From positions 28,799-92,798 of IMG/VR virus record IMGVR_UViG_3300025141_000047: DNA of 64,000 bases; one strand, written 5' to 3'. Under the pieces are notes generated by a model, which was not told the origin of the DNA, ran no database searches, and saw nothing but the letters and a program-made list of their open reading frames with translations. Position 1 is the first letter of the stretch, and every line of letters begins with the position of its first letter. The position numbers and the translations under genes are program-made. This stretch comes from a virus. This document shows positions 1 through 64,000 of this stretch, in pieces.

Positions 1-2066
1 AGTTGCCGCCTCATTGAAGTTGGCGTTCCTCTATGGCAAAGAGGCATAATGAATGAATGGCCTTGCCTTCCAAATCGAACACGATGATGAGCGATTGGGT
101 TTCCTGTTTCAACCCCATTATTGGTTTGAGTCAATAAACTGCCTCTTTCTGTATGATCAGCCATCCTGTGTGAAGAAAATAAGCGTGTAGTCCCGCTTGG
201 AATTGTGCCAATGGCAACACTTGATTCTAAACCGAATGAGTCTTGTATTTTGCTATGTAAAATACGCTCACAATGGAAAATCAAAGTTCGGTCATGCGTG
301 TCATACTGAGAACATTCATCGCTATTTAGTTCAGCATCCCCCGCTTTTCTTGGATTAGGGGCGGATAACCCGCCCATTCCCCATGTTTGATTTGACCATG
401 CCTGAACACGATCATGACCACTACGGACAAATATGCCGCCTGGAATATCCTCTTGTTTGGGCAATTGTATTTTCAAATTAGGCGGAACTGAGTCATTTGG
501 CGCAGAAGGCCGAGTTATTGTTTCACCAGTGTTTGGATCCTCACGGCCAGTCAAAACTTCAAAATCCCTAATTACCGTTCCAAAAGGTGAACCGCCTTTG
601 AGCATCAATTTATTCCCTAAATCATCAACAACGGATATATCATCAAAAACACGATGCTCATTGCTGATTTGAAATAATACACGTTCTGTGTTTGTTTCGG
701 TTTTGGTTCTAAAGGTTCGAGCGTATGATTTTTGCGAACTATCATTTAATGTGTGTGCTGTTTGAACAGCCGCCGTATCAATATCGGTGAGATGGACTCC
801 ATTTGCGCCCGTAGCGACATAGTGATTGCTTCGGGGGTTGGTGTTTGGAAAAATGGACCTTGAATTTTCAAACCTGACAGAAAAGTCTGGGGCTGCTACG
901 TGATTTGTTTTCAATTCCACCCCATAGTCTAACTTCTCAATTCTTAAACGGCCATGTGTGGTCAAATCACCCTCAGTATCGGGGTGCAAAGAAACAATTC
1001 CGTGATATGCGGGTGCTTTTTGCACCCTATCAGGCGGAGGGATTGACGGCATTTGACATGAATTAAGACCTTCAATTGAAAAGCGATTATAGCCATGATT
1101 TGATGAATGTTGAGATGCAAGAATGCCGCTTCTTGAATCATAATTTAGTGCTGGTAAGCCCATGTTTCCGCCATCCATTGGTTTTGCGACCAATCGGTGA
1201 ACTCCAATACTCCCCATGCCTTGAATGAATGGACCGCCGTTTGCAGCACCCCAATACCCCCCATTTGTGCTTGGCGTATTCCGATCCCATGTGATTGCGA
1301 GAGTATGTTTTGGTGGCTCTCCAATGAGAGTAAAGACATTAGTTAATGTTGCACCTGCGGAGGGGGAACCTGTGAGAGTCATAATTGAAGGTATTGTTGC
1401 CTCAATTGTTGCGTATGATGAATGAACTGTGGCTGCCTTTTTGTATCGGAGAGTTGTATTTTCATAATCCCCATCAGCCATTCTTGGACTTCCTGTTGAT
1501 GAAGCGACTCTCAATGAAAATTCATTTGTCAATTCACTTGGAAAACCATTTTTGTTAAGGGTTGCGATTTCTAAATCAACAACTGTTTTGCCCGAACCTT
1601 GCGATTGAAAAACCACCGAATCTATTGTGTATTTTTCAGGAAGAGATTGTCGAATATATCTCGCACGTAGGTATTTTGTTAAATCCCTCTCCCCTTTCAT
1701 TTTGATTCTTCGAGAATTGATTTTGGCGGCAATAAAACGTGTTGCTTCTTCTGTTCCTAAATCATAGGTGTATAGAGCATTATTGTGATCGGCTTTTTGT
1801 TGTTTCAAATCAATTGCTATCACATTTTGTGCCTCAGCAATTGTGGCTGATGCCGCCGCCAAAGGAGTTCGGATTAGAAGCGTGACTCCCTGCCTCCAAT
1901 CTGTTGAATTGACACCAGATTCCCAGTCTTCGATTGTATCTTCATAGGCGGTATCAGGGTATGTGAGGTGCATAGCGAAAATACCCGAAGGATATTCACC
2001 AGTTGATGTTCTGCCCCATGAACCCGTTTCAGCAGGGAATACATACCGAGAATATGATTCAGCCAT
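1..2066 (-). CDS. Large tail-tip or adhesin-like protein, partial (3' end outside window)
   Basis: The frame is open from an ATG at 2066 to the left edge, giving at least 687 residues without a stop; the C-terminus is missing. A GGTGA Shine-Dalgarno-like site lies about 6 bases before the start, and the gene begins 5 bases after the stop of the preceding gene. The protein is rich in Ser, Thr, Asn and Gly with many short beta-prone stretches and has no signal peptide or membrane segment. It is the last gene visible downstream of the tail module, where virion fibres and baseplate proteins normally sit. I do not recognise a specific family; a tail or fibre role is inferred from position, size and composition. 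Confidence 0.6.
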   Translation of the reverse strand, partial: MAESYSRYVFPAETGSWGRTSTGEYPSGIFAMHLTYPDTAYEDTIEDWESGVNSTDWRQGVTLLIRTPLAAASATIAEAQNVIAIDLKQQKADHNNALYTYDLGTEEATRFIAAKINSRRIKMKGERDLTKYLRARYIRQSLPEKYTIDSVVFQSQGSGKTVVDLEIATLNKNGFPSELTNEFSLRVASSTGSPRMADGDYENTTLRYKKAATVHSSYATIEATIPSIMTLTGSPSAGATLTNVFTLIGEPPKHTLAITWDRNTPSTNGGYWGAANGGPFIQGMGSIGVHRLVAKPMDGGNMGLPALNYDSRSGILASQHSSNHGYNRFSIEGLNSCQMPSIPPPDRVQKAPAYHGIVSLHPDTEGDLTTHGRLRIEKLDYGVELKTNHVAAPDFSVRFENSRSIFPNTNPRSNHYVATGANGVHLTDIDTAAVQTAHTLNDSSQKSYARTFRTKTETNTERVLFQISNEHRVFDDISVVDDLGNKLMLKGGSPFGTVIRDFEVLTGREDPNTGETITRPSAPNDSVPPNLKIQLPKQEDIPGGIFVRSGHDRVQAWSNQTWGMGGLSAPNPRKAGDAELNSDECSQYDTHDRTLIFHCERILHSKIQDSFGLESSVAIGTIPSGTTRLFSSHRMADHTERGSLLTQTNNGVETGNPIAHHRVRFGRQGHSFIMPLCHRGTPTSMRRQ

Positions 2067-2071
2067 TGTAT

Positions 2072-5000
2072 TCACCACTTGATTCTTGACGCATACCATG
2101 AGGTCGCATCAGCATAACTCATGCCACGCTTCCATAAAGCAACATCGGATAGGAACCCCGCAAAATGGATAGGTCCAGCCGAGTTCTTGCCATCGCCAAA
2201 AGAACCGCCAGTTCCCGTCACGCCGTATGTCGCCGCACCTGTTTGAAGTGCGGTGAAGTAATCTTGATGCGGTGCAGTTATTGTCTGCCCCCCTTGTGTA
2301 GTCCAACCAGCAAGCAATTTCACGTATGGCGCACCAATCAAAGCACAACCAATTGTAGTCATGTCTTTATCCCGAATTGTTTGAAGTGCCGTTGGAACAT
2401 CTGGGTGATCAGCATCGCCGCCCGAATATCCACTTGCTTGTGTTTCAAAGGTGTTTTTCTTGTTTGGGGAGACTCCCAATGTCCCGTAATTTTGGTCGGA
2501 AACGCTCACAAGGTATGGCGAATAATCAAAAATACCTGCTTCAATCGCCCCTGTTAAGGGGTTGGTAATTCCAACAGTATTGCCCATGTAAAGAAAAGCG
2601 GGAGTTGCCCCACCAGGATCTCTCCCCGCCATAATGAAAGTATGGGCTGATGAAACAACTTCAACTGTTCCGCCAGATACAGTGCTTGGAACAAGAACTG
2701 ACGTTGCTAAAGGACTATTATTTGGATGCGGGTAAAGTTGTTCTGGGAATGAGATCGCAACTGAGATGGCGTTTTTAGTTGTCCCTCCGTGTGCGACAGA
2801 CGGTGAACCTCCAATATGCAATCCGTAAGGTTTCCCATTAGGGGTTCCATCATCGTAAATTGAATGAAAAATAGGTCCTGTTGCGTAATCTGGATTTGAA
2901 GTGGGAGGTCTAAAAATGGCTGAAACAGCCCAACTCGCCCCCAATGGGTTAAAGTCTTTGATTTCACCATGCTCGGCTTCAATTGTTCCTGAATTGTTGT
3001 TAAACAATGCTACAACATCTCCGTGATGGAACAATTTTACTTGGGCATTGTTGGTAGGGTGTTGCATCACTTCATGAGGATGAGTTGGACCATCAATATA
3101 AGCCCCAAAGCCATTTGCCGATGTAATCCGCAACTTTCGATTATACAGGTCTTCTCTCCAAAGGGTATTGGCTTGAGTCAAAGCACCAGTTCCTACGTCT
3201 TCTGTTGAATCATACAGGCTATTTGTTAATCGTGCATAAAAAGCACATTTTCCTTCTGGCTCATTGTTTTGATTCAATACTGTTTGATGATGGAATCCTT
3301 TGAGAGTATCGTTGTTGATCGTGTCTTCATTTTTAACATCTGTAAAGTCTAAAATCGCCACAGGTGCGGTCATTTCTCCGATATTTTGAAAACCTGAAAA
3401 ACCAGTCGGACCTTTTGAAAGAGCGTGTTTGTAAAAATCGGAATAATCGTTATCTGTGCCGTCGCTTATATCAAAAGTCAATCCAGTGTGGCCTCCGCCA
3501 AAGAAAAGAATGCCTTCGGAATCCATCAATGGATAAAGGAACTCAATTTCTTGCCCTACTTCTTCATCAGCAGGGGTGTTAAAAGCCCCCTCATAGAAGA
3601 ATTTGACAAACTTATCTGGGTCTTCAAGAGGGGTGACATACTCCAAATAACATTCGCCCAAAGCACTTTCCGAACCTTGATTGATTGCGATATTTGAAAA
3701 AGTCGCCAATTTATTGTTGATACGAACCAGCCCTAACGCCGACCCTGTTCCAATTGTTTGTCTTGATTGTAAAGTTCGTAAAAAGTAATCCATGACCTTT
3801 CCCTCCACAGTCATGTAAATGAATCGTTTAGCCCCATTATCCCAATTATACGAACCATTACTTGAAGAAAGCCCCGTTGCTGTGGATTTGGTTTTTGCTT
3901 TGAAAATAGACCCAACTCCGTTGTATTCTCTCAAATTTGCATCGGAATCGTTGTAATGGCTAATTGCCCCATGAGGTGCGCCAGTAAAGGTTGTAATTGG
4001 GACAAAGGCTTCTCCATCAGCACCAAGAGGCATTGGTGCGGGAAAAGAGTTCAATTGATACGATTTACTGTTTGTTGCCAACAGCCCTCCATGACCTATG
4101 GCTTGAATTGGTTGATAGGGATAAACCGATCTGTTTGAAATCCAAACCGCAAACTCTCGCCCTGTTGCACCTGGAACGGTGCTATGAATCACAATTGAGA
4201 GTCCTGATTCTCCGTTTCGAGATACCACTTCCGAACCAATGAAAGAACGGACATAACCCATGTGGCCTCCCGTATTCCTTGAGGAACCCTCCAAAGGAGT
4301 ATCATAAGCACTTGACCCTGAATCATTCTTTGCTTGGGGGTGGCCTCCCATGTTTATTTGCCGAATCAATTCATTAACACATTCGGAAAAACCGTTTGAT
4401 TTCAAAGCAATGTTGCGTAGCGAATAGATGTTTGGAATGACGTATTTCAAATCATCTCCATCTGCGTTGATTCCTTTTAATCCTGTGAAATTTTGATGGC
4501 AAATAACTGGTTCACGTAATTCTCGGTTATTATTTGAGCCATACTCATTGAAAATATCCCATTCCAGCCCTCCAAAACCAATATGATCGGGGATTATCAA
4601 AAAATCCTTTAAGCCACTTAAATTAAACGTGTGAGAACTATTAACTCCTAAAAGGGCATCAATTTGCGCCTTGAACAAATCAGCCATACCTGCCGAACTT
4701 GATGAATAATCCAATTTTATTGATTGGGTATGACCTGTAATATCATTTACGATCACGCCACCCAAAGTCACGGTTGCCCCCAAAAAAACTTTACTTGTAG
4801 CCGTTGGTGCTACTGCTGTTAAATTAAGGGCTTCATCACGTTGAGGATAACGTAGGAATGATTCATCAACATAGATTCGATTTGTTGCGTTGTCTATTTT
4901 GTGAACCCTCATCATGTGATAAGTGCAATATCCGAGATCTTCTTTTCCAGTCGGCGCAACAAACCCCTCTCCAACAGTGATGTAAAATTTCTTCCCCAAA

Positions 5001-7066
5001 ACGCCAGTTGATGGGTTAATTTCTGGACCATTGCTGTTTTGAAGCGTGTCATTAAAAAATGGTTCTGTATCATCAACTTGAATGTAAGAATTAGCAGTTC
5101 CGAGAGTTAGGGCATGACCTGTAATCACCGCTTGTATTGAAGGCATTTGTGCTTTTAATCCAAAAGAAAGGTTGTTTGCGGTGGCTTCAAAAGCAATTGA
5201 GTTGTCAAATTCAATTGCCGCTTTGGAGTCTTGCATCCCCCAATCAATAGAATGTCTTGCTTCATAATCTCTCATTTGAACACGATTTTTAGCCGTCATT
5301 GTGCAATCAAGAGTAAGTAAAACCTCGTTCCCAATAGGGTGTATTGAATCGTCTATTCCGTTTGTTTCTTTATAGATGCCATCAACGTCATAGAACATTG
5401 AAGGGAATAAAGGCAATTCAACCAAAGCACGTGTTGAGGCGTAGTCTGTTGATGTTTGCCTATCATTTCTAACCGATACATTCCCTGAACTAACCAACCG
5501 ATCTTTCCATCCTTCTAAAAATCGGTGTTCAACCCATTCTGGTTTTTGATCAGCCCCCCCTTGACCAACGCCGCCTAAAGTCAAAGAAACAGTTGGTGTC
5601 CCAACATCGCCAATCTCCTTGATTGGAATGCTTTCACCAAGATTGAGGTTTCGAGATGTTTCTTTATCGGTTATATCCATCAATTTTGAACGGCCACGTA
5701 TTTCAAGACTTGCATTGCCGTTTTTTATTGTCGTGTTGAACTCTTCGGCACGACCTCGAAGTAAAGCAATTTCAATTGAAACTAAAGACGGATTTCTTGA
5801 TTCGCTTTCTGTCAAAAAATCATCAAAAACAGCATATCTGTTTTTATTTGCAGGTGAAACCAATAGCAAATGTTGATTTTGTTTCACCATGTTGTCAATA
5901 ACATTGAAAACTTGAAGCGTGGATCGTGTCAATTGCGAAGGAGTATTTGTGACCCCATCATAACTTGATAAATCGCTTCCAACATTTGATTTGACGGTCA
6001 TGACATGGTGACTGGGGTTTGCTGTTTCATCGGGGGTGTTTGGGTTCAATACTGCTTTTGGATAGCCATACCCCAACAGACTATCCTTTCTTGTCAATAG
6101 GCAATCGGAGATGTCAATAAAAGGAGAGGGAAAAGAACCTCCAAAGCCGTGTGTTTTGAGAAGGTGGGATTTAATCGGTCTTTTGAACTCTTTTGAAGGC
6201 AATGAAATAATGCCTCCTGGCGCAGTTATTGAAAGTTGAACATCGGAACTGGTTCCAGGTGGTGATGAATAAGGTTTGAGAAGAATGTCGGACAAACTAC
6301 GAAAAACACCTGTTGATACTTCATATAGGGTCGTTGATGCGGGAATCATTTTTTCAACGATTAAATAGCCCTTATGCTCTCCTTCAACGTGATAAGGTCG
6401 TTGATTAACATTGACTTGAGTTGGTGTTAAAGAAACGCCAGCAACAACCTGCCCCGTTAAATCAATGGCGTTGTAATGAACCAAAATCCGACTTGGACCA
6501 CCTGCACTTGTCAAAATTGAAGGAGATTCAATCGAAGCAATAAATGACTCTTTAGTGGGGGTCAAATGCTTGATATATCCATCATTTGTGGGCTTATCAT
6601 CCACCAAAACTGCCTCATGATCGGTGTCTAAACCTTTGATCATGAAGGGCTTTACATCATCAACCGCAATTGCTATGATTTCATCATACACTGATGAAGA
6701 AAGAGTTGCAGCAACATTTGAATTGTAAGAGCCAATCCCTGCTTGAATCACCATTCTATTGAATGGGTTTCCGCCTGAATCTGTTGAATACGATGTTTTG
6801 CTTTTGTTTGAAATTGATGTTGCTTCTCCCAAAAAGACCTTTTCAGTGATATTTACAGAATCGTTTTGCTTCAAAATGGATTGTAGCGACACTTGATCTG
6901 TTTTGTAAATAAACTCATCAACAACTCCTTGAATTGTTTGCTTTACAACTTGCTCATCTGGTGTCGGCATTTGATGTAGGAAAAACTCACCCTCCACTTT
7001 ATTGTAAGAAGTCATGCCTGACATTCCCGCCAAACCTTCATCGTTTGATTCGTTTAAATCAGCCAT
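2072..7066 (-). CDS. Giant tail/adhesin-like protein, 1664 aa
   Basis: This is the longest gene in the window. The ATG at 7066 overlaps the upstream stop as TGATG; an in-frame TTG one codon earlier is less likely. The sequence is beta-rich, with many Gly, Asn, Ser and Thr residues and few Cys. The last 300 residues look like a concanavalin A/LamG-type jelly roll: a stretch around WAVSAIFRPP, a ..GLHIGGSPS.. stretch and a final GFLSDVALWKRGMS, the usual closing strand pattern of such domains. A virion tip or host-adhesion protein is inferred from the size, the lectin-like end and the location after the tape measure and other tail genes. No catalytic motif was recognised. Confidence 0.6.
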   Translation of the reverse strand: MADLNESNDEGLAGMSGMTSYNKVEGEFFLHQMPTPDEQVVKQTIQGVVDEFIYKTDQVSLQSILKQNDSVNITEKVFLGEATSISNKSKTSYSTDSGGNPFNRMVIQAGIGSYNSNVAATLSSSVYDEIIAIAVDDVKPFMIKGLDTDHEAVLVDDKPTNDGYIKHLTPTKESFIASIESPSILTSAGGPSRILVHYNAIDLTGQVVAGVSLTPTQVNVNQRPYHVEGEHKGYLIVEKMIPASTTLYEVSTGVFRSLSDILLKPYSSPPGTSSDVQLSITAPGGIISLPSKEFKRPIKSHLLKTHGFGGSFPSPFIDISDCLLTRKDSLLGYGYPKAVLNPNTPDETANPSHHVMTVKSNVGSDLSSYDGVTNTPSQLTRSTLQVFNVIDNMVKQNQHLLLVSPANKNRYAVFDDFLTESESRNPSLVSIEIALLRGRAEEFNTTIKNGNASLEIRGRSKLMDITDKETSRNLNLGESIPIKEIGDVGTPTVSLTLGGVGQGGADQKPEWVEHRFLEGWKDRLVSSGNVSVRNDRQTSTDYASTRALVELPLFPSMFYDVDGIYKETNGIDDSIHPIGNEVLLTLDCTMTAKNRVQMRDYEARHSIDWGMQDSKAAIEFDNSIAFEATANNLSFGLKAQMPSIQAVITGHALTLGTANSYIQVDDTEPFFNDTLQNSNGPEINPSTGVLGKKFYITVGEGFVAPTGKEDLGYCTYHMMRVHKIDNATNRIYVDESFLRYPQRDEALNLTAVAPTATSKVFLGATVTLGGVIVNDITGHTQSIKLDYSSSSAGMADLFKAQIDALLGVNSSHTFNLSGLKDFLIIPDHIGFGGLEWDIFNEYGSNNNRELREPVICHQNFTGLKGINADGDDLKYVIPNIYSLRNIALKSNGFSECVNELIRQINMGGHPQAKNDSGSSAYDTPLEGSSRNTGGHMGYVRSFIGSEVVSRNGESGLSIVIHSTVPGATGREFAVWISNRSVYPYQPIQAIGHGGLLATNSKSYQLNSFPAPMPLGADGEAFVPITTFTGAPHGAISHYNDSDANLREYNGVGSIFKAKTKSTATGLSSSNGSYNWDNGAKRFIYMTVEGKVMDYFLRTLQSRQTIGTGSALGLVRINNKLATFSNIAINQGSESALGECYLEYVTPLEDPDKFVKFFYEGAFNTPADEEVGQEIEFLYPLMDSEGILFFGGGHTGLTFDISDGTDNDYSDFYKHALSKGPTGFSGFQNIGEMTAPVAILDFTDVKNEDTINNDTLKGFHHQTVLNQNNEPEGKCAFYARLTNSLYDSTEDVGTGALTQANTLWREDLYNRKLRITSANGFGAYIDGPTHPHEVMQHPTNNAQVKLFHHGDVVALFNNNSGTIEAEHGEIKDFNPLGASWAVSAIFRPPTSNPDYATGPIFHSIYDDGTPNGKPYGLHIGGSPSVAHGGTTKNAISVAISFPEQLYPHPNNSPLATSVLVPSTVSGGTVEVVSSAHTFIMAGRDPGGATPAFLYMGNTVGITNPLTGAIEAGIFDYSPYLVSVSDQNYGTLGVSPNKKNTFETQASGYSGGDADHPDVPTALQTIRDKDMTTIGCALIGAPYVKLLAGWTTQGGQTITAPHQDYFTALQTGAATYGVTGTGGSFGDGKNSAGPIHFAGFLSDVALWKRGMSYADATSWYASRIKW

Positions 7067-9435
7067 CAAATCACCGTATATTTGTCAATAAAATAACCTT
7101 GAACTTGTTGTCTTTCAGCATCCGACAACGCCTTATCATACAGAATTATTTCTGCAAATTCGGTGTTTTGGGGTGCTTTATTGTTTGCCGTTCCTGTTTT
7201 AGCGGCAGGGTCGGTGGTTAAAGCCCTGCCGAATAGACCGAAAAGGCGGTCATCGAAACGGAATGGGGTCACTACTTTTCCTACAAAGGTTGATGCAGCA
7301 AAACCATGTTCATGAATAATTGCATTTGTAGTTGCGTGATTGAAAGTTAAGGAGAACAAACCAGCAAGGAAAAAGCCATTTGAAGTTGCCCCACTTGGGG
7401 TCACGGTTGTTTGATTTGTTGTTGCGCCGTTGTTTGTTAAATTGTAATTAGAAGCAGTTGTTCCTTGACCAAAGAATGTTTTTGACGTTGATGCGTTTTC
7501 CCCTATGAAATCATAGGCCGTAAGAGGGGAATATGTAGGCTGATAAGCCATGAAAAACACTGTAAATCCGCCAGTCCCTAAATTATGCGTTATCTCTTTC
7601 GATTCCCCGTCATTTGTTCCAATGTTCACCAATGCGCCATCACTTGAAGTAATTTTCAAAGAAGGATAAGAATTGAAGTTGGGGCTTTGGGCTTGATATG
7701 CCCATGTTCCCACAGCATAAACGCCAAAGTCGTTGCCGCTTTTGTCTGGAAGGTGAGTCACGGTTGCGCCATCGGATAATCCCGTCAAACCATTGACTGG
7801 CAACCAAAGAAGCATATTGCTCTTTAGAGGGGGGTCTGGCTCATCAACTTCGCTCGTTGATGGCGCAGTTCCAATTGTTGAAGGGATTCGGCTTTGTGTT
7901 GAAACAAAGTATGCGGTGTTGTTGTTTCCACTACGATCTGTAAATCGTTGCGATTGAGTAAAAGCCGCCCTTGTAAAAGCGTCTTTTTGGCGGGTCACTT
8001 GATTCGCAACGGCAGCAGATGTATTTTTGTTCCCTCCATCCAAGACCAAATCTGCATTTCCTAAAACCAACCAAATTGGCGTTCCATCGGCATGATCAAA
8101 CAAGAATCCTTGACCCTTTGGGTGATTCTCAATGGTTGCTGCGGTTGTTGCATCATTGGCGAGATGAACAGATTGACAAATGACTCTATTATTGGCGAAG
8201 TCAAGTGAAATAATACGGATTCTTTCTATTGGGTTGTTCATGGGGTCTAAATCATCGGTTGTTGAAAGGAATATATCTGTCCCACTTGTGATGTTTCGAG
8301 TTCGGCCACTTGCTGTTTTCGCCACACCTGTTATTGGGTGTGTTCCTGATTGATTGATAACAGCATTCAAAGAAGAATGCTTGATACGATCCGATTCGAG
8401 ATAATCCAAAGAACCTATATTTGTCCCATAAGTGTAAGCATTGAGATTCAATGTTGATGAAAACCACGTTTGAGAACTTATGTCCTTCAAAGGCAAACCA
8501 GTAGCCAACGATGCTAATTTTTCTAAAGCCGAATAGGTGTCATTGTTTCCGTCTTGCATATCATAAATACGAAAATACCCTAAGTCATTGATATTTTGAA
8601 AATCATAGCCCAAGCACACCAAAGGCGTATCGAACACATTTGATTTTCTCAAAACACCATCTCGACCCTGCGTGGGAGATGATTCGTTTTTGTTGTTGAA
8701 AAAGTGAAGCGAAGGAAAATCTATTTCGTCTTCAAAGTCCCAAAGACCAATTGTTTGATCGTTCACTGTCAAAGGTTGCAGCAAAGGAGGGTTCATTCCT
8801 TTTTCAATACTGATACTTTCAATAATTCCCCTATATTCCCCCCCTCTCCCTCCAATGAAAAGGTCCGATGAAACATTGTCTAAAATCCGTTGTTCAATGA
8901 GATTCAAGGAAGCAACCAAATTTGTGTTCACATAAAGGCGCAATTCATCACCTGTAAATTGAGCAGTAATGAGCATCAATGGTTGCGCCCCTTCGGATAT
9001 GTCGTCTGGGAGGTGTTCTCCGCCCCCGTATGACCCAGAATGGGCTTCATTCAAGGTATTCACGTTAAAGGGGGAAGTGATCGTAAAAACACGGCCAATG
9101 CAATGTATTGAGAATTGGATTGGTGCTGCTTTGAAAGGATGCCCTACTTTCAATTCAAAACAACCTGGTTTGATTACGACTGTTCCGCCATAATTTGGGA
9201 CAACATAGGCATTGATAGTGAATGCACTAAGGATTGAATTAAGTGGGTTTGATTCAATAGGCCGATGTATTCTCCCAATCTTTGTAGCATGGCTCTTTAC
9301 GGTTGTAGCACTTCCAGAATATGTTGGGTGCAAGAGATTTAGTCCTGATTCCTTGAATTGACCCGTAGGAACCACTATTCCATCGGTAAAGCCATTGAAA
9401 CGAATGGCGTTGCTTTTGATTCTGTGTAGCCCCAT
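7066..9435 (-). CDS. LamG/concanavalin A-like tail protein, 789 aa
   Basis: The chosen start is the ATG at 9435, two bases after the upstream stop at 9437; a longer reading from 9519 would overlap the upstream gene by 83 bases. At least two lectin-like regions are visible. One is around residues 60-240, with the ..LYVNTNLVASLNL.. and ..IGGRGGEYRGIIESISIEKG.. pattern typical of LamG strands, followed by IGLWDFEDEID. The second is in the C-terminal third, around LLWLPVNGLTGLSDG..LPDKSGN and ending AEIILYDKALSDAER, which is the classic closing motif of LamG/Con A-like domains. Such domains in tail proteins usually bind surface glycans. The receptor-binding role is inferred. Confidence 0.65.
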   Translation of the reverse strand: MGLHRIKSNAIRFNGFTDGIVVPTGQFKESGLNLLHPTYSGSATTVKSHATKIGRIHRPIESNPLNSILSAFTINAYVVPNYGGTVVIKPGCFELKVGHPFKAAPIQFSIHCIGRVFTITSPFNVNTLNEAHSGSYGGGEHLPDDISEGAQPLMLITAQFTGDELRLYVNTNLVASLNLIEQRILDNVSSDLFIGGRGGEYRGIIESISIEKGMNPPLLQPLTVNDQTIGLWDFEDEIDFPSLHFFNNKNESSPTQGRDGVLRKSNVFDTPLVCLGYDFQNINDLGYFRIYDMQDGNNDTYSALEKLASLATGLPLKDISSQTWFSSTLNLNAYTYGTNIGSLDYLESDRIKHSSLNAVINQSGTHPITGVAKTASGRTRNITSGTDIFLSTTDDLDPMNNPIERIRIISLDFANNRVICQSVHLANDATTAATIENHPKGQGFLFDHADGTPIWLVLGNADLVLDGGNKNTSAAVANQVTRQKDAFTRAAFTQSQRFTDRSGNNNTAYFVSTQSRIPSTIGTAPSTSEVDEPDPPLKSNMLLWLPVNGLTGLSDGATVTHLPDKSGNDFGVYAVGTWAYQAQSPNFNSYPSLKITSSDGALVNIGTNDGESKEITHNLGTGGFTVFFMAYQPTYSPLTAYDFIGENASTSKTFFGQGTTASNYNLTNNGATTNQTTVTPSGATSNGFFLAGLFSLTFNHATTNAIIHEHGFAASTFVGKVVTPFRFDDRLFGLFGRALTTDPAAKTGTANNKAPQNTEFAEIILYDKALSDAERQQVQGYFIDKYTVI

Positions 9436-9436
9436 T

Positions 9437-10684
9437 TCACAACCCCACCAACTGTTCGACTGGCGCAAGTTGTAGTTGATATTCCCATACCGAAGCCCCC
9501 GCTTCATAACCTGGATCAAAAGACTGAACTACAACAGGAATCGCAACTCCTTGCCGCAAAAATGGATTAGGTCGAACTGGTTTGTTGTTGATAATATCCA
9601 CTGGGTCATACTGTTCAGTATTTGATTCAGCCGAATGATCGGTTCCAGGTCCAGCAGGTATCAAAAATTGCCTCAACTCTTTATTCCCTGATGTTGAAGC
9701 AATAAGCGTTTCATAGGGGATTCTCACACCAATGATGTATTTTTTTACAGACTTTGCTTGGTCTATTCTCAAAAATTGGGATGAATCAAAAGAAGCGATA
9801 GAATCTGGTAAATCAATTAACGAACCTGTCAAAACCTGTGGGCTAATCAAAGCACCACCAGCACTTGGGTTTGTAATTGAGTTGATGAGATCTTGTAATT
9901 TATCCCCTTTTGTCATTTTAACTCCCGTCACGCCACCAGACATATTGCTTACAAAGAATTGCGAATCCCATGATGTTTTGTTGCCGTCTTTCGTCATTTG
10001 CACTACTGTTGATGTGTTGCCACCAGAACCAGTTGCTACATTGGAAACTGTGATGTGTTCATTTGAATAAGTTCCCGTTGAACCCGTTTGATTTTGATAT
10101 GATACAGCCGCAGCCTGTCCCGCTTTTGTTGAAACAGCCACTTCTGTTGTTAAAGCCACCGTTGCAGTATCAACTTTGATGTTTGCAGCGTTTAACGCAT
10201 TTACAATTGCTGTTGAAAGTGTTGAGGTATTGGTGGTTGATGAATAATCAACATAAACAATGCTTTGGGTTGCTACAACACTTGACAAAGCACCATTATT
10301 CAAAATGATTTCAACAGATTCACCGAGATCGGCATCAATTTGCCCCTTTGTTTGAAACTTAATTGTAGCACCATGCAATTTTGGTTTTATTGTAGTCCAA
10401 TTAACCCCGTATGAATTAAACCATGAAGTCGCCCCTGCGCTTCCAAAAGAAAGAGATAAGTCCATTGACATTTCAGCAGAAGAACTTCCTGTGGCTTGTT
10501 CATCATCTGTAATGATCCCATCTATAACAATCGCAACTGAGGGTTGGTTCAAATCCAATGCGGCACGTGTAGCCAAAAGAGGGATTTGATGAACCAAAAC
10601 GTTTCTTTGAATTGAAATCCCAATGTTTGTTGCTTCGAGTTCAATAATTGTGCTATCTCTTTTGATAAGTTGAATCATTGGCAT
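9437..10684 (-). CDS. Tail module protein, 415 aa, unknown
   Basis: The ATG at 10684 follows the tape measure stop by one base (TGA-G-ATG) and has a strong Shine-Dalgarno site (GGGGTGAT). The protein lies immediately downstream of the tape measure gene, where distal-tail or baseplate hub proteins are usually encoded. The middle is Ala/Thr/Ser-rich and probably beta-structured; the N-terminus (MPMIQLIKRDSTIIELEATN) reads like a beta-strand-rich distal tail protein and the C-terminus ends with an aromatic strand pattern (WEYQLQLAPVEQ). No family signature is certain. A distal-tail or tail-tip adaptor role is inferred from gene order only. Confidence 0.5.
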   Translation of the reverse strand: MPMIQLIKRDSTIIELEATNIGISIQRNVLVHQIPLLATRAALDLNQPSVAIVIDGIITDDEQATGSSSAEMSMDLSLSFGSAGATSWFNSYGVNWTTIKPKLHGATIKFQTKGQIDADLGESVEIILNNGALSSVVATQSIVYVDYSSTTNTSTLSTAIVNALNAANIKVDTATVALTTEVAVSTKAGQAAAVSYQNQTGSTGTYSNEHITVSNVATGSGGNTSTVVQMTKDGNKTSWDSQFFVSNMSGGVTGVKMTKGDKLQDLINSITNPSAGGALISPQVLTGSLIDLPDSIASFDSSQFLRIDQAKSVKKYIIGVRIPYETLIASTSGNKELRQFLIPAGPGTDHSAESNTEQYDPVDIINNKPVRPNPFLRQGVAIPVVVQSFDPGYEAGASVWEYQLQLAPVEQLVGL

Positions 10685-10685
10685 C

Positions 10686-12113
10686 TCAAATCACCCCTCT
10701 TGTAAAGTTCCCGCCTCTTGAACGGTTTCTCATAATTTTACTCACTTCATCGCTAACGGCCTTTGCGATCTCCTTAGCGTTTCCTCCGCCACTTACATTG
10801 ATGGTGATATTATTTGTGCTTGATGAACCGCCGCCTACATCTCCCTTGATTGATACAGGGATTGTTCGACCATCTGGAAGTGGAACAACTGCCTCCGTTC
10901 CGTGTAGCGTGACTGGATAACCGCTTTTCGGACCACTTGCTACTCCCCCATCATTGAATCCCAAGAAATCGGCAGCACCGCCGATCATATCTCCGCCCCA
11001 TTCAAGAGCCTCCGAGATTCCATCTAAAATCCATTCAATTGCCTCGATAATTGGGTCTAAAATTGTCATGATGGCATCCATAGCAACACTGAAATAAGGC
11101 GATAGCCAATCAATAAGAGCCATAATAGACTTCATTACCACTGAGAGAATGCCTGTGATGATGCGAACAATAGGCTCAAGGAATGAAAATACGGCAGAAA
11201 CAAAACGAATCAAAGGTGGGGCTAATTTTGCCCATACCTGAATAAAAATTGATATTACGCTCGCAAATAAAACTGCGATTACCCCTCCAATCACAGCAAT
11301 GTATTCAATAGCAAGGACAGCAAAATCAATGATGCCGCTATCAAAAAGAAAATCAACCATTGCATCAATTGTGTTTTCAATACCTTTGATTAAATCATCC
11401 ATTGTAAGCCCAGTGCTTTTGAAGGCGTTCATTATGATCCCTAAAGCCATGCCAACAAGACCAAAAAAAGTCCCGAAAGCATCAACAATTCTTTGAAGCA
11501 TACCCGCTTCATCCATGCGGGTGACAATATCTCCGATCCCCGTCAATACTGCCGCAATGAATGTGAAGTATAGAACTATGATGTTTGAAAGGAAAACAAA
11601 AATGCCTTCTAAAAACGGTATAAATGCCCCTGCCGACGCTTCAAAGTCAATACCCCCTACTGCATCAATAACTGCCCCTATTGCATCCATAAAAGCATCA
11701 ATAACGCCCTTTCCCGCTTCAATTACAGAACCGAATGCAGCGAAGGCCGACTCACCCCCTCCAAACGATTTTGTGAGGATAAAAATTGCCGCCCCAACCA
11801 ATGCAAAAGCACCCAGAACAAAAATCATAATTGTGTTTATTGAAGTGAAAGCCTTCAAAACACCTGAGACTGGTTTTAGCAATAGGTCGGTTGCTTTACC
11901 CAATTTTTCAGTGACCTCTCCAACTTCCTCGAACACGTCTGTTATCGTTTCAGCCGTGTTTTTCAAATCCACATATTTTCGATAAAACGGACCCAGTGTT
12001 TTGTTAATCAATTTATATTTGACGTTGAGAATGTTTAGTGATTTACCTTGCTCTTTAGCAAGTGTATTCATTTTGGATTGTGCCGATAAGAATTTATTCA
12101 TCTCGTCGCTCAT
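10686..12113 (-). CDS. Tape measure protein (short), 475 aa
   Basis: This protein sets tail length and helps DNA delivery. The N-terminal 90 residues are helical. Several long hydrophobic helices follow (about residues 93-114, 165-195, 215-230, 265-300 and 315-335), and the C-terminal region has the pattern often seen at the end of phage tape measures (PVTLHGTEAVVPLPDGR, then a Gly/Ser linker and NNITINVSGGG). It lies directly downstream of the frameshifted tail assembly chaperone, the classical position for this gene. At 475 residues it is short for a tape measure, suggesting a short tail or one extended by other proteins. The start has a GGAGGGAT Shine-Dalgarno site. Confidence 0.82.
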   Translation of the reverse strand: MSDEMNKFLSAQSKMNTLAKEQGKSLNILNVKYKLINKTLGPFYRKYVDLKNTAETITDVFEEVGEVTEKLGKATDLLLKPVSGVLKAFTSINTIMIFVLGAFALVGAAIFILTKSFGGGESAFAAFGSVIEAGKGVIDAFMDAIGAVIDAVGGIDFEASAGAFIPFLEGIFVFLSNIIVLYFTFIAAVLTGIGDIVTRMDEAGMLQRIVDAFGTFFGLVGMALGIIMNAFKSTGLTMDDLIKGIENTIDAMVDFLFDSGIIDFAVLAIEYIAVIGGVIAVLFASVISIFIQVWAKLAPPLIRFVSAVFSFLEPIVRIITGILSVVMKSIMALIDWLSPYFSVAMDAIMTILDPIIEAIEWILDGISEALEWGGDMIGGAADFLGFNDGGVASGPKSGYPVTLHGTEAVVPLPDGRTIPVSIKGDVGGGSSSTNNITINVSGGGNAKEIAKAVSDEVSKIMRNRSRGGNFTRGVI

Positions 12114-12114
12114 T

Positions 12115-12833
12115 TTATCCCTCCATCACTTTTTGGTTATGCCTCTCGAAGAAATCATCCATTCCTTCACCATCGCTCGTTGTGCGTATGGGTTGCCCCT
12201 TATTGCCTCTTCCATGCTTCATTTGCCTTTCAGCCTGTTTCTTCATGCGTTCAATCATCTCCGCCTTCTTGTCGTTAGCGGCTCTAACGATCATATAATC
12301 AAGCATTACACGGTCTGGGGGTTGTTCATCCCAAAAATGAGGGGGGCATCCAAAATGTGTTCCAAGACTGAATGTGATGGCTTGATAAGAAAGAATTGTT
12401 GCCTGTTGAGCATTTAGTGTGGGGCGTTCCTCTTCGGATAAATCCTCATCAAGAAACCCTACTAAATCCTCATAGGTTAATCCAAAGGGCTTACACCACC
12501 CGCAAACTGCCCGATGATGTCATTTAAATCGGGGAGAACGGTCTTGACAATTGCGCCAACTTCTGGTGTGAGATTTAAAAGATCGGCTTTTGAAAGTGCA
12601 GGTTCGGTTTTTTGGATGCAAGTTGAAAATACATACTTCCAATAGCCGCCCAAATCAATAGTTGGTGCAACTTCACCATCAGCATTCGTGGCGAATGAAA
12701 CAAATTGCGACATTGCTTCTTGTTGCGCCACCCATGAAAGGGGTTTGACAAAAACAACCAAAGTTCCGACAGGGGTTTCAAGTTCGTGTCGAATCGGCGT
12801 GTTGCTCAAAACAAAAGGATTATTCTTCTGCAT
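12115..12833 (-). CDS. Tail assembly chaperone, -1 frameshift fusion product (G-GT type)
   Basis: The upstream frame (ATG 12833) and an open downstream frame ending at 12115 are joined by a -1 slip at 12483-12489. The fusion would be 117 + 122 = 239 residues. The downstream frame has no start of its own before an internal ATG at 12306, yet stays open through 12483, exactly where the upstream frame ends. In lambda and many tailed viruses the shorter and longer chaperones (gpG and gpGT) coat the tape measure during tail assembly, and their genes stand immediately before it, as here. The downstream part is charged (ERMKKQAERQMKHG). The arrangement is seen in the sequence; expression of the fusion is inferred. 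Confidence 0.8.
12477..12833 (-). CDS. Tail assembly chaperone, unshifted product (gpG-like), 118 aa
   Basis: The start is the ATG at 12833, preceded by GAGGATT and overlapping the upstream gene by 14 bases; a longer reading from 12899 would lie mostly inside that gene. The product is 118 residues ending in SPLD just after the slippery site. The sequence has a beta-rich N-terminal part and a helical C-terminal part (LTPEVGAIVKTVLPDLNDII). This is the abundant short chaperone expected when ribosomes do not shift. The identification rests on position before the tape measure and on the frameshift arrangement; sequence similarity alone would not show it. Confidence 0.75.
   Translation of the reverse strand: MQKNNPFVLSNTPIRHELETPVGTLVVFVKPLSWVAQQEAMSQFVSFATNADGEVAPTIDLGGYWKYVFSTCIQKTEPALSKADLLNLTPEVGAIVKTVLPDLNDIIGQFAGGVSPLD
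12483..12489 (-). promoter_or_regulatory. Programmed -1 frameshift slippery heptamer CCCTTTG
   Basis: On the minus strand the sequence reads C-CCT-TTG in the zero frame. This is a perfect X-XXY-YYZ heptamer, two codons before the TAA of the short chaperone. Slipping back one base re-pairs CCT as CCC and TTG as TTT, and the next codon GGA opens the downstream frame. I did not identify a downstream stimulatory structure by eye. Confidence 0.8.
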
Positions 12834-13170
12834 AATCCTCAACCACTTCTTCTTCTTCTTCAACTTCTTCTGGAGAATCATGTTCAAGCAAACGTGCAAT
12901 CAATTCATCCTTCTTTCCAGATACGGTCAAATCTCGATTTGTTAATTCAACTCGGAGTTCAGTGACGGTCATTGCATCCCATCGGTTTGTTTCAACTTCT
13001 TTGAGGGGGGCAGGTTCGCCCCGAACTGATACTGCAAGGTCGGGAATTGATGTGTGAACTTTCACATCATCAGCCGATAAACCAGGTCCCGCTTTTACAG
13101 AAACCCCGTCAATTCGCCAGTCCAAACTTACTCTTTTTCCATCAACATTTACTGTCCCTGTCAATCGCAT
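12820..13170 (-). CDS. SAP-domain tail-region protein, 116 aa
   Basis: The chosen ATG at 13170 has a GGTGA Shine-Dalgarno site and lies clear of the upstream stop at 13211; the longer reading to 13278 would overlap. Residues 1-60 are beta-rich. Residues 66-96 (WDAMTVTELRVELTNRDL..GKKDELIARLLE) match the SAP/LEM-like helix-extended-helix pattern, normally a nucleic-acid or protein-binding fold that is common as an appendage on phage structural proteins. The tail is very acidic (EEVEEEEEVVEDYAEE). Located between the tail tube-like gene and the chaperone, it may be a tail accessory protein. Function not established. Confidence 0.6.
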   Translation of the reverse strand: MRLTGTVNVDGKRVSLDWRIDGVSVKAGPGLSADDVKVHTSIPDLAVSVRGEPAPLKEVETNRWDAMTVTELRVELTNRDLTVSGKKDELIARLLEHDSPEEVEEEEEVVEDYAEE

Positions 13171-13210
13171 TATATTCACCGTTGCATTCTTTTGTCTTAA
13201 AGCCTCATCA

Positions 13211-15394
13211 TCAAAGCGTGAAATAAGGCGAGTTCTCCGAAACTTTGAGGTGTCGAACTGCCAGTTCCACTTGAACAATTACCGCCCCTTTGTCTTCTGG
13301 GACTTGATGATCGGCTTTAACAATCGTATAATCCTCAATGGTAATTGTAGCATTTTCACGTGTGCTATTGCTTCCACGCTTTTTCATGCTCAATGTAATG
13401 TCATTTGTGTTTTGATGATGCTTCCGTGTGCGAATCTGTTCCCACAGTTGGTCATCCTCAATCATTGCGCTAAAAGAAAAGGTGTATTCTCGTTGCGCTT
13501 CTGTAATGTCAAGAGGCATTTGAACAGCACCAAGTTGGACTTGATCTGTATCAACAGTATTGCCCTCATAGCCTCGAATAAAATGTCGTGCTTGATTCCC
13601 ATTAGCGATGCTAAACTCAACCTGTGTTGCTCTCAATACAGGTCGCCCAAATACTTCAAAACTCAAGTCTTGGAACAGATATGGCTTTTCACCATTGACA
13701 GCAATACCTGATGCTTTCCTGTTAATTGCTGAATTTGCAGTATTCTCAAACATTCGGTGAGGGGTGAAAACATTTGCCGTGTCGGTATAATGTCGGCCAC
13801 CCTCATAATCAACCTGCAATTTGACTTCGCCCTCAGTATTTGCACTAAATCCGATTTGTTGCACTTTGCATCCATTGTAAAGACGTAGCAGTTGGTTAGA
13901 ACCAGGTGTTGCGTTATCCCTGCGGAACGATTGCTCAATCATGAAAGTTGGAAGCGAGGTATCTCCAAAGAGGGTGTGTTCAACGCCAAATTGGAGTTCT
14001 TTTGTTGTTCCATCAATGTTTGGACTCCCTCTTGAATCTGTTGCGGTGTATTGGAGTCTTTCAACGCCAGCCGATCCAACGGCGTGAGCGAAAAAGAAAG
14101 GTTCTTCAATATACACAAATGCACCACTTACTGCAATTACACGGCGAATCTCATTCTTGAATACAGTCGGCAACGTGTCGTCTTGGCCTGGAATTGTATG
14201 CGTGTCTTTGTCAATAATTTGGATATAATCACCTGCGGCAAACTTTCCAGCGATTGTTGCGCCGAGATTTACTCGCACATCTCTTCGAGCGATTGCAGCA
14301 GCGAGAGGTGCAAGGAGATAAACGGTATTCCCTGCTACTACTGCTCTTGCTAATGCGCCAGTATCAATATCTGCCGCCCCTGTTAAATTTAGTAAGGTAA
14401 TCCCCGTATATGACCCAAACAAAACATCGCCTGTGCTGCTTAGGGTTTTGAATATCCCTCCATTTGCAGCATCAACCGATACGTGGGTATCGGATGGAAT
14501 GTCGGTGAGAAGTGTAATCACACTTGCTGCATCTGTTGAAGTGTTGGTCTTTGCCCCAACAAGAACATGATCTCCCGAAACCAAATTGCTTGTTCCTGTC
14601 AAAGTGCTTGCAGAAACAGCACTAAGGGAATCCGTATCGCCTGTCCCGTATTGCTGTGCTTGATACACTTTAGTTGCGGCAGCGATGTTAAGCGGTTGTT
14701 CTCCGCCTGTAATGCCGCCTGAGCCATCGGAAAGCGTGACAAATTCGCCCTTGCTCTTTGCTACGTGTCCTCCAAGAGCGTATTTCATCCACCTAAAGGT
14801 GTGAGCGTTAAGGGCAAATGAACCGCCAGCAAGGGTTTCTTTACCACTTGTAAGGACATTTACATCTCGACCCATGCCGATGATGTGTTGTTTGCGAACA
14901 TCAATCTCAGGCTCAGGGAGGGAGAAGTTGTCAAGAAGTCCAAAGAATTGATCGGTCTTGACCTGTTGCGCTGCATCAGTCATAGCCGATTCAAAAGTTG
15001 GAGATCGTAGTGAATCAAGAATAAGCAAATCGGATGCGGCGGCATTAGTCGCTGTGGCCGTCACTAATGCGGGTTGAACGGTGATTGTTCCAGCCGTAGT
15101 ATTGTTGGCAATCACATAATAAGTGCGCTTTGTTGAAGCATGGTCATCCGATGTAAAGGCACTTCCACCTGTAATCCTCAAAATACAACCAACAAGGGCG
15201 TTATCTGGGATTTCAACATCAGTTCCACTTCCTGTATGCCAATAATTTGCCGTTCCAATGGTGATAAGGCTTGTATTGCCCGATTTAGAAGTGTGAGTCC
15301 AGCCCGTTGCTGCCCCATCACCAGTCGCCATCAATCCTGTTTCTTTACCCCACGATACTTCGGCAATGTCGCCCTTGTAAATTGTTCCAACCAT
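13211..15394 (-). CDS. Putative major tail (tube) protein with inserted domains, 727 aa
   Basis: The ATG at 15394 has a GAGG ribosome site. The protein lies directly before the chaperone/tape measure pair, where the tail tube gene belongs. The last 150 residues (..DITEAQREYTFSFSAMIEDDQLWE.. and ..TITIEDYTIVKADHQV..) resemble the strand pattern of a tail tube fold. The middle is rich in Ala, Gly, Thr and Val and consists of repeated beta-prone segments (..AGDYIQIIDKD.., ..RRVIAVSGAFVYIEEPFF..), suggesting inserted small beta-barrel or Ig-like domains. At 727 residues it is two to three times longer than typical tube proteins. The role is inferred from order and fold impression. Confidence 0.55.
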   Translation of the reverse strand: MVGTIYKGDIAEVSWGKETGLMATGDGAATGWTHTSKSGNTSLITIGTANYWHTGSGTDVEIPDNALVGCILRITGGSAFTSDDHASTKRTYYVIANNTTAGTITVQPALVTATATNAAASDLLILDSLRSPTFESAMTDAAQQVKTDQFFGLLDNFSLPEPEIDVRKQHIIGMGRDVNVLTSGKETLAGGSFALNAHTFRWMKYALGGHVAKSKGEFVTLSDGSGGITGGEQPLNIAAATKVYQAQQYGTGDTDSLSAVSASTLTGTSNLVSGDHVLVGAKTNTSTDAASVITLLTDIPSDTHVSVDAANGGIFKTLSSTGDVLFGSYTGITLLNLTGAADIDTGALARAVVAGNTVYLLAPLAAAIARRDVRVNLGATIAGKFAAGDYIQIIDKDTHTIPGQDDTLPTVFKNEIRRVIAVSGAFVYIEEPFFFAHAVGSAGVERLQYTATDSRGSPNIDGTTKELQFGVEHTLFGDTSLPTFMIEQSFRRDNATPGSNQLLRLYNGCKVQQIGFSANTEGEVKLQVDYEGGRHYTDTANVFTPHRMFENTANSAINRKASGIAVNGEKPYLFQDLSFEVFGRPVLRATQVEFSIANGNQARHFIRGYEGNTVDTDQVQLGAVQMPLDITEAQREYTFSFSAMIEDDQLWEQIRTRKHHQNTNDITLSMKKRGSNSTRENATITIEDYTIVKADHQVPEDKGAVIVQVELAVRHLKVSENSPYFTL

Positions 15395-15404
15395 TTTTAA
15401 TTCC

Positions 15405-15842
15405 TCATATTATTGTTTCTAAAGCATCGGCAAATGTAATCACTTCGGCTTGCATTGTGTATCTAAAGAACCTCTTGCTACGGTCCGACAAATCGGTTCT
15501 CGTCTTGAAGATAACCCTATCAAAGTCGTTATTGTTGCCCTTTCTGTGTTTATGAATGATGCGCCGAACCTCGTCACGGAGGGCGGCAAGTCGCTCTCGA
15601 CTCTTGACAGTGCGTATGTCAATGGTGAGATTGACGTTGATATTCACAAAATCAAATAGCAGTTCTGGTTGCGCTTCATTATGAGCCGTTTCAAAAATAC
15701 GGATTACATCATGGTCTTGAAGTCGCCCTCTTTTACCCTCTCCACGATCCAATACCGTAATGTCCTCAATAGAAGGTTTTGGCGATACATTCCAGTTGGA
15801 ATCCAACAAATCACGTATGGCGAGTAAAGCATCCTTAGCCAT
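15405..15842 (-). CDS. Putative tail completion/terminator protein, 145 aa
   Basis: The start is the ATG at 15842, which overlaps the upstream stop as ATGA; a GTG one codon earlier is less likely. It is a small alpha/beta protein with an N-terminal helix (DALLAIRDLLDSNW), a long charged helix (RERLAALRDEVRRIIHKHRK) and strands that end in a beta-rich C-terminus. This size, pattern and position between connector genes and the tail tube gene fit a tail terminator (gpU-like) or neck protein. No signature motif is visible, so the role is inferred from order. Confidence 0.5.
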   Translation of the reverse strand: MAKDALLAIRDLLDSNWNVSPKPSIEDITVLDRGEGKRGRLQDHDVIRIFETAHNEAQPELLFDFVNINVNLTIDIRTVKSRERLAALRDEVRRIIHKHRKGNNNDFDRVIFKTRTDLSDRSKRFFRYTMQAEVITFADALETII

Positions 15843-16102
15843 CACATCAACCCCAATGTTCTTTTCAAGTCTTCATCCACTTTCCTCTTGTAAGGGCTTG
15901 ATTTTGACAATATATCCACATTTTGGTCAATATCCTCATCATCCATTTCGATGCCATCAGCCTCAGCCATTTTGACCTCACGATCTTTAACCTGTTCTCG
16001 ATATTTGGGTTCACCTTTGATAGCAGCCTCAGTTGAACGGGCTATATTTTTGAAAGAATTGGAAAGTTCTTTCATATACATTTGCATGAATATAAACAGC
16101 AT
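15842..16102 (-). CDS. Small connector-region protein, 86 aa
   Basis: The ATG at 16102 overlaps the neighbourhood of the upstream TAA at 16103 and is preceded by GGTGGT. The protein is strongly helical and charged, with an acidic centre (EMDDEDIDQNVDI) and a basic end (YKRKVDEDLKRTLGLM). It lies between the putative adaptor and the putative terminator and may be a head-tail joining or HK97 gp10-like component, but it is short for that family. Unrecognised. Confidence 0.45.
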   Translation of the reverse strand: MLFIFMQMYMKELSNSFKNIARSTEAAIKGEPKYREQVKDREVKMAEADGIEMDDEDIDQNVDILSKSSPYKRKVDEDLKRTLGLM

Positions 16103-17683
16103 TTAACCACCCATACCTGCAACAATAATTGTTTCTTGATAAGGAATTAACATTCGTTTGACCTCTTCATCCAACTTTTGCACTTTTGCATTGAGATCAA
16201 TGTTGCTTGTTCCTTCTGGGAAAAGAACGGTATAATCATCGGTGAGGTATATATCCATGCAAACCATTTTGATGCACACTTCTTTGATTACCTTATCCAA
16301 ATATCGCTCGCCAAAAATATAAGACACTTTGATTGAATGGTTTTCATAGAATGGATATTGATTGTTGAACATGATTGCCCCGTTATCCTCCATAGCCCAC
16401 CAATCCTTTTGACGGGCTTCATCTATGATGTCGGTTTTGAATCGAAGTTGTTTGATTACAATATCAGTTGCTAAATTTGTAGTGAAATCAGTCACCAGTT
16501 GTTCTTGAACCGTGAATACATTCCCTACACGGCTACATCTGGCAACGTATGTTGTCCCACCAGTGGTATAAAACACCAGTCCTTCCCGTTCACCAAAGGT
16601 GCTTGCATCGGCTACGGTGAAATTTGAACCTGCAACATTGGTTATAGCACTTTGAGGGTCATGGACCAATGAGAACTCGAAAGCATCAGGGTCATTTGTA
16701 GCGATGGTTGAATCCTCACCTTCTTCTGTTGAACGCATGGATGAGATCGTGACGAACCCATCTCCTTCATCGCTGTTGGCGGTTGCTAAATACTCATTAT
16801 CAACATTGAGTTGTTTGCTATTTTCTTGTAGCGTTCCTATCGCAATATCGCCACGCCCTGTGGCTGTGTCTTTGTTAATGAGGTTAGCAATGTTTTGTGC
16901 GGTTGTTTTATGCCCAAAATCCCCATCCCACGTGGTTGAAGTCTTTCCACGTTGCAGCGTAGCCGTGTGAGCCACACCAGGACATAGAAACAACTTATTT
17001 GAAGCGGCTATTGAATTTGGTTTGACTTCAAACTTAGCAATTGACGACCCCAATTCACGGTATTTATCGCCTTGCCAAACGCTCAAACGAAGGATGCGTT
17101 GAATCGCCCTGTGGCGAAGATAAACTGCGCCCACATAATCAGTGTAGTATCTCCTTCGATATGGCTTGAATGTTGTAAAGTTGTAATACTGATCAGCCGC
17201 TATGTGTGGCCTCCAATTTTGACGACAAACAGTATCTATGTAATCCTGTTTTTCACGGATAAGCGTTTCAACTTGAGATTTGGTTAAACCTCGCTCTTTG
17301 CTATTGGTGATTGCCGAATTGATTTGTATTTGTGCGCTATTGGCGGTGGTGAATGCTTCGCTGGCTATTTGCTCAACAACAACATTGACATTGCCACTAC
17401 TGCCGCTTTCAACGCTCAATACAGTGTAAGTGTCGCCAAGCGCATTTGCATCATCATAAACAGTAATTGAGGTGTCCTTCTCAATTTTCCAACGCCTGTA
17501 ATTTGCACCAGTTATCGGCAATTTCAAATTGTCGCCATCAACGATGCTATCGGCGGATAATGCAATTGGATCGGGAAGTGGTAATTGAAGAAAATTTGCT
17601 ATGTCATCAACGCTGCAATAAACCAACTCTTCAGGAAACAATGGCGAACTTGGCCTATGTCCTGGATTGTAAATTTCTGGCAA
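16103..17683 (-). CDS. Putative head-tail adaptor protein, 526 aa (TTG start)
   Basis: No ATG lies near the beginning. A TTG at 17683 is preceded by a strong GGGGGGAT Shine-Dalgarno site at the right distance, so translation probably starts there. Residues 15-35 (YCSVDDIANFLQLPLPDP) and the later helix (ERGLTKSQVETLIREKQDYIDTVC) resemble the beginning of gp6/gp15-like head-tail connectors, which open with 'vedvk..L' helices. A long beta-rich insertion separates them from a helical C-terminus (VIKEVCIKMVCMDIYL). Position after the head genes and before the tail genes supports a connector. The insertion makes it far larger than typical adaptors. Confidence 0.5.
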   Translation of the reverse strand: MPEIYNPGHRPSSPLFPEELVYCSVDDIANFLQLPLPDPIALSADSIVDGDNLKLPITGANYRRWKIEKDTSITVYDDANALGDTYTVLSVESGSSGNVNVVVEQIASEAFTTANSAQIQINSAITNSKERGLTKSQVETLIREKQDYIDTVCRQNWRPHIAADQYYNFTTFKPYRRRYYTDYVGAVYLRHRAIQRILRLSVWQGDKYRELGSSIAKFEVKPNSIAASNKLFLCPGVAHTATLQRGKTSTTWDGDFGHKTTAQNIANLINKDTATGRGDIAIGTLQENSKQLNVDNEYLATANSDEGDGFVTISSMRSTEEGEDSTIATNDPDAFEFSLVHDPQSAITNVAGSNFTVADASTFGEREGLVFYTTGGTTYVARCSRVGNVFTVQEQLVTDFTTNLATDIVIKQLRFKTDIIDEARQKDWWAMEDNGAIMFNNQYPFYENHSIKVSYIFGERYLDKVIKEVCIKMVCMDIYLTDDYTVLFPEGTSNIDLNAKVQKLDEEVKRMLIPYQETIIVAGMGG

Positions 17684-17696
17684 CGATTATCCCCCC

Positions 17697-18083
17697 TTAA
17701 TCATGGAGGGTAATTGGGGGCTTGCCGCCCTTTCCTCGCTTCATGTGTTTGATTGCGTTTCTTCGAGTTGGGCATGACGACAAAGGAACATCTGGGCTTG
17801 GGCAAGCCATAGGGTCCCCATGACATACTGGGCAATCGCCAAACTTCATCAATTCCCATGATGCCTCAAAAATAGATTTTCTCATAGATGCTTCATCAGG
17901 GTCGTATTCAGGCGATTTTCCGCCGTCATAAGGTGGCCTTTTTTGAGGTTTAGGATTGTCATAAGGAGATGGAGGTTTTTCTTTTGGCTTATACTCAGGG
18001 TGAGGGTTAGATCCATCACGGTATGGTTCGCTTTTTTTATCATCTGGTCGTTTTTTGGGGTCGGGGGTGTAAGGATTGCTCAT
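17697..18083 (-). CDS. Pro/Lys-rich protein with leader-like motif and zinc-binding cysteines, 128 aa
   Basis: The start is the ATG at 18083 (ATGA overlap with the upstream gene, GGAGG Shine-Dalgarno site). Residues 1-65 are disordered and rich in Pro, Lys, Asp and Tyr. Residues 71-81 read IFEASWELMKF, a clear copy of the peptide found at the start of the accessory-block proteins. Directly after it stand C84, C87, C94 and C104, which could bind one zinc, and then a basic tail. This is one of only two copies of the peptide outside the accessory block, and it lies among head/connector genes. Function unknown; it may be a virion protein that shares the same docking partner as the tagged enzymes. 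Confidence 0.55.
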   Translation of the reverse strand: MSNPYTPDPKKRPDDKKSEPYRDGSNPHPEYKPKEKPPSPYDNPKPQKRPPYDGGKSPEYDPDEASMRKSIFEASWELMKFGDCPVCHGDPMACPSPDVPLSSCPTRRNAIKHMKRGKGGKPPITLHD

Positions 18084-18394
18084 TGATGGTGTCCTCCTAA
18101 GTTGTAATACATCGCTTCTCCACATACGGCACATTCAGGAGTCCAACAGAAGTGAAGCATCCCACACGCAATACAGCGTGTTCCTGAGCCAATGTTTTGA
18201 ATATCCTGTGCTTGTTGTTTTGTGACCTTAACAAACGTAGTCCCTGCACGATCCATGTTCTCTTTGCTGAATGGTGAATCATCCTCAGCAATTGATCCTT
18301 GAGTTGTGGCTATCTCAAACATTCGAGAGTTCCTTCGCTTCTTAATCTCAAGCGAAGTATCGAGGTCCATTTCGCCTACTTCAAGTCTTGGCAT
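18080..18394 (-). CDS. Small zinc-ribbon protein, 104 aa
   Basis: The ATG at 18394 has a GGGGG ribosome site at about 9 bases; an ATG at 18412 that overlaps the upstream stop (ATGA) is the alternative. The C-terminal 35 residues hold two cysteine pairs (CIACGMLHFCW and CAVCGEAMYY), forming a probable four-cysteine zinc ribbon. The N-terminal part is charged and helical. It sits between two small head-region proteins. No specific family is recognised. Zinc ribbons recur in this genome, in the portal and several head-region proteins. Confidence 0.55.
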   Translation of the reverse strand: MPRLEVGEMDLDTSLEIKKRRNSRMFEIATTQGSIAEDDSPFSKENMDRAGTTFVKVTKQQAQDIQNIGSGTRCIACGMLHFCWTPECAVCGEAMYYNLGGHHQ

Positions 18395-18408
18395 GGGGTA
18401 TTTCCCCC

Positions 18409-18759
18409 TCATGCACGTGCGCCAGTAATCGTGACACGAAGGATAATGCCTGTTCCAGCCGTAATATCTCCTGAAAGGTTGAGTCCTGTTGCTTCAACAA
18501 GTGCGACATTTGCACCGCCACCATCAGCAGGATCGGTTTGGGCATAAGCCTTGATTTTGCTATTTGCACGATCATACTCAAACACATATCCTCCTGTGTT
18601 TTCAATTTGAATCAATTCTGCGTTTCCGACCCAATCTGTTGCTGCGAATGCAATTCCGCCAGCATCCCATGTAGTGTCATCTGTTGCGACTTTAAGCGAA
18701 ACCGTCAAGCGGTTTCCTGTCACATTTGTTCTGCCTATTTGTTCTGTTTCAACGGCCAT
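18409..18759 (-). CDS. Small beta-rich head-region protein, 116 aa
   Basis: The ATG at 18759 has a GAGGAAT Shine-Dalgarno site. The sequence is almost wholly beta-prone, rich in Thr, Ala, Gly and Ile, and has no Cys. It ends ..ITAGTGIILRVTITGARA, an alternating-strand pattern. Together with the two genes upstream it could be a capsid decoration or head-completion protein. The position (just after the capsid gene cluster) supports a virion role; nothing more specific is visible. Confidence 0.45.
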   Translation of the reverse strand: MAVETEQIGRTNVTGNRLTVSLKVATDDTTWDAGGIAFAATDWVGNAELIQIENTGGYVFEYDRANSKIKAYAQTDPADGGGANVALVEATGLNLSGDITAGTGIILRVTITGARA

Positions 18760-18808
18760 GTTTATTCCTCAGTGTGTCTTTGTTTATATCCCTTTTCATA
18801 AAAAATGC

Positions 18809-19330
18809 CTATTCAGTAAGGATAATGATTCTAACAACGGATGGAGGGGCTAATACACCTGGATGGGCGCAAGCCAAATTTATTCTAACTTGACCACAAA
18901 CAAGACCATTCCAAGCAGCAGGTTCAGTGATTGCACCAGCCCCCGATTCGGAGGCAGATGTGGTCGAAACTGAAAAATGAAGTGAGTTCTGTGCATTGGC
19001 CGTTCCTTGATTTGATCCTTGCGTGACTTCGTGCATAGAAACCATATTTGCCCCAGAACCAGTAAAGTTCAATTTACTGATTTTATCAAAATAGGGGAGT
19101 TCAGCACCGCTACCGTCTTCAATATCCATGAACCATTCCATCTCACCAAGATTAGAAGACGATCCAAGAGTAGTCGCATCCGTAGCATCAACAATAACTT
19201 TTGACACCTTTCCATTTATTTTAACCTGAACAGAAGGAGTTCCGCCGTCAATTACAACAACATGACGATTTACACGGCAACGGCTGAGGTAGTTCTCGCC
19301 ATCGGTGAAGGTTTGTCTGTTATTTGTCAT
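18809..19330 (-). CDS. Head-region beta-rich protein, 173 aa
   Basis: The ATG at 19330 is chosen over an earlier GTG at 19339; an AGGTG-like site precedes it. The sequence is beta-rich and mentions no known motif. It carries a strand-rich core (VQVKINGKVSKVIVDATDA) and a Ser/Ala/Gly-rich stretch before the C-terminal strands (VVRIIILTE). It lies in a run of small head genes after the major capsid gene. A capsid-associated role is inferred from position only. The 48 bases downstream (18760-18808) hold no gene. Confidence 0.45.
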   Translation of the reverse strand: MTNNRQTFTDGENYLSRCRVNRHVVVIDGGTPSVQVKINGKVSKVIVDATDATTLGSSSNLGEMEWFMDIEDGSGAELPYFDKISKLNFTGSGANMVSMHEVTQGSNQGTANAQNSLHFSVSTTSASESGAGAITEPAAWNGLVCGQVRINLACAHPGVLAPPSVVRIIILTE

Positions 19331-19343
19331 GACACACACCTAT

Positions 19344-19727
19344 TTATACTGATAAAAGTTCAATCAATTCAGCCTTCTTAGAGGTGTTTTTAACAGCGAT
19401 TCCACGTTCTTTGCATAGAGCCATCAATTTTGCTCTTGTCATAGATGAATAATCAATAGTTTCCTCAGTTGCCTCTTCGACCTGTTCTTCAACGATCTCT
19501 TCAACCGTAGGCTCAATTGTAGCCTTCATTGCTTCTGTCTTTTCATCTGGAGCATCGTCAATGATTTTCCACATTGTTGCACCATTAGCGATGCCTGGTT
19601 TGATCATCTCATCAACAAACTGTGTTGGGAGTTCTCGAATCATTCCACGTGAAAATCCAGTTCTAACGCCATTCAATGCAAATTCGGTATATGCACGTGC
19701 GCCCACATATTGGACTTTAATTCCCAT
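19344..19727 (-). CDS. HeH/SAP-domain head protein, 127 aa
   Basis: The ATG at 19727 has a GAGGTG Shine-Dalgarno site; an earlier GTG at 19736 is less likely. Residues 1-45 are a small beta structure (KVQYVGARAYTEFALNGVR) typical of short phage head-tail proteins. A Glu/Val-rich linker follows (VEEIVEEQVEEATEET). Residues 93-127 (MTRAKLMALCKERGIAV..SKKAELIELL) fit the HeH/SAP helix-extended-loop-helix fold. It is the second such domain in the structural region, the other being at 12820-13170. The family is frequent next to capsid genes; the binding partner is unknown. Confidence 0.6.
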   Translation of the reverse strand: MGIKVQYVGARAYTEFALNGVRTGFSRGMIRELPTQFVDEMIKPGIANGATMWKIIDDAPDEKTEAMKATIEPTVEEIVEEQVEEATEETIDYSSMTRAKLMALCKERGIAVKNTSKKAELIELLSV

Positions 19728-19737
19728 GAGGAACACC

Positions 19738-20145
19738 TCAACGGTAAAGGAAAGTCACTCGGTATTTATCTGCGGCAAGACTGTTTGCATCAGCAGCGAA
19801 CTTGATGAGGGTTGATGTGTGATCGCCCTCAGCCATTCGACCTGCGGCAGTTGTAAAGTTGTAGTGTCCCAGAACGCCAATCAATTCAGTTCCAGCAACA
19901 CAGTTGGTTGCGAGAGCCAAGTCGTAAGTCGTAGCGGTGTTTGCGCTTGTTGCAGTAAGTTCAACAATCGCCAGATGAACAGTTCCATTTGCCGCATTTG
20001 AACCAATTGGGCTTTGTAGCCAATCAGTATCGCCAGCGTCAATCAGTGTTCCAGCGTTGTTCACTTTGGTTAATCCTCCGACTCCACTCCAAAGAGGGGT
20101 GTTCAAGATTACAGTTCCATTTCCAGTTATGTTTGCGTTTGCCAT
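19738..20145 (-). CDS. Putative capsid decoration/stabilisation protein, 135 aa
   Basis: The start is the ATG at 20145, after a GGAG site eight bases upstream; a longer reading to 20394 would run into the capsid gene. The protein is small, rich in Ala, Thr, Asn and Gly, beta-prone, and follows the major capsid gene by about 30 bases, the usual position of head decoration proteins (lambda gpD-like). The assignment rests on position, size and composition. Confidence 0.5.
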   Translation of the reverse strand: MANANITGNGTVILNTPLWSGVGGLTKVNNAGTLIDAGDTDWLQSPIGSNAANGTVHLAIVELTATSANTATTYDLALATNCVAGTELIGVLGHYNFTTAAGRMAEGDHTSTLIKFAADANSLAADKYRVTFLYR

Positions 20146-20176
20146 GTTATCATCTCCATTGTTTGTTTTTTGAATA

Positions 20177-21325
20177 TCAGGCGGATAGGTCACGGATCTT
20201 GCCGTGTGCGCCATAAAAGAGTTGCCAAAGTTCACCCATTGTGTGGAAGAGTCCGACTTGACCAAGACGGTTGATACCGAATGGATCGCCAGTCTCGATT
20301 CCGCTTTCGTGGTAAAGAGTTGGTTTTGCTGTGCAGAAATACATATAGTCTGTATCAAGCATATAGATGCGAGATAGGCCACCAGTTGGTGCATGAACGT
20401 CTTTTGCAGGGATGATAGGAACGCCGTTGTAGGTTGCGACTACAAAGCCACCTTCCATACCAGGGATTCCTTGAACACCGTTCACGGAGGGGGTGACTCT
20501 CTTCATCTCAGTAAATCGTTGCTGAGGCTGCAAGAGTTGTTGAATTTTCTCGATGGTATCATACCCTGTGAGCATGACCTTTGGCTGACCTCCACGTTCC
20601 CAGACACTTCGGAACATTCCATCAAGAATGTTCAAGGTCAAAGGTCGTTCAGCACCAGCAGTTCCCATATCCACGTTTGCATCGAACCAGTCGTTTGCGC
20701 CAGTGGAGTTGCGAGTAATTGAATACATATTGTGGTCTGTCAAAGCCGAAATATCGCCAAAGGAAGCAGGTTCACTGAAAGACGATGATGTAGCACGATC
20801 AATGGATTCAAAGTTGTTTCCAGCGACAGTATCAACATCTCGAAGAAGCATCTTGTTGATTGATTCAGCGTGGGATTTTGACATCTCCATCTTGATAACT
20901 GCTCTTGCATCGCCCAGTCCATCATCCTTGTCTGCAAGGAACATGGCGGTTTCGCTGAGGTCAAACTTGGAAGCCACAGTCTTTGGCTTGGTGCTGACTT
21001 CTGCAAATGTTGGCTTGGTGGAATCAGGTAGCGCACCGTTCTCAGGAAGACCTACTGCATCAGTTGGCTTTCCAGTCACGACACGCCATCCAGACTTCTC
21101 CCAGGGTTTCTTAGGAAGAATTGAGAATGCGTTGAACTCTTGGTTCAATTGCGACCAGACTTTGCGGCCAAATATCGCTTGGTAAGTTCCAGCAGTTGAG
21201 GACATCAACGGTGAATCAGCCTTGAGTAAGTCTGTTCCGCTATATGCCCATGCGTTTGTTCCAGCACCCGCACCGTAGTAAAGGCGTTCCATGTCTTCGA
21301 TTGTTCGGATATATCCTTGCGTCAT
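20177..21325 (-). CDS. Major capsid protein, HK97 fold, 382 aa
   Basis: The start is taken at the ATG at 21325, because GGAG lies 9 bases before it, the same arrangement as the next gene; the ATG at 21340 is an alternative. Features of an HK97-type capsid protein are an N-terminal helical arm, a segment near FSILPKKPWEKSGWRVVTG, the 'pk.va....lS' region (KPKTVASKFDLSETAMFLAD) that forms the E-loop/spine helix start, and the C-terminal A-domain pattern (GGFVVATYNGVPIIPAKDV). It lies directly downstream of the protease/scaffold gene and upstream of small head proteins. It would build the icosahedral shell. Confidence 0.85.
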   Translation of the reverse strand: MTQGYIRTIEDMERLYYGAGAGTNAWAYSGTDLLKADSPLMSSTAGTYQAIFGRKVWSQLNQEFNAFSILPKKPWEKSGWRVVTGKPTDAVGLPENGALPDSTKPTFAEVSTKPKTVASKFDLSETAMFLADKDDGLGDARAVIKMEMSKSHAESINKMLLRDVDTVAGNNFESIDRATSSSFSEPASFGDISALTDHNMYSITRNSTGANDWFDANVDMGTAGAERPLTLNILDGMFRSVWERGGQPKVMLTGYDTIEKIQQLLQPQQRFTEMKRVTPSVNGVQGIPGMEGGFVVATYNGVPIIPAKDVHAPTGGLSRIYMLDTDYMYFCTAKPTLYHESGIETGDPFGINRLGQVGLFHTMGELWQLFYGAHGKIRDLSA

Positions 21326-21354
21326 CTTTTTCATCTCCATTTATTTTTTGATTT

Positions 21355-22134
21355 TCACTCGCCTCGCAAAGCACGTTGAGCGAGCATTTCTGCTGCTCGC
21401 CAGCCATCAAGGTCTGTTCCCATTGCATTGAACTCATCATGAGTCGGCACACGGATGGAAGTTGTAGGTTGGGTTGGTGAAACATCGCTCTTTTGTAGCG
21501 ATGCGTTCTCGGACTTGAGCATTGCGATCTCTTCACGGAGGGAGTTGAGTTGAACTCCAACATCGTTTGCCTTTCGCATCTCAATAGCCTGAGTTGTTTC
21601 AGCGTTGTATCGCTCTTGCCATTCTTTCTCAACAAGACCCTTTACTGCTTCTTCATCACGGAGAGCAGCGTAGGTTCGATAGCCCTTTTCCAATGTTTCA
21701 GGAGTCAAGGACTTGATAACGTTTCCATTGCCTTTTGGTGCGTTCATTTTCATTGATGGCGCACGTGGGGCTTTGATGACATTTTGATTGCCGCTTGGGG
21801 ATGGGAGAGAAGGATAGGATGGCTCGGATGCACCTTCGCCAGAACCTACTTCATCGCCTTGTCCTCGATGGGAATATCCGCCACGACCTTGTTCAAGAAG
21901 GTATGCCTTCTCTAAGCCGAAGTGACCACGAACTGCATTCAAATCAACGCCAGATTCATGAGCGAACTTTTCAAGTGTGGTGATATAGTCAAGAGCCGCT
22001 TCATCCGCATGGGATTTCTGGGTGTCTTGGTATTCATCGCTCTTTTCTTCCTTTTCTTCGGATTTTTCGCTCAGTTCTTTGAGGACTGAGTTCAGTCCAG
22101 CCTTTATTTCATTCAGGGTTTCAGTATTGCTCAT
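21355..22134 (-). CDS. Scaffold protein from internal start within protease gene, 259 aa
   Basis: At residue 184 of the fusion an in-frame ATG (22134) is preceded by GGAAGATGATAAT, almost the same context as the ATGs of the capsid and decoration genes (GGAGATG plus 5-8 bases). Protein starting here would be the scaffold alone (MSNTETLNEIKAGLNSVLKE...). Lambda C/Nu3 uses the same device. The start context is seen in the sequence; its use is inferred. Confidence 0.5.
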   Translation of the reverse strand: MSNTETLNEIKAGLNSVLKELSEKSEEKEEKSDEYQDTQKSHADEAALDYITTLEKFAHESGVDLNAVRGHFGLEKAYLLEQGRGGYSHRGQGDEVGSGEGASEPSYPSLPSPSGNQNVIKAPRAPSMKMNAPKGNGNVIKSLTPETLEKGYRTYAALRDEEAVKGLVEKEWQERYNAETTQAIEMRKANDVGVQLNSLREEIAMLKSENASLQKSDVSPTQPTTSIRVPTHDEFNAMGTDLDGWRAAEMLAQRALRGE

Positions 22135-22683
22135 ATTATCATCTTCCATTTTTAGTATTGTGTAGGTTGATTCTGGGTTTATTCCTTTCTTGCATAGCGT
22201 GATTTCATGCAATTCAAGATCGGTAATCTCTCTATGGTTTCCAAGTTCTGGTGTGGTTTTACTCACACGGAATAGGGCTTGACCGCCAATCGAGAATGCT
22301 CGCAAGTCACCGTTGCGAATTTGCTTTTGCACTTCACGTGCTTTTTGAATGTCGCTGCGGATTTTGCAGACGACGAAGAGGCCGTGATCATCAACTTCGG
22401 ATTTCCAAACACGGCCTTCTGCATCGGTGTGGTCGCCAACGACTTCACCAACTTGGATTCCTGAATGTGCTAACTGAACATTGCGGAATGCTTTGTTATC
22501 CATGAATTGACCGAATGCTTTCTTTAGAGCAGCAGTTGGGATTCTATCTCCCTGCTTATCGACCATATCAACAGATGCGTAGCCAGCAACAAAGAGTTCG
22601 CCTTGACTACCTGATGACTTCAACAAAAAATCCGATCCTTCCGCATTCCATGATGCGGTGTGGAGTTCGAGACTGGTCGCCAT
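21355..22683 (-). CDS. HK97-type prohead protease fused to scaffold, 442 aa
   Basis: Residues 28-165 match the prohead serine protease family (U35-like). They include GELFVAGYASVDMVDKQGD, the catalytic His region LAHSG (H73), AFSIGG with the nucleophile S131, and the closing LHEITLC with an acidic E160. Residues 184-442 are a long, charged, helical region with coiled coil (LNSLREEIAMLKSENASL) like a scaffold, ending next to the capsid gene. The protease would clip the scaffold and other internal proteins during head maturation. Protease-scaffold fusions are known in tailed viruses. An internal start could produce free scaffold (listed separately). Confidence 0.85.
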   Translation of the reverse strand: MATSLELHTASWNAEGSDFLLKSSGSQGELFVAGYASVDMVDKQGDRIPTAALKKAFGQFMDNKAFRNVQLAHSGIQVGEVVGDHTDAEGRVWKSEVDDHGLFVVCKIRSDIQKAREVQKQIRNGDLRAFSIGGQALFRVSKTTPELGNHREITDLELHEITLCKKGINPESTYTILKMEDDNMSNTETLNEIKAGLNSVLKELSEKSEEKEEKSDEYQDTQKSHADEAALDYITTLEKFAHESGVDLNAVRGHFGLEKAYLLEQGRGGYSHRGQGDEVGSGEGASEPSYPSLPSPSGNQNVIKAPRAPSMKMNAPKGNGNVIKSLTPETLEKGYRTYAALRDEEAVKGLVEKEWQERYNAETTQAIEMRKANDVGVQLNSLREEIAMLKSENASLQKSDVSPTQPTTSIRVPTHDEFNAMGTDLDGWRAAEMLAQRALRGE

Positions 22684-22725
22684 TGATTCTAACGACTTTG
22701 TGTAATCCTATATGAAGGGATATGT

Positions 22726-25700
22726 TCAAATCTCTTCTGCTTCCGACCTATCATCAGGTTCGGCTTCTTGCTCATCAGCCATTTCCTGTTGCGTTTTTAG
22801 GGGCATTCTTAGAGTTGCAGTTCCATTTTGAACATCTATTACTGCTTGTTCCCCTGTTGCGGAGTCTTTAACCTGCAAATGTTTCATTGGAATCTCTTCA
22901 ACTTCTTCGGATTCTTTGGGATCGTAAAATGTAGTCCCGCTATCCTCTATGAGTTCTGTTGGACCTCTTGGGGCGGTAATATCGGCTTGCATCCCCGCCC
23001 ATGCGCCACCATCTGGTGAAATACGATTCATTCTCGGAAACATATTTTCGATAATATCATCATCTATTGCTTCATTAACAGTCCATTTTTTCCCATCATC
23101 TGTCCTTTCAAGGCCATATTCTCCTGAAAACATCTCAAGCATTTTCTCATTGAGTCCTTTGACATTATCCAACAAGTATTCTGTTGTTTTTGCCGTATCA
23201 TCCTCAGTTATTGTCTTACGTGCCTGTTGCATAGTGTGTGCTACATTATCGCCTTCTTCATTTTCACCAATGATTGATGGCGCACGTAGCAAGGTCTTTT
23301 TTACAATACTCAATTTTCGAGGTCGCTTTCTTTTCAGGGTTGAATGAAGTGGCTGATGAGTTCCACCATCACTTGAAGTGACTGTCCCACCTGCCGCAGC
23401 ACCGCCTCCCCCTGCCGCAGCACCTTCTTTCAATAAATCAACTGCGACTGGACCCCATAATGGAATGTCATTTTGTGCTTTTGTGAACATGGCTTCGTTT
23501 CCTTCAAATGTTGAGATGGTGAAGCCCTTTCCATCAAATTCACCCTTTACAATTACAGGATCATAAATTGAAGGATATACCAATTTTATTTGATTGGGAT
23601 AGACAATGAGTTCAGGCATTGGAGGATAGAATGCTTTAGCGATGGAATCCTTTGCGTATCTAATCCACTTTGGGTGGACTTCTTTTTCTTTCATGAATGT
23701 TGAACGTGAATCTCGAATTAACAATTCATCATCGTCAAAATTATGTATCGCTTTTCCTAAACCTTCTTGATCGGTTGATACGCAATTAGTGGGCATTGGA
23801 AAATGCACATTTTCTGTTGAATCATAAAGTGTCCTTAACGCATTGATACGATCTTCAAGGGGTTCAAGGTGCATATCTGTTCCTTTGTGAACCAACAAAT
23901 CAACTACTTTGAGGGTCTTTCCATCCAAATATCCATCAAAAGTAAAATCCCCTTTTATTTCACGCAATTGCTTCTTTATTGAACTGGGCAATTTATCTGT
24001 TTTCAAATGATTACCTTTTCTTTCAATGAACATTCGCTCTCCTTGCGGCATTTTTTGAACTATCCAATCTCCTGAGAATCCACGCAACTTATCCATGTCA
24101 TCTAATTTGTGAATCGTGTATGCTGGAATGATTTTGGTTGTAAAAACGCCAGTTGGTTCATAGTCCTCCGCTTTGAGAATGCTTCCTGTTGCGATAGGCG
24201 AAAGTCCTCTATGGTCTAAAGCCGATAAAGCATGAATATCTCTTTGCTTCGGCATAACATTTGACTCCAATAGTGAAGGCAATACTGCCTTTATTTTGTT
24301 TTCATGAACAGTTCTTTGCATAATGTTGAACGGTTCTTCGGCCATTCCAAAACTGATGCCCCCGCTTTGAGGATCATGTTTCCATGTAAGCGTTGCTGGC
24401 ATTTCATGACCCCAAAGGTGGGTGTTTCCAGTATTGTAAGTGGGAGGGGTTGTAGCAAATGATGTAGGATGAACGGGTCCAAGTTGTTTCAATTGCATTG
24501 CTATTTTGTTTCCATTCATTGTTGGGGCTAAGGCTCGGTATTCTTCCCCCATATTCATTTTCTTCATAGCAAAATCAGCCGCACCTGCAAGTTGTTGTAG
24601 GTTTCCACGTGCGAGAGTTGCTTGTTCCATGTTTGTTGGATCGGAGGGATTAAGGATTTGAGGTCCAAGTTGTTTCATCACCCTTTGAGCCATATTGTTC
24701 ATCACTTTACCCATGTGCATATCATTTGCGGCGAATAAAGCGTTGTGATTATCCCAGTATGTAGGGTTTGATGAGGGGTGTTCTTCACGGAACATACCGA
24801 TTCTTGGTGAACCCATATCTGCTTGACCAGATAAAGAACGCCCTAAACGACTCATCATCATTTGGTCGGATGGGACAATCATTCGGCCTCCTTGACCTTG
24901 AACTTCACTGGGATGCAAAAAATGAAGGTTTGAAGCATGACTCCAATTCGCCCTCCGCTTCTCGAAAAAGTCGGCATCGTTGAAATTTGATGTTAAAGAG
25001 GCGTGTGATGGATTATTCTTTGCATCAGGATGGTTGGAGATGTGAGGAAAGTGGCTTCCCCCATCGGATTCATAGGTGTCAAGCATACTGTTTGAAACGC
25101 CCATTAAAGCCTCATCAAGCCAACCGCCGCCGAAAACTTTTGGGTATGTTTGACTCATTATGTCATGCAATGAATTTGAATCACGCCCCACGCCTCCCCA
25201 GGGCTGAAATATGTCCCACCAATGATGGGTATGCGATGGTTCAACGCCATTCGCCATCTCAACAAAAGGACTGACAAAGTGCAAATCAGCACTTGCTTCA
25301 TCACTTTTCATAAACTCGGCGTTTGGCATCATTTGAGGAATTGGTTCTTTTGCAGGGCAAACTGGACCATGACGATCACTTGCCCTGCGCCACCATTGAA
25401 GGAGAGGAATATATCTCGCTCGAAATGAGCGTAATGCCCGACCCCATGAAATCCCCGCCTTTTCGCTCATTTTGTTTTTCAACACTTTAGCATCAGGTGA
25501 GTTCATGTCTTTTTTTGTAGCCATCTGTTGCATCAGCCCCAAAAACTGTTCTCGTTGATCCTCAGTGTTATATTCCAAACCAAACAGATAAGGCAACAAA
25601 CCCAATCGCTTTTGCCATTCATTGATTTTCCCATCACGGTATTCGTCATCGGAATATGTGCTGTATCTATTCCGATCACGTGTCATCAAATCATGCAACG

Positions 25701-26181
25701 TTTCTTTTGGCTGACCATATCGGGCAATATCAAAATTAAGACGGCTTTCATGTTCAGCAATTGCTTTGAGATGAGGCATGGCGTGAGCCAAATGTTCAGC
25801 GTATGCAGGGTCGCCCCATGCTGCGCCATGAAGCAACGGGCAACTGTTTGATTTCATGCCGAATGGTTGATGTTCGCCAAACTGATTTTCTGGCGATGCA
25901 ATAGGCCAGTCTGTTAATGGATTGTTTGAAACCTTTGTATGCCCCGCTACAAAATCAGCATGAGTAGGTATTTTCATTTGAGATACCGCCATTGGTGCGG
26001 ATAAATCGGTCATTCTAAACTCAGGCAATTCAGGTGTCATGCCTCCAAGCATGGTTGCCGTGTCTTGAGGCGTTTCTTGACCGTCTGGGATTTGACCTGC
26101 ATAATGCTTAAAATCAAATGCTGATGCTTTGTGAATTGAAAGGATTGCATCTGTTCGCAGCCTATCTAATTCAAGCGTCAT
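22726..26181 (-). CDS. Large head-region protein with DNA ligase-like nucleotidyltransferase domain, 1151 aa
   Basis: The N-terminal 600 residues are unrecognised and rich in His, Met, Asn and Pro. Residues about 700-850 resemble the nucleotidyltransferase core of ATP-dependent DNA ligases. A lysine motif WIVQKMPQGERMFIERKG (K-x3-G-x-R) is followed by FTFDGYLDG near residue 750, VVDLLVHKGTDMHLEPLEDR, then DDELLIRDSRS and finally KWIRYAKD. The motif III glutamate (DGE in ligases) appears as DGY, so catalysis is doubtful. The end is Ala/Gly-rich, then acidic, and the protein closes with EQEAEPDDRSEAEEI. It lies between protease and portal genes, an unusual place for a ligase. It could be an internal virion protein, a capsid-delivered repair enzyme, or a binding domain derived from a ligase. 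Confidence 0.55.
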   Translation of the reverse strand: MTLELDRLRTDAILSIHKASAFDFKHYAGQIPDGQETPQDTATMLGGMTPELPEFRMTDLSAPMAVSQMKIPTHADFVAGHTKVSNNPLTDWPIASPENQFGEHQPFGMKSNSCPLLHGAAWGDPAYAEHLAHAMPHLKAIAEHESRLNFDIARYGQPKETLHDLMTRDRNRYSTYSDDEYRDGKINEWQKRLGLLPYLFGLEYNTEDQREQFLGLMQQMATKKDMNSPDAKVLKNKMSEKAGISWGRALRSFRARYIPLLQWWRRASDRHGPVCPAKEPIPQMMPNAEFMKSDEASADLHFVSPFVEMANGVEPSHTHHWWDIFQPWGGVGRDSNSLHDIMSQTYPKVFGGGWLDEALMGVSNSMLDTYESDGGSHFPHISNHPDAKNNPSHASLTSNFNDADFFEKRRANWSHASNLHFLHPSEVQGQGGRMIVPSDQMMMSRLGRSLSGQADMGSPRIGMFREEHPSSNPTYWDNHNALFAANDMHMGKVMNNMAQRVMKQLGPQILNPSDPTNMEQATLARGNLQQLAGAADFAMKKMNMGEEYRALAPTMNGNKIAMQLKQLGPVHPTSFATTPPTYNTGNTHLWGHEMPATLTWKHDPQSGGISFGMAEEPFNIMQRTVHENKIKAVLPSLLESNVMPKQRDIHALSALDHRGLSPIATGSILKAEDYEPTGVFTTKIIPAYTIHKLDDMDKLRGFSGDWIVQKMPQGERMFIERKGNHLKTDKLPSSIKKQLREIKGDFTFDGYLDGKTLKVVDLLVHKGTDMHLEPLEDRINALRTLYDSTENVHFPMPTNCVSTDQEGLGKAIHNFDDDELLIRDSRSTFMKEKEVHPKWIRYAKDSIAKAFYPPMPELIVYPNQIKLVYPSIYDPVIVKGEFDGKGFTISTFEGNEAMFTKAQNDIPLWGPVAVDLLKEGAAAGGGGAAAGGTVTSSDGGTHQPLHSTLKRKRPRKLSIVKKTLLRAPSIIGENEEGDNVAHTMQQARKTITEDDTAKTTEYLLDNVKGLNEKMLEMFSGEYGLERTDDGKKWTVNEAIDDDIIENMFPRMNRISPDGGAWAGMQADITAPRGPTELIEDSGTTFYDPKESEEVEEIPMKHLQVKDSATGEQAVIDVQNGTATLRMPLKTQQEMADEQEAEPDDRSEAEEI

Positions 26182-27083
26182 TCGAAATCATCACCAGGCC
26201 AGCATCGGTCACAACGATTGACTGTTCCACCCCTGGCTGAATGAGTTGATGGCCTACCGCAATCGCCACATGATTTTGGTTTTTCTTCTTTAGCGAGGTG
26301 GTCTTTGACCTGTTTCAACAATCCCTCAATCTCACCGATCATTCCGAGATTGTTTCGCCCTGCGTGTTTTGTTAAAGAGGCGAGGCGTTGCTCGATAGTG
26401 TCAATGTTTGGCGGATTCTTACGTGTGCCGCCAGCATCGTTGTAGTGCATATGTAGGCTACTGCTTTTTGCAGTATATCCTTTTTGAGCATACGCAGGGA
26501 TTTTAGCGGTTTCACTGATAGTGGATTTTTTAGGTCCATCGTTTGTTGCAGGGTATGTGCCGTTAGTTGTAAATCCGTGTGCATTAACAGGCATCCCGCC
26601 ATCAACGTTTTGGAATTGAGGGAATAGGTTCTCAACACTTGATTCTTGACTGTATTTTTTGAGTTCTTTGGATTTAGGATAGCACGTTTCGCAAGACCCG
26701 CCTTCATCATCTTCCATGCACATTGAATTACAAGTGGTGTTTTTGACTACAATGCCCATCTCTTGAAGAATCTCGGTGGTCTTATCCATTTTAAGAGGCG
26801 CACATTCGGGGTCGTCAGCACAAGCCGAACAGCCGCCATCTTCGTCAAGAGCAATTTCGTGAAGGCCACAAACATATTTTTCACCATCAAATTGACGCTT
26901 TGATATTTTATTCTTGTTGCCTTTTGGTGTAGGCAATTCAGGTGCTTTTCTTTGACCACGATCTGATTTGTATTGCTTAGAAGTTGTTTTCTTTTCAACA
27001 ATACTTTTCAATAAGTCTTGAACATCGGCCAAAAGAAGTCCTTCTGGGGTATCAGTCATTGGATTAAACCATTGTGCGCTCAT
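26178..27083 (-). CDS. Cysteine-rich zinc-binding head-region protein, 301 aa
   Basis: The ATG at 27083 overlaps the upstream stop at 27080; a longer reading from 27116 starts inside that gene. Several cysteine groups are visible: C72 then CSAC at 85-88 and C94; a second cluster (CNSMCMEDDEGGSCETC); and a C-terminal ribbon (CGDCGRP..NRCDRCWPGDD). At least three zinc sites are likely. Between them lie disordered stretches and one coiled-coil-like segment (IDTIEQRLASLTKHAG). It overlaps the next gene by ATGA. Function unknown; it resembles other zinc-ribbon proteins of this head module and may bind DNA or cargo. Confidence 0.55.
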   Translation of the reverse strand: MSAQWFNPMTDTPEGLLLADVQDLLKSIVEKKTTSKQYKSDRGQRKAPELPTPKGNKNKISKRQFDGEKYVCGLHEIALDEDGGCSACADDPECAPLKMDKTTEILQEMGIVVKNTTCNSMCMEDDEGGSCETCYPKSKELKKYSQESSVENLFPQFQNVDGGMPVNAHGFTTNGTYPATNDGPKKSTISETAKIPAYAQKGYTAKSSSLHMHYNDAGGTRKNPPNIDTIEQRLASLTKHAGRNNLGMIGEIEGLLKQVKDHLAKEEKPKSCGDCGRPSTHSARGGTVNRCDRCWPGDDFE

Positions 27084-27397
27084 GCTGTTCTCACCTGCTT
27101 TTCTGCTGCTTCCCAATCCTTGAGGACTTCATCTCTTGATTTTAAGAACAAATCACCGCTTCCTGAAAAGGGCGTATTATCCACTGGAACTTGTCGATTA
27201 AGAGGATCAAATGTTTCATCGGCGTGAGGGGTGGTGTATTTTTTCCATCCATGCTTTCTCATTAACAACTCAGGGTCACCCATTGCTTTTGCTAATGTGG
27301 TGTTTTCAGCCTCAAGTGCCTGGACTCTTTGATTAAGAACACGGACTTCGCCAATCAGTTCTTTGAGAATGTCAATTTGCTCTTGTTCATCGCTCAC
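27080..27397 (-). CDS. Small coiled-coil protein, 105 aa (GTG start)
   Basis: The frame starts with GTG at 27397, overlapping the upstream stop as GTGA, after GGGGGTGG. Residues 5-40 form a predicted coiled coil (IDILKELIGEVRVLNQRVQALEAEN is seen as a heptad run). The C-terminal half is polar. It lies in a run of four small genes downstream of the portal gene and may act in capsid assembly or portal closure. Not recognised. Confidence 0.5.
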   Translation of the reverse strand: MSDEQEQIDILKELIGEVRVLNQRVQALEAENTTLAKAMGDPELLMRKHGWKKYTTPHADETFDPLNRQVPVDNTPFSGSGDLFLKSRDEVLKDWEAAEKQVRTA

Positions 27398-27834
27398 ATT
27401 CCCACCCCCATGCCGCCTTGAGGTGGCATTCCTTGTTGCGGAGGCATATTCATTGGAGGTTGTTGTTGCATTGCTGCGGCCATTGGATCGTTAGCCCCGC
27501 CGACTGGTGCAAGTGGTTGCATTCCCGCAATTGAAGCGTGGGCTTCTCGAATCATTGAAATGTCTTGAGAGAGAGATAGGATTTTTTGGCGTAGTGCCTC
27601 CATGTTTTTTTGTAGGGCAAGCGTAGGCTCGGATTCAACATTGGTTGCACGTGCTTGCGACATAATTTGGTTCATCTCATTACATTGAGAGGCAAGTGTT
27701 TGAATGCCGTCATCAATAGCGTTAATCAAAAGTGCCGCAGGTGCGGTTGAAACAGAAGTCACAGGGTCGTTTTTGTAAAGGTCATAGATGTGCGCTGATT
27801 GGCGACGATCCACCCATCCTTCCATTTTCCACAT
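27394..27834 (-). CDS. Helical protein with Pro/Gln/Met-rich tail, 146 aa
   Basis: The ATG at 27834 is preceded by GGTGG. Residues 30-100 are helical with a probable coiled coil (LRQKILSLSQDISMIREAH). The last 35 residues are low complexity (Met, Pro, Gln, Gly). Tails of this type recur in several proteins of this region, including 34942-35964 and 40965-41606. Likely a virion-associated or assembly protein; no family is recognised. Confidence 0.5.
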   Translation of the reverse strand: MWKMEGWVDRRQSAHIYDLYKNDPVTSVSTAPAALLINAIDDGIQTLASQCNEMNQIMSQARATNVESEPTLALQKNMEALRQKILSLSQDISMIREAHASIAGMQPLAPVGGANDPMAAAMQQQPPMNMPPQQGMPPQGGMGVGM

Positions 27835-27837
27835 TGT

Positions 27838-28176
27838 TCAAACCACCCGATGAGGCGTGTAAAATCCTGTTGCTCGGCCATGACGACTTACGCCCTGAGC
27901 AACCGCATTTTCAGTGCCGTTATAATCGGATGCCGTGTTATCAAATTGAGGGATGACTCCCATGAATACATCAGCAGGTTGATTTTTAGAAACTGATTTT
28001 TGAACTTGGTCGTGAAGTGCTAAATCGGACTTTAACATTGATAGTGCATTTTCAGCCGCCATAATCCCTGCGGAGATTGCGCTTGCATCATTTGAGGCAA
28101 TTGCCTTTTGGATTCCTTCAACTGCGGCCAACGCCCTTCGAGCCATTGGGTCCATCTTCTCGATAATATCAAACAT
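27838..28176 (-). CDS. Small head-region protein, 112 aa
   Basis: The ATG at 28176 has a GGGTGAG ribosome site. The N-terminal 65 residues are an Ala-rich helical bundle (RRALAAVEGIQKAIASNDASA), and the C-terminal part is loop-rich. It lies 30 bases after the portal gene stop. No motif is recognised; a structural or assembly role is inferred from its place. Confidence 0.45.
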   Translation of the reverse strand: MFDIIEKMDPMARRALAAVEGIQKAIASNDASAISAGIMAAENALSMLKSDLALHDQVQKSVSKNQPADVFMGVIPQFDNTASDYNGTENAVAQGVSRHGRATGFYTPHRVV

Positions 28177-28206
28177 CTTCGCTCACCCTTTCGCAGTATC
28201 TCCCAC

Positions 28207-30009
28207 TTATTGACTGTTGCCCCTTGAACCGCCCAAACCATGCCGTTTTTCTGTTTCTTTGATTTGGTGGTCAATGGCTTTTTCCTGTGGAGATTTATGT
28301 TCTCTTTTGTCCGTCTTTACAGATGCAGCCGAAGGCGCACCATCAACACGTCGAATCATACCTGGACTTTCACCGCCGCTTTGACGTGTGTTTTCGCTTT
28401 GAGTCCTCAAAGGCGGTAAATCAGTTCCAGCAGTTGTAGCGAGGGAATCAGCAAAAGGAATAGACCCCCTGCTTGAATCAAAATTGGTTCGCTTAAACAT
28501 CATGTTTGGATCGGAGAGCATTTCATCTCCTTTTTGCACAGGTTGTCCTCCGCCCTGTTGTTGCTGCTGTTGTTGAGCCTGTGCCGCAGCGACTTCTTGA
28601 GGGTTTGGTTGCTTGAAATCAAAGTGAAGTATTTTGTCATCTATTCCATCACGGAGGTTTGCCTCATAACCTGCTTGCTTCATTTGCATCATGTTGCGAA
28701 TAGCCATCTCATCTCTTCGCAATTGCATAATTTCATCCTCTTCCTCATGTGGATTTAGAAGAAGTTCCCATTCTTTGATTTCAAAAGCCTCAGTAATTTG
28801 AGGGAATAATACCCGATTGTAAATTGATTGTGCAAATGCTACGGCTCGGTTGCTCACCACGATCTGCATTCCTTCGTTATTAAGTCCACCACCAGACACA
28901 TCATTCATGAAAACATTTGATACTCCAAAGAATGCTGCGATTCTTTGTCTTATGTCATCCTTAATTGGGATATATTGCAGTTCTTCGAGGGTGTCCATCA
29001 TACGCACATACTCAAGACCTCCACGCCCAGATTCGGTTTCAACACCAATTGTTGGAATGTAAGACGGATCACGCTCAAGGTGTTCCTGAATGTTTCTGGC
29101 GGTTCGCTCAACCGTTTCCATGTTGGATGATTTGATGACCATAACGCCTCTCGGCATACGCTTCTTTTGATACGCTGAATAGACATAATTATCCATAGCG
29201 ATGAGGGTATTGACCTGCCTCCACATTGTTGCGATAGGGCTTCGGCCATACAATTTACTGGGCGACCACTTACTGAGATGAATGACCTCGCCCTCAGTAT
29301 ATACTTGTCCTTTTCCAACACCTGCAAGGTTCATGTAATGGATCGGAACAACAGGCATCCCCGTTGCAGGGCATTTGTCCTTTGGGTCGCTGGTTCGATA
29401 AGTCCTATCAACCAATGAAGTGTATTGGCTTCCACCACGAACCCCTCTTTTATCAGCAAGCATACGCATGAAAATAGGGTCGGCACGTGTAATCTCCTTC
29501 ACCCTAAAAAACATGACCTTCTTTGTATCGGGATCAACAAAGTATTCCTTTGTAAGTATCAGGTAAGCATCATCAACAACGTTCAAGTCCATTTCGACTT
29601 CTTTCATAATTTCAATGAAACTTTGCATCATTCCATTTTTGCTTTCAAGTAATGCCTCAGCGTATTCCAATTCGGATTTATCCGCTTTACGGACTTCTCC
29701 GCCGCATTTTCCACAGGATTCAACCTCTTGATGGAACTTTTCATCACATTCCCTGCATTTTACTACAAACTTTGGTTTCCACCCGTAGCCTTTTCTAAAT
29801 GCTTCAACAGAAAGGTGATTGAGAATTGAGCGCAAAACTACGCATTCAAAGGTGGCTGCATAAAGAGCAGGTATCGTAATCCCTTGTAAAAGAGGGGGTT
29901 CTTGAATCCCAGATTGAAATAATGGCATTGTGGGCATGGGCGTTGTGTGCCTTTCCATGTCAATGCCTATCGCTGAAAATAAGCGTTCCATCCTCTCTTT
30001 ATCAGCCAT
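28207..30009 (-). CDS. Portal protein with inserted zinc ribbon, 600 aa
   Basis: The portal forms the ring through which DNA enters and leaves the head. Typical features are an N-terminal helical segment, the region YGRSPIATMWRQVNTLIAMDNYVYSAY (wing/stem helices, as a pattern across about residues 255-285), the ..RQRIAAFFGVSNVFMND.. segment, where portals carry 'ia..fgVP...l', and a Gln-rich disordered C-terminus. A four-cysteine zinc ribbon (C85, C88, C99, C102) is inserted in the N-terminal third, which is uncommon in bacterial phage portals. The gene overlaps the next upstream one by 8 bases and follows the terminase by one gene. Confidence 0.85.
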   Translation of the reverse strand: MADKERMERLFSAIGIDMERHTTPMPTMPLFQSGIQEPPLLQGITIPALYAATFECVVLRSILNHLSVEAFRKGYGWKPKFVVKCRECDEKFHQEVESCGKCGGEVRKADKSELEYAEALLESKNGMMQSFIEIMKEVEMDLNVVDDAYLILTKEYFVDPDTKKVMFFRVKEITRADPIFMRMLADKRGVRGGSQYTSLVDRTYRTSDPKDKCPATGMPVVPIHYMNLAGVGKGQVYTEGEVIHLSKWSPSKLYGRSPIATMWRQVNTLIAMDNYVYSAYQKKRMPRGVMVIKSSNMETVERTARNIQEHLERDPSYIPTIGVETESGRGGLEYVRMMDTLEELQYIPIKDDIRQRIAAFFGVSNVFMNDVSGGGLNNEGMQIVVSNRAVAFAQSIYNRVLFPQITEAFEIKEWELLLNPHEEEDEIMQLRRDEMAIRNMMQMKQAGYEANLRDGIDDKILHFDFKQPNPQEVAAAQAQQQQQQQGGGQPVQKGDEMLSDPNMMFKRTNFDSSRGSIPFADSLATTAGTDLPPLRTQSENTRQSGGESPGMIRRVDGAPSAASVKTDKREHKSPQEKAIDHQIKETEKRHGLGGSRGNSQ

Positions 30010-31243
30010 TTATTACAGCCTCCTTAATCTCTTCAAACCCTTCAATAGAAAGATTCCATGATTTCAAAAGTCTTACTTGCTTTTGAGGTTTAGAATGTGA
30101 ATATGTGAGGCATTTTTTGGCATCCTCGTCATCCTCAAGAGCCTTTTTCAATATCATGATTTCACTTCTCTTTTGAGTCAAATGTGGCAAAGACACATCA
30201 AGTGCCTTAGCGACTGAGAACTCCCCCTCAATCACTAAACCCTTGCCTTCGGCTATAATTCCTCGCACACCGAGTTCCGTGTTAAGTGCATAGGCATATT
30301 CCTTGCATACCCTTGAATTAAAAGGAAGAATGACTCTTGGAACTCCACGTGGGCTAATTTCAATTGTGCCGCCAACTTCATAGAGATCGCCAATCAAAGC
30401 CCCTGCGTCTTTCACTATGATGTCGTTTTTCTTTAATCCATAAAATAAACCTTTATCATTGTTTTTTGAGCCTGAACCCAATGCTTCAATGTCATATAGG
30501 AATCCATGTGATTTGATGAGCATAGCAATTTTGGTGGTGCTGCCCTTTACACCATAAGATTGTAGCGATTGGGTATTCATGCTTCCATATTCGTCAAGAA
30601 CCTCATGCGCTTTCTGTAAAGAATTTCTTTCTGGTCGGCTTAAGCGTTCCTCTTTTGTAATTCGATTTGACCAACTTTCGTAAGCCGAGTCGTTTCCATC
30701 CGACCAACTCTTCACAAATCGCCTAAATGGAATCTCCAAAGAATCTGTATTCTTGTGCAACATATTCCAATCAAAGTCTGTAAAGGGGAGAGAATCAACA
30801 ATATCGGGTGATACTGAGGGGAATGATTTCAACAGCGACTTTCTTTCTTCAATAATCAAAGGCTCAATGATTTGAACCATCTCATCTCTTCCAGATTTTA
30901 TGAATAGGTCAATTATCTCCGAACCCTGCATACCGAAATTATCAACAAACCATGTTTTTGAAACTGGAACAGGCGATGTAGCGGTTTCAACTTCGGTTCC
31001 TGGTTGATTGTTGCCGCCACCCATGTTAGCAGAATCAAAACCTTCGATTGCTGCGTCTTCACGTGGACTCCCTGCTGACTCATCCTTTTGTTGAGATGCC
31101 GCTTTTTTCTTTTGGTCAAGCAACTTCTTTTCTTGGAGATTGTTCTTCAATTCCATTTCAACTAACTTAGAATCAAGAACCTTGATAATCGCATCTGTTG
31201 GCGATTGAACGTCAAAAACGCCTTCTATTCTTTTATCAAACAT
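30002..31243 (-). CDS. Unknown protein between terminase and portal, 413 aa
   Basis: The gene overlaps both neighbours by eight bases (terminase stop at 31236, portal start at 30009), so its translation is coupled to theirs. Residues 20-60 are a charged helix with a coiled coil (LQEKKLLDQKKKAASQQK), followed by a disordered stretch. Residues 95-400 are globular alpha/beta, with strands such as GTIEISPRGVPRVILPFNS and GVRGIIAEGKGLVIEGEFS. No known motif was seen. Genes between the large terminase and portal are often packaging or portal-associated proteins. Function unknown. Confidence 0.5.
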   Translation of the reverse strand: MFDKRIEGVFDVQSPTDAIIKVLDSKLVEMELKNNLQEKKLLDQKKKAASQQKDESAGSPREDAAIEGFDSANMGGGNNQPGTEVETATSPVPVSKTWFVDNFGMQGSEIIDLFIKSGRDEMVQIIEPLIIEERKSLLKSFPSVSPDIVDSLPFTDFDWNMLHKNTDSLEIPFRRFVKSWSDGNDSAYESWSNRITKEERLSRPERNSLQKAHEVLDEYGSMNTQSLQSYGVKGSTTKIAMLIKSHGFLYDIEALGSGSKNNDKGLFYGLKKNDIIVKDAGALIGDLYEVGGTIEISPRGVPRVILPFNSRVCKEYAYALNTELGVRGIIAEGKGLVIEGEFSVAKALDVSLPHLTQKRSEIMILKKALEDDEDAKKCLTYSHSKPQKQVRLLKSWNLSIEGFEEIKEAVING

Positions 31244-32672
31244 TTGCCCACCCTAACCTACTTTGCCATACTTCTGCATCTAAAATCACGATGCTTTCTC
31301 GATATTCTTTTGTTGCTTGAACGCCCAATGCAAGAGCAATAACCATGTCGTCATGACCGCCCAAACTCTCCATACGCCCGTTATCCAACATGGTGAACGT
31401 GGAGAGTTCAGTCAATAAAGTGTTCATCAATCTCCGTGTCCCTCCTTCGTCTTTGTAGGGTATATTCAACTTGCCCTGTTCAAATTGCAGTTGGAGGGTA
31501 TGAATTAAAGCCTCTTTCTTCATACGGCTCATATTGAATGGTTTTATTGGGAGATCGCTTATCTCGTTTAGCACTTGATTGAATGCAATTGCGAAGTTAT
31601 TTGTTTCAAGTTCAATGATAACAGGGTTGAATCTGGCATTCAATTCTATGATTTTATCAATTTGAGATGAAAAGTCCATTCCTTTCTCATGGTGGGTGTG
31701 GATAATGTGTTTGTTTTTATTCTCATCAACTGCAATAACCATCATACAGGTATAGTCGGCTCTCCGATCTGCTGAGATTGCAGGATCCCAACCAATGTAG
31801 TAATTGTAGGCTTCACCATCATGTGGATAATAAGACAACGCCAATTCCTCGTCTTTGACCTTGTTTAGCACTTCTTCAGGGAATAGACTCGCCTCGCTCG
31901 CAATTGGTTTGCACAGGTATTCTCTTGTGAATGCAATAGAGGTCATGTCATTGCGTCTTGAATTTAGAGCATCCAAAGACCAACGCTCAGGAAACAAACA
32001 TTCTCCTGTTTGCTCATTGATAGCAGGGTATTCTCGAACAGCGTATGATTTCAACTTCTTCAATTCGGCGTAAAGATCGGTATATGAAAACGGAGTCCCA
32101 ACAATGCACAGTTGAGCCGTGTGGTGAAGAACTGGAAGCAAAGCCGTGTAAAACCATGAGGATATATGCTTGAGTTGGGTTTGTGCTTCACTTGACAAAA
32201 TATCGTCAAGCACCACGATTTGAGGGTGCGCCCCACGAACCGCTTTTCCAACAGACATAGCCGAGATAGATGATTTGTTGGTGAACTTGAACTTCTGTTT
32301 TGCCCAACCTCTCTTTGGTTTTAGGTGTTGGAGAGCAGGTATTGATTCAATCAATTCATTCATTTTTCCCATGTGTTCAATAGATTGGTGCTGGCTGTGG
32401 GAAAAGAACAATACTTCTGTGCCTGGATTGTAAGCCATTTTCCAAAGGAGATAAACTCGATAGAAAACAGACTTTCCATGATCACGGCTGGCTATAATGC
32501 AGGTTTTACTGTTGTTTTCCGACAAATCATACCATTCTTGATGGAACTTTGTTAATATCCAGGGGTTCTTTTCATCATATTTTCCACAGATTTCTTCAAA
32601 AAAATACTTGAAGTCACGGCGACCCATTTCAAAATCAACATTAGCAGTTAATTGTTTAAGACCCTCCGACAT
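31236..32672 (-). CDS. terL: Terminase large subunit, 478 aa
   Basis: This is the DNA-packaging motor and nuclease. The ATPase shows a Walker A-type loop ASRDHGKS (residues 61-68), a following FFSHSQHQS segment (motif often noted after the P-loop in terminases) and a Walker B acidic pair, IVVLDDI (D156-D157). The C-terminal nuclease domain shows GWDPAISADRRADYT near residue 295, VIIELETNNFA near 350 and GHDDMVIALALG near 445, supplying the three acidic groups of the RNase H-like site. The length is normal. It precedes the portal by one gene. Confidence 0.92.
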   Translation of the reverse strand: MSEGLKQLTANVDFEMGRRDFKYFFEEICGKYDEKNPWILTKFHQEWYDLSENNSKTCIIASRDHGKSVFYRVYLLWKMAYNPGTEVLFFSHSQHQSIEHMGKMNELIESIPALQHLKPKRGWAKQKFKFTNKSSISAMSVGKAVRGAHPQIVVLDDILSSEAQTQLKHISSWFYTALLPVLHHTAQLCIVGTPFSYTDLYAELKKLKSYAVREYPAINEQTGECLFPERWSLDALNSRRNDMTSIAFTREYLCKPIASEASLFPEEVLNKVKDEELALSYYPHDGEAYNYYIGWDPAISADRRADYTCMMVIAVDENKNKHIIHTHHEKGMDFSSQIDKIIELNARFNPVIIELETNNFAIAFNQVLNEISDLPIKPFNMSRMKKEALIHTLQLQFEQGKLNIPYKDEGGTRRLMNTLLTELSTFTMLDNGRMESLGGHDDMVIALALGVQATKEYRESIVILDAEVWQSRLGWANV

Positions 32673-32681
32673 ATTAGATCA

Positions 32682-34937
32682 CTACTCGAATAAATCATTC
32701 ATGCTGGTCCATGAAGGTTCTTTTGTTTCACCATCTGCTGATAACTCATTAAGAATACGTGGGGCGAGGAAAGCAGAAAATCGGTTATCATAATCACCAG
32801 TATTCATGTGAGCCAAACCCCCCATGTGTAGCGGTAAATCCTCTCCACCTGCAAATGAAATCTCTTGATCGGAACTCAAACTGTTTGTTTGAAACATATT
32901 TGCCAATTGTTTTAATTTTTCATTTGAATAAGCGGAATCCCCAATGCGGCTATACCCATGACCTTCTATCGGTTTTATTCGCTGTTTGAAATCTTTTGGA
33001 GTTAGCGAAGTAATATCCCGCATCGAATTAAATAATTCCCTGTCTTCAAACGGGGGTAAGGCTTGAACTTGTGTTCCGTCAAGTGGTCGCATTGAACGTT
33101 CTCCTAACAAATAGCCAGGAAGTTCATGTGATTTTGCACCGAGATTTACACCCCTTTCAAGTGGAAAATCAAACATTCCAGTGGAAGTATTGTATCGTGG
33201 AGAAAGCATATTTGGACCTTTTATTGAAGGAGAACTTCTTCCCTTTGCATTGATTATTTTTTGTCCTTCGGGGGAAGAGGACATGATTCTTGAGCCATCC
33301 TCTCTAAACCATCCGTAGGGATTGCGTTTTGTTCCTTTTGGAAGACCTTCATGCCTCTTGGGAGTAATCATGCGAGAGCGAACCAACTGCCGATCAGAAC
33401 GCTTCAGTGGCTCAGGGCGTTCACCAATAATGCGAGGCATTGGGGGGTAAGGTGGAGATTTACTCCACCTTGTTCCTTTTCCGTTCCATTTTCCAGGAAT
33501 ATGCAAGAACCGATCCATTTCATCTATTCGGTCTTTTTTTGAACGTTTAGAGGAACCACCGCCTCCCGAAGCCATACTCATAATGCCATCCATGTCAAGA
33601 GCCAAAGCATTTGCTACTTCTGGAACCTTAAAGAAACCTCTTTCATCAAACTGTTTTTCATGACCAACGCCAAAACCTAAAATATGATCATTTGTAGTGG
33701 CTGATGCCGTATCAATATATCCTTCAGGATTTAACCAAACCGCAGGGTCGGTTTTTAATTTACCAAACATTCTCAAATCATTCATCGTGAGCCTTTTCAA
33801 AAGATCGCTTGCCGAATCAAGTTCTAAAGAATCGGCTGAACGCCGATACTCAGTTGGCGTTTTTGAATCAATTGCCGTTAAGTCTTGACGTTTTGGTTTT
33901 TCTTTAGTTTTTTTTTTAGAACCCTTTGCGGCTTTTTTTGCCCCTTCGGTGGCTTTGTCATCGGGCTTTTTGCCCTTCATACCTGCCGCTACCATATCGG
34001 CAGCACGTTGCGTTGCTGTCTTTTTTCCTTTTTCGGTTGCCGCAGGTGGTGTTTCGACCTTCTTAGCCTTCTTTGGTGTCTTTGGCTTAATTGTCTTTTT
34101 TGCTGCGTTTGAAACCGTTTTATCGGGTTTTGGAGTTTCTTTTGCTTTCGCCTTCGCTTTTCTTTTCTTTTTCCGTTCTTGGACTTTATCAAAATCAGCC
34201 ATTGCCTTTAGACCTTTTTCATCAAGTTTTGAATCATCAGTTTCATACTCAGGTTCTTCACCCAGTCTTTCCGATTTTCGATTTTGAACACGGTTAAACA
34301 ATTCTTCCGCCATTTCTTCTTTGGTCGGTGTGGCTTTTGGAATTGTCTTTGCGGCCTCAGCAACCGTTGGATCGGGTTGAGGCTCAGGCGTTGGCTTAGG
34401 TGTTGGCTCAGGTGTTGGCTCAGGCGTTGGCTGCGCTTCTGGCTGAGTCATCACGTCAAATGCAGGGTCAAAAGCGGCGGCGTGTTCAGGTGAACTTTCA
34501 AGTGGAGTTTCAAACCCCTCGTTTTCTGTTTGATATGCGGAATCATCTTGATGATCGGTGGGGTTGGTGATGTCGTTAGTGAAATCGGATTCATCAGGTG
34601 TTGGCTCAGGCGTTGGCTCAGGTGTTCGCTCTATTGATTCGGGCAACAATCGGCTTTCATCCGTAATTGGGAGAGATGATGCGACTTCGCCCCTTTGTGC
34701 TGGCAACAATCGTCTTTCATCCGTAATCACCTTATTCGCAGGGGGGGATGATACAACTTGTTCTTGAGGCATAACTTGTTCTTGAGGCATAACTTTGGTT
34801 CGTTGTGGACCCATTGTTGGGGCAAGCATTGAACGCAAACGCTCATTGCCTCTTTGTTGCCTAAAATCCCTTCTTTGTTGTCGGCCATCACGCCAACCTT
34901 TGTAAATGAAATCTAAAGCCTCTTCACGATCTTGCAT
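32682..34937 (-). CDS. Low-complexity protein with Pro-Glu-Pro-Thr repeats and Lys-rich core, 751 aa
   Basis: The ATG at 34937 has a GGTGATTTC ribosome site. Residues 1-55 are basic (Arg/Gln-rich). Residues 60-200 hold imperfect repeats of PEPTPEPTP and of the ITDERRLLP type. Residues 220-370 are Lys/Ala-rich (KKKRKAKAKAK), resembling a DNA-binding or condensing tail. The last 350 residues are more complex, with a Gly/Ser loop and many Pro and Arg. It lies directly upstream of the terminase. It may be an internal DNA-binding virion protein. No family is recognised. Confidence 0.5.
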   Translation of the reverse strand: MQDREEALDFIYKGWRDGRQQRRDFRQQRGNERLRSMLAPTMGPQRTKVMPQEQVMPQEQVVSSPPANKVITDERRLLPAQRGEVASSLPITDESRLLPESIERTPEPTPEPTPDESDFTNDITNPTDHQDDSAYQTENEGFETPLESSPEHAAAFDPAFDVMTQPEAQPTPEPTPEPTPKPTPEPQPDPTVAEAAKTIPKATPTKEEMAEELFNRVQNRKSERLGEEPEYETDDSKLDEKGLKAMADFDKVQERKKKRKAKAKAKETPKPDKTVSNAAKKTIKPKTPKKAKKVETPPAATEKGKKTATQRAADMVAAGMKGKKPDDKATEGAKKAAKGSKKKTKEKPKRQDLTAIDSKTPTEYRRSADSLELDSASDLLKRLTMNDLRMFGKLKTDPAVWLNPEGYIDTASATTNDHILGFGVGHEKQFDERGFFKVPEVANALALDMDGIMSMASGGGGSSKRSKKDRIDEMDRFLHIPGKWNGKGTRWSKSPPYPPMPRIIGERPEPLKRSDRQLVRSRMITPKRHEGLPKGTKRNPYGWFREDGSRIMSSSPEGQKIINAKGRSSPSIKGPNMLSPRYNTSTGMFDFPLERGVNLGAKSHELPGYLLGERSMRPLDGTQVQALPPFEDRELFNSMRDITSLTPKDFKQRIKPIEGHGYSRIGDSAYSNEKLKQLANMFQTNSLSSDQEISFAGGEDLPLHMGGLAHMNTGDYDNRFSAFLAPRILNELSADGETKEPSWTSMNDLFE

Positions 34938-34941
34938 GAAA

Positions 34942-35964
34942 TCACCGCCTTAGATTTGTTGTCGTGTTTCGCTCTTGAATTGATTTGCGAAGTGAAAGAA
35001 TATCGGAATAGGCCGTCAATTGAGAATCGAATGATGTGGCGATAGGCATTGGCGCACTCATGCCCATTGCCCGTTGATTCATGCGCTGATTTGCTGCTTG
35101 ATAATTTTTAGTCTGTTGTTGAGATTGCTGATTGGCCTTTCCACGTGCAGCACCGCCAGTGCTTCCGAATCGAGAAGTTGCACCAAAAGAAGCAATATCC
35201 ATCAATTTGCCCATACCTGAACGGTTCTTGAGCCATGATTGCTTATCGCCGCCTTGTCCTTGCTGAATCGTTTGCATATCCTGTGCCGATTGGAATTGTT
35301 GCGCCATATCTTGAACTTGATTGCTAACGCCACCTTGACCTTGAGCCTGTTGTTGCTGAGGTGCGGTTTGAGTTGTAGCCCCCTGTCCTGTTGCATCCTG
35401 AGAGGTTGCATCAGTAGCACCTGCGTTTGGATTGGGTGCGCCGCCTCCTGTTTCAGTATTGCCTTCGCCCGTAGTGTCGGCATTGGCATTCATCGTTTCT
35501 ATTGTTTTGGTTTCAGCAACCTCTCCATCAGCCCCCATCGTTGTTTCTGTTTTGACTTTATCTGCTTGAGCATCACTTCCAGTCACCGAATTATCAGGCG
35601 TGATTTGTGATTGCCCCAACTGAGCCAATGTTTGGTCTTGACCCTCAGCACCAGCAATTCCTGTGGGTTGATTCATTCCTGGTGTTGTTTGAGGAAGTGT
35701 TTGAATGCCCCCTTTATTTTGAATTGCGGAGTTTGTTGCATTCAAGGCTTGTTGCTGCTTACCTGTTTTCAGCGCACCCGCTTGTTGGTTATATTGATCT
35801 TTATCCATTCCTGTTCTATTGCGATGTATTGCGCCCCCAACAAACGGTAATTTGGTCATCACCCCACCACCTGGTAATTTAGATTGACCAAGAATTTTGA
35901 CAATATCCTCACTGGAATGCCCCTGTGCATCAAGTCTTGCTCTTAAAATCAAATCATCATTCAT
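34942..35964 (-). CDS. Gln/Thr/Gly-rich protein, 340 aa
   Basis: The ATG at 35964 has a strong AAAGGTGAT Shine-Dalgarno site and overlaps the upstream gene by 8 bases. Residues 1-30 (DDLILRARLDAQGHSSEDIVKILG) look like a small helix-turn-helix. Most of the rest is low complexity, rich in Gln, Thr, Gly, Asn and Ala, and the C-terminal 60 residues are again helical (DSQLTAYSDILSLRKSIQER). Likely a disordered virion or assembly protein. Unrecognised. Confidence 0.5.
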   Translation of the reverse strand: MNDDLILRARLDAQGHSSEDIVKILGQSKLPGGGVMTKLPFVGGAIHRNRTGMDKDQYNQQAGALKTGKQQQALNATNSAIQNKGGIQTLPQTTPGMNQPTGIAGAEGQDQTLAQLGQSQITPDNSVTGSDAQADKVKTETTMGADGEVAETKTIETMNANADTTGEGNTETGGGAPNPNAGATDATSQDATGQGATTQTAPQQQQAQGQGGVSNQVQDMAQQFQSAQDMQTIQQGQGGDKQSWLKNRSGMGKLMDIASFGATSRFGSTGGAARGKANQQSQQQTKNYQAANQRMNQRAMGMSAPMPIATSFDSQLTAYSDILSLRKSIQERNTTTNLRR

Positions 35965-37858
35965 TAAAAATCACCTTTACTGTTTGAACTTCATTATGAG
36001 TCATGCCAAATGCTTTGGCTACATTTTCCCAGTCGCCTCGACTGTGATAAATTGATACTATGTCGGAATTTGGTCTTTTCATGCTATTGCCAATTGTAGT
36101 CACATCGGATATTGAACTAATGGATCGTGGAGATTTAGTTAATGTGGTTTCCATCACTTCTTTCTTAGCGATTTCTAACTGAACATTTTCAAGCATTTCT
36201 TTCAAGACTTGCTCATCGGTCATATCATCGGATTTTCCAAATGAAGGGAATAATGTTTCATATCCATAACCGAGCCGAGTCATTAAATTATCCAAGAAAC
36301 CTTTCCCCCTTTTTTGATTCGCAACAGGCGGTGAGGGATAAGCGTTTAGGGATTGCATGGGGGGTGAAGGGGGTTTTTGTTGAGATGCCATAGGAGGGGC
36401 AGGTGCTTCTGGTCTTACAGGAGTTGGAATTGCACCGTGAATTGCCGCATTAGGTTTTGCAGGTTCAGGGTCGGGTCGAATTAGATGAGAGGGAGGTTGT
36501 TGGACCGCTTCTTGAATAGGCGTTTTAGGTGCGCCACCACCGAACTCAGTATTGAGGTCTTGCTGTGGAGGGGCGACAGTTGAAGGCATTCCTCCTTGAA
36601 CCCCCAGATTTGGAGTAAATCGAGATGCGGGTTGTTGCTCATCAACTGGCGATCCAATCGCTGCGCCTTTCGGCATAACTGCATCCCCCGCCCACTCAGG
36701 GGGTTTTCCGCCAGCCATCAATTCATCTCGCTTTGCAGCCATCAATTGTTCTGCTCGATTCATACCCATGCCGTCATATTTTCCAGAATAAGCATTTTGA
36801 TGAACTCGTTTTGATGTTTCTTCATCCCACCCGTAATGCTTTTCATACATAGAAAGCATTTTTTTGCTTGGATTTTCATTGTGATAATATGAATGCCCAG
36901 TTGTGTTGTTGATAGCATGGCCTCTCATTTCAGGGGCAATAAATTGAAGAAGGCTGTCTCTTGAATTAGCATTTGCTTCTCTATGCTCAATCATACGTTG
37001 CCCCATAGCCTCTTCCGAATGTATTCCATGATCTAAACCTCCGCTATGTGCAATGCCTCCGAACTTTTTGAACTCAGGCAACCCACGCAATGCCTGTAAA
37101 GCAGCGAACTGCAACTGTTCTGGATTGGCCGTTGGGTAAGCATCTCTAATTCCTTGAACAGTCAAACCGAACTTGGCTCTCAACTTTGGGTCTTTGAGAT
37201 AAAGCGTATCAGCGTGTAAAATGGTTGGGCTTATCTCATCACTTGCATTTGGAACTTTGAGATCGGGGTATTTTTCCTTGCGTAATGCTTGTAGCCCAAC
37301 AGAATACGGTCGAGCGTATGATTCCGCCTTCTTTGTGTTTTTACTGATATATTGAGTAATCAATGCGCCTTGAGCATTATGGCTTCCTTGACCTTTGATG
37401 CCCAAAACAGGTGTCCTCCATGCTTGAACTGCAACATAATTCCCCATGTCTTGAGTAAATGCGAGAGGGATTTCAGGAGATACAATACCATTTGCCGCCC
37501 CCTTTTGACGGTTGATTTCATTTGTCTTATTGATTGCTTCATTGATTATAGGCGCACCTGCATTTACCGCTTTTTGAAATGCTTGATGCCACGCTTGAGG
37601 GTTTGCCGCTTCACCTTGATTGATTGTGGCGACCTCTTGTGGCGTTAGCCCACCAATGCCTTGACTTATCGCCATTTTGACAGCATCGGCTTCAACACCT
37701 GCGAAGTTATCATGATTAAGATCGTGGTGTTTGTCGCTTAATGCAGCATATCCCTCATCAATGCTATTGCTTCCAAGCATAGCCTGAATGAACTCATGTA
37801 TATTGAAAACACCGTTTCCTTTGCGGATCAAGTAATCATCAAGAACTACAAGAGGCAT
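35957..37858 (-). CDS. Unknown large protein, 633 aa
   Basis: The ATG at 37858 is chosen; a GTG at 37867 that overlaps the upstream stop is possible. Residues 1-380 look globular and helical, with His-rich spots (DKHHDLNHDNF, HSYYHNENPSKK). Residues 400-530 are Pro-rich and disordered (PVRPEAPAPPMASQQKPPSP). The C-terminus carries a short helix-turn-helix-like segment (WENVAKAFGMTHNEVQTVKV). It sits in the series of large unrecognised proteins upstream of the terminase. Function unknown; no catalytic motif was identified with confidence. Confidence 0.5.
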   Translation of the reverse strand: MPLVVLDDYLIRKGNGVFNIHEFIQAMLGSNSIDEGYAALSDKHHDLNHDNFAGVEADAVKMAISQGIGGLTPQEVATINQGEAANPQAWHQAFQKAVNAGAPIINEAINKTNEINRQKGAANGIVSPEIPLAFTQDMGNYVAVQAWRTPVLGIKGQGSHNAQGALITQYISKNTKKAESYARPYSVGLQALRKEKYPDLKVPNASDEISPTILHADTLYLKDPKLRAKFGLTVQGIRDAYPTANPEQLQFAALQALRGLPEFKKFGGIAHSGGLDHGIHSEEAMGQRMIEHREANANSRDSLLQFIAPEMRGHAINNTTGHSYYHNENPSKKMLSMYEKHYGWDEETSKRVHQNAYSGKYDGMGMNRAEQLMAAKRDELMAGGKPPEWAGDAVMPKGAAIGSPVDEQQPASRFTPNLGVQGGMPSTVAPPQQDLNTEFGGGAPKTPIQEAVQQPPSHLIRPDPEPAKPNAAIHGAIPTPVRPEAPAPPMASQQKPPSPPMQSLNAYPSPPVANQKRGKGFLDNLMTRLGYGYETLFPSFGKSDDMTDEQVLKEMLENVQLEIAKKEVMETTLTKSPRSISSISDVTTIGNSMKRPNSDIVSIYHSRGDWENVAKAFGMTHNEVQTVKVIFNE

Positions 37859-37863
37859 GATAA

Positions 37864-39321
37864 TCACTTTTTGCCGACAAGCCCCATCTCTTGGCCTAAA
37901 GCCATATCAACAAAAGCCCTGTAAGGTTTTTCCTCTTCATTCAATTTAGTTCCGCCAGTTGGTGCTGATGCAGTATCGCTATTTGCCTGTGCGCCAACCT
38001 TTCCTTCGTTTCCAAGTTCTGGTGTAGCCTTTGTCAATTTGTTAAGGCGTTGAAGCAACTTCTCAATTTTACGCTTCATGCTCATAATCTCGGCTCTTGT
38101 GAGGTTTGGCTTTGATTTAGCAAAGAGGGGGTCATGGGTGCTGAGAGGGTCGCCTACGGCATCCCTTGAAAATCGCTTTGTTGATGTTCCCATTCGAGAT
38201 ATAGACGGGGTTTTTGTCCCAGAACCGATAGTCCCTCCTTGAACTGCGCCTCGCTTTGTTCCAACACCTCTCGTATCAGCGTGATGCGTTAATCCTCTTG
38301 GCAATGAACCCATTTGTCGCCGCATACGCTCATTTGCCTTCTTTCTTTCCCATGCGATAGGGTCACGCAATCGAAGAGGGATTCTGTCGGTTCTTGAACG
38401 GCCTACACCTCTAATTGCTTCACTGTGTTTGTTTGGATGGAATGCTTGACGCTTTGAGCCACGATCAATGTCTTGCTCAAGGTTTCCAGCCCGCCGCTTT
38501 GTCATGGATTTAATTTGTCGGCCTCCACGTGCTGCCTTCTTTTTCTTTGCTTGACGCTTCTTTTTTCGCTTTCGCTTTGCTTTTGATTTGCGTTCATCTT
38601 CATCGGATTCTTCATCATCATACATTCTTCGGCCTTTGTATTTTCTTTTGCCTTTGATAACGCTATCCCATGTATGGGTGAATATATCTTCACTTGTTGT
38701 AAAATCATCGGAATTAGAAGTGTTTCCAAAATCGGGATTATGAACCTTTTTGGGCGGACCACTATCAATGTCTTTACCGCTACCGTCAGTTGCCTCACAC
38801 AACATACATGACTTTTTGGAATTATCCTCCATCCAAACTTGACGGCCACAATGACATTTACCATCCTTAATTGCTTTTCCAAGCATACCTGGAACCAAAG
38901 TGTTGCTTTGGCCGTATTTGAGATTTGGACCTTCTGATCTAACGGAACCTGCATTGAATCCATTTGACAAACCAATGCCGTTTCTATTCAAATCCATTCC
39001 AACCCCTGCTTCAAGCATGGTTTGTTCCTGTTCAAATTGGGGCGATCTCCCTAAAGTATCGTCAATTTTCTCAGGTTTGATGCTTACATGGGGGATTTTT
39101 GCCGCCAATTCACGCATTGCACGTTCTTTTCTCTTTTGGGGGTCACGCTGATCACGGCTATTGCCGTCTTCTGGTGTTTCACGGCCATGATGGGATAAAC
39201 CGTCGCTATCCTCATTTGGGTTAATATCATGGTCAAGAATTTCACGTGGGTTGAATCCACCCATCATCTCTTGAGTTCTCGGAGTCCAAAGAACGGGTTC
39301 TCTTGGATTACTACTGACCAT
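37864..39321 (-). CDS. Basic protein with zinc ribbon and internal leader-like motif, 485 aa
   Basis: The ATG at 39321 has a GGAGGTTGA site. The N-terminal 150 residues are polar and disordered. A zinc ribbon follows (CHCGRQVWMEDN..CMLCEATD, about residues 155-178). Residues 212-223 read DIFTHTWDSVIK, a clear copy of the accessory-block leader. A highly basic stretch (SKAKRKRKKKRQAKKKKAARG) occupies about residues 246-266, after a short acidic patch. The C-terminal half is Arg/Gly-rich. The combination suggests a DNA-condensing internal virion protein which carries the same docking peptide as the putative cargo enzymes. Function inferred. Confidence 0.55.
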   Translation of the reverse strand: MVSSNPREPVLWTPRTQEMMGGFNPREILDHDINPNEDSDGLSHHGRETPEDGNSRDQRDPQKRKERAMRELAAKIPHVSIKPEKIDDTLGRSPQFEQEQTMLEAGVGMDLNRNGIGLSNGFNAGSVRSEGPNLKYGQSNTLVPGMLGKAIKDGKCHCGRQVWMEDNSKKSCMLCEATDGSGKDIDSGPPKKVHNPDFGNTSNSDDFTTSEDIFTHTWDSVIKGKRKYKGRRMYDDEESDEDERKSKAKRKRKKKRQAKKKKAARGGRQIKSMTKRRAGNLEQDIDRGSKRQAFHPNKHSEAIRGVGRSRTDRIPLRLRDPIAWERKKANERMRRQMGSLPRGLTHHADTRGVGTKRGAVQGGTIGSGTKTPSISRMGTSTKRFSRDAVGDPLSTHDPLFAKSKPNLTRAEIMSMKRKIEKLLQRLNKLTKATPELGNEGKVGAQANSDTASAPTGGTKLNEEEKPYRAFVDMALGQEMGLVGKK

Positions 39322-39751
39322 CCTTCAACCTCCTTCGGATAGAACGATAAACAACATCAATTTCATTTGGTAATGACATATACCATTGAGCCAAAGAAGG
39401 AACACGTGCGTATGACTTTGACATTGGAAGCATTTTCTGTTTGAGATCGGTGATAATCTGTGTTCCATCTAAAAGTGAAATACAATCGGCTAAGGAATTT
39501 TCTTTCAACACTTTCAAATCGTCAATCAATAATCGTGTGACTACCAAAGAGCCGAGTATTTCTGCAACGATGTTCTCAGGGAACTCCAAATGTTCGGCAA
39601 CGGCTTCCGACCAACGTTTGACGACCATATCAACAGAATTGGTGTAAGCCATTAAATCTCCGATAGTCCATTCATCCTTTGGTTTCTTACTGTTAAGCCG
39701 AATATAATGTTCGGGTATATCCTTGAGCATCAATTGACGAATTGTTTTCAT
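39311..39751 (-). CDS. Helical protein, 146 aa, packaging region
   Basis: The ATG at 39751 overlaps the upstream TAA as TAATG; a longer reading to 39799 would run into the upstream gene. The sequence is almost entirely helical, with hydrophobic heptads (NIVAEILGSLVVTRLLIDDLKVLKE in outline), and a basic end (RSIRRRLKDGQ). It follows the zinc-finger candidate small terminase with coupled translation and could be its partner. Unrecognised. Confidence 0.5.
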   Translation of the reverse strand: MKTIRQLMLKDIPEHYIRLNSKKPKDEWTIGDLMAYTNSVDMVVKRWSEAVAEHLEFPENIVAEILGSLVVTRLLIDDLKVLKENSLADCISLLDGTQIITDLKQKMLPMSKSYARVPSLAQWYMSLPNEIDVVYRSIRRRLKDGQ

Positions 39752-40458
39752 TAACTCATCACCCCTGATGCAACAAGACGCTGTTTCAATTCCACCCATT
39801 CTTGAGGTGATTTTTCCGAATAGAATTGTTGAAGCACATTGAGTATTGATACGGATTGCTTATCCTCAATTGTTTCGGCCTTCTCCATCCACTTTGTCAA
39901 TTCAACCAAAGTATCTCGAACTTCACGATGAACCTTCAAAGCGGTTTCAACATCACGCATTTCAATAACCTCTTCCTCATCATCAAATTGGTTTTCCACG
40001 TGATCAAGAACACGGCCAAGCAAACGATCTAAACGGTTCATATTTTTCTCAACACGCCCCAATGATTCATGGACTGTTTTCATAGCGTTTGGCAACGCTT
40101 CAATATGAACGTGTTGTTGAATTATTGGTTTTGTATGCTTCTCCATGTGAGTTGATACAAGGCTACTGGCAACCCCCAACTCAATTGCGAAGTCATCAAT
40201 ACCTGCTATTCCTTCAAGGATTGCCTTTTCAATTTGAGAACGGTTTGGGTCGGTGCAAATGGGGCATGAGGTATTGCTATTATTGTAATACTCACCAGAA
40301 TGCCTTCTCATGTGCCGATGAGTTGTTCCCTCAGCCCATTGATATTCTAAATCACAGTCTTTGACATCAAGAGAACCTTCAAGGATTTTCTTTTCGATTA
40401 AATCACGTTCTGGGTGCTGACAGAAGGAGCAATTTTTCCTTGTCTGCCGACCAGCCAT
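39751..40458 (-). CDS. Tandem zinc-finger DNA-binding protein, candidate terminase small subunit, 235 aa
   Basis: The ATG at 40458 has a GGTGGGAT site. Two similar repeats are visible: C10-x2-C13 with H49-x3-H53, and C65-x2-C68 with H104-x3-H108. Each has the form CxxC..P.R..IE..ILEG..(helix)..H..xH, which suggests a zinc-bound helix-turn-helix. Residues 115-190 contain a coiled coil (LGRVEKNMNRLDRLLGRVLD). DNA-binding N-terminus plus oligomerising coiled coil is the usual plan of small terminases, and the gene lies upstream of the head module, though seven genes before the large subunit. A transcription factor is the main alternative. Confidence 0.55.
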   Translation of the reverse strand: MAGRQTRKNCSFCQHPERDLIEKKILEGSLDVKDCDLEYQWAEGTTHRHMRRHSGEYYNNSNTSCPICTDPNRSQIEKAILEGIAGIDDFAIELGVASSLVSTHMEKHTKPIIQQHVHIEALPNAMKTVHESLGRVEKNMNRLDRLLGRVLDHVENQFDDEEEVIEMRDVETALKVHREVRDTLVELTKWMEKAETIEDKQSVSILNVLQQFYSEKSPQEWVELKQRLVASGVMS

Positions 40459-40480
40459 AATTTATCCCACCACCGTTGGC

Positions 40481-40708
40481 TTAATTGGTCTTTTGATAGT
40501 TCTTATGGGTATGACATAGGTTATTCTCATCCAAATTCCCATGCCGTTTGCATCTTTCGCCAGATTTTGTAATGGCGACACAAACCTCTTTGGTTTCTTT
40601 TCTTTTATTCATTATGATTCTTACATCATCCATGTCAAAATCACCATCGCCGTCTTGATCAAAGGGGGTCAAGAGGGGGCTATATGGGAGGGGGTTAAAC
40701 CGCCTCAT
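40481..40708 (-). CDS. EF-hand plus Cys/His zinc-like mini-protein, 75 aa
   Basis: The ATG at 40708 lies just after the upstream stop (40720). Residues 17-28 (DQDGDGDFDMDD) match the 12-residue EF-hand/dockerin calcium loop, with Asp at 1, 3, 5, 7, 9 and 12 and Gly at 6. Residues 43-68 (CVAITKSGERC..LCHTH) match the small C-x9-C-x11-C-x2-H domain seen in many phage and eukaryotic-type short proteins (CxxxTxxGxxC). Having both in 75 residues is unusual. A calcium- and zinc-binding virion or regulatory protein is inferred. Confidence 0.6.
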   Translation of the reverse strand: MRRFNPLPYSPLLTPFDQDGDGDFDMDDVRIIMNKRKETKEVCVAITKSGERCKRHGNLDENNLCHTHKNYQKTN

Positions 40709-40719
40709 TCCCGATGAGG

Positions 40720-40968
40720 CTACCGAAAAGAAGCAAATTGGCGAACTGCAATTGCGAAAGTGAATAGCAAACCGAATGCTCCCATCAAAACCTGTGTGGA
40801 GGTGAGTTCCGATCCTCTCCAAACAAGCATGACGAACATAGACATCATGAATGAGATAATAAAAATCATTGTTGCACTTTCAACCAACATTTTGTTGGGG
40901 CTGAGAATTGCGTTTGGTGCGCTGTAAAAATTTAGGTCTTGGCTGTTATCTGGTTGTTGATTGGTCAT
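40720..40968 (-). CDS. Small membrane protein with two transmembrane helices, 82 aa
   Basis: The ATG at 40968 overlaps the upstream stop as ATGA. Residues 30-51 (ATMIFIISFMMSMFVMLVW) and 60-78 (VLMGAFGLLFTFAIAVRQF) are hydrophobic helices joined by a short polar loop. Size and topology fit a class II holin or a virion membrane protein. No lysis enzyme is visible beside it, so a lysis role is only one option. Confidence 0.55.
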   Translation of the reverse strand: MTNQQPDNSQDLNFYSAPNAILSPNKMLVESATMIFIISFMMSMFVMLVWRGSELTSTQVLMGAFGLLFTFAIAVRQFASFR

Positions 40969-41606
40969 AGAACTGTTGCCCCCATTGCTGCACCCTTAGC
41001 GACTGTCGTTCCGAAGCCACCTTGTTGCTGGACTTGGTTTCCAAGCATTCCTCCAAGCAAACTGCCGAAGAATCCTGGTTGTTGTTGCGGATTCATACTC
41101 ATCCCCATTGAATGTGCTTGCATGAACATCTGTCTTTGTTGCTCATTCATTGCGATGGTTTGCTGTGCAGATGATTGAAGGCGAGTCATGGTCAAGCCGA
41201 GATTTTCTGGTGAAAGCGTGTTGATTGATGCTGGTAAAGAAGCGGCATCAAGGGTGATTTTACCCGCTTCGTCTTGAACAAAGGAAACTTGAGTAAAGAA
41301 CTCCTTAATTGACAATCGAACTACTTCTCCGATTAAATCCATGACCAAACCAATGTTTTGTGTAGTGATAAATTGCGCTACTGGGTCATTAAGTTGAAGC
41401 AAACGTGCGGTTGCGGTGACGGGATCGTTAGCCATCTGTTGCATCATTGGGTTTTGCGCCATTTGCATTCCCATCATAGAAGGGTCCATGCCCATTCCCA
41501 TGCCATTGTTCATGCCCATTCCCATGCCTTGCATTCCCATTTGTTGTTGAGGCGCACCAAATTGGGTGCTGCTTTGTGCCGTGTCGTTTCTTCCAAACCA
41601 TCCCAT
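40965..41606 (-). CDS. Met/Gly-rich protein, 213 aa
   Basis: The ATG at 41606 has an AGGTGA Shine-Dalgarno site; an earlier GTG at 41615 is less likely. Residues 15-60 consist of repeated GMGMG/NGMGMGMDP-type units rich in Met, Gly and Gln. Residues 70-150 form a folded helical domain (IGLVMDLIGEVVRLSIKEFFTQ). The C-terminus is again Gln/Gly-rich with a hydrophobic end (GTTVAKGAAMGATVL). Possibly membrane-associated, since it lies in a cluster of membrane proteins. Unrecognised. Confidence 0.5.
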   Translation of the reverse strand: MGWFGRNDTAQSSTQFGAPQQQMGMQGMGMGMNNGMGMGMDPSMMGMQMAQNPMMQQMANDPVTATARLLQLNDPVAQFITTQNIGLVMDLIGEVVRLSIKEFFTQVSFVQDEAGKITLDAASLPASINTLSPENLGLTMTRLQSSAQQTIAMNEQQRQMFMQAHSMGMSMNPQQQPGFFGSLLGGMLGNQVQQQGGFGTTVAKGAAMGATVL

Positions 41607-41615
41607 GTCATTCAC

Positions 41616-42596
41616 CTACTGTTGAATTGCGCCTTCTTGACGAGCCATTAACTGTGCATTCATAGCACTTTGCATAGCAACTCCATTTGCCATAGCGTTT
41701 CTTTGAGCCATTACTGTTTCCGCTTGTAAAGCCCGTAAATCAAAAGTCACCTGCACAATATCCACCACCCCAGATGTTGGATTTGGGAGTTGAGTTAATT
41801 GAACTCCTTTGCTGTGTTGTGCGTCTTTGTGAATCATAGCAAAGAACGGTTCATATTTCAACAATGATTCACTGGTGCTTCTATTCTTTGCTTGTGAACC
41901 GCCCATCAGTGCGCCAACACCAGGAATGCGATTGAACTTTGTTCCTTTTGAAGCAATGCGGCTGAATCCTTCCTCAGCCATTTCATGTTCTTGAACTAAA
42001 GACTTCAAAGTGTGAAATATGTGAAGGTGTGCGGGGCAAAGAGAACTGCTCATTTCATCGCCGTGATCGCCATGTGTTCTCGCCAAAGGTTTTCGAGCAT
42101 TCCCTGTTTCTTCATCAAACCAATAGATGTCGGCTAAAGAAAGCCCTGTTGATTCATCAACAATGTGTGCATAGGCATTATCTCCTTCAAGGAATCTCCG
42201 AATATCAACGCCGCAACAAGCGCATTCATGTGCTGCATTGTAGCGATAGATTTTGAAAAGTCCCAGATTGTAATTTGGTGGCCTCAATGCTTTCCTGAGC
42301 ATTTTGATGTTTTGTTTTCGAGCCTTCTTAGGGTTCTTTGCATTCTGTTTCAATTGAATTTCAACAGTTGGAATCAATTGCTCATCCCCCACATCTCCCG
42401 TTGAACCTGCACTTGCCATCTCAGCACGTTGTTGCGATTTTAGCAACTCATAAGAAACCCCTGTTTGAGAGGACACTATTTTCAATTGCTCATCGTCTAA
42501 ACCATGCAATTTCAAGCCTCTTTGATAAGGCAAATATGACATCGGGTTCAATGCTCTTGCATTCCACGCCATTAACCCTCCCATAACTGACAACAT
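41616..42596 (-). CDS. Unknown Cys/His-containing protein, 326 aa
   Basis: The start is the ATG at 42596, after the upstream stop (42610); GGAG lies 10 bases before it. Residues 95-190 hold a likely zinc site: HECACCGVDI, then AHIVDES and later SLCPAHLHIFH. The C/C...H...C/H order could be an HNH-like or other treble-clef fold, but the catalytic pattern is not clear. The C-terminal 60 residues are helical and Met/Ala/Gln-rich (METVMAQRNAMANG-like composition). Translation follows that of the GTPase gene. Function unknown. Confidence 0.5.
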   Translation of the reverse strand: MLSVMGGLMAWNARALNPMSYLPYQRGLKLHGLDDEQLKIVSSQTGVSYELLKSQQRAEMASAGSTGDVGDEQLIPTVEIQLKQNAKNPKKARKQNIKMLRKALRPPNYNLGLFKIYRYNAAHECACCGVDIRRFLEGDNAYAHIVDESTGLSLADIYWFDEETGNARKPLARTHGDHGDEMSSSLCPAHLHIFHTLKSLVQEHEMAEEGFSRIASKGTKFNRIPGVGALMGGSQAKNRSTSESLLKYEPFFAMIHKDAQHSKGVQLTQLPNPTSGVVDIVQVTFDLRALQAETVMAQRNAMANGVAMQSAMNAQLMARQEGAIQQ

Positions 42597-42609
42597 GATA
42601 AGGGTTCTC

Positions 42610-43341
42610 CTACAAAGAATCCAATAATTCAATTAAACTCTTTTCAACGTTAATTCCGTGTTGAGAAGACATAGCCATCACCTCAGCACGAATACCTGCT
42701 TTACGCAATCGTTTCAAAGAGTCACGGAAAGGGGCGACAATGGGGTGTTCCTTTTGTAATCCTAAGTTCCAAAGCGTTTCAGCCCGATCATCCCACCAAA
42801 TATCCATTTTATTCACCATTAAACAAAATAAGCGAGGGGTATATTTTTTTGAGTTCTTTTTTGCTTTGCGTGATATTTTTTTGGTGATGTCTTTTTTGGT
42901 GATGTTATCCACCAGATAAGAAAGACTCGCCGCAGCATCCATAGCAAACTGCATCGAAGTCATGGCTCGGTGATCAACCATGAAAATAACCAGTTCAACA
43001 TTTCTTCCGAACATATCATCAATCCAAAGGTTGCGAAACATTGAATCCCCTGCAATATCTGTTGTAGTAATTGGTTTTTTCACCTTCACCATGCGAACCT
43101 GTTTTCGAGATTCTTGAGGTTGCCTAAATCCTGTTTGAGTATTGGATTTGGGGTGTGCAGTTCTCATGTGAAACGGAATAGGGTCAATATCACCTGGAAC
43201 AGTGAGGTATTGATCAAGAGTTGTCTTTCCAACCATTGATGGTCCGTAAATCCCGACTCTAAACGGTCTAAGAATGCGATATAATGTGTAAAGGGCTGAG
43301 GCGGAGGCCATAACCATGTGTCCCGCAATTAGGGCTGACAT
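42610..43341 (-). CDS. P-loop small GTPase-like protein with N-terminal hydrophobic segment, 243 aa
   Basis: Walker A/G1 is GPSMVGKTT (residues 33-41), G3 is DIAGD (residues 95-99, DxxG) and G4 is NKMD (residues 177-180, NKxD). The order, spacing and the strand before G4 (RLFCLMV) fit a Ras/Arf/SR-beta-like GTPase. Residues 2-24 are hydrophobic and may anchor the protein to a membrane. A Lys-rich insertion (KKDITKKISRKAKKNSKK) lies before G4. Neighbours on both sides are small membrane proteins. Such GTPases are rare in tailed viruses. The role may be membrane remodelling, trafficking of virion components or host signalling; this is inferred. Confidence 0.8.
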   Translation of the reverse strand: MSALIAGHMVMASASALYTLYRILRPFRVGIYGPSMVGKTTLDQYLTVPGDIDPIPFHMRTAHPKSNTQTGFRQPQESRKQVRMVKVKKPITTTDIAGDSMFRNLWIDDMFGRNVELVIFMVDHRAMTSMQFAMDAAASLSYLVDNITKKDITKKISRKAKKNSKKYTPRLFCLMVNKMDIWWDDRAETLWNLGLQKEHPIVAPFRDSLKRLRKAGIRAEVMAMSSQHGINVEKSLIELLDSL

Positions 43342-43351
43342 GGTTCAAGCC

Positions 43352-43576
43352 TCAATTGAAAATTCCTTTGATTTTCTCCCAAACGTCTGTTGGCGATAGC
43401 CCCACTACATCGAGTCCGATTAAGATCGCAAAAGTCAAGGCGATTCCGCCAATTAAAGCAACAAATGTCCTGACCCATCCAGCAACCCTCTCCATTTTTC
43501 TTTCGTAAGCATTTTCAGCGAGTATTTGCGACATCGCTTCGGTTTGTCGCTCTTGTTGAGTTGTGAAAGGCCACAT
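43352..43576 (-). CDS. Small membrane protein, one transmembrane helix, 74 aa
   Basis: The ATG at 43576 is chosen over an earlier TTG. The N-terminal 35 residues are polar and helical (TQQERQTEAMSQILAENAYERK has a coiled-coil feel). Residues 38-60 (VRTFVALIGGIALTFAILIG) are a transmembrane helix, followed by a short C-terminal tail. It sits between the GTPase and a two-helix membrane protein. Function unknown; it may be the membrane partner of the GTPase. Confidence 0.55.
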   Translation of the reverse strand: MWPFTTQQERQTEAMSQILAENAYERKMERVAGWVRTFVALIGGIALTFAILIGLDVVGLSPTDVWEKIKGIFN

Positions 43577-43595
43577 GATTACACCCAAGAGTCAA

Positions 43596-44036
43596 TCATT
43601 CTTCTTTCTTGTCATTCGGGATTCCAAATGTGTTTTGTGTTGGCGGCGCATATTGGCCTTGTTGGTTTTGCCAATAATTTTGTTTAGATGCCCTGCGTTG
43701 AGCCAAACGTGCTTGTTGTCGTTGCCACTTATCCACTTGATTTTCTCTTGAGAACTCAGCCCTCATAGCCAAAGAATCTCGAATGCCGCCTACATGGAAA
43801 AGAACCATTGAAGTGCAAAGGAAACCAAAAGCGATCAATCCGTATTGTAGCCCCATTTCACCTGCCCCTGCATCTGGGAGATACCAACCTGCGTGAGAAA
43901 TTGCTACTGCGATCCCCGTCAAAAGGGCTTGCCATAGCAACATCGCAATGAGGTTAATGTCAATTCTGTTTGTATCGTCGGGCATATATGGGGGCGGATA
44001 AAAGCCCCGTTGCTGTTTTTCATCAGGTTTAGTCAT
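43596..44036 (-). CDS. Membrane protein with two transmembrane helices and charged tail, 146 aa
   Basis: The ATG at 44036 overlaps the last codons of the ribbon-helix-helix gene. Residues 26-46 (LIAMLLWQALLTGIAVAIS) and 58-82 (LQYGLIAFGFLCTSMVLFHV) are hydrophobic helices. The rest is a Gln/Arg-rich cytoplasm-type tail with a probable coiled coil (RENQVDKWQRQQARLAQRRA). Second gene of the leftward unit that begins at 44175. Confidence 0.55.
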   Translation of the reverse strand: MTKPDEKQQRGFYPPPYMPDDTNRIDINLIAMLLWQALLTGIAVAISHAGWYLPDAGAGEMGLQYGLIAFGFLCTSMVLFHVGGIRDSLAMRAEFSRENQVDKWQRQQARLAQRRASKQNYWQNQQGQYAPPTQNTFGIPNDKKEE

Positions 44037-44175
44037 CGGTATTCACCTTTTCCTTGTTTTTGAAGTAAAAGGCAAGCGCATGATTAACAAAGGATGATTT
44101 GGACTCACGCCCTCGTTCTGCTTCCATTTTAACAAAAAGTTGCTCTCTCATCACAACAGAAACGTGCTTGCCCAT
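44029..44175 (-). CDS. Ribbon-helix-helix (CopG/MetJ-like) regulator, 48 aa
   Basis: A 48-residue frame starts at the ATG at 44175, with a perfect GGAGGT site four bases upstream. The sequence has the ribbon-helix-helix order: an N-terminal strand (KHVSVVMREQLFVKM) where 'R/K-x-S/T-V' residues read DNA, a first helix (REQLFVKMEAERGRE), the S-K-S-S-F turn and a second helix (FVNHALAFYFKNKEK). Compare the typical 'sks.fi..Al..yl' ending. It is the first gene of the leftward membrane/GTPase unit, next to a divergent promoter with repeats, and probably represses that promoter. Confidence 0.8.
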   Translation of the reverse strand: MGKHVSVVMREQLFVKMEAERGRESKSSFVNHALAFYFKNKEKVNTDD

Positions 44176-44255
44176 TGATACCTCCCATGCTTGACAGGTA
44201 TATGAACTATGACGGTATAAACAACATGAAATAAGAGGGGAAGTGTGGATATATC
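44176..44255. promoter_or_regulatory. Divergent promoter with shared TATA-like box and repeat operators
   Basis: This 80-base gap separates the divergent genes. GGTATAAAC (44214-44222) reads GTTTATACC on the other strand and could be a TATA box for both directions; it stands about 26 bases before an expected start near 44243 rightward and near 44192 leftward. Around it are repeats: TGACAGGTATA (44192-44202) and TGACGGTATA (44210-44219), 18 bases apart, and an inverted ATACCT (44178-44183) against AGGTAT (44196-44201). They overlap the promoter, as expected of operators for the ribbon-helix-helix protein. Confidence 0.5.
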
Positions 44256-44768
44256 ATGTCCGATGTGAATTTGATTGAAGCGGTGCATACCCTACGATCA
44301 TACAACATTGCATTAAATGGAATGACAAATGACCCTCAAAGCATCTCTTCATGGATTACTCGATATGCTGAGAACTCAGGAAAAGCCCCTAATTTTACCC
44401 AAGAGGCCGCTATTGGTTTGCTTTGTCATTTAGGAAACCCAATTTATGTGTATGCAAATCTAAGCCCTCTTCAACAACAATGGTCTGGGATATTCGCAAG
44501 TGCGGAACAGGTTTTGATTCAAGAAGCAAACTGGCAAAACACCCAACATTCGCAAAATAGCCAAACCTCTTTTGCACGATTGTTTGGAACAGATAAAGAA
44601 TGGATTCAACTTTACGCTCAATCACTACAATATCCAATGGATATTTCATTTGAGTATTTTGTGAATAAAATTATCTCCGATCTCCGAACCTGTCAAGGTT
44701 CAAGTGGTGCAGGTGGAATCTCTCATTCACCAATGACTCCGCCGAGTATGCAACAACAGATACCTTAG
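44256..44768 (+). CDS. Only rightward gene; helical protein of unknown function, 170 aa
   Basis: The ATG at 44256 lies about 13 bases after the inferred rightward transcription start. The protein is helical (QSISSWITRYAENSG, EEWIQL-like segments), has no membrane helix, and ends with a Pro/Met/Ser/Gln-rich tail. Its stop overlaps the stop of the convergent methyltransferase gene by three bases (44765-44768). Being divergently transcribed from a regulator, it may act early or have a regulatory role. Family not recognised. Confidence 0.55.
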   Translation: MSDVNLIEAVHTLRSYNIALNGMTNDPQSISSWITRYAENSGKAPNFTQEAAIGLLCHLGNPIYVYANLSPLQQQWSGIFASAEQVLIQEANWQNTQHSQNSQTSFARLFGTDKEWIQLYAQSLQYPMDISFEYFVNKIISDLRTCQGSSGAGGISHSPMTPPSMQQQIP

Positions 44769-47059
44769 AATAAAGTGCGTTGCGCTGGCTGAGGATTCTT
44801 TGCACGTTCCCATGCTGATTGGAATGCGTCTTGATCAATGTTCGCCATAGCCATAAGTTCTCCAACCGTTCCTCTTGTGTTTGGATCGGAACTTGAAAGG
44901 TCTTTTCGACCCAATTCATGGATTGTAAATCCAGCATCACGCAACGGTTCAACAATTGAAGGGTGCATTGAATTGAAAACCGTAGTCGGAATGCCCCTGT
45001 TCTTTGCATCAATCATTTGTTGAATGAGCCGTTCTTGCTCATCCTTTCCAAAGAAACCATGTGCGCCCTCTTCACCAAAGTAAGGAGGGTCAAATGTCAA
45101 TAGGTTCTTGTCGGCTTTCATTTGGTCTTTGATGTCGTCATAGAACTCAAAGGCATTACCTGTTCTCCAATCCCAGTCTTTCATAGCATCATGCCAGGGT
45201 GTGAAATCATGTTCCCCGACCCCCCCTCGAATTGGAGTTGGTCGGAAAGCGTTGCCCCCTGGTTGAATACGGCCTTTGTATCGGTCTTTTTCAGGGTCGT
45301 AAAATCCAGCATCCTTCATTTGTTGGAAAAATGAACCTGCTAATTCTTCATCTTCGGGGATATGTTGCTTTGAACGTGTAGTTCCTGGTGGAGTTGAATA
45401 TGGATTATCCCATGAAGGCATTTCTTTTCCTTTGCCGTATCGAACCAAACTGTTGAAGCCAGTCAATTGAAGCATATAGAAAATCTCAGCCATTTTATCA
45501 TACTCTTCGGGAGTTGCAGTTCCACTTGCTGCCTTTTCCCTCAATCCAGCGTATTGATTGCGGAGATTGTAAAAATGTGCTGGAATAAAAGTTCTGTTGC
45601 CTTCACCGAAACGATTCTTCATCTCTTCCGTCATTGTTCCGATATTCATTTGACCTAATGTTGGATGAGGGATTGTGATTGGTTCGCCCACCCCCACATT
45701 GTATTGTTCAGGGTCTATTTTCATTGGTTCTCGGATGATTCTTCGCATTAAATTGCCTATATCTGGGTTTATGTCGTTAATGATTGCTCTTGATGGTTTA
45801 AACCCCAATGAGAGTCCTCCACCACCACCGAATGTTTCAATCATTTCACGATCTCCAAGCGTTTCACGCAATGCGCCCATTATTTGGGAATACATGGGAT
45901 TGTTTTTGACTCCTTGAAGTCGAAACGCCGTAGGTAATGCTTGCCTTCGGCTAAAATCGCCAGACGATGGATGCGGCATCTTTTCAAGACTCATTTCATC
46001 TCGTATTTGTATGCTCTCTAAAGCCCTGCGGATAACATCGCCAGATAAAGCAGCATCCCATGATTCAAGACCTGCATTTGTCAAATCACGTGGATCGAAG
46101 TAAATTCCATGTGTTCCTGTGGTGATTCCACGTGATAATGCAGGGCGTAAATCCCCTGTAATGCTCATTGGAACTGGAACCCCTTCAAATCGGTGTCCTG
46201 ATGGATCAACATATTCCAAATAACGGCCTCCGCCTTGTTGTATGCTATCTCTCACCCTATCTGGTGCTTCATTTTGAGCAAACTGCAAAGGTATTTTCAA
46301 CAATGGATCAACTGAACCAGATACTTTGTAGTCAAGCGGCTCACGCCAGGGATGCCCTGCATCGACACGATACCTTCTATTATCAAATTGGAATCTCTTT
46401 CTTCCAAGAGAACGGTCTTTGATGTCATAAACGTCATACCCAAATCGAGGGGCTTCAATCAATTGCCCACCTGCATTCCAAGAAACTTGGGCATCGCCGT
46501 ATGGATTGCGATCCAAAACAATTTCTTGATTCATCCCTAAAATCTCTTGAGGACTACGCTTTCCTTCTATCAAGTCCATGAGTTCTTGATGTTCTAAATT
46601 TCCTCTCGACCATAGGTGTTCAGTTCGTTGTGGGTTTTTTCTTGGGTCTTTTTCCCTCAACACATACGCATTTTTTTGGGCGTTCCTACTCACGTCAAAA
46701 TGAGGGTCACGGAGAGGTAAAAAATTAGAGATTGATGTTAAACTATCCCCTATTTTCGGAAAGTTCCTTTTTACTGTCAAAACGCCTGTATCTCGCCTAA
46801 TATCTCCACTTGGCAAGCGACCAGGTGATATATGACCTGCATTCGCTAAATTTCTAAATGCCGATATGTTGAATGGTCGTTCCTTTTTATCGCCAGAAGG
46901 ATAATTGCGCCAATCTTCACGGAAAGTGTTTAATTGACCTTTCATGTTCTCAAGAGGATATGCGTTCACGCCATCTAATGAAATCGTTCCTAATTCTGGC
47001 CGATCTCGCTTTTGAGTATCGAGGCTATCCCACCACGCCTTCTCGAATATGTCCGACAT
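44765..47059 (-). CDS. Leader-tagged D12-class adenine DNA methyltransferase, 764 aa
   Basis: Leader MSDIFEKAWWDSL (F5, W9) opens the protein. Residues 20-370 are an unrecognised N-terminal region. From about residue 380 there is a Dam/D12-type N6-adenine methyltransferase: ETFGGGGGLSLGF (residues 408-420, SAM-binding motif I), INDINPDI (428-435) and the catalytic DPPY at 657-660, with a region of about 230 residues between them that would include the target-recognition domain. It would methylate adenine in viral or host DNA. The ATG overlaps the upstream TAA (TAATG) after GGAGGGGG. It is the last gene of the leftward accessory unit. Confidence 0.85.
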   Translation of the reverse strand: MSDIFEKAWWDSLDTQKRDRPELGTISLDGVNAYPLENMKGQLNTFREDWRNYPSGDKKERPFNISAFRNLANAGHISPGRLPSGDIRRDTGVLTVKRNFPKIGDSLTSISNFLPLRDPHFDVSRNAQKNAYVLREKDPRKNPQRTEHLWSRGNLEHQELMDLIEGKRSPQEILGMNQEIVLDRNPYGDAQVSWNAGGQLIEAPRFGYDVYDIKDRSLGRKRFQFDNRRYRVDAGHPWREPLDYKVSGSVDPLLKIPLQFAQNEAPDRVRDSIQQGGGRYLEYVDPSGHRFEGVPVPMSITGDLRPALSRGITTGTHGIYFDPRDLTNAGLESWDAALSGDVIRRALESIQIRDEMSLEKMPHPSSGDFSRRQALPTAFRLQGVKNNPMYSQIMGALRETLGDREMIETFGGGGGLSLGFKPSRAIINDINPDIGNLMRRIIREPMKIDPEQYNVGVGEPITIPHPTLGQMNIGTMTEEMKNRFGEGNRTFIPAHFYNLRNQYAGLREKAASGTATPEEYDKMAEIFYMLQLTGFNSLVRYGKGKEMPSWDNPYSTPPGTTRSKQHIPEDEELAGSFFQQMKDAGFYDPEKDRYKGRIQPGGNAFRPTPIRGGVGEHDFTPWHDAMKDWDWRTGNAFEFYDDIKDQMKADKNLLTFDPPYFGEEGAHGFFGKDEQERLIQQMIDAKNRGIPTTVFNSMHPSIVEPLRDAGFTIHELGRKDLSSSDPNTRGTVGELMAMANIDQDAFQSAWERAKNPQPAQRTLF

Positions 47060-48183
47060 TATGCCCCCTCCCCTCGATTAAGCCTTATTTTCCCAACCTG
47101 TGGTTTGTTGATATATGAAACATTAGGAACATCACCATCCATACAGGCCAAGCAATTTGCGCTCTCTTCTGGACCGTATGTTGCGTTTGGAACGCAAGCC
47201 TTTGCCGATGAATTGGGGTCATCTTTCGGACAAAAATGCGTATCTCCAACTATTGCTGAATCAGGCAACATTCCCGTATTGACAAGCCATTCATCCCATA
47301 CTTCTGATCTCAATGTTTGAGGATGGTCTAAGACCCTGCGCTGTCCTGGATTCAAAACTCCGTGTTCTCCAACAACATTTCGATTCCATTCATCATCAAT
47401 CGTTTGATTCCTAAACGGCATTGACATTCTTAATCTAACATTTGGAGGCAACGCATCATGAGCATAACCTCTTGCTGACAAGACTTTATTCACCATTCCA
47501 AACTCTCTTGTTGGAATCCAATGAATCACGTCTGGATTCAAAGTCGCCATATCAAGAAGCATAGCCAAATGTTCAGGTGAATGCAAATCTCCCGAATCAA
47601 ACATACGGAATACGGGATAGCCGTTATGTGATTCTGTGGGGATCTGTGAAGCCAATTGAGAATGATAACCGATAGGGTCTTGCAGCATATCATTGTAAGC
47701 CTTTAATTGATTTCGAGTCGCATTGTTGTTATTGTAGGTGAATCCCTCAGCATAGCACCCATAGCAAGTTGAATCTCTTTTGTCTTTCAAATGTTTTCCA
47801 GTCGCACATAGTTCCGTTGGATATGATGTTGAGCGTGAAGGCATTGTTGTTGTTTCAGCCAAATAAACAGGCAAACGTCTATCCGAATCCCCCATTGGAT
47901 TGCTAAAATCAATGTTAGGAAGGTTTCTTGTTGCGTGGTGTTCCGCCAACAGGTTTTGATTCAAAGGATAATTCATTTTGACCTTACGAAGATCGGTCAT
48001 TTTTCTTTCGCCTTCGGGCGAATTGATGTAATTTTGAACTTCAATACCGCCCTTTGGGAACTTTTCAGGGGCATAAAGCAACTCATTCCACGTGAAATCC
48101 ATTGGGTCAATTTGCTTTTGACCTCTTGGACCGTCAATCAAAGGCATTTTTAACAATGACCAAACGGTTTCAAAGGCTTGCAT
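47059..48183 (-). CDS. Leader-tagged GP88-family protein, 374 aa
   Basis: The ATG at 48183 is preferred over a TTG at 48192. The leader reads MQAFETVWSLLKMP (F4, W8, K12). The body resembles the phage gene product 88 family: LPVYLAETTTMPSRS, then a cysteine cluster C126, C140, C143 (..CATGKHLKD..STCYGCYAEG), a conserved FRMFDSGDLHS segment and a second cluster near the end (HFCPKD..KACVPN..NCLACMDGD). The function of GP88 proteins is unknown; the cysteine arrangement suggests metal or Fe-S binding. This match is from memory of the family and deserves a profile search. Confidence 0.65.
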   Translation of the reverse strand: MQAFETVWSLLKMPLIDGPRGQKQIDPMDFTWNELLYAPEKFPKGGIEVQNYINSPEGERKMTDLRKVKMNYPLNQNLLAEHHATRNLPNIDFSNPMGDSDRRLPVYLAETTTMPSRSTSYPTELCATGKHLKDKRDSTCYGCYAEGFTYNNNNATRNQLKAYNDMLQDPIGYHSQLASQIPTESHNGYPVFRMFDSGDLHSPEHLAMLLDMATLNPDVIHWIPTREFGMVNKVLSARGYAHDALPPNVRLRMSMPFRNQTIDDEWNRNVVGEHGVLNPGQRRVLDHPQTLRSEVWDEWLVNTGMLPDSAIVGDTHFCPKDDPNSSAKACVPNATYGPEESANCLACMDGDVPNVSYINKPQVGKIRLNRGEGA

Positions 48184-48188
48184 AAATC

Positions 48189-48533
48189 TCAATCCTTCTT
48201 CACTTTAGCATGAAGCCGCCTAAGCGTTTCACTTTGGAGGTTTGCTGGCTTTCTGGTTGCAGGTTTCTTTGGAGGCTCATTCCCCTTTGCCCTCGCAATC
48301 ATACGATCCATCGTTGAATTTCCAGTTGGGTTGTCTTTCTTTGGTTTTTCAGTGGCCTTATTTTCCTTTGGCTTATTTATTTCAGCCATATTATCATCAA
48401 CTGCCGCATCAATATCCTTGTTGCGGTCACTTTCATTCCACCATGCTTCTTTAGCGAGTAAATCCCATACACGGTCAAAGCATTCGCCAGCCATGTGATC
48501 GGCAAAGCGACTTTGGCTATCAATTTGACTCAT
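48189..48533 (-). CDS. Leader-tagged small basic protein, 114 aa
   Basis: The leader is at residues 17-30: ECFDRVWDLLAKEAWW (F19, W23, K28). An ATG at 48494 would place it at the N-terminus as in the other genes; the ATG at 48533 overlaps the upstream stop (ATGA). The rest is disordered and rich in Lys, Pro, Asn and Glu (EKPKKDNPTGNS), with a basic end (ETLRRLHAKVKKD). It has no enzyme domain. It may be an internal, DNA-associated packaged protein, or an adaptor. Confidence 0.55.
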   Translation of the reverse strand: MSQIDSQSRFADHMAGECFDRVWDLLAKEAWWNESDRNKDIDAAVDDNMAEINKPKENKATEKPKKDNPTGNSTMDRMIARAKGNEPPKKPATRKPANLQSETLRRLHAKVKKD

Positions 48534-49864
48534 CTAAAGTCGTCAAGAAGAGTCTTTTGTTGATTTGAGCCGAGAATCCCACGACCTATTGCATTTGATA
48601 CTGAACCGTGAACAACATTCCCAATCATTTGATCAAGCGCATTTATTCTTTTCCCTGATGAGGCTATGTAAGGAGATGCTGACATAGCCGATGAAATATC
48701 ATAATCGGGGCGAATGCCTTGAATCATCATTACTTCTTGTGGAGTTAATTTACGATTGTAGGCGAGGGTGGGCATATTGTGAGTAATTCCTGTCACATGA
48801 GAAGTTATTGGTTTTCGATGTTGGAATGTGGTCGGCAAACCTGTTTTTTTGCTTGTTGCGTTTAAATCATGCCATTGTGGATATTCGCCCTTGTGTTTTC
48901 CAGTTCCAGGATTTGTCCCGCCCGATTGAGATATGAAACTTGTATTCATGAGGTATTCTGCAACTTCTGGGCTGATGTTTCCCTGTGCAAGCATCCCATC
49001 AATCACGGCTTTCCTTTGTGGCTTATTTTCTTGCTCATCACGTTCAAGGTGCGGCAAATAATCCAAAACGCTTGGACTCATTTTTGTCCCAGGTATTGGT
49101 TTGCGATCACGATGATAATGCGTTGGTTCGGCTTTCCAACCTTCGCCAATGAATGTTCGGCCTCTTGTTGAAGGTGCGCCAAAATTGATTGCATCCAATT
49201 TAGGATGGTTGCGAAGCAATTGCATTACACGCTTTTGAAACGGTTTGCTCACATAAGGTTCAAGCAAATGTGGGTTTTCTTGAATGAATTTTGCTACTGC
49301 TGGTGCTTCTTCAAGCGACCATGATTGAAGGTCAATGTCTGGGTGCTTCATCATCTGTTCAACGGTGTAAAGTGCGTTTCCGATCATTGGGAATGCCGAC
49401 ATACGACTTTCATGAATTTCTTCATCTGTTTTACCTGCTGGTCCAGTCCTTCTTTGGGCATTTGTGAATGCTTGACAAGGAGGTGAGGCGTGATAATGGA
49501 TTTTGCGACCTTGTGATAAGTCGGCGTATTGTTCGACTAAATCATCAGGATGAAGCATACCTTGTTCTGTTCCGATATAGCCCTCAATGATTTTTCCATC
49601 ATGGTTTGCTCGCCTTACATCATTTGCTGCTCTCCATGCTTCAACCGATGCTAATGTTGGAATCCCTGCTCTCGATAGCCCCTCATCCATGCCGCCCATC
49701 CCTGCAAACTCCGTAAAAGCCCCCCAGTCATTACGCATTGGCATTTGAGGGAAACGTCTGTCAAAATCAGCCCTCATCTGTTGTAAATCCCAATCTGTGG
49801 GGGCTTTCATGAGCATAGATGACCAAGCCTCCTGAAATAAAGGCTCGCTCATAGTTGTCTGCAT
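48530..49864 (-). CDS. Leader-tagged C5-cytosine DNA methyltransferase, 444 aa
   Basis: The start is the ATG at 49864 (an ATG at 49852 also fits); the frame could be extended to a TTG at 49933. Leader residues are LFQEAWSSMLMK (F10, W14, K20). Motif I is FTEFAGMGGMDEGL (residues 50-62). Motif IV is ASPPCQAFT with the catalytic Cys130. Motif VIII/IX-like RKLTPQEVMMIQGIRPDY and motif X-like GNVVHGSVSNAIGRGI are near the C-terminus. This is the family order of m5C methyltransferases, here with the leader added in front. A target-recognition region lies between residues 250 and 370. Confidence 0.85.
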   Translation of the reverse strand: MQTTMSEPLFQEAWSSMLMKAPTDWDLQQMRADFDRRFPQMPMRNDWGAFTEFAGMGGMDEGLSRAGIPTLASVEAWRAANDVRRANHDGKIIEGYIGTEQGMLHPDDLVEQYADLSQGRKIHYHASPPCQAFTNAQRRTGPAGKTDEEIHESRMSAFPMIGNALYTVEQMMKHPDIDLQSWSLEEAPAVAKFIQENPHLLEPYVSKPFQKRVMQLLRNHPKLDAINFGAPSTRGRTFIGEGWKAEPTHYHRDRKPIPGTKMSPSVLDYLPHLERDEQENKPQRKAVIDGMLAQGNISPEVAEYLMNTSFISQSGGTNPGTGKHKGEYPQWHDLNATSKKTGLPTTFQHRKPITSHVTGITHNMPTLAYNRKLTPQEVMMIQGIRPDYDISSAMSASPYIASSGKRINALDQMIGNVVHGSVSNAIGRGILGSNQQKTLLDDFR

Positions 49865-49936
49865 AATCGCCCCAGATAAAAGCCTATCCCTTTCATCAGG
49901 TGGATGGAGAGGCTTTAATAACAAAACACTCAAGAT

Positions 49937-50035
49937 TCAAAATGGCGGCAACCATCCCTCCTGTTTCACTTTGTAATTCTCACGAATAACTTCTCGGAGT
50001 TGGGCTTCCGACAACTTTTGGTTGCCGCCACCCAT
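49937..50035 (-). CDS. Possible 32-residue peptide
   Basis: A short frame (ATG 50035, stop at 49937) fills the gap between two larger genes: MGGGNQKLSEAQLREVIREN then YKVKQEGWLPPF. It starts two bases after the upstream stop, has a GAGG site 13 bases upstream, and forms one amphipathic helix (SEAQLREVIRENYK). It may be a small helix peptide or just non-coding sequence. Confidence 0.35.
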   Translation of the reverse strand: MGGGNQKLSEAQLREVIRENYKVKQEGWLPPF

Positions 50036-50037
50036 TT

Positions 50038-51558
50038 TCAAGCGAGATCCTCATCGAAGTCTATTCCATCCCAGGCATCTTTGTCTAAATTGTGAACACG
50101 TTCTAACATCTCAGCAGGTGTAAGATCGTTAATTGAGCGACCATCTCCGACACCTTTCCAATTAGCGATTGCATCCAAATCATCAAAGTGCCTCAAACTC
50201 ATGAATTGATTGTTCCTTATTGCTGAATCGCCCGTTGATGAGTCGGTTGCCCATCTCGTTTTGGGATTGCCGCAACCGACACATGGAGGGGCTAAAACAT
50301 CTGACCCCCTATTGCCTATGCCTCTTAAGGGTCGCATGGTGAGGGGGTCAATGTTCATTTCAACACGACCCATTTTGTTGTTTTCACCTAACACGCCAAA
50401 CCATTGTTTAGGATCCCCTGCAAAAGAAGGATTCCAAACTCCTATGCCTTCGCTTCCTTCAAATTGATACCCCCTGCATTTCGGGCAAAACACATCATGT
50501 GGTGGCTTGCCACCGTCAATCACCGTAGGTATTTTTCTTTGAGTTCTTGCCACAAAATCCCTATCCAGCATCATTTCAGGGAATAACTCAGGATATTTTT
50601 TTGCATTCTCTCTTTGGTTTATGAATCCATAAGGTCCACCCTCAAGCGGAGAAGTTCGGGCGAGCCGATCTCCATAGAACGGTAGGATTCCATAACCCTC
50701 TTCATCCCATATATCCCCTGCATCGGAACGGAGATCATACATCATGCTATCATAAGGCTTGCTTGCATCGGGGCAGTATTCCTTTCTTCCATCCTCCGAG
50801 ATTATGCAACGCTCACACACTTCTTTGTCGGGGTGTTCTTCGGTGGTGATTCTTGGGTAATAGTGGTAATTTTTGTTGCCAAAAATAGGCGCATCTCTTG
50901 GTTTGACCATCTTTTGTCGTTCCACATACGGTTCTCCGCCCCTATCGGTGTAAGTCCGATCCTCCCATCTTTCGCCAACCCCTGCATCCCTTCTTCGACC
51001 TGTGATTGGATGCCAGGGTCCAGAATAAGTTCCTGGTGCGACTTTGTATGTTTTCCCATCATCGTCTATGAACTCATCATTTTTTGGGCGATCCCACGAC
51101 CATTCAAGACCTTCTGGGGTCAAAGAAGGGGGGTGTAATCCATCAGGGGCGTTGCTACATGGTCTTTGACTTGCACCTAATCGGTGAGTCATCCCTTCGT
51201 ATTCATCATCGCCTGATGAATGAAATGTCATGAGATTTTCCGATTTTTCCCTGTTTCTTGCGTAAGGTTCGTATTTTTTGTCATATTCAATGATTTTATC
51301 AATTTGTTCAGGGGTGAATTGATGCCCAAAATATGTTTTGCCTTTGCGGTATTTATCCATTATCAATTCATTATATCCCTTATCGGCAAACCGATCCAAT
51401 ATCGAAAGGACAATTGGGTGTTGTGTTCTCCTTGTTTTTTCATACATTGCTTGAGGGAAGGATTGCGTTTCAAACTGGTGAAGTTCTTCGGGCAGCGTTT
51501 CAAAAACCGTTGAGTCATAATCCTTGAGCAAAACCCAAGCGGTGTCGAAAGCGGTCAT
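50038..51558 (-). CDS. Leader-tagged unknown protein with zinc-binding cysteine pairs, 506 aa
   Basis: Leader MTAFDTAWVLLKDY (F4, W8, K12). The rest is not recognised. Cysteine pairs are CERCIISEDGRKEYC (near residue 245), FCPKCRGYQ (near 365) and PPCVGCGNPKTRW (near 440), so it likely holds one or two zinc sites. The middle is rich in Gly, Tyr, Asp, Pro and Trp. It begins with an ATGA overlap after a GAGG site. The putative function is a packaged protein of unknown activity. Confidence 0.6.
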   Translation of the reverse strand: MTAFDTAWVLLKDYDSTVFETLPEELHQFETQSFPQAMYEKTRRTQHPIVLSILDRFADKGYNELIMDKYRKGKTYFGHQFTPEQIDKIIEYDKKYEPYARNREKSENLMTFHSSGDDEYEGMTHRLGASQRPCSNAPDGLHPPSLTPEGLEWSWDRPKNDEFIDDDGKTYKVAPGTYSGPWHPITGRRRDAGVGERWEDRTYTDRGGEPYVERQKMVKPRDAPIFGNKNYHYYPRITTEEHPDKEVCERCIISEDGRKEYCPDASKPYDSMMYDLRSDAGDIWDEEGYGILPFYGDRLARTSPLEGGPYGFINQRENAKKYPELFPEMMLDRDFVARTQRKIPTVIDGGKPPHDVFCPKCRGYQFEGSEGIGVWNPSFAGDPKQWFGVLGENNKMGRVEMNIDPLTMRPLRGIGNRGSDVLAPPCVGCGNPKTRWATDSSTGDSAIRNNQFMSLRHFDDLDAIANWKGVGDGRSINDLTPAEMLERVHNLDKDAWDGIDFDEDLA

Positions 51559-52034
51559 ATCAAGTCATCCTCGCTTACTTTGGAATTAGGTCTTGTCAAT
51601 TCACCACTTTCAAGCCTTTTCATGGCTTCTTCAACTGGTTTTCCCCTAAACGTGCGTCTTGTTGATCGGGTTTCATCCTTTGTTGATTGAAGTTCATGCC
51701 TTTCTTTCATCTCAGGGTCGGCAGCCCAATTTTCTTTTCGCTTTTCTTGATCACGTGCTATCCGTCTTGCATTCTCTTCCGAGCCTGGTTCATAAGTTCT
51801 CAAAGCATTCTTTTCACGTTGCTTCATTCGAGATGCTTCATTCGCCCAATAATGAACAACACCACGACTTACTGGTATTCCTTCCTCGTTAAACAAACGC
51901 CATATTGCCGCTTGGCTCATCCCTTCGGATGCAAGTTGAGCAATACGCTTAATGTCCTCTTCGGTGAGCGTGTATCTCCGATCTGCTGCTGGCATTTTCA
52001 TCAAGTCCCAAGCGGTGTCAAAGGCGTTCACCAT
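51555..52034 (-). CDS. Leader-tagged helix-turn-helix protein, 159 aa
   Basis: Leader MVNAFDTAWDLMKMP (F5, W9, K13). Residues 22-65 contain a likely helix-turn-helix (TEEDIKRIAQLASEGMSQAA then IWRLFNEEGIPVSRGVVHYW), resembling resolvase or transposase-type recognition helices. The C-terminal half is strongly charged and helical. It begins inside the end of the upstream ART-like gene (overlap 7 bases). If it is packaged like the enzymes, it would be a DNA-binding protein delivered at the start of infection; if not, a regulator of the unit. Confidence 0.65.
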   Translation of the reverse strand: MVNAFDTAWDLMKMPAADRRYTLTEEDIKRIAQLASEGMSQAAIWRLFNEEGIPVSRGVVHYWANEASRMKQREKNALRTYEPGSEENARRIARDQEKRKENWAADPEMKERHELQSTKDETRSTRRTFRGKPVEEAMKRLESGELTRPNSKVSEDDLI

Positions 52035-52582
52035 CCCGCCTCCCTAAGTTGCTGGCGATATTCATTTAATTGGTTTTTTCGTTTTTGTTTTGCTTGTTCC
52101 CATTCAAACCAAATATCATCGGAAGCATCAAGGTCTTCCATCTCGGAGAGTTCTGCAATTGCTTGTTGTCGCCCCTGTTCAGTCATAGGCCAGCGTATCT
52201 CTTCTAAATCCATACTTGGGTATGGTCCTTGTTCGTGAATAGATATGTGCTTAGGTTCAATGCGGTGTGGATAGCCATGAGTTATTATTTCAGGAAGATT
52301 TGAAGTTGTATTCATTCGCCTGTGAGGGACAGATTCAATCCCCTCGTCTGTGATGTGTAGTATGGTTGGTGGGCTTCCAGAACGGGTCGCCTGTTTCCTC
52401 GCATGATACCTTGCCTCTTTTTCATCCCCCGCCATGAAAAAGGCAGCAGGGTTGCGTCTAAAAGAGGGGCGAGGATCTTTTTGGGCTTTTGTTCCACCAC
52501 TTAGGATCTTTTGCGCCGAAGCAAAATCGGTTCCGTGATAGGGCATTTTGAGTAAAGACCATGCGGTATCGAAGGCGGTCAT
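52028..52582 (-). CDS. Leader-tagged ADP-ribosyltransferase-like protein, 184 aa
   Basis: Leader MTAFDTAWSLLKMP (F4, W8, K12) runs directly into YHGT (Y15-H16-G17-T18). The PARP/DT-like ART fold opens with such an 'H-G-T/S' beta strand: YHGTDFASAQKILSGG, then the AFFMAGDEKEARYHARKQA helix (the 'y.s....A..ya' segment), and TILHITDEGI. I see the first and second signature regions; a clear catalytic Glu/Gln of the third is not obvious. Such proteins transfer ADP-ribose to host targets (for example T4 Alt). The start has a GGGGGAG site. Confidence 0.65.
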   Translation of the reverse strand: MTAFDTAWSLLKMPYHGTDFASAQKILSGGTKAQKDPRPSFRRNPAAFFMAGDEKEARYHARKQATRSGSPPTILHITDEGIESVPHRRMNTTSNLPEIITHGYPHRIEPKHISIHEQGPYPSMDLEEIRWPMTEQGRQQAIAELSEMEDLDASDDIWFEWEQAKQKRKNQLNEYRQQLREAGW

Positions 52583-53664
52583 GATAACTCCCCCCTTTCA
52601 TGTTGGCGCATCATCTCTTTTCGCCATTCATCAACCTTATTTGACCATTCATCCCATCGTAGCCGATCAAGTGAAATCTGCTTTGCTGCCCTTGCTCTTG
52701 GTTTTTTAGGTCCATGAATGACTTGCAGGGCTTCTGGAGGTATTGCATTGGGGGATGCCATATAACCCATCCCTTCATTCATGGAAGGATTTTTTATTGC
52801 CTCGCTTGGAAAGTGCAACAAAACAGGATCGCCCAAGTTCCTCTCATCCGAGCGTATTTTTGAATATGAAATTGCTGCGTCTGGGTCATCGGAGTAAAAG
52901 ACCAATGGCGGCAAGAATTGATTTGCTCGTTGAGGTTGGATGCCCTCTCGCATAATTTGAGGCAAAACATCGGTTGTTGTGCCGTGATACGGCATTTTCA
53001 TCAAATCCCATGATTTTTTGAATAATTCTGGGTTTGGGGCAACGGGGGAGTCGCCCCTGTAAGGGAATAATTTTGCATTGGGGTGCGCTTGAGAAAGAGC
53101 CGTAGCCATAACTTCTAACAACTCCATGCGCCTACTTATCCGTTTTGGTGTTTCATCGGGGCGACCCCAACCTGGTGCTGGACTTCTCCCAAAATCAGTA
53201 TCGTAAGCATCAAACAAAGGTTCGCCATCCCAAGCCCCTACTTGGTTTGCTGCCGTTCTTCCTTCTCCTTGAGATAATGAAGCACCATCATAAACCCGAT
53301 AATTGCCATCGTTGTCACGATATGCGAACAACTCTCCCATTGCCCCATGTAAAGCCATCTCCCTTCCCTTTTGTGGCCTACCATCCTCCCAAGCATCAGT
53401 ATAATTTTGAATAGATATGTTAATTGGAGGGTATCTTTGTTGATAGGGTTTGAGAATCGGATCTAAATGATCTGTATGTTCTGCATGAAAATCCCAATCA
53501 CTTGATGAGGTATCATCCCCTTCTTCGACCTTATCTCTCCCCCAAATCTGTTTCCGCTTCGGATGCCTCCATTCATAAGAAGGGGAATTAGGATCTAATT
53601 CCAATGAACCTGGCACTACGGGCATTTTCATCAAGTCCCAAACGTGGGTAAATGATGATGGCAT
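52579..53664 (-). CDS. Double-tagged ADP-ribosyltransferase-like fusion, 361 aa
   Basis: The ATG at 53664 is chosen; an ATG at 53682 and a longer reading to 53772 are possible. First leader MPSSFTHVWDLMKMP (F5, W9, K13). Residues 14-205 are an unrecognised acidic/polar region. A second copy, LFKKSWDLMKMP (F215, W219, K223), is followed by YHGT (226-229) and YHGTTTDVLPQIMREGIQP, then LVFYSDDPDAAISYSKIRSD, the same ART-like pattern as the neighbouring gene. It looks like a fusion of one tagged gene onto another. The C-terminal 60 residues are basic and helical. Confidence 0.65.
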   Translation of the reverse strand: MPSSFTHVWDLMKMPVVPGSLELDPNSPSYEWRHPKRKQIWGRDKVEEGDDTSSSDWDFHAEHTDHLDPILKPYQQRYPPINISIQNYTDAWEDGRPQKGREMALHGAMGELFAYRDNDGNYRVYDGASLSQGEGRTAANQVGAWDGEPLFDAYDTDFGRSPAPGWGRPDETPKRISRRMELLEVMATALSQAHPNAKLFPYRGDSPVAPNPELFKKSWDLMKMPYHGTTTDVLPQIMREGIQPQRANQFLPPLVFYSDDPDAAISYSKIRSDERNLGDPVLLHFPSEAIKNPSMNEGMGYMASPNAIPPEALQVIHGPKKPRARAAKQISLDRLRWDEWSNKVDEWRKEMMRQHERGELS

Positions 53665-53703
53665 GAATGGTGCAAGCCTCATTAAAACATAAACCCATTC
53701 CCA

Positions 53704-53778
53704 CCAACAAAAAAAAAAGCGTAGGATTTCCCAGTTTAGACACGGTTCAGGGGCTTGCCCCAATCCCAACAAAAAAAA
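53704..53778 (-). terminator. Two T-runs followed by GTTGG (possible terminators)
   Basis: The plus strand reads CCAAC-A9 at 53704-53717 and CCAAC-A8 at 53766-53778, so the minus strand carries T-runs each followed by GTTGG. A third copy (A13) is at 63492-63509. T-runs act as terminators in archaea. All three copies lie in non-coding DNA. Confidence 0.4.
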
Positions 53779-53836
53779 TCTAACGAATCAACAAATGTCT
53801 TTGAAGCCGCATGATTCGATGGGTCGCAAATGGGGC

Positions 53837-53905
53837 TTAATTCCGCCCGTATATTGGCTCAATCCATACATTCGCAGCACGTTTGACAAACGCTCTCTTC
53901 GCCAT
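53837..53905 (-). CDS. Possible 22-residue basic peptide
   Basis: A frame of 22 codons (MAKRAFVKRAANVWIEPIYG then RN) starts about 40 bases after a TATA-like element, so the expected transcription start (near 53920) is about 15 bases before the ATG. No Shine-Dalgarno site is seen. It could be a real peptide, a leader or a non-coding transcript. Confidence 0.3.
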   Translation of the reverse strand: MAKRAFVKRAANVWIEPIYGRN

Positions 53906-53941
53906 AGCAAAGGCTCTTGCACATTAACTGCGAGGTTGAGG

Positions 53942-53951
53942 TTATAAATTA
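53942..53951 (-). promoter_or_regulatory. TATA-like promoter element
   Basis: The minus strand reads TAATTTATAA here, close to the archaeal TATA consensus. It stands just after the stop of the protease-like gene (53974) and upstream of a small frame and then the ART-like gene, so it may restart transcription within the accessory block. Confidence 0.4.
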
Positions 53952-53960
53952 AACCTTCTC

Positions 53961-53975
53961 AGCCCTGTTAGGGCT
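53961..53975. terminator. Small hairpin at gene end
   Basis: AGCCCT-GTT-AGGGCT is a perfect 6-base-pair hairpin with a 3-base loop. It overlaps the TAG stop of the leader-tagged protease-like gene and is followed, on the minus strand, by GAGAAGG and an A/T-rich stretch. A weak transcript-end signal is possible; there is no clear U-run directly behind it. Confidence 0.35.
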
Positions 53976-54609
53976 ATTGGTCGTTGATATATGGGCGTGG
54001 CATCCTTGCCGTTGGCTCTTGGAACATCAAGCCTTCTGTTGCTCTTTGGTGCGCTTCTAATCCCCCTGGGTTCTCAAGCGTATATGCTGCAATTTCATGG
54101 GCGGTTCTGTCATTTACTCCATCATCTCGAATCATCGGCAAACCAACTGCTTGATGCCCCCATTCATGGCTGAGAGTTGAAATGATATTGTCAATAATGC
54201 GTCTTTCCGTATCAGGAGGCAAAGACATATCTCCCACATCATGCAAACCGTAATCTTGATCAGGTATCATGTTGGGTAAATTGACCGCCACATATTCATC
54301 CAGATATTTTGTTTGTGGAGATGAAATCGGGCGGATTCTTGAACCGCCCATTCGATATGGAGTCCCGTAGTAATCCTCAATCTCTCCCGCCATTGCCTCA
54401 TCATTACGTTCAGCCTCCGCAGCATCAAGGTAAGGCGTAGTGCTTCCCTGCATTTCAGGGGGTGCGCCGATTTGATAGATTGGTTTTACCTGCTGATCGG
54501 TAAATCCTTGAATATATCCTCCGCTTCTTCCATGCCTTTCATCACTTGTCATATTGGGTGCAAACACGAAGTCTTTCAGCAAATCCCAAGTGGTGTCAAA
54601 TGCCGTCAT
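53974..54609 (-). CDS. Leader-tagged HExxH metalloprotease-like protein, 211 aa
   Basis: Leader MTAFDTTWDLLKDF (F4, W8, K12). The zinc motif HEWGH is at residues 148-152, in the helix IISTLSHEWGHQAV, and a downstream HE at 171-172 (TAHEIAAYTLEN) may supply the third ligand, as in gluzincin-type proteases. The centre is polar and not recognised. The ATG at 54609 overlaps the upstream gene's end by 14 bases. It would be a small zinc protease carried or expressed by the virus. The substrate is unknown. Confidence 0.65.
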   Translation of the reverse strand: MTAFDTTWDLLKDFVFAPNMTSDERHGRSGGYIQGFTDQQVKPIYQIGAPPEMQGSTTPYLDAAEAERNDEAMAGEIEDYYGTPYRMGGSRIRPISSPQTKYLDEYVAVNLPNMIPDQDYGLHDVGDMSLPPDTERRIIDNIISTLSHEWGHQAVGLPMIRDDGVNDRTAHEIAAYTLENPGGLEAHQRATEGLMFQEPTARMPRPYINDQ

Positions 54610-55159
54610 TGTCCTCTCTCTCCCTCAGTGATGGTATATCACCTTGTAATTGCCACATAGCCTCATGTTCTCTTTCCAACACCCAATCACGGTGTTGCTC
54701 ATCTAATTCTTCATCGGTTTCCTTCACCCCATACCAGTCTTCGGCACCAGGTCCAAACCAAGCATTCTTTCCTAACTCCCTCGCCCAATGTTGTAATAGG
54801 TCTGTGCTATCAAGAGCAACGCCAGCACCAAAGGTTGGGGAGTCATGCAAGTGTTCATGCTCAAGAACATGGATGAGGTCGGCCATATTCAGTTCATTGT
54901 CTGGATCAAAATCTCTCCAATGTTCATGTGCTAAATTGACCACTGGAACATTACCTGCGGCATTATCCCAGAAAGCCTCATTTTCGGCTGTATCTTGGAT
55001 TCTATCGGGGTCAAATGATTCCATCTCGTCGTGATACACCCATCTGCGGGGAATAACCATTGATCTTGTTGGCGCATATCCTAATGCGTTTTCTTTGCCT
55101 TCTTCTGGATTAAATGTGAAATCCTTGAGCAAAGCCCAAGCCGTATCAAATGCCGTCAA
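54596..55159 (-). CDS. Leader-tagged HExxH protein, 187 aa (TTG start)
   Basis: No ATG is available. By comparison with MTAFD in the other genes, translation starts with TTG at 55159 (TTGACGGCATTTGATAC), overlapping the lyase stop as TTGA; a GTG two codons earlier is less likely. Leader LTAFDTAWALLKDF (F4, W8, K12). The zinc motif HEHLH is at residues 101-105 (DLIHVLEHEHLHDSP), with further acidic residues downstream. It resembles the preceding and following protease-like proteins only in this motif and in the leader. Activity unproven. Confidence 0.6.
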   Translation of the reverse strand: MTAFDTAWALLKDFTFNPEEGKENALGYAPTRSMVIPRRWVYHDEMESFDPDRIQDTAENEAFWDNAAGNVPVVNLAHEHWRDFDPDNELNMADLIHVLEHEHLHDSPTFGAGVALDSTDLLQHWARELGKNAWFGPGAEDWYGVKETDEELDEQHRDWVLEREHEAMWQLQGDIPSLREREDNDGI

Positions 55160-56025
55160 AACCACACCGCCTTGAACTTGCTCTTGGTTTCATTGTATTT
55201 GTTTTTAGCGGCAATTTTCAATGTTGGGTTCTTGATTTTGTGCGCCAACCTGCGAGCCGCTTTGAGTTCGGACAACTTAACGCCACAGTCAATGCCTCGC
55301 TTCTTGCACCACTTGACCAAATCCTCAGTCGCAAGGTTCGCACCAGAACTCTCAACAAACGGACAGCCGCCAAGACCACCGATGCTGGAATCAAACTCTT
55401 GAATGCCGTTTGAATATCCAGTCCCTACATTGTTCATCAAATGACGGCCATGATGGAGATGCAAAGCCAAGTCATGTGTAAATTCCTGTGCAGTATCTAT
55501 TCCCGTTGATATGTCAAAAGGCGTTGCCGTTCCTTTGGTGTCGCATAAAACAATTTTCTTTCCAAACCTCAAACCGTGTTGGATCGCCAATGCAAGTGAT
55601 TCCTTACTTGACTCAAACGCCTCCGAGATATAAACACGGACAAGTTCAGGGTCTATCCCATCAAGGGCTTCCTCGTAGTTGTCGAGAATGCGTTCTAATT
55701 TCAATCCGTAGTTGGCAACATTGAATGTGTCGCATGGTGAAAAGAAAATGTTGTAATGAGTCATGCCTGATGCAATCGCCCGATCCATCCCTCTTTGATT
55801 AGGGACAAGAACTGAAAATCCTGTCTTATCATCAAAGGCAGCGCACACCTGTTCAGCATCAGCCATGTTCGGAACGGCCTTTGGATGAACAAACGATGTG
55901 ATTTCAATTTGAGTCAAGCCAGCATCACGGAGATGTTTGATGAGTTGGATTTTATCATCGGTGGATGGAACGTGCGGCAGGTTTTGTAGCCCGTCACGTG
56001 GTCCGACTTCAAAAATGCGAATCAT
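55156..56025 (-). CDS. Hydroxymethylglutaryl-CoA lyase, 289 aa
   Basis: This enzyme splits HMG-CoA into acetyl-CoA and acetoacetate (leucine breakdown, ketone body formation). The start at 56025 (ATGA overlap, GGGGGAG site) gives the family N-terminus FEVGPRDGLQN with R10 and D11. ITSFVHPKAVPNMAD follows; the metal histidines are H189 and H191 (LALHLHHG), the catalytic loop is GGLGGCPF with C221, and ANLATED with N230 follows. All residues compared with the human enzyme (R41, D42, H233, H235, C266, N275) are present. It has no leader, unlike its neighbours, and is unusual in a virus. Related isopropylmalate/homocitrate synthases lack this Cys loop. Confidence 0.88.
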   Translation of the reverse strand: MIRIFEVGPRDGLQNLPHVPSTDDKIQLIKHLRDAGLTQIEITSFVHPKAVPNMADAEQVCAAFDDKTGFSVLVPNQRGMDRAIASGMTHYNIFFSPCDTFNVANYGLKLERILDNYEEALDGIDPELVRVYISEAFESSKESLALAIQHGLRFGKKIVLCDTKGTATPFDISTGIDTAQEFTHDLALHLHHGRHLMNNVGTGYSNGIQEFDSSIGGLGGCPFVESSGANLATEDLVKWCKKRGIDCGVKLSELKAARRLAHKIKNPTLKIAAKNKYNETKSKFKAVWF

Positions 56026-56513
56026 GGCTCTCCCCCCTTCGGATAAATCCCATAGAGCCGTAGCATTCGCCACTTCTCATCCTCGTCAATTCCTGGCGTT
56101 CCAGTCCATGCGCCATATTCTTGAAAACGTTCCCAATCATTATCCACCTTTGCTTGAAGGCGAGCCTTTTCGTCTTCATCAACGTCTTCGCTATTCAATC
56201 CAAACATCGACACTTGATTCCATAAATCATCGGTATAAGGGGGATGAAGTGCTTGGTGCATATTCTCATGCCCCATTATTTGCATAACTCTCTCCATCAA
56301 CTCTTCATCTGTTCGAAATACACGTTGTTGCCCACCCCATCCATCGGGGTCATCAGGATGGTTTGTTTTGAAATCGGAAACATGACTGGCGAGATTGACA
56401 TAAGGCGTATCTGTTATTGGATCGTAAGCACCTTGTTGGATGATACCTGGAAAACCTGTATCGTATCGGAACTCTTTGAGCAAAGCCCAAGCAGCATCAA
56501 AACAATTAGACAA
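56022..56513 (-). CDS. Leader-tagged HExxH protein, 163 aa (TTG start)
   Basis: No ATG lies before the leader once the upstream stop (56506) is respected. TTG at 56513, with GGGAGGG a few bases upstream, is the likely start, giving LSNCFDAAWALLKEF (F5, W9, K13). The zinc motif HENMH is at residues 82-86 (ERVMQIMGHENMHQALHPP). The C-terminal 60 residues are acidic and rich in Trp and Arg. It is translationally coupled to the lyase (ATGA). The function is a probable small metalloprotease; third ligand uncertain. Confidence 0.6.
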   Translation of the reverse strand: MSNCFDAAWALLKEFRYDTGFPGIIQQGAYDPITDTPYVNLASHVSDFKTNHPDDPDGWGGQQRVFRTDEELMERVMQIMGHENMHQALHPPYTDDLWNQVSMFGLNSEDVDEDEKARLQAKVDNDWERFQEYGAWTGTPGIDEDEKWRMLRLYGIYPKGGEP

Positions 56514-58011
56514 TGTAAGCCCTCCCGCAATCAAAAGGACAGGAAACTCCGCCGAGCATTCGATTATACATGACCTCTTCACCTGGCTTTATCAATCTCC
56601 CACAGACTTTGCAGTTGCCTGAGTATTTAGCAGGGAATTTACCCGAAAAAGGTTGAGCCTTCATCAAGCCCCATGATTTCATAAAGGCTCTTGAAGAATC
56701 AAAATCAACTCCACGATCTTCTGCTAAACCGTATTGGTTAATAATGTCATCAAGCAAAGCATCGCTTCCAAATTTAGGGTCATAGTAATGCCAGGGTGTT
56801 CTCATGTAAGGATTTGACTTGACCTTCGGTTTCAATCCCCAACCCTGTTGGCGGAATGAACCAGTCGGCTCACCGAACCTTTCTTTCAATGCTTCAAGGA
56901 GTTCTGGGTTTTCGTCATAACCATAGGGTGGAATGGTTGAAAGCGCATCATTCCCCAAAATATAATCATCCCAACGATTCTTTCCTTTCACCCAATCAAC
57001 AGGAACGGAGTCATAGTTCTCAAAGAACATTTCAGGATTGGCAATAGCAAAATCAAGCGAGTCAGGATCGGAGAGCATGGTGTTAAGCGTTGCTTGCCTT
57101 GCCGTTTCAAAATTGTTATCCATGTATTGAGATAATTCATCTCGCAACTGCAAACGCCCAATGCCCTCTTGAATGTCTTGCGGCAAATCACCAAAGCCTT
57201 CAATTCCTTCATCTGGCAATTTTTGGATTTGGCGAATCAAGGCTCTTGACGTGCGCTCGGCTTGTTTCTTCCTGTTCCTTGCATCATCAATGTCGCCAAA
57301 TTGGAAGTTGCCAGCACCAGTTCTTTTTCCTGTTGTTGCCGTTTGGTCAAGAATTGCATTGATGAGATTTCTTTTTGTTCGACTGCTCTCGTTAGCGTCA
57401 ATGTTTGCATCTCTAATCCTTTTGACATAACGATCTCCAACATCAGGATGACTCTTCATTCCTTGACGGAACTTGAGGCTTTCATGCGGATATTCCGACA
57501 TATAGGCAACGAACTCAGCCACACTTTTTTCATCCGAGTTCGAATTAGTATTGAACAACCCATACCCTCCACGCTGCCTGTTTGCTTGTAATTCTTGCCA
57601 ATCGTAATTCATACGCTCAGGGTCGGTTAAGTCGTGGGCGGAATGCCCTGCCTCATGAGATGCCGTATTACCAATCTGGCGAATCGCTGCTTGTTCCTTT
57701 GCATCTCGCATCCTTTTGCCATATTCTTCTGCTGGAAAATCATTGTTCATCATCATGTCATTATATTCTTCACGTGAAACGATGTCCTTTGCGTTTGCCC
57801 TTCTGTAAATCTCACCAGGATAAATCCAATCACGACCAACCACTTCACGATCATAATCGGAATAAGTCAAGTCGCCCTCATCATCACGCCCAATAGGAAC
57901 TCGATAACGGTAAGTTTCATCTCCCGAAGTAAAGTGGACTCCGAAGGGATCATTCCTTCTCCGTTCTCCTAAGAAACGGCCACCCACCTTGAAGTCGGAT
58001 TTCTTAATCAT
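56506..58011 (-). CDS. HExxH metalloprotease-like protein with C-terminal leader copy and zinc ribbon, 501 aa
   Basis: The ATG at 58011 has a GGAGGGG site and overlaps the upstream TGA (TGATG). The N-terminus lacks the leader. The zinc motif HEAGH is at residues 119-123 (NTASHEAGHSAHDL), with SVAEFVAYMSE further on as a possible Glu ligand. Residues 443-451 read FMKSWGLMK, a leader copy near the C-terminus, followed by a small zinc ribbon CKVCGRLIKPGEE...CPFDCGRAY. The middle is charged and helical, with many Arg and Asp. This order, protease then tag then ribbon, differs from all its neighbours. Confidence 0.6.
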   Translation of the reverse strand: MIKKSDFKVGGRFLGERRRNDPFGVHFTSGDETYRYRVPIGRDDEGDLTYSDYDREVVGRDWIYPGEIYRRANAKDIVSREEYNDMMMNNDFPAEEYGKRMRDAKEQAAIRQIGNTASHEAGHSAHDLTDPERMNYDWQELQANRQRGGYGLFNTNSNSDEKSVAEFVAYMSEYPHESLKFRQGMKSHPDVGDRYVKRIRDANIDANESSRTKRNLINAILDQTATTGKRTGAGNFQFGDIDDARNRKKQAERTSRALIRQIQKLPDEGIEGFGDLPQDIQEGIGRLQLRDELSQYMDNNFETARQATLNTMLSDPDSLDFAIANPEMFFENYDSVPVDWVKGKNRWDDYILGNDALSTIPPYGYDENPELLEALKERFGEPTGSFRQQGWGLKPKVKSNPYMRTPWHYYDPKFGSDALLDDIINQYGLAEDRGVDFDSSRAFMKSWGLMKAQPFSGKFPAKYSGNCKVCGRLIKPGEEVMYNRMLGGVSCPFDCGRAYIV

Positions 58012-58850
58012 CAATACCCCTCCAACCATTTTGGTTTGCCGTGAACGGTCAATTCATTTGGATTATCCGAATACGGTTCAAGGAGTTCCAGATAATTAAG
58101 GAAGTGTCGCAACTTGTAATTAGGGTCGTTGGCTTTATCGGTTCTTTCAAAATTATTGAGAATACGTGAGGCAGGGTGCTGAATGCCATAAGAACCCAAC
58201 AAGGCTTCTTGGTGGCTTTCTGGATCATCAACAGCCCACCCCATCTCTTGCCCGAACATATCAAGGTCAAACATACGAACTAAACCTTTTGAATCAACGC
58301 CATAATTTTGATGTTGCCGATCTCCAACCAATGCTGATAATATCGTATCAACTTCTCGAATCTGTTCATCCGAACCATCAACACGGTTCAAACGTGGCTG
58401 AACACGATATTTATTTTCCATCCCAACCATTTCATTCTCCCATATCGGTAAAGAGGGCGAACCCATCTCTCCCACGATAGGGTAGCCTATTTCTTCTAAA
58501 AATCGGATTGAATCATCATGTTGCCCTCTTTTGTCAAATTGCCTTTGATGCCATGTGCCGAGATAAGGCACTTTAGCGACAAAATCCTTGTCAAGTGGAT
58601 GGGTAAATGTTCCAACCTTTGTGCCTTCTCCTAAAAAATCGGGGTATTTATCTGGGGATTCAATGGCTGTATCTCCATCAATTTCTTTGTGAGTTCTTCT
58701 GTCTCGAAACCTTTCCCCATCTTCTTCTGGATTAGGATATAGACTCAAATAAGAATCAATGTATTCCAAGTCTAACAAATGTTCAGCATTCTCACGCCAA
58801 TTCGGAACGTATTGTTTCAAAATACCCCACGCTCGGTCAAAGGCGGTCAT
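58011..58850 (-). CDS. Leader-tagged protein kinase-like protein, 279 aa
   Basis: Leader MTAFDRAWGILKQY (F4, W8, K12). Residues 73-93 carry a Gly-rich loop and lysine (LGEGTKVGTF, then DKDFVAKV with K93), as in ATP-binding kinases. Residues 112-120 (DDSIRFLEE) could be the alpha-C helix. VQPRLNR around 150 could be the hinge. DRQHQNYGVDSKGLVRMFDLDMFG (178-200 region) matches a catalytic loop with N182 and a metal-binding D195 in FDLD. I see ordered kinase signatures, but a standard HRD is replaced by HQN. Aminoglycoside-type or HipA-like kinases are alternatives. Confidence 0.55.
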   Translation of the reverse strand: MTAFDRAWGILKQYVPNWRENAEHLLDLEYIDSYLSLYPNPEEDGERFRDRRTHKEIDGDTAIESPDKYPDFLGEGTKVGTFTHPLDKDFVAKVPYLGTWHQRQFDKRGQHDDSIRFLEEIGYPIVGEMGSPSLPIWENEMVGMENKYRVQPRLNRVDGSDEQIREVDTILSALVGDRQHQNYGVDSKGLVRMFDLDMFGQEMGWAVDDPESHQEALLGSYGIQHPASRILNNFERTDKANDPNYKLRHFLNYLELLEPYSDNPNELTVHGKPKWLEGY

Positions 58851-59371
58851 GTCTTATACCTCCGCATCAATTCATCAATGTGAGCCTGTCTTTCATCAGC
58901 CCCATATTCACTTCCCGATGTAGCAACAATTGGATGATCCCAACCGTGTTCATCGTTTCTCCCCATCAGTCCTTCAATCAATTCCCACATTTCATTTGAG
59001 TCCATCTCTTCAAATTGTAGGTCGGGGAATGGACTTTTGGACTCATGATCTCGGACTCCCCCAATTTGAGTAAAACCCGCACCAGTATGGCCTTCATCTC
59101 CTTCTAAACGGTGTATTTGTTCTGTTTTTGGGGCAATTCTCACGATTGGCTCTCCTTCGTGCATTGGAGTATCAAGCATTTGTGAACCAAAAACGGCATA
59201 GGCGAGGGCGGTGTCTAAATCAGGAGTCCAATATCCCGTATCGGCCATGCCTTGTTTTGCCCCTTGATATAGGGTTTCATGTTCGTGAAAAGACGAAAGA
59301 GGATCGGAGGGGTCGTCAATGATTTCATAGGGCATTTTTAGCAAGTTCCATGCTCGGTCAAAGGCGGTCAT
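58847..59371 (-). CDS. Leader-tagged ADP-ribosyltransferase-like protein, 174 aa
   Basis: The start is the ATG at 59371 (GGTGGA upstream). Leader MTAFDRAWNLLKMPY (F4, W8, K12). Residues 34-60 show LYQGAKQGMADTGYWTPDLDTALAYA, the ART-like 'l.rG....g..ysp....A..yA' segment, then strand EPIVRIAPKTE. The neighbouring gene (59358-59840) shows a parallel LRGT...WASDSMATALAYA. A catalytic Glu is not certain. Similar small ART-like proteins are known as phage and toxin effectors. Confidence 0.55.
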   Translation of the reverse strand: MTAFDRAWNLLKMPYEIIDDPSDPLSSFHEHETLYQGAKQGMADTGYWTPDLDTALAYAVFGSQMLDTPMHEGEPIVRIAPKTEQIHRLEGDEGHTGAGFTQIGGVRDHESKSPFPDLQFEEMDSNEMWELIEGLMGRNDEHGWDHPIVATSGSEYGADERQAHIDELMRRYKT

Positions 59372-59840
59372 TATTCCACCTCTCAAGTGCTTCATTTGCT
59401 AATGGGGTCATGGCGGCTCTCCATCTATGCCTTGTTGGTTGTTTAGGCAAAGGTAAATCGTCAGCATCCATAGCGGCATAATACTTGTCATTCATTTCCT
59501 TTTCCCAATCCGCATAGGGTTGCCCTCTCCATATCTCCTGTGAATGTTCGGCGGGAATATCAAACGGATAATAACCATAACCCGCATATTCGTCATAATC
59601 ACCAACGCCTTCTATGGTTCGTGGTAAATAATGGACTAAGGGGGCTTCGTCGGGTTTTGCTGAACCGAGAGCATAAGCGAGAGCCGTAGCCATAGAATCG
59701 CTCGCCCAAATCCCTTTACGATCCTTTTCAACCTGCCTTGCAGGTATTACGCCTTCTTGCATGGCTTGATCGTAGTATTTGTCCTGTGTCCCTCGTAGTG
59801 GTGCTTTCACCACATACCATGCTCGGTCAAAGGCGGTCAT
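59358..59840 (-). CDS. Leader-tagged ADP-ribosyltransferase-like protein, 160 aa
   Basis: The ATG at 59840 has a GGGAGAG site and overlaps the upstream small membrane protein stop as ATGA. Leader MTAFDRAWYVVKAPLRGT (F4, W8, K12) runs directly into an LRGT motif (residues 15-18). DKYYDQAMQEGVIPARQ and GIWASDSMATALAYALGSA (residues 43-61) follow, then strand PLVHYLPRTIEG. This is the same pattern as its downstream neighbour, and the DNA of the two leaders is almost identical, which suggests recent duplication. ADP-ribosylation of a host target is inferred. Confidence 0.6.
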   Translation of the reverse strand: MTAFDRAWYVVKAPLRGTQDKYYDQAMQEGVIPARQVEKDRKGIWASDSMATALAYALGSAKPDEAPLVHYLPRTIEGVGDYDEYAGYGYYPFDIPAEHSQEIWRGQPYADWEKEMNDKYYAAMDADDLPLPKQPTRHRWRAAMTPLANEALERWNNDRL

Positions 59841-59995
59841 GACTCTCCCTTCCTCAAACCATTCCAACAAAGTTCTTGCAGTTCTTCATCACTGGTGAAT
59901 ATCACTACATTGCTTCCGAGATCGTCAAGAGCCATCCACATTGTAAAGAAACCTGCAATGAAAGCAAGAACAAACCAGACCCACAGATTAAACAT
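59837..59995 (-). CDS. Small single-pass membrane protein, 52 aa
   Basis: An ATG at 59995 is preceded by AAGGAGGTGAT, complementary to the very end of the 16S rRNA, making this the strongest ribosome site in the window. Residues 2-21 (FNLWVWFVLAFIAGFFTMWM) are a transmembrane helix; the rest is a short acidic tail (TSDEELQELCWNGL). The stop overlaps the next gene (ATGA). No leader. Between tagged genes, it may be an accessory membrane peptide. Function unknown. Confidence 0.65.
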   Translation of the reverse strand: MFNLWVWFVLAFIAGFFTMWMALDDLGSNVVIFTSDEELQELCWNGLRKGES

Positions 59996-60017
59996 TATAT
60001 CACCTCCTTATTCTTCA

Positions 60018-63000
60018 TCATGAATAATCCCTCAAACGGTTAAACAATGCAAAGGCTTCATCATTTGACATGGCGGGGTTATCGGACATACCCTGCCAAA
60101 ACTCAACGTCACGTGGAAACACCTTCATGAAATTATCATAAATCGCTTGTTGTTTTGGAGAGTTCTCAAACAAACTTCTATCAGGCATATTCGCCAGCAA
60201 TTCAGCAAGCCGTGTTGATTTAGGAAGAGGGTAAGAATCGTGCAATGCGCCTATTGTTTGGATGAAATCTGTGTTTGGGTTATCGTCTTGCGGGTTGAAC
60301 CATCTCGGACCACTTCTGTATTTTATCCCTGAGTCATCACTTTGACCACCTTCTCCGTAGTTGCTAACATAGTCTTCTTCACCAGTTCCTAAATCCATGA
60401 CTCTTTTTCCGTCTTCTGGCTGCATCCCTTCATCAGCCGCATAATTTGACCCTCGAACTCTAAAATTGGTCGGAAGTGTTCTTGGACCTCTCGCATCAGC
60501 AAACGGTAATTTTCCATTATTCCCGTAGGCCATTCCAATTGGATATTTGTTATTTGGATCAACTATGAATGGCATTGGATTAGGGAACAAGCCTATTGCT
60601 TCGTCATCGTTCCCAGGTGTATTGAACGTTCTTACCGAACTCACAGGGAGTATGGCTCTTTTTCCAGGGTTCAATGCGAGATAACGCATCAACGGATTAT
60701 CTCTCATACGGTCTTTTAATTCAAACAATCTATCTGGCCTATCTCTAAATCCGCCACTCCATTCTTTACCTGAGATTGAATCAAAACGTTCTTTGGCGGC
60801 TGCTATGTCCTCTTCGGTTGGATTGCCAGTTATCCTATTCCAAGTATCAACGGCTTCTTCATAGGATTGGTGGTATAGGTCTTTACCTGCGGCTTCTCTC
60901 TCGGCTTTTGTTTGAAAAGTCCATTGCTCATCCCTCATACTGGGGTGATCGTAAGCCATCTTCATATCAAGGTAAGGCTGGCGGTTTCGATTGTATGTAG
61001 CCATGTCTTCATCTGTCATTTCGTATTTTGATTGCAGTTCTCCTGGGTGTCGCTTGAATCGAGCAAATTTGCCTTCTTCATCAAACATAGGGGCGAACCC
61101 CTTCACGTAATGTGAAAAATCTATGTTGTCTTGGAGATTGATACCTTCTGGAGTTATCCCAAACAATTCTTCATATTGAGGATTTTCCCTCATGATTTCA
61201 TCAAAAGGCTGTCGAGAATATGGGCGGCGTAATCTTGTTGAATAAGGAAGAGGCTTACCTGTTTCAGCATCCAAAGGAACGTTGCCTCCCGCTTGAGGTC
61301 GGAAAACTCTTTCCGATACATATTTTGGCATACCATACACTGGGTCCATCTCAAATCCAACTGAACGTGTTGGCAAATCCTGTCCGAACATTTTCGCTGC
61401 CGCCTTATCTCTTGCATCATAAGTGTCTCCTTCTTTACGTGGCCTTAACATTGGTCCGTAAGGTCCATCATAACCGCCCGTTCCAACTCGCATTGTTGGC
61501 GAACCTCTAAGGTAAAACGATGTTAGAAGCGGCCTTCCCGTTTCGTCTAATCCAATGTTCGGACCTAATCTCGAAGACGCATCAAGTTGTAAAAATCTCA
61601 GCAATGGGTCATCCCATTCACCACCACCTATGTTGCTCATGCGTTTATTTTCGTCATACCGATCTCTCCCCGCTTCCATCGACAACTGCTTATATCGCCG
61701 CAACTCTTGATTCAAAGCATTGGCTAAACGCCCTTGCGGGGTATCGGGTCCGTATGTGGGTTTGAATTTATCAGGTTCCTCTCGGTTCTGTTGGGCAAAG
61801 TTCCTCGCCCATTCATGAACATTAACACCTTGTCTTTGAAGGAACTCACGGCCACGTGCTGTGTCTAATTCAGCGTTATTCCATGCCGCAGCCAAGTCAT
61901 CTGGAACGTTTTGACCTGCGAACTTGTGACCCGCCACATTATCACGGAACATATCTTGCCAAGTGTAGTCATCAAAGTATTCGTCATCAGGCCACCTTTT
62001 TCTCGGACCCGACGATACATCAGGGACTACATCGACTTTATCTTGCATGATCGCTCGGATTTTTCCTTCATCATCACCAAATCCAACTTCTCCCATCGGA
62101 GTCATTGGCGCAACTGGATAACCCATCGCTGCAAGTGCGTGGCTAAAGGCAATCGGCAATGTAGCCCCTGCGTTTAATTTGAAAACTTTGTTTGGATTGG
62201 CAGGGTTTTGATAAACGGCTTTTGTTCTCTTGTCAATGAATGGACCGCCCCGATGTGCAAATTGTCGCTGAGGCATAGCAGGGTCAAGTCTTTGCCCGTA
62301 AGTCCTCATCCATTCCATCTGTTCAGGAGTTATGTCGCCGCCCATTCCAATTGGGAAAGGCGGTATATCAGCCTTGATCAACAGTTCTTCATAAGAATTA
62401 ACTTCAATCACTTCTATTTTGGTGATGGAGTCCCACGCAACCTCAGCAGGATCGGAACTCGCAACGAACATATCATGGTCTTTATCCGCTTCCGAAAAAT
62501 CAGTTCCCATTGCCTGTTGCTTACAGGCGTTGTATTCCATCAAGGCTTGGCGAACCTGGTCTTTGCGAAGTTGCTCTTTGTCGCTATCATACTCATGGCC
62601 GCTTATATCCACATCACGTGGCAATGGGTCATGAGGGGGGTTATGTTTCCAAGTTGAGGCTATACGATCATATTCCTCTCGGCTTTCCCAATCAAGATCC
62701 CATATCTCAAGTTGCACCTCAACCCTTGATGCAAACTCTTCACAGTCCTTATCGGAATAAACGTCTTCCAATTCACGGTGCAATAGTTCCATGCCCCAAG
62801 TATCAATAGGAATGGCGTTGATGGTTTCTTTCAAAGAACGGCAACATTGACCTGCGCTTGCATCATAACCTGCTTTATCGGCATCATCACGCATCACATT
62901 TTCGAGTCCATCTTGTAATATCCGATTTGAAAGATCCGTAGCAGCCCTTTGCTGTGGCGATAATTCCTCATAAGGAACGTTCACCTTCCAGTTTGGTTCC

Positions 63001-63383
63001 TTAATGATAGAATCCCACGATCTGCGAAAATAGTCCTCCATTCCCTTTGGAGGCTTACCATACATTGCTTTCATTTTAGCACGTGCCGCAGCATCAGCAA
63101 CAAGACTTTCAGCCATCGCCTGTTCTATTTCATCCGAAGCATCACTGGTTTCGCAAAAACCATGTTCACCACCACATGAGCAAGGGCAACAGTCCTCCGC
63201 TTTATCGGGCATATTATGGCCTCTTAAACCACACTTCCAACAAGTTTCACAGCATTCCTCAGCCTCATGAGTTTCCTGATACCCTGTTGCACATTTGCCA
63301 CATTGAACCGTTCCATCATCATGTTCGATAAGAGGGTGTATTTTGGTGATAGAGTCCCAACTTGCATTGAAAATATCCACCAT
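60018..63383 (-). CDS. Large multi-tagged zinc-cluster protein, 1121 aa
   Basis: The ATG at 63383 is chosen, because it places the leader at the N-terminus (MVDIFNASWDSITK, F5, W9, K14); a longer reading reaches 63473. Two further copies stand at residues 119-128 (FRRSWDSIIK) and 315-322 (VAWDSITK). A Cys cluster fills residues 28-77 (CGKC, CCETCWKC, CCPCSCGG). Residues 380-470 look like the N-lobe of a kinase-like fold (KAVYQNPANPNKVFKLNAG), and the remaining 650 residues are unrecognised, rich in Pro, Gly, Arg and Asp. It is the first gene of the block. Function unknown; the three tags suggest a hub. Confidence 0.55.
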   Translation of the reverse strand: MVDIFNASWDSITKIHPLIEHDDGTVQCGKCATGYQETHEAEECCETCWKCGLRGHNMPDKAEDCCPCSCGGEHGFCETSDASDEIEQAMAESLVADAAARAKMKAMYGKPPKGMEDYFRRSWDSIIKEPNWKVNVPYEELSPQQRAATDLSNRILQDGLENVMRDDADKAGYDASAGQCCRSLKETINAIPIDTWGMELLHRELEDVYSDKDCEEFASRVEVQLEIWDLDWESREEYDRIASTWKHNPPHDPLPRDVDISGHEYDSDKEQLRKDQVRQALMEYNACKQQAMGTDFSEADKDHDMFVASSDPAEVAWDSITKIEVIEVNSYEELLIKADIPPFPIGMGGDITPEQMEWMRTYGQRLDPAMPQRQFAHRGGPFIDKRTKAVYQNPANPNKVFKLNAGATLPIAFSHALAAMGYPVAPMTPMGEVGFGDDEGKIRAIMQDKVDVVPDVSSGPRKRWPDDEYFDDYTWQDMFRDNVAGHKFAGQNVPDDLAAAWNNAELDTARGREFLQRQGVNVHEWARNFAQQNREEPDKFKPTYGPDTPQGRLANALNQELRRYKQLSMEAGRDRYDENKRMSNIGGGEWDDPLLRFLQLDASSRLGPNIGLDETGRPLLTSFYLRGSPTMRVGTGGYDGPYGPMLRPRKEGDTYDARDKAAAKMFGQDLPTRSVGFEMDPVYGMPKYVSERVFRPQAGGNVPLDAETGKPLPYSTRLRRPYSRQPFDEIMRENPQYEELFGITPEGINLQDNIDFSHYVKGFAPMFDEEGKFARFKRHPGELQSKYEMTDEDMATYNRNRQPYLDMKMAYDHPSMRDEQWTFQTKAEREAAGKDLYHQSYEEAVDTWNRITGNPTEEDIAAAKERFDSISGKEWSGGFRDRPDRLFELKDRMRDNPLMRYLALNPGKRAILPVSSVRTFNTPGNDDEAIGLFPNPMPFIVDPNNKYPIGMAYGNNGKLPFADARGPRTLPTNFRVRGSNYAADEGMQPEDGKRVMDLGTGEEDYVSNYGEGGQSDDSGIKYRSGPRWFNPQDDNPNTDFIQTIGALHDSYPLPKSTRLAELLANMPDRSLFENSPKQQAIYDNFMKVFPRDVEFWQGMSDNPAMSNDEAFALFNRLRDYS

Positions 63384-63405
63384 ATCTAACCGCATACGGC
63401 AGTTT

Positions 63406-63414
63406 GAAATAAAA
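63406..63414 (-). promoter_or_regulatory. TATA-like promoter for the accessory block, possible leaderless transcript
   Basis: The minus strand reads TTTTATTTC. Its centre is about 27 bases from the ATG at 63383, so the inferred transcription start would fall at or very near that ATG. The gene has no Shine-Dalgarno site, unlike most others here, which fits a leaderless message. Inferred only from sequence spacing. Confidence 0.4.
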
Positions 63415-63491
63415 CCATCCCAACTACTTGACATTCCTAACAACTTTTTCCCCAAATTTTTTCCTCGTAGCATCTGGGGTCAATGGCCGCC

Positions 63492-63509
63492 CCAACAAAA
63501 AAAAAAAAA
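63492..63509 (-). terminator. T13 run with GTTGG upstream of accessory block
   Basis: The plus strand reads CCAAC followed by thirteen A. On the minus strand this is a long T-run ahead of the start of the block. It could terminate transcription coming from the right. It is the third copy of the CCAAC-A(n) element, the others being at 53704 and 53766. Confidence 0.4.
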
Positions 63510-63560
63510 CATCTCCAGACTTACCCCGCACAGACAAAAAACGGGGGGCTGCGTGGCCTC

Positions 63561-63580
63561 ACTGGGTCGGCACACCCAGT
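63561..63580. repeat. Perfect hairpin ACTGGGT/ACCCAGT
   Basis: The sequence reads ACTGGGT-CGGCAC-ACCCAGT, 7 base pairs with a 6-base loop. The right arm is one copy of the ACACCCAGT repeat listed for this region. No U-run follows. It is a structured element of unknown function. Confidence 0.5.
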
Positions 63581-63901
63581 CCATAGGCTCTCAGTGATGC
63601 GTTCTGTGGTGATACGGGCGAGTCGCAGACTCGCCCCCCCTCGCTCAGTCGGTTGGCTCAGTGGATCGTGGCGTGGTCGGTGGTTCTGTGGCGATGCACC
63701 CAGTCATGCACCCAGTCTGCCCTTCACCTCGCTCAGTCTGTGGCGATAGGTGGCGTTCTGGCGGGTTCTGTGGCGTTATCTGCACACCCAGTCCGATACT
63801 CAGTCAAACACCCAGTTCAACGCTCATTTAGGCTCAATCTGTGGCGTTATCGGCGCATTTCGAGGCACACCCAGTCCAAAACCACGCTAAACACCCAGTC
63901 C
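63572..63901. repeat. Dispersed short repeats ACACCCAGTC and TCTGTGGCG in non-coding region
   Basis: The region from 63510 to the right edge holds no convincing gene. CACCCAGT-type copies are at 63572, 63696, 63708, 63784, 63808, 63867 and 63891, with CTCAGT variants between them. TCTGTGGCG/TGTGGTG copies are at 63603, 63685, 63737, 63767 and 63838, two of them extended to TCTGTGGCGTTATC. Spacing is irregular, so this is not a CRISPR array. It looks G+C-richer than the rest of the window. Iterons, a genome terminus or a mobile repeat cluster are possible. Confidence 0.6.
63616..63636. repeat. Perfect 9-base-pair hairpin
   Basis: GGGCGAGTC-GCA-GACTCGCCC is an exact inverted repeat with a 3-base loop, followed by a C-run. 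It lies between members of the short repeat families. On the plus strand no T-run follows, so it is not an ordinary terminator. It may mark an origin, a genome-end structure or a small structured RNA. Confidence 0.5.
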
Positions 63902-64000
63902 GACACCCAAAAACGCTGCATCCAGGCTCTATCGGGACAATTTATCGCAACACTTTGTCTTATTTCTCACCGATCTCAACAACACACCGAGCCTCACGGC

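Follow-up and report, generated by a model that had tools for sequence, protein, structure and literature searches.

The window, by which we mean the whole 64,000-nucleotide stretch of DNA analysed here, is part of a 92.8-kb virus record (G000) and encodes a protein of 243 amino acids that is, judging from its motifs and predicted fold, almost certainly a Ras-superfamily small GTPase of the Arf-like type. Its gene lies in a conserved cassette with several membrane protein genes, and the protein is probably a membrane-recruited switch working with this cassette. That the virus-encoded GTPase acts with its cassette partners in late membrane remodelling, assembly or egress is a proposal for which we see roughly even prospects.

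The GTPase gene and its family

The gene and its features are:

42610-43341, minus strand: gene of the predicted Arf-like small GTPase, 243 aa, ATG start
43270-43338, minus strand: amphipathic/hydrophobic helix at the N-terminus, residues 2-24, probably a membrane anchor (helix in the model, hydropathy, hydrophobic moment)
43219-43245, minus strand: G1/P-loop GPSMVGKTT, residues 33-41 (alignment of relatives)
43150-43164, minus strand: putative switch I RTAHP, residues 60-64 (R60 and T61 invariant in 39/39)
43045-43059, minus strand: G3 DIAGD, residues 95-99, followed by Arf-like FRNLW (alignment of relatives)
42835-42903, minus strand: basic insertion between alpha3 and beta5, residues 147-169 (net charge +9)
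42802-42813, minus strand: G4 NKMD, residues 177-180 (alignment of relatives)
42655-42669, minus strand: G5 SSQHG, residues 225-229 (alignment of relatives)

A first-pass annotation had proposed a Ras/Arf-like GTPase here from the motifs GPSMVGKTT, DIAGD and NKMD. The reading frame with its ATG start is present as described, the three motifs have the claimed order and spacing, and the proposal was borne out by motifs, profile searches, predicted fold and conserved gene order. Across 39 relatives, G1 (GxxxxGK[ST]), G3 (DxxG), G4 ([NT]KxD) and an SA-type G5 occur in order and are invariant or nearly so; residues G33, G38, K39, T40, T41, R60, T61, D95, G98, W106, N177, K178, D180 and G229 do not vary down to approximately 40% identity. 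The G5 motif, which the annotation had left to be looked for, is SSQHG in the window protein and SAQHG or SAQYG in most relatives. Thr61 is a candidate for the G2 threonine. The stretch C-terminal to the P-loop, TLDQYLTVPGDI[DE].IP...RT.H, is long and nearly invariant in the alignment, and the basic insertion of approximately 23 residues has a mean charge of +7.5 (minimum +5) in the 39 sequences.

An Arf-type switch II (DxGGQ...R.LW) is present in the family, and G3 reads DIGGQ or DIAGQ in most relatives. The position of the usual catalytic glutamine is occupied by Gln in 27 of the 39 proteins, by Asp in eight, which form the window's clade, and by Glu or His in four. Since its clade has Asp at this position, the window GTPase may hydrolyse GTP slowly or depend on a partner. 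Between close relatives, the synonymous sites of the gene are almost saturated, and dN/dS amounts to 0.03-0.10 in those comparisons for which it could be calculated. Together with the invariant motif residues this shows that the motifs are no chance event and that the gene is real and under purifying selection.

The hydrophobic segment that had been noted ahead of the motifs exists, but it lies within the GTPase as its own N-terminal helix. Its Kyte-Doolittle maximum over 19 residues is 1.31, short of the usual threshold of 1.6 for transmembrane helices, and its hydrophobic moment is 0.44 (in relatives whose N-terminus is complete, 0.37-0.69, except L052 with 0.27). The helix therefore looks amphipathic rather than clearly transmembrane.

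The AlphaFold2 model based on the 39-sequence alignment (pLDDT 80, pTM 0.80) was used instead of one from 12 sequences (pLDDT 58). It has the strand and helix order of small GTPases, to which a helix at the N-terminus and an insertion ahead of beta5 are added; residues 38-52 are below pLDDT 50, so that the P-loop and switch I are poorly modelled. A PDB fold search with this model yielded 763 matches at E ≤ 0.001, of which the best 50 all belong to the Ras superfamily. Arf1 (4hmy_C) had the best target-normalised TM score among the matches listed (0.67), and the best matches among viral proteins were small GTPases (Ras/Rab) of giant eukaryotic viruses.

Single-sequence searches of Pfam and PDB with the window GTPase were weak. 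Homer domains, at the top of the single-sequence PDB search, were discarded as unrelated and spurious; profile and fold searches give the Ras superfamily. The profile of the 39 relatives matched best to PDB entry 8oun (“GTP-binding protein,” E 3.9e-6), and Arl8-type Arf-like proteins were among the next matches; we take 8oun and 8oum to be Asgard Arf-related proteins. Arf (PF00025) is the Pfam family matched by most relatives: 25 of the 39 match at E ≤ 0.1, the window protein remains below the curated cut-off, and a divergent viral relative in G257 exceeds it (24.9 versus 22.3 bits). Compared with 30 small-GTPase loci of one Asgard genome, the viral profile matched the three strongest Arf-type proteins best. 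The phylogeny with archaeal small GTPases that the annotation had called for, comprising Asgard and ArvA proteins, places the viral proteins in one clade (100/99), which is joined to the Asgard Arf-type proteins with a support of only 65/6, the branches being long.

Another P-loop class (AAA or dethiobiotin synthetase-like), which the annotation had named as the finding that would count against it, has next to no probability left: weak AAA_24 or AAA_28 matches in single family members and the leading Homer domains speak for it, but NKxD and G5 are conserved in the 39 relatives, the model shows the small-GTPase strand and helix order, and other P-loop folds were rejected on the fold search with its 50 best Ras-superfamily matches.

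The cassette and its carriers

The cassette runs from a 48-aa ORF over TM2, TM1, the GTPase, p338, p216 and an 82-aa membrane protein to p235, and onward to TerL. The genes around the GTPase are:

44029-44175, minus strand: 48-aa ORF at the cassette head, perhaps ribbon-helix-helix-like, possible regulator (homolog in 53 loci)
43596-44036, minus strand: TM2, 146 aa, two predicted TM helices (hydropathy, conserved place)
43352-43576, minus strand: TM1, one predicted TM helix (ATG at 43576 agrees with relatives; TTG at 43588 also possible)
41616-42596, minus strand: p338, conserved Cys/His, candidate zinc site and candidate GTPase partner (adjoins the GTPase in every locus compared)
40965-41615, minus strand: p216, Gln/Gly/Met-rich N-terminus, helical middle, Gly-rich C-terminus (conserved cassette place)
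40720-40968, minus strand: 82-aa protein, two predicted TM helices (hydropathy, conserved place)
39751-40458, minus strand: p235, two Cys/His repeats and HTH-like region, cassette end (conserved cassette place)

Membrane topology, for the GTPase as for the cassette proteins, is that of hydropathy predictions only. Membrane proteins had been described on both flanks of the GTPase gene. Upstream this is correct, a two-helix and a one-helix protein being encoded directly next to it, but the downstream one is the third gene and not adjacent. The 48-aa ORF (MGKHVSVVMREQLF...RGRESKSSFVNHALAFYF), missing from the initial ORF list, has, by eye, some likeness to ribbon-helix-helix proteins. For p338, ATG 42596 was favoured over TTG 42632 as the start; C125, C187, H190, H192 and H195 are conserved in its family, and nothing in Pfam, PDB or the phage collection matched it. 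Profiles of p338, p216 and p235 returned nothing informative from PDB except a weak HTH match for p235. The latter also matches weakly to protein 108 of HVTV-1, encoded by the gene before TerL, and might be a TerS-like protein.

GTPase, p338 and p235 were found in 88/88 loci compared. The membrane proteins of distant relatives (approximately 40% identity) are mostly beyond the reach of BLAST, yet they occupy the same places and have the same kind of helix. Searches starting from p235 and p338 found the GTPase in 149 of 159 loci, a linkage test and no count of viruses, as each scan comprised the best 80 matches and the contigs overlap. The other ten loci begin too near the contig end; thus, all 149 that are long enough carry the GTPase cassette. 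Hundreds of contigs have the cassette beside TerS/TerL, and TerL and portal genes follow on the same strand in nearly all relatives.

A different arrangement was found on G257:C65, a 128-kb contig in a genome of the order Poseidoniales with GroEL, head-closure and tape-measure-like genes, apparently of an unrelated tailed virus. It contains TM2, TM1, GTPase, p338 and p216 in that order; no TerS-like gene follows this core, and homologs of the window's TerL, portal and capsid protein could not be detected. HVTV-1 has the capsid gene in common with the window but no such cassette. The cassette is thus, by gene order, separable from the packaging genes.

The same contig (L311-L317) also encodes a Dam methylase, glycosyltransferases, a TFIIB-like protein and a serine recombinase. 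An 895-aa ORF (20699-23386 of the contig; L312:699-3386) contains domain 5 of RNA polymerase Rpb1 together with a large insertion that might be an intein. A virus-encoded part of an RNA polymerase would be unusual for an archaeal tailed virus; the contig otherwise looks viral and could include host DNA. In the window, a 170-aa ORF (44256-44768, plus strand) lies just 5′ of the cassette on the opposite strand, and it is conserved at the same divergent place in 26 loci. D12-type and C5-type DNA methyltransferase genes and a GP88-like gene are located further upstream (44765-49933, minus strand), and the left end of the window's record has more methyltransferases and a PAPS-reductase-like gene.

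The window's virus is tailed, as had been annotated, with HK97-type MCP, protease, portal, terminase and tape measure. Relatives of the GTPase occur on at least 249 IMG/VR contigs. The view that small GTPases are unusual in tailed viruses agrees with our searches of INPHARED, PHROGs and BFVD, on which this rarity rests: 0 of 50,697 phage records contained a relative, and PHROGs gave no match. Chaperonin and PolB have been described for magroviruses (PMC10768690, PMC12999244, PMC5332604). Among the cassette-bearing virus records, chaperonin was found in 12/13 and PolB in 6/13, MCM in none. We regard the carriers as tailed viruses of the magrovirus type (Magrovirales and relatives). Chaperonin and PolB are both absent from the window's record, which may therefore be incomplete or belong to another clade.

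A 54% identical GTPase relative is located beside virion genes on a contig of 106 kb from the genome of a single Poseidoniales cell. This contig also encodes TerL and portal proteins 77% identical to those of the window; about two thirds of it are N, and the picture would be the same if a virus particle had been sorted together with the cell. From this relative we infer that Poseidoniales, abundant archaea of the ocean, are the host of the window's virus. No Arf-family match was obtained in 60 Poseidoniales genomes, and the viral GTPase profile gave two matches (2/293), of which one lies on the single cell's virus contig and the other on a contig with viral genes. Recent acquisition of the gene from the host is not supported by these results. 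Weak Ras-family matches in 12 of the 60 genomes are located within open frames of about 370-680 aa and thus are probably other GTPases.

Possible functions of the cassette

In the reading that we prefer, the GTPase in its GTP state would be attached to the inner face of the host membrane by the N-terminal helix and the basic insertion. There it would recruit or organise TM2, TM1, p338, p216 and the 82-aa membrane protein, and by its cycling the membrane would be reorganised or deformed late in infection, either for assembly at the membrane or for egress. Arf and Sar1 reorganise or deform membranes in cells. The archaeal vesicle GTPase ArvA drives vesicle formation (PMC10927574). With its conserved Cys/His residues p338 might act as a regulator, much like the Zn-ribbon protein ArvC; this is the least secure part of the proposal. 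The location of the cassette on the same strand as the terminase, portal and capsid genes suggests late timing.

The membrane switch draws on the motifs, the fold, the Arf profile matches, the amphipathic helix, the basic insertion and the membrane proteins of the cassette, and likewise on the separability from packaging genes, the lack of Arf matches in the 60 Poseidoniales genomes and the ArvA precedent. Points against it are the Asp in place of the catalytic Gln in the window's clade, the poorly modelled P-loop and switch I, and the location beside TerS/TerL in hundreds of contigs, which is also compatible with a role in packaging. For membrane remodelling in the service of assembly or egress in particular, our doubts somewhat exceed our confidence. 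Slightly more speculative is the idea of a self-sufficient Arf/ArvA-like membrane-remodelling module, made up of the GTPase, a Cys/His regulator, the small membrane proteins and p216, that moves between unrelated tailed viruses, is brought into a host without Arf-type GTPases and serves assembly at membranes or egress there. The earlier suggestion of host membrane manipulation or virion trafficking is compatible with the evidence for the GTPase.

The same location beside TerS/TerL is the basis for a second explanation, in which the GTPase serves assembly or packaging: as a GTP switch it would set the timing of head assembly, of portal placement or of genome packaging, and the membrane proteins would anchor the assembly site. 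A TerS-like gene ends the cassette, and TerL and portal come next on the same strand in nearly all relatives. However, HVTV-1 lacks the cassette although capsid and general head-gene order are in common, and the core on G257:C65 is not beside a terminase. Packaging as such thus needs no cassette, and we consider this role unlikely. Somewhat less probable again is an action on the host envelope at entry or in superinfection exclusion, with the GTPase regulating how incoming DNA is blocked or guided. The conservation of several small membrane proteins among viruses that infect one host order would suit such a function, but a late structural gene block is an unusual place for exclusion genes. Accessory exclusion genes are not usually conserved near-universally, as this cassette is.

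Interference with host defence or signalling, for instance as a nucleotide sponge or decoy and without membrane remodelling, appears improbable. The replaced catalytic Gln in the window's clade recalls some inactive or slow GTPases, but Gln is retained in 27/39 relatives, and the invariant P-loop, NKxD and gene linkage favour an active switch with fixed partners. Moreover, the 60 Poseidoniales genomes revealed no Arf-type host GTPase to mimic.

Relation to known GTPases and viruses

The viral GTPases share with Arf, Arl and Sar1, including the Asgard Arf-like proteins (PF00025), the Ras-superfamily fold, the N-terminal helix, NKxD and SAxxG, as well as DxGGQ..F(R/W)NLW around switch II. They differ in the long conserved stretch after the P-loop, the basic insertion before beta5 and the long branch, joined to the Asgard Arf-type proteins at the support given above. 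The window protein furthermore has no detectable MG start of the N-myristoylation type, and its clade has Asp for Gln.

ArvA of Haloferax volcanii is an Arf-related GTPase with an amphipathic helix; vesicle production falls when it is lost and rises upon overexpression, and its partners are ArvB and ArvC (PMC10927574). Like ArvA, the viral protein is a small archaeal GTPase with an N-terminal amphipathic helix and adjoining partner genes, one with a zinc motif (in the virus a candidate one), and it is 43% identical to ArvA over 49 columns at the P-loop and switch I. At G3, ArvA has DTPG, whereas DxxG(Q/D) together with the Arf-like FRNLW is found in the viral proteins. The viral GTPase thus resembles ArvA at the P-loop and switch I and Arf at switch II. 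No homolog of ArvB (OapB, DUF2073) or ArvC was seen, and the window's cassette neighbours had no Pfam match. Membership in the ArvA family was rejected: G3 differs, the alignment stops after the first 49 columns, and the two form separate clades in the tree.

Giant viruses (Klosneuvirinae, Pithovirus relatives and others) encode small GTPases too, and these are the nearest viral fold matches. They are annotated as Ras, Rab or Ran, belong to eukaryotic viruses and are only 8-18% identical to the window GTPase in the fold comparison. The window-type GTPase, in contrast, is carried by tailed viruses of archaea, in whose host order no Arf-type protein was found.

In the haloarchaeal tailed Druskaviridae (HVTV-1, HCTV-1) the capsid protein is approximately 33% identical to that of the window over nearly its full length, which agrees with published trees of MCPs in which Druskaviridae fall among marine archaeal viruses (PMC8651126). 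HVTV-1 also shares the general order of head genes and has a gene for a helix-turn-helix and coiled-coil protein before TerL. The region before TerL in HVTV-1 contains no GTPase, p338, p216 or membrane-protein cassette.

None of the open-access texts consulted mentions a GTPase; a prior mention in the main magrovirus papers is possible. Membrane-shaping small GTPases have long been regarded as eukaryotic. With ArvA, an archaeal small GTPase that serves vesicle formation was described (PMC10927574). If our preferred reading is true, tailed viruses too run GTP-driven membrane processes, with an Arf-like switch in hundreds of marine virus contigs. The cassette would then be a testable handle on the assembly or exit of abundant, uncultured marine archaeal viruses. 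The GTPase gene always keeps company with the same small membrane-protein genes, although no Arf-type switch was found in the 60 Poseidoniales genomes, and this suggests a GTP-driven machine for work on cell membranes that the virus itself supplies.
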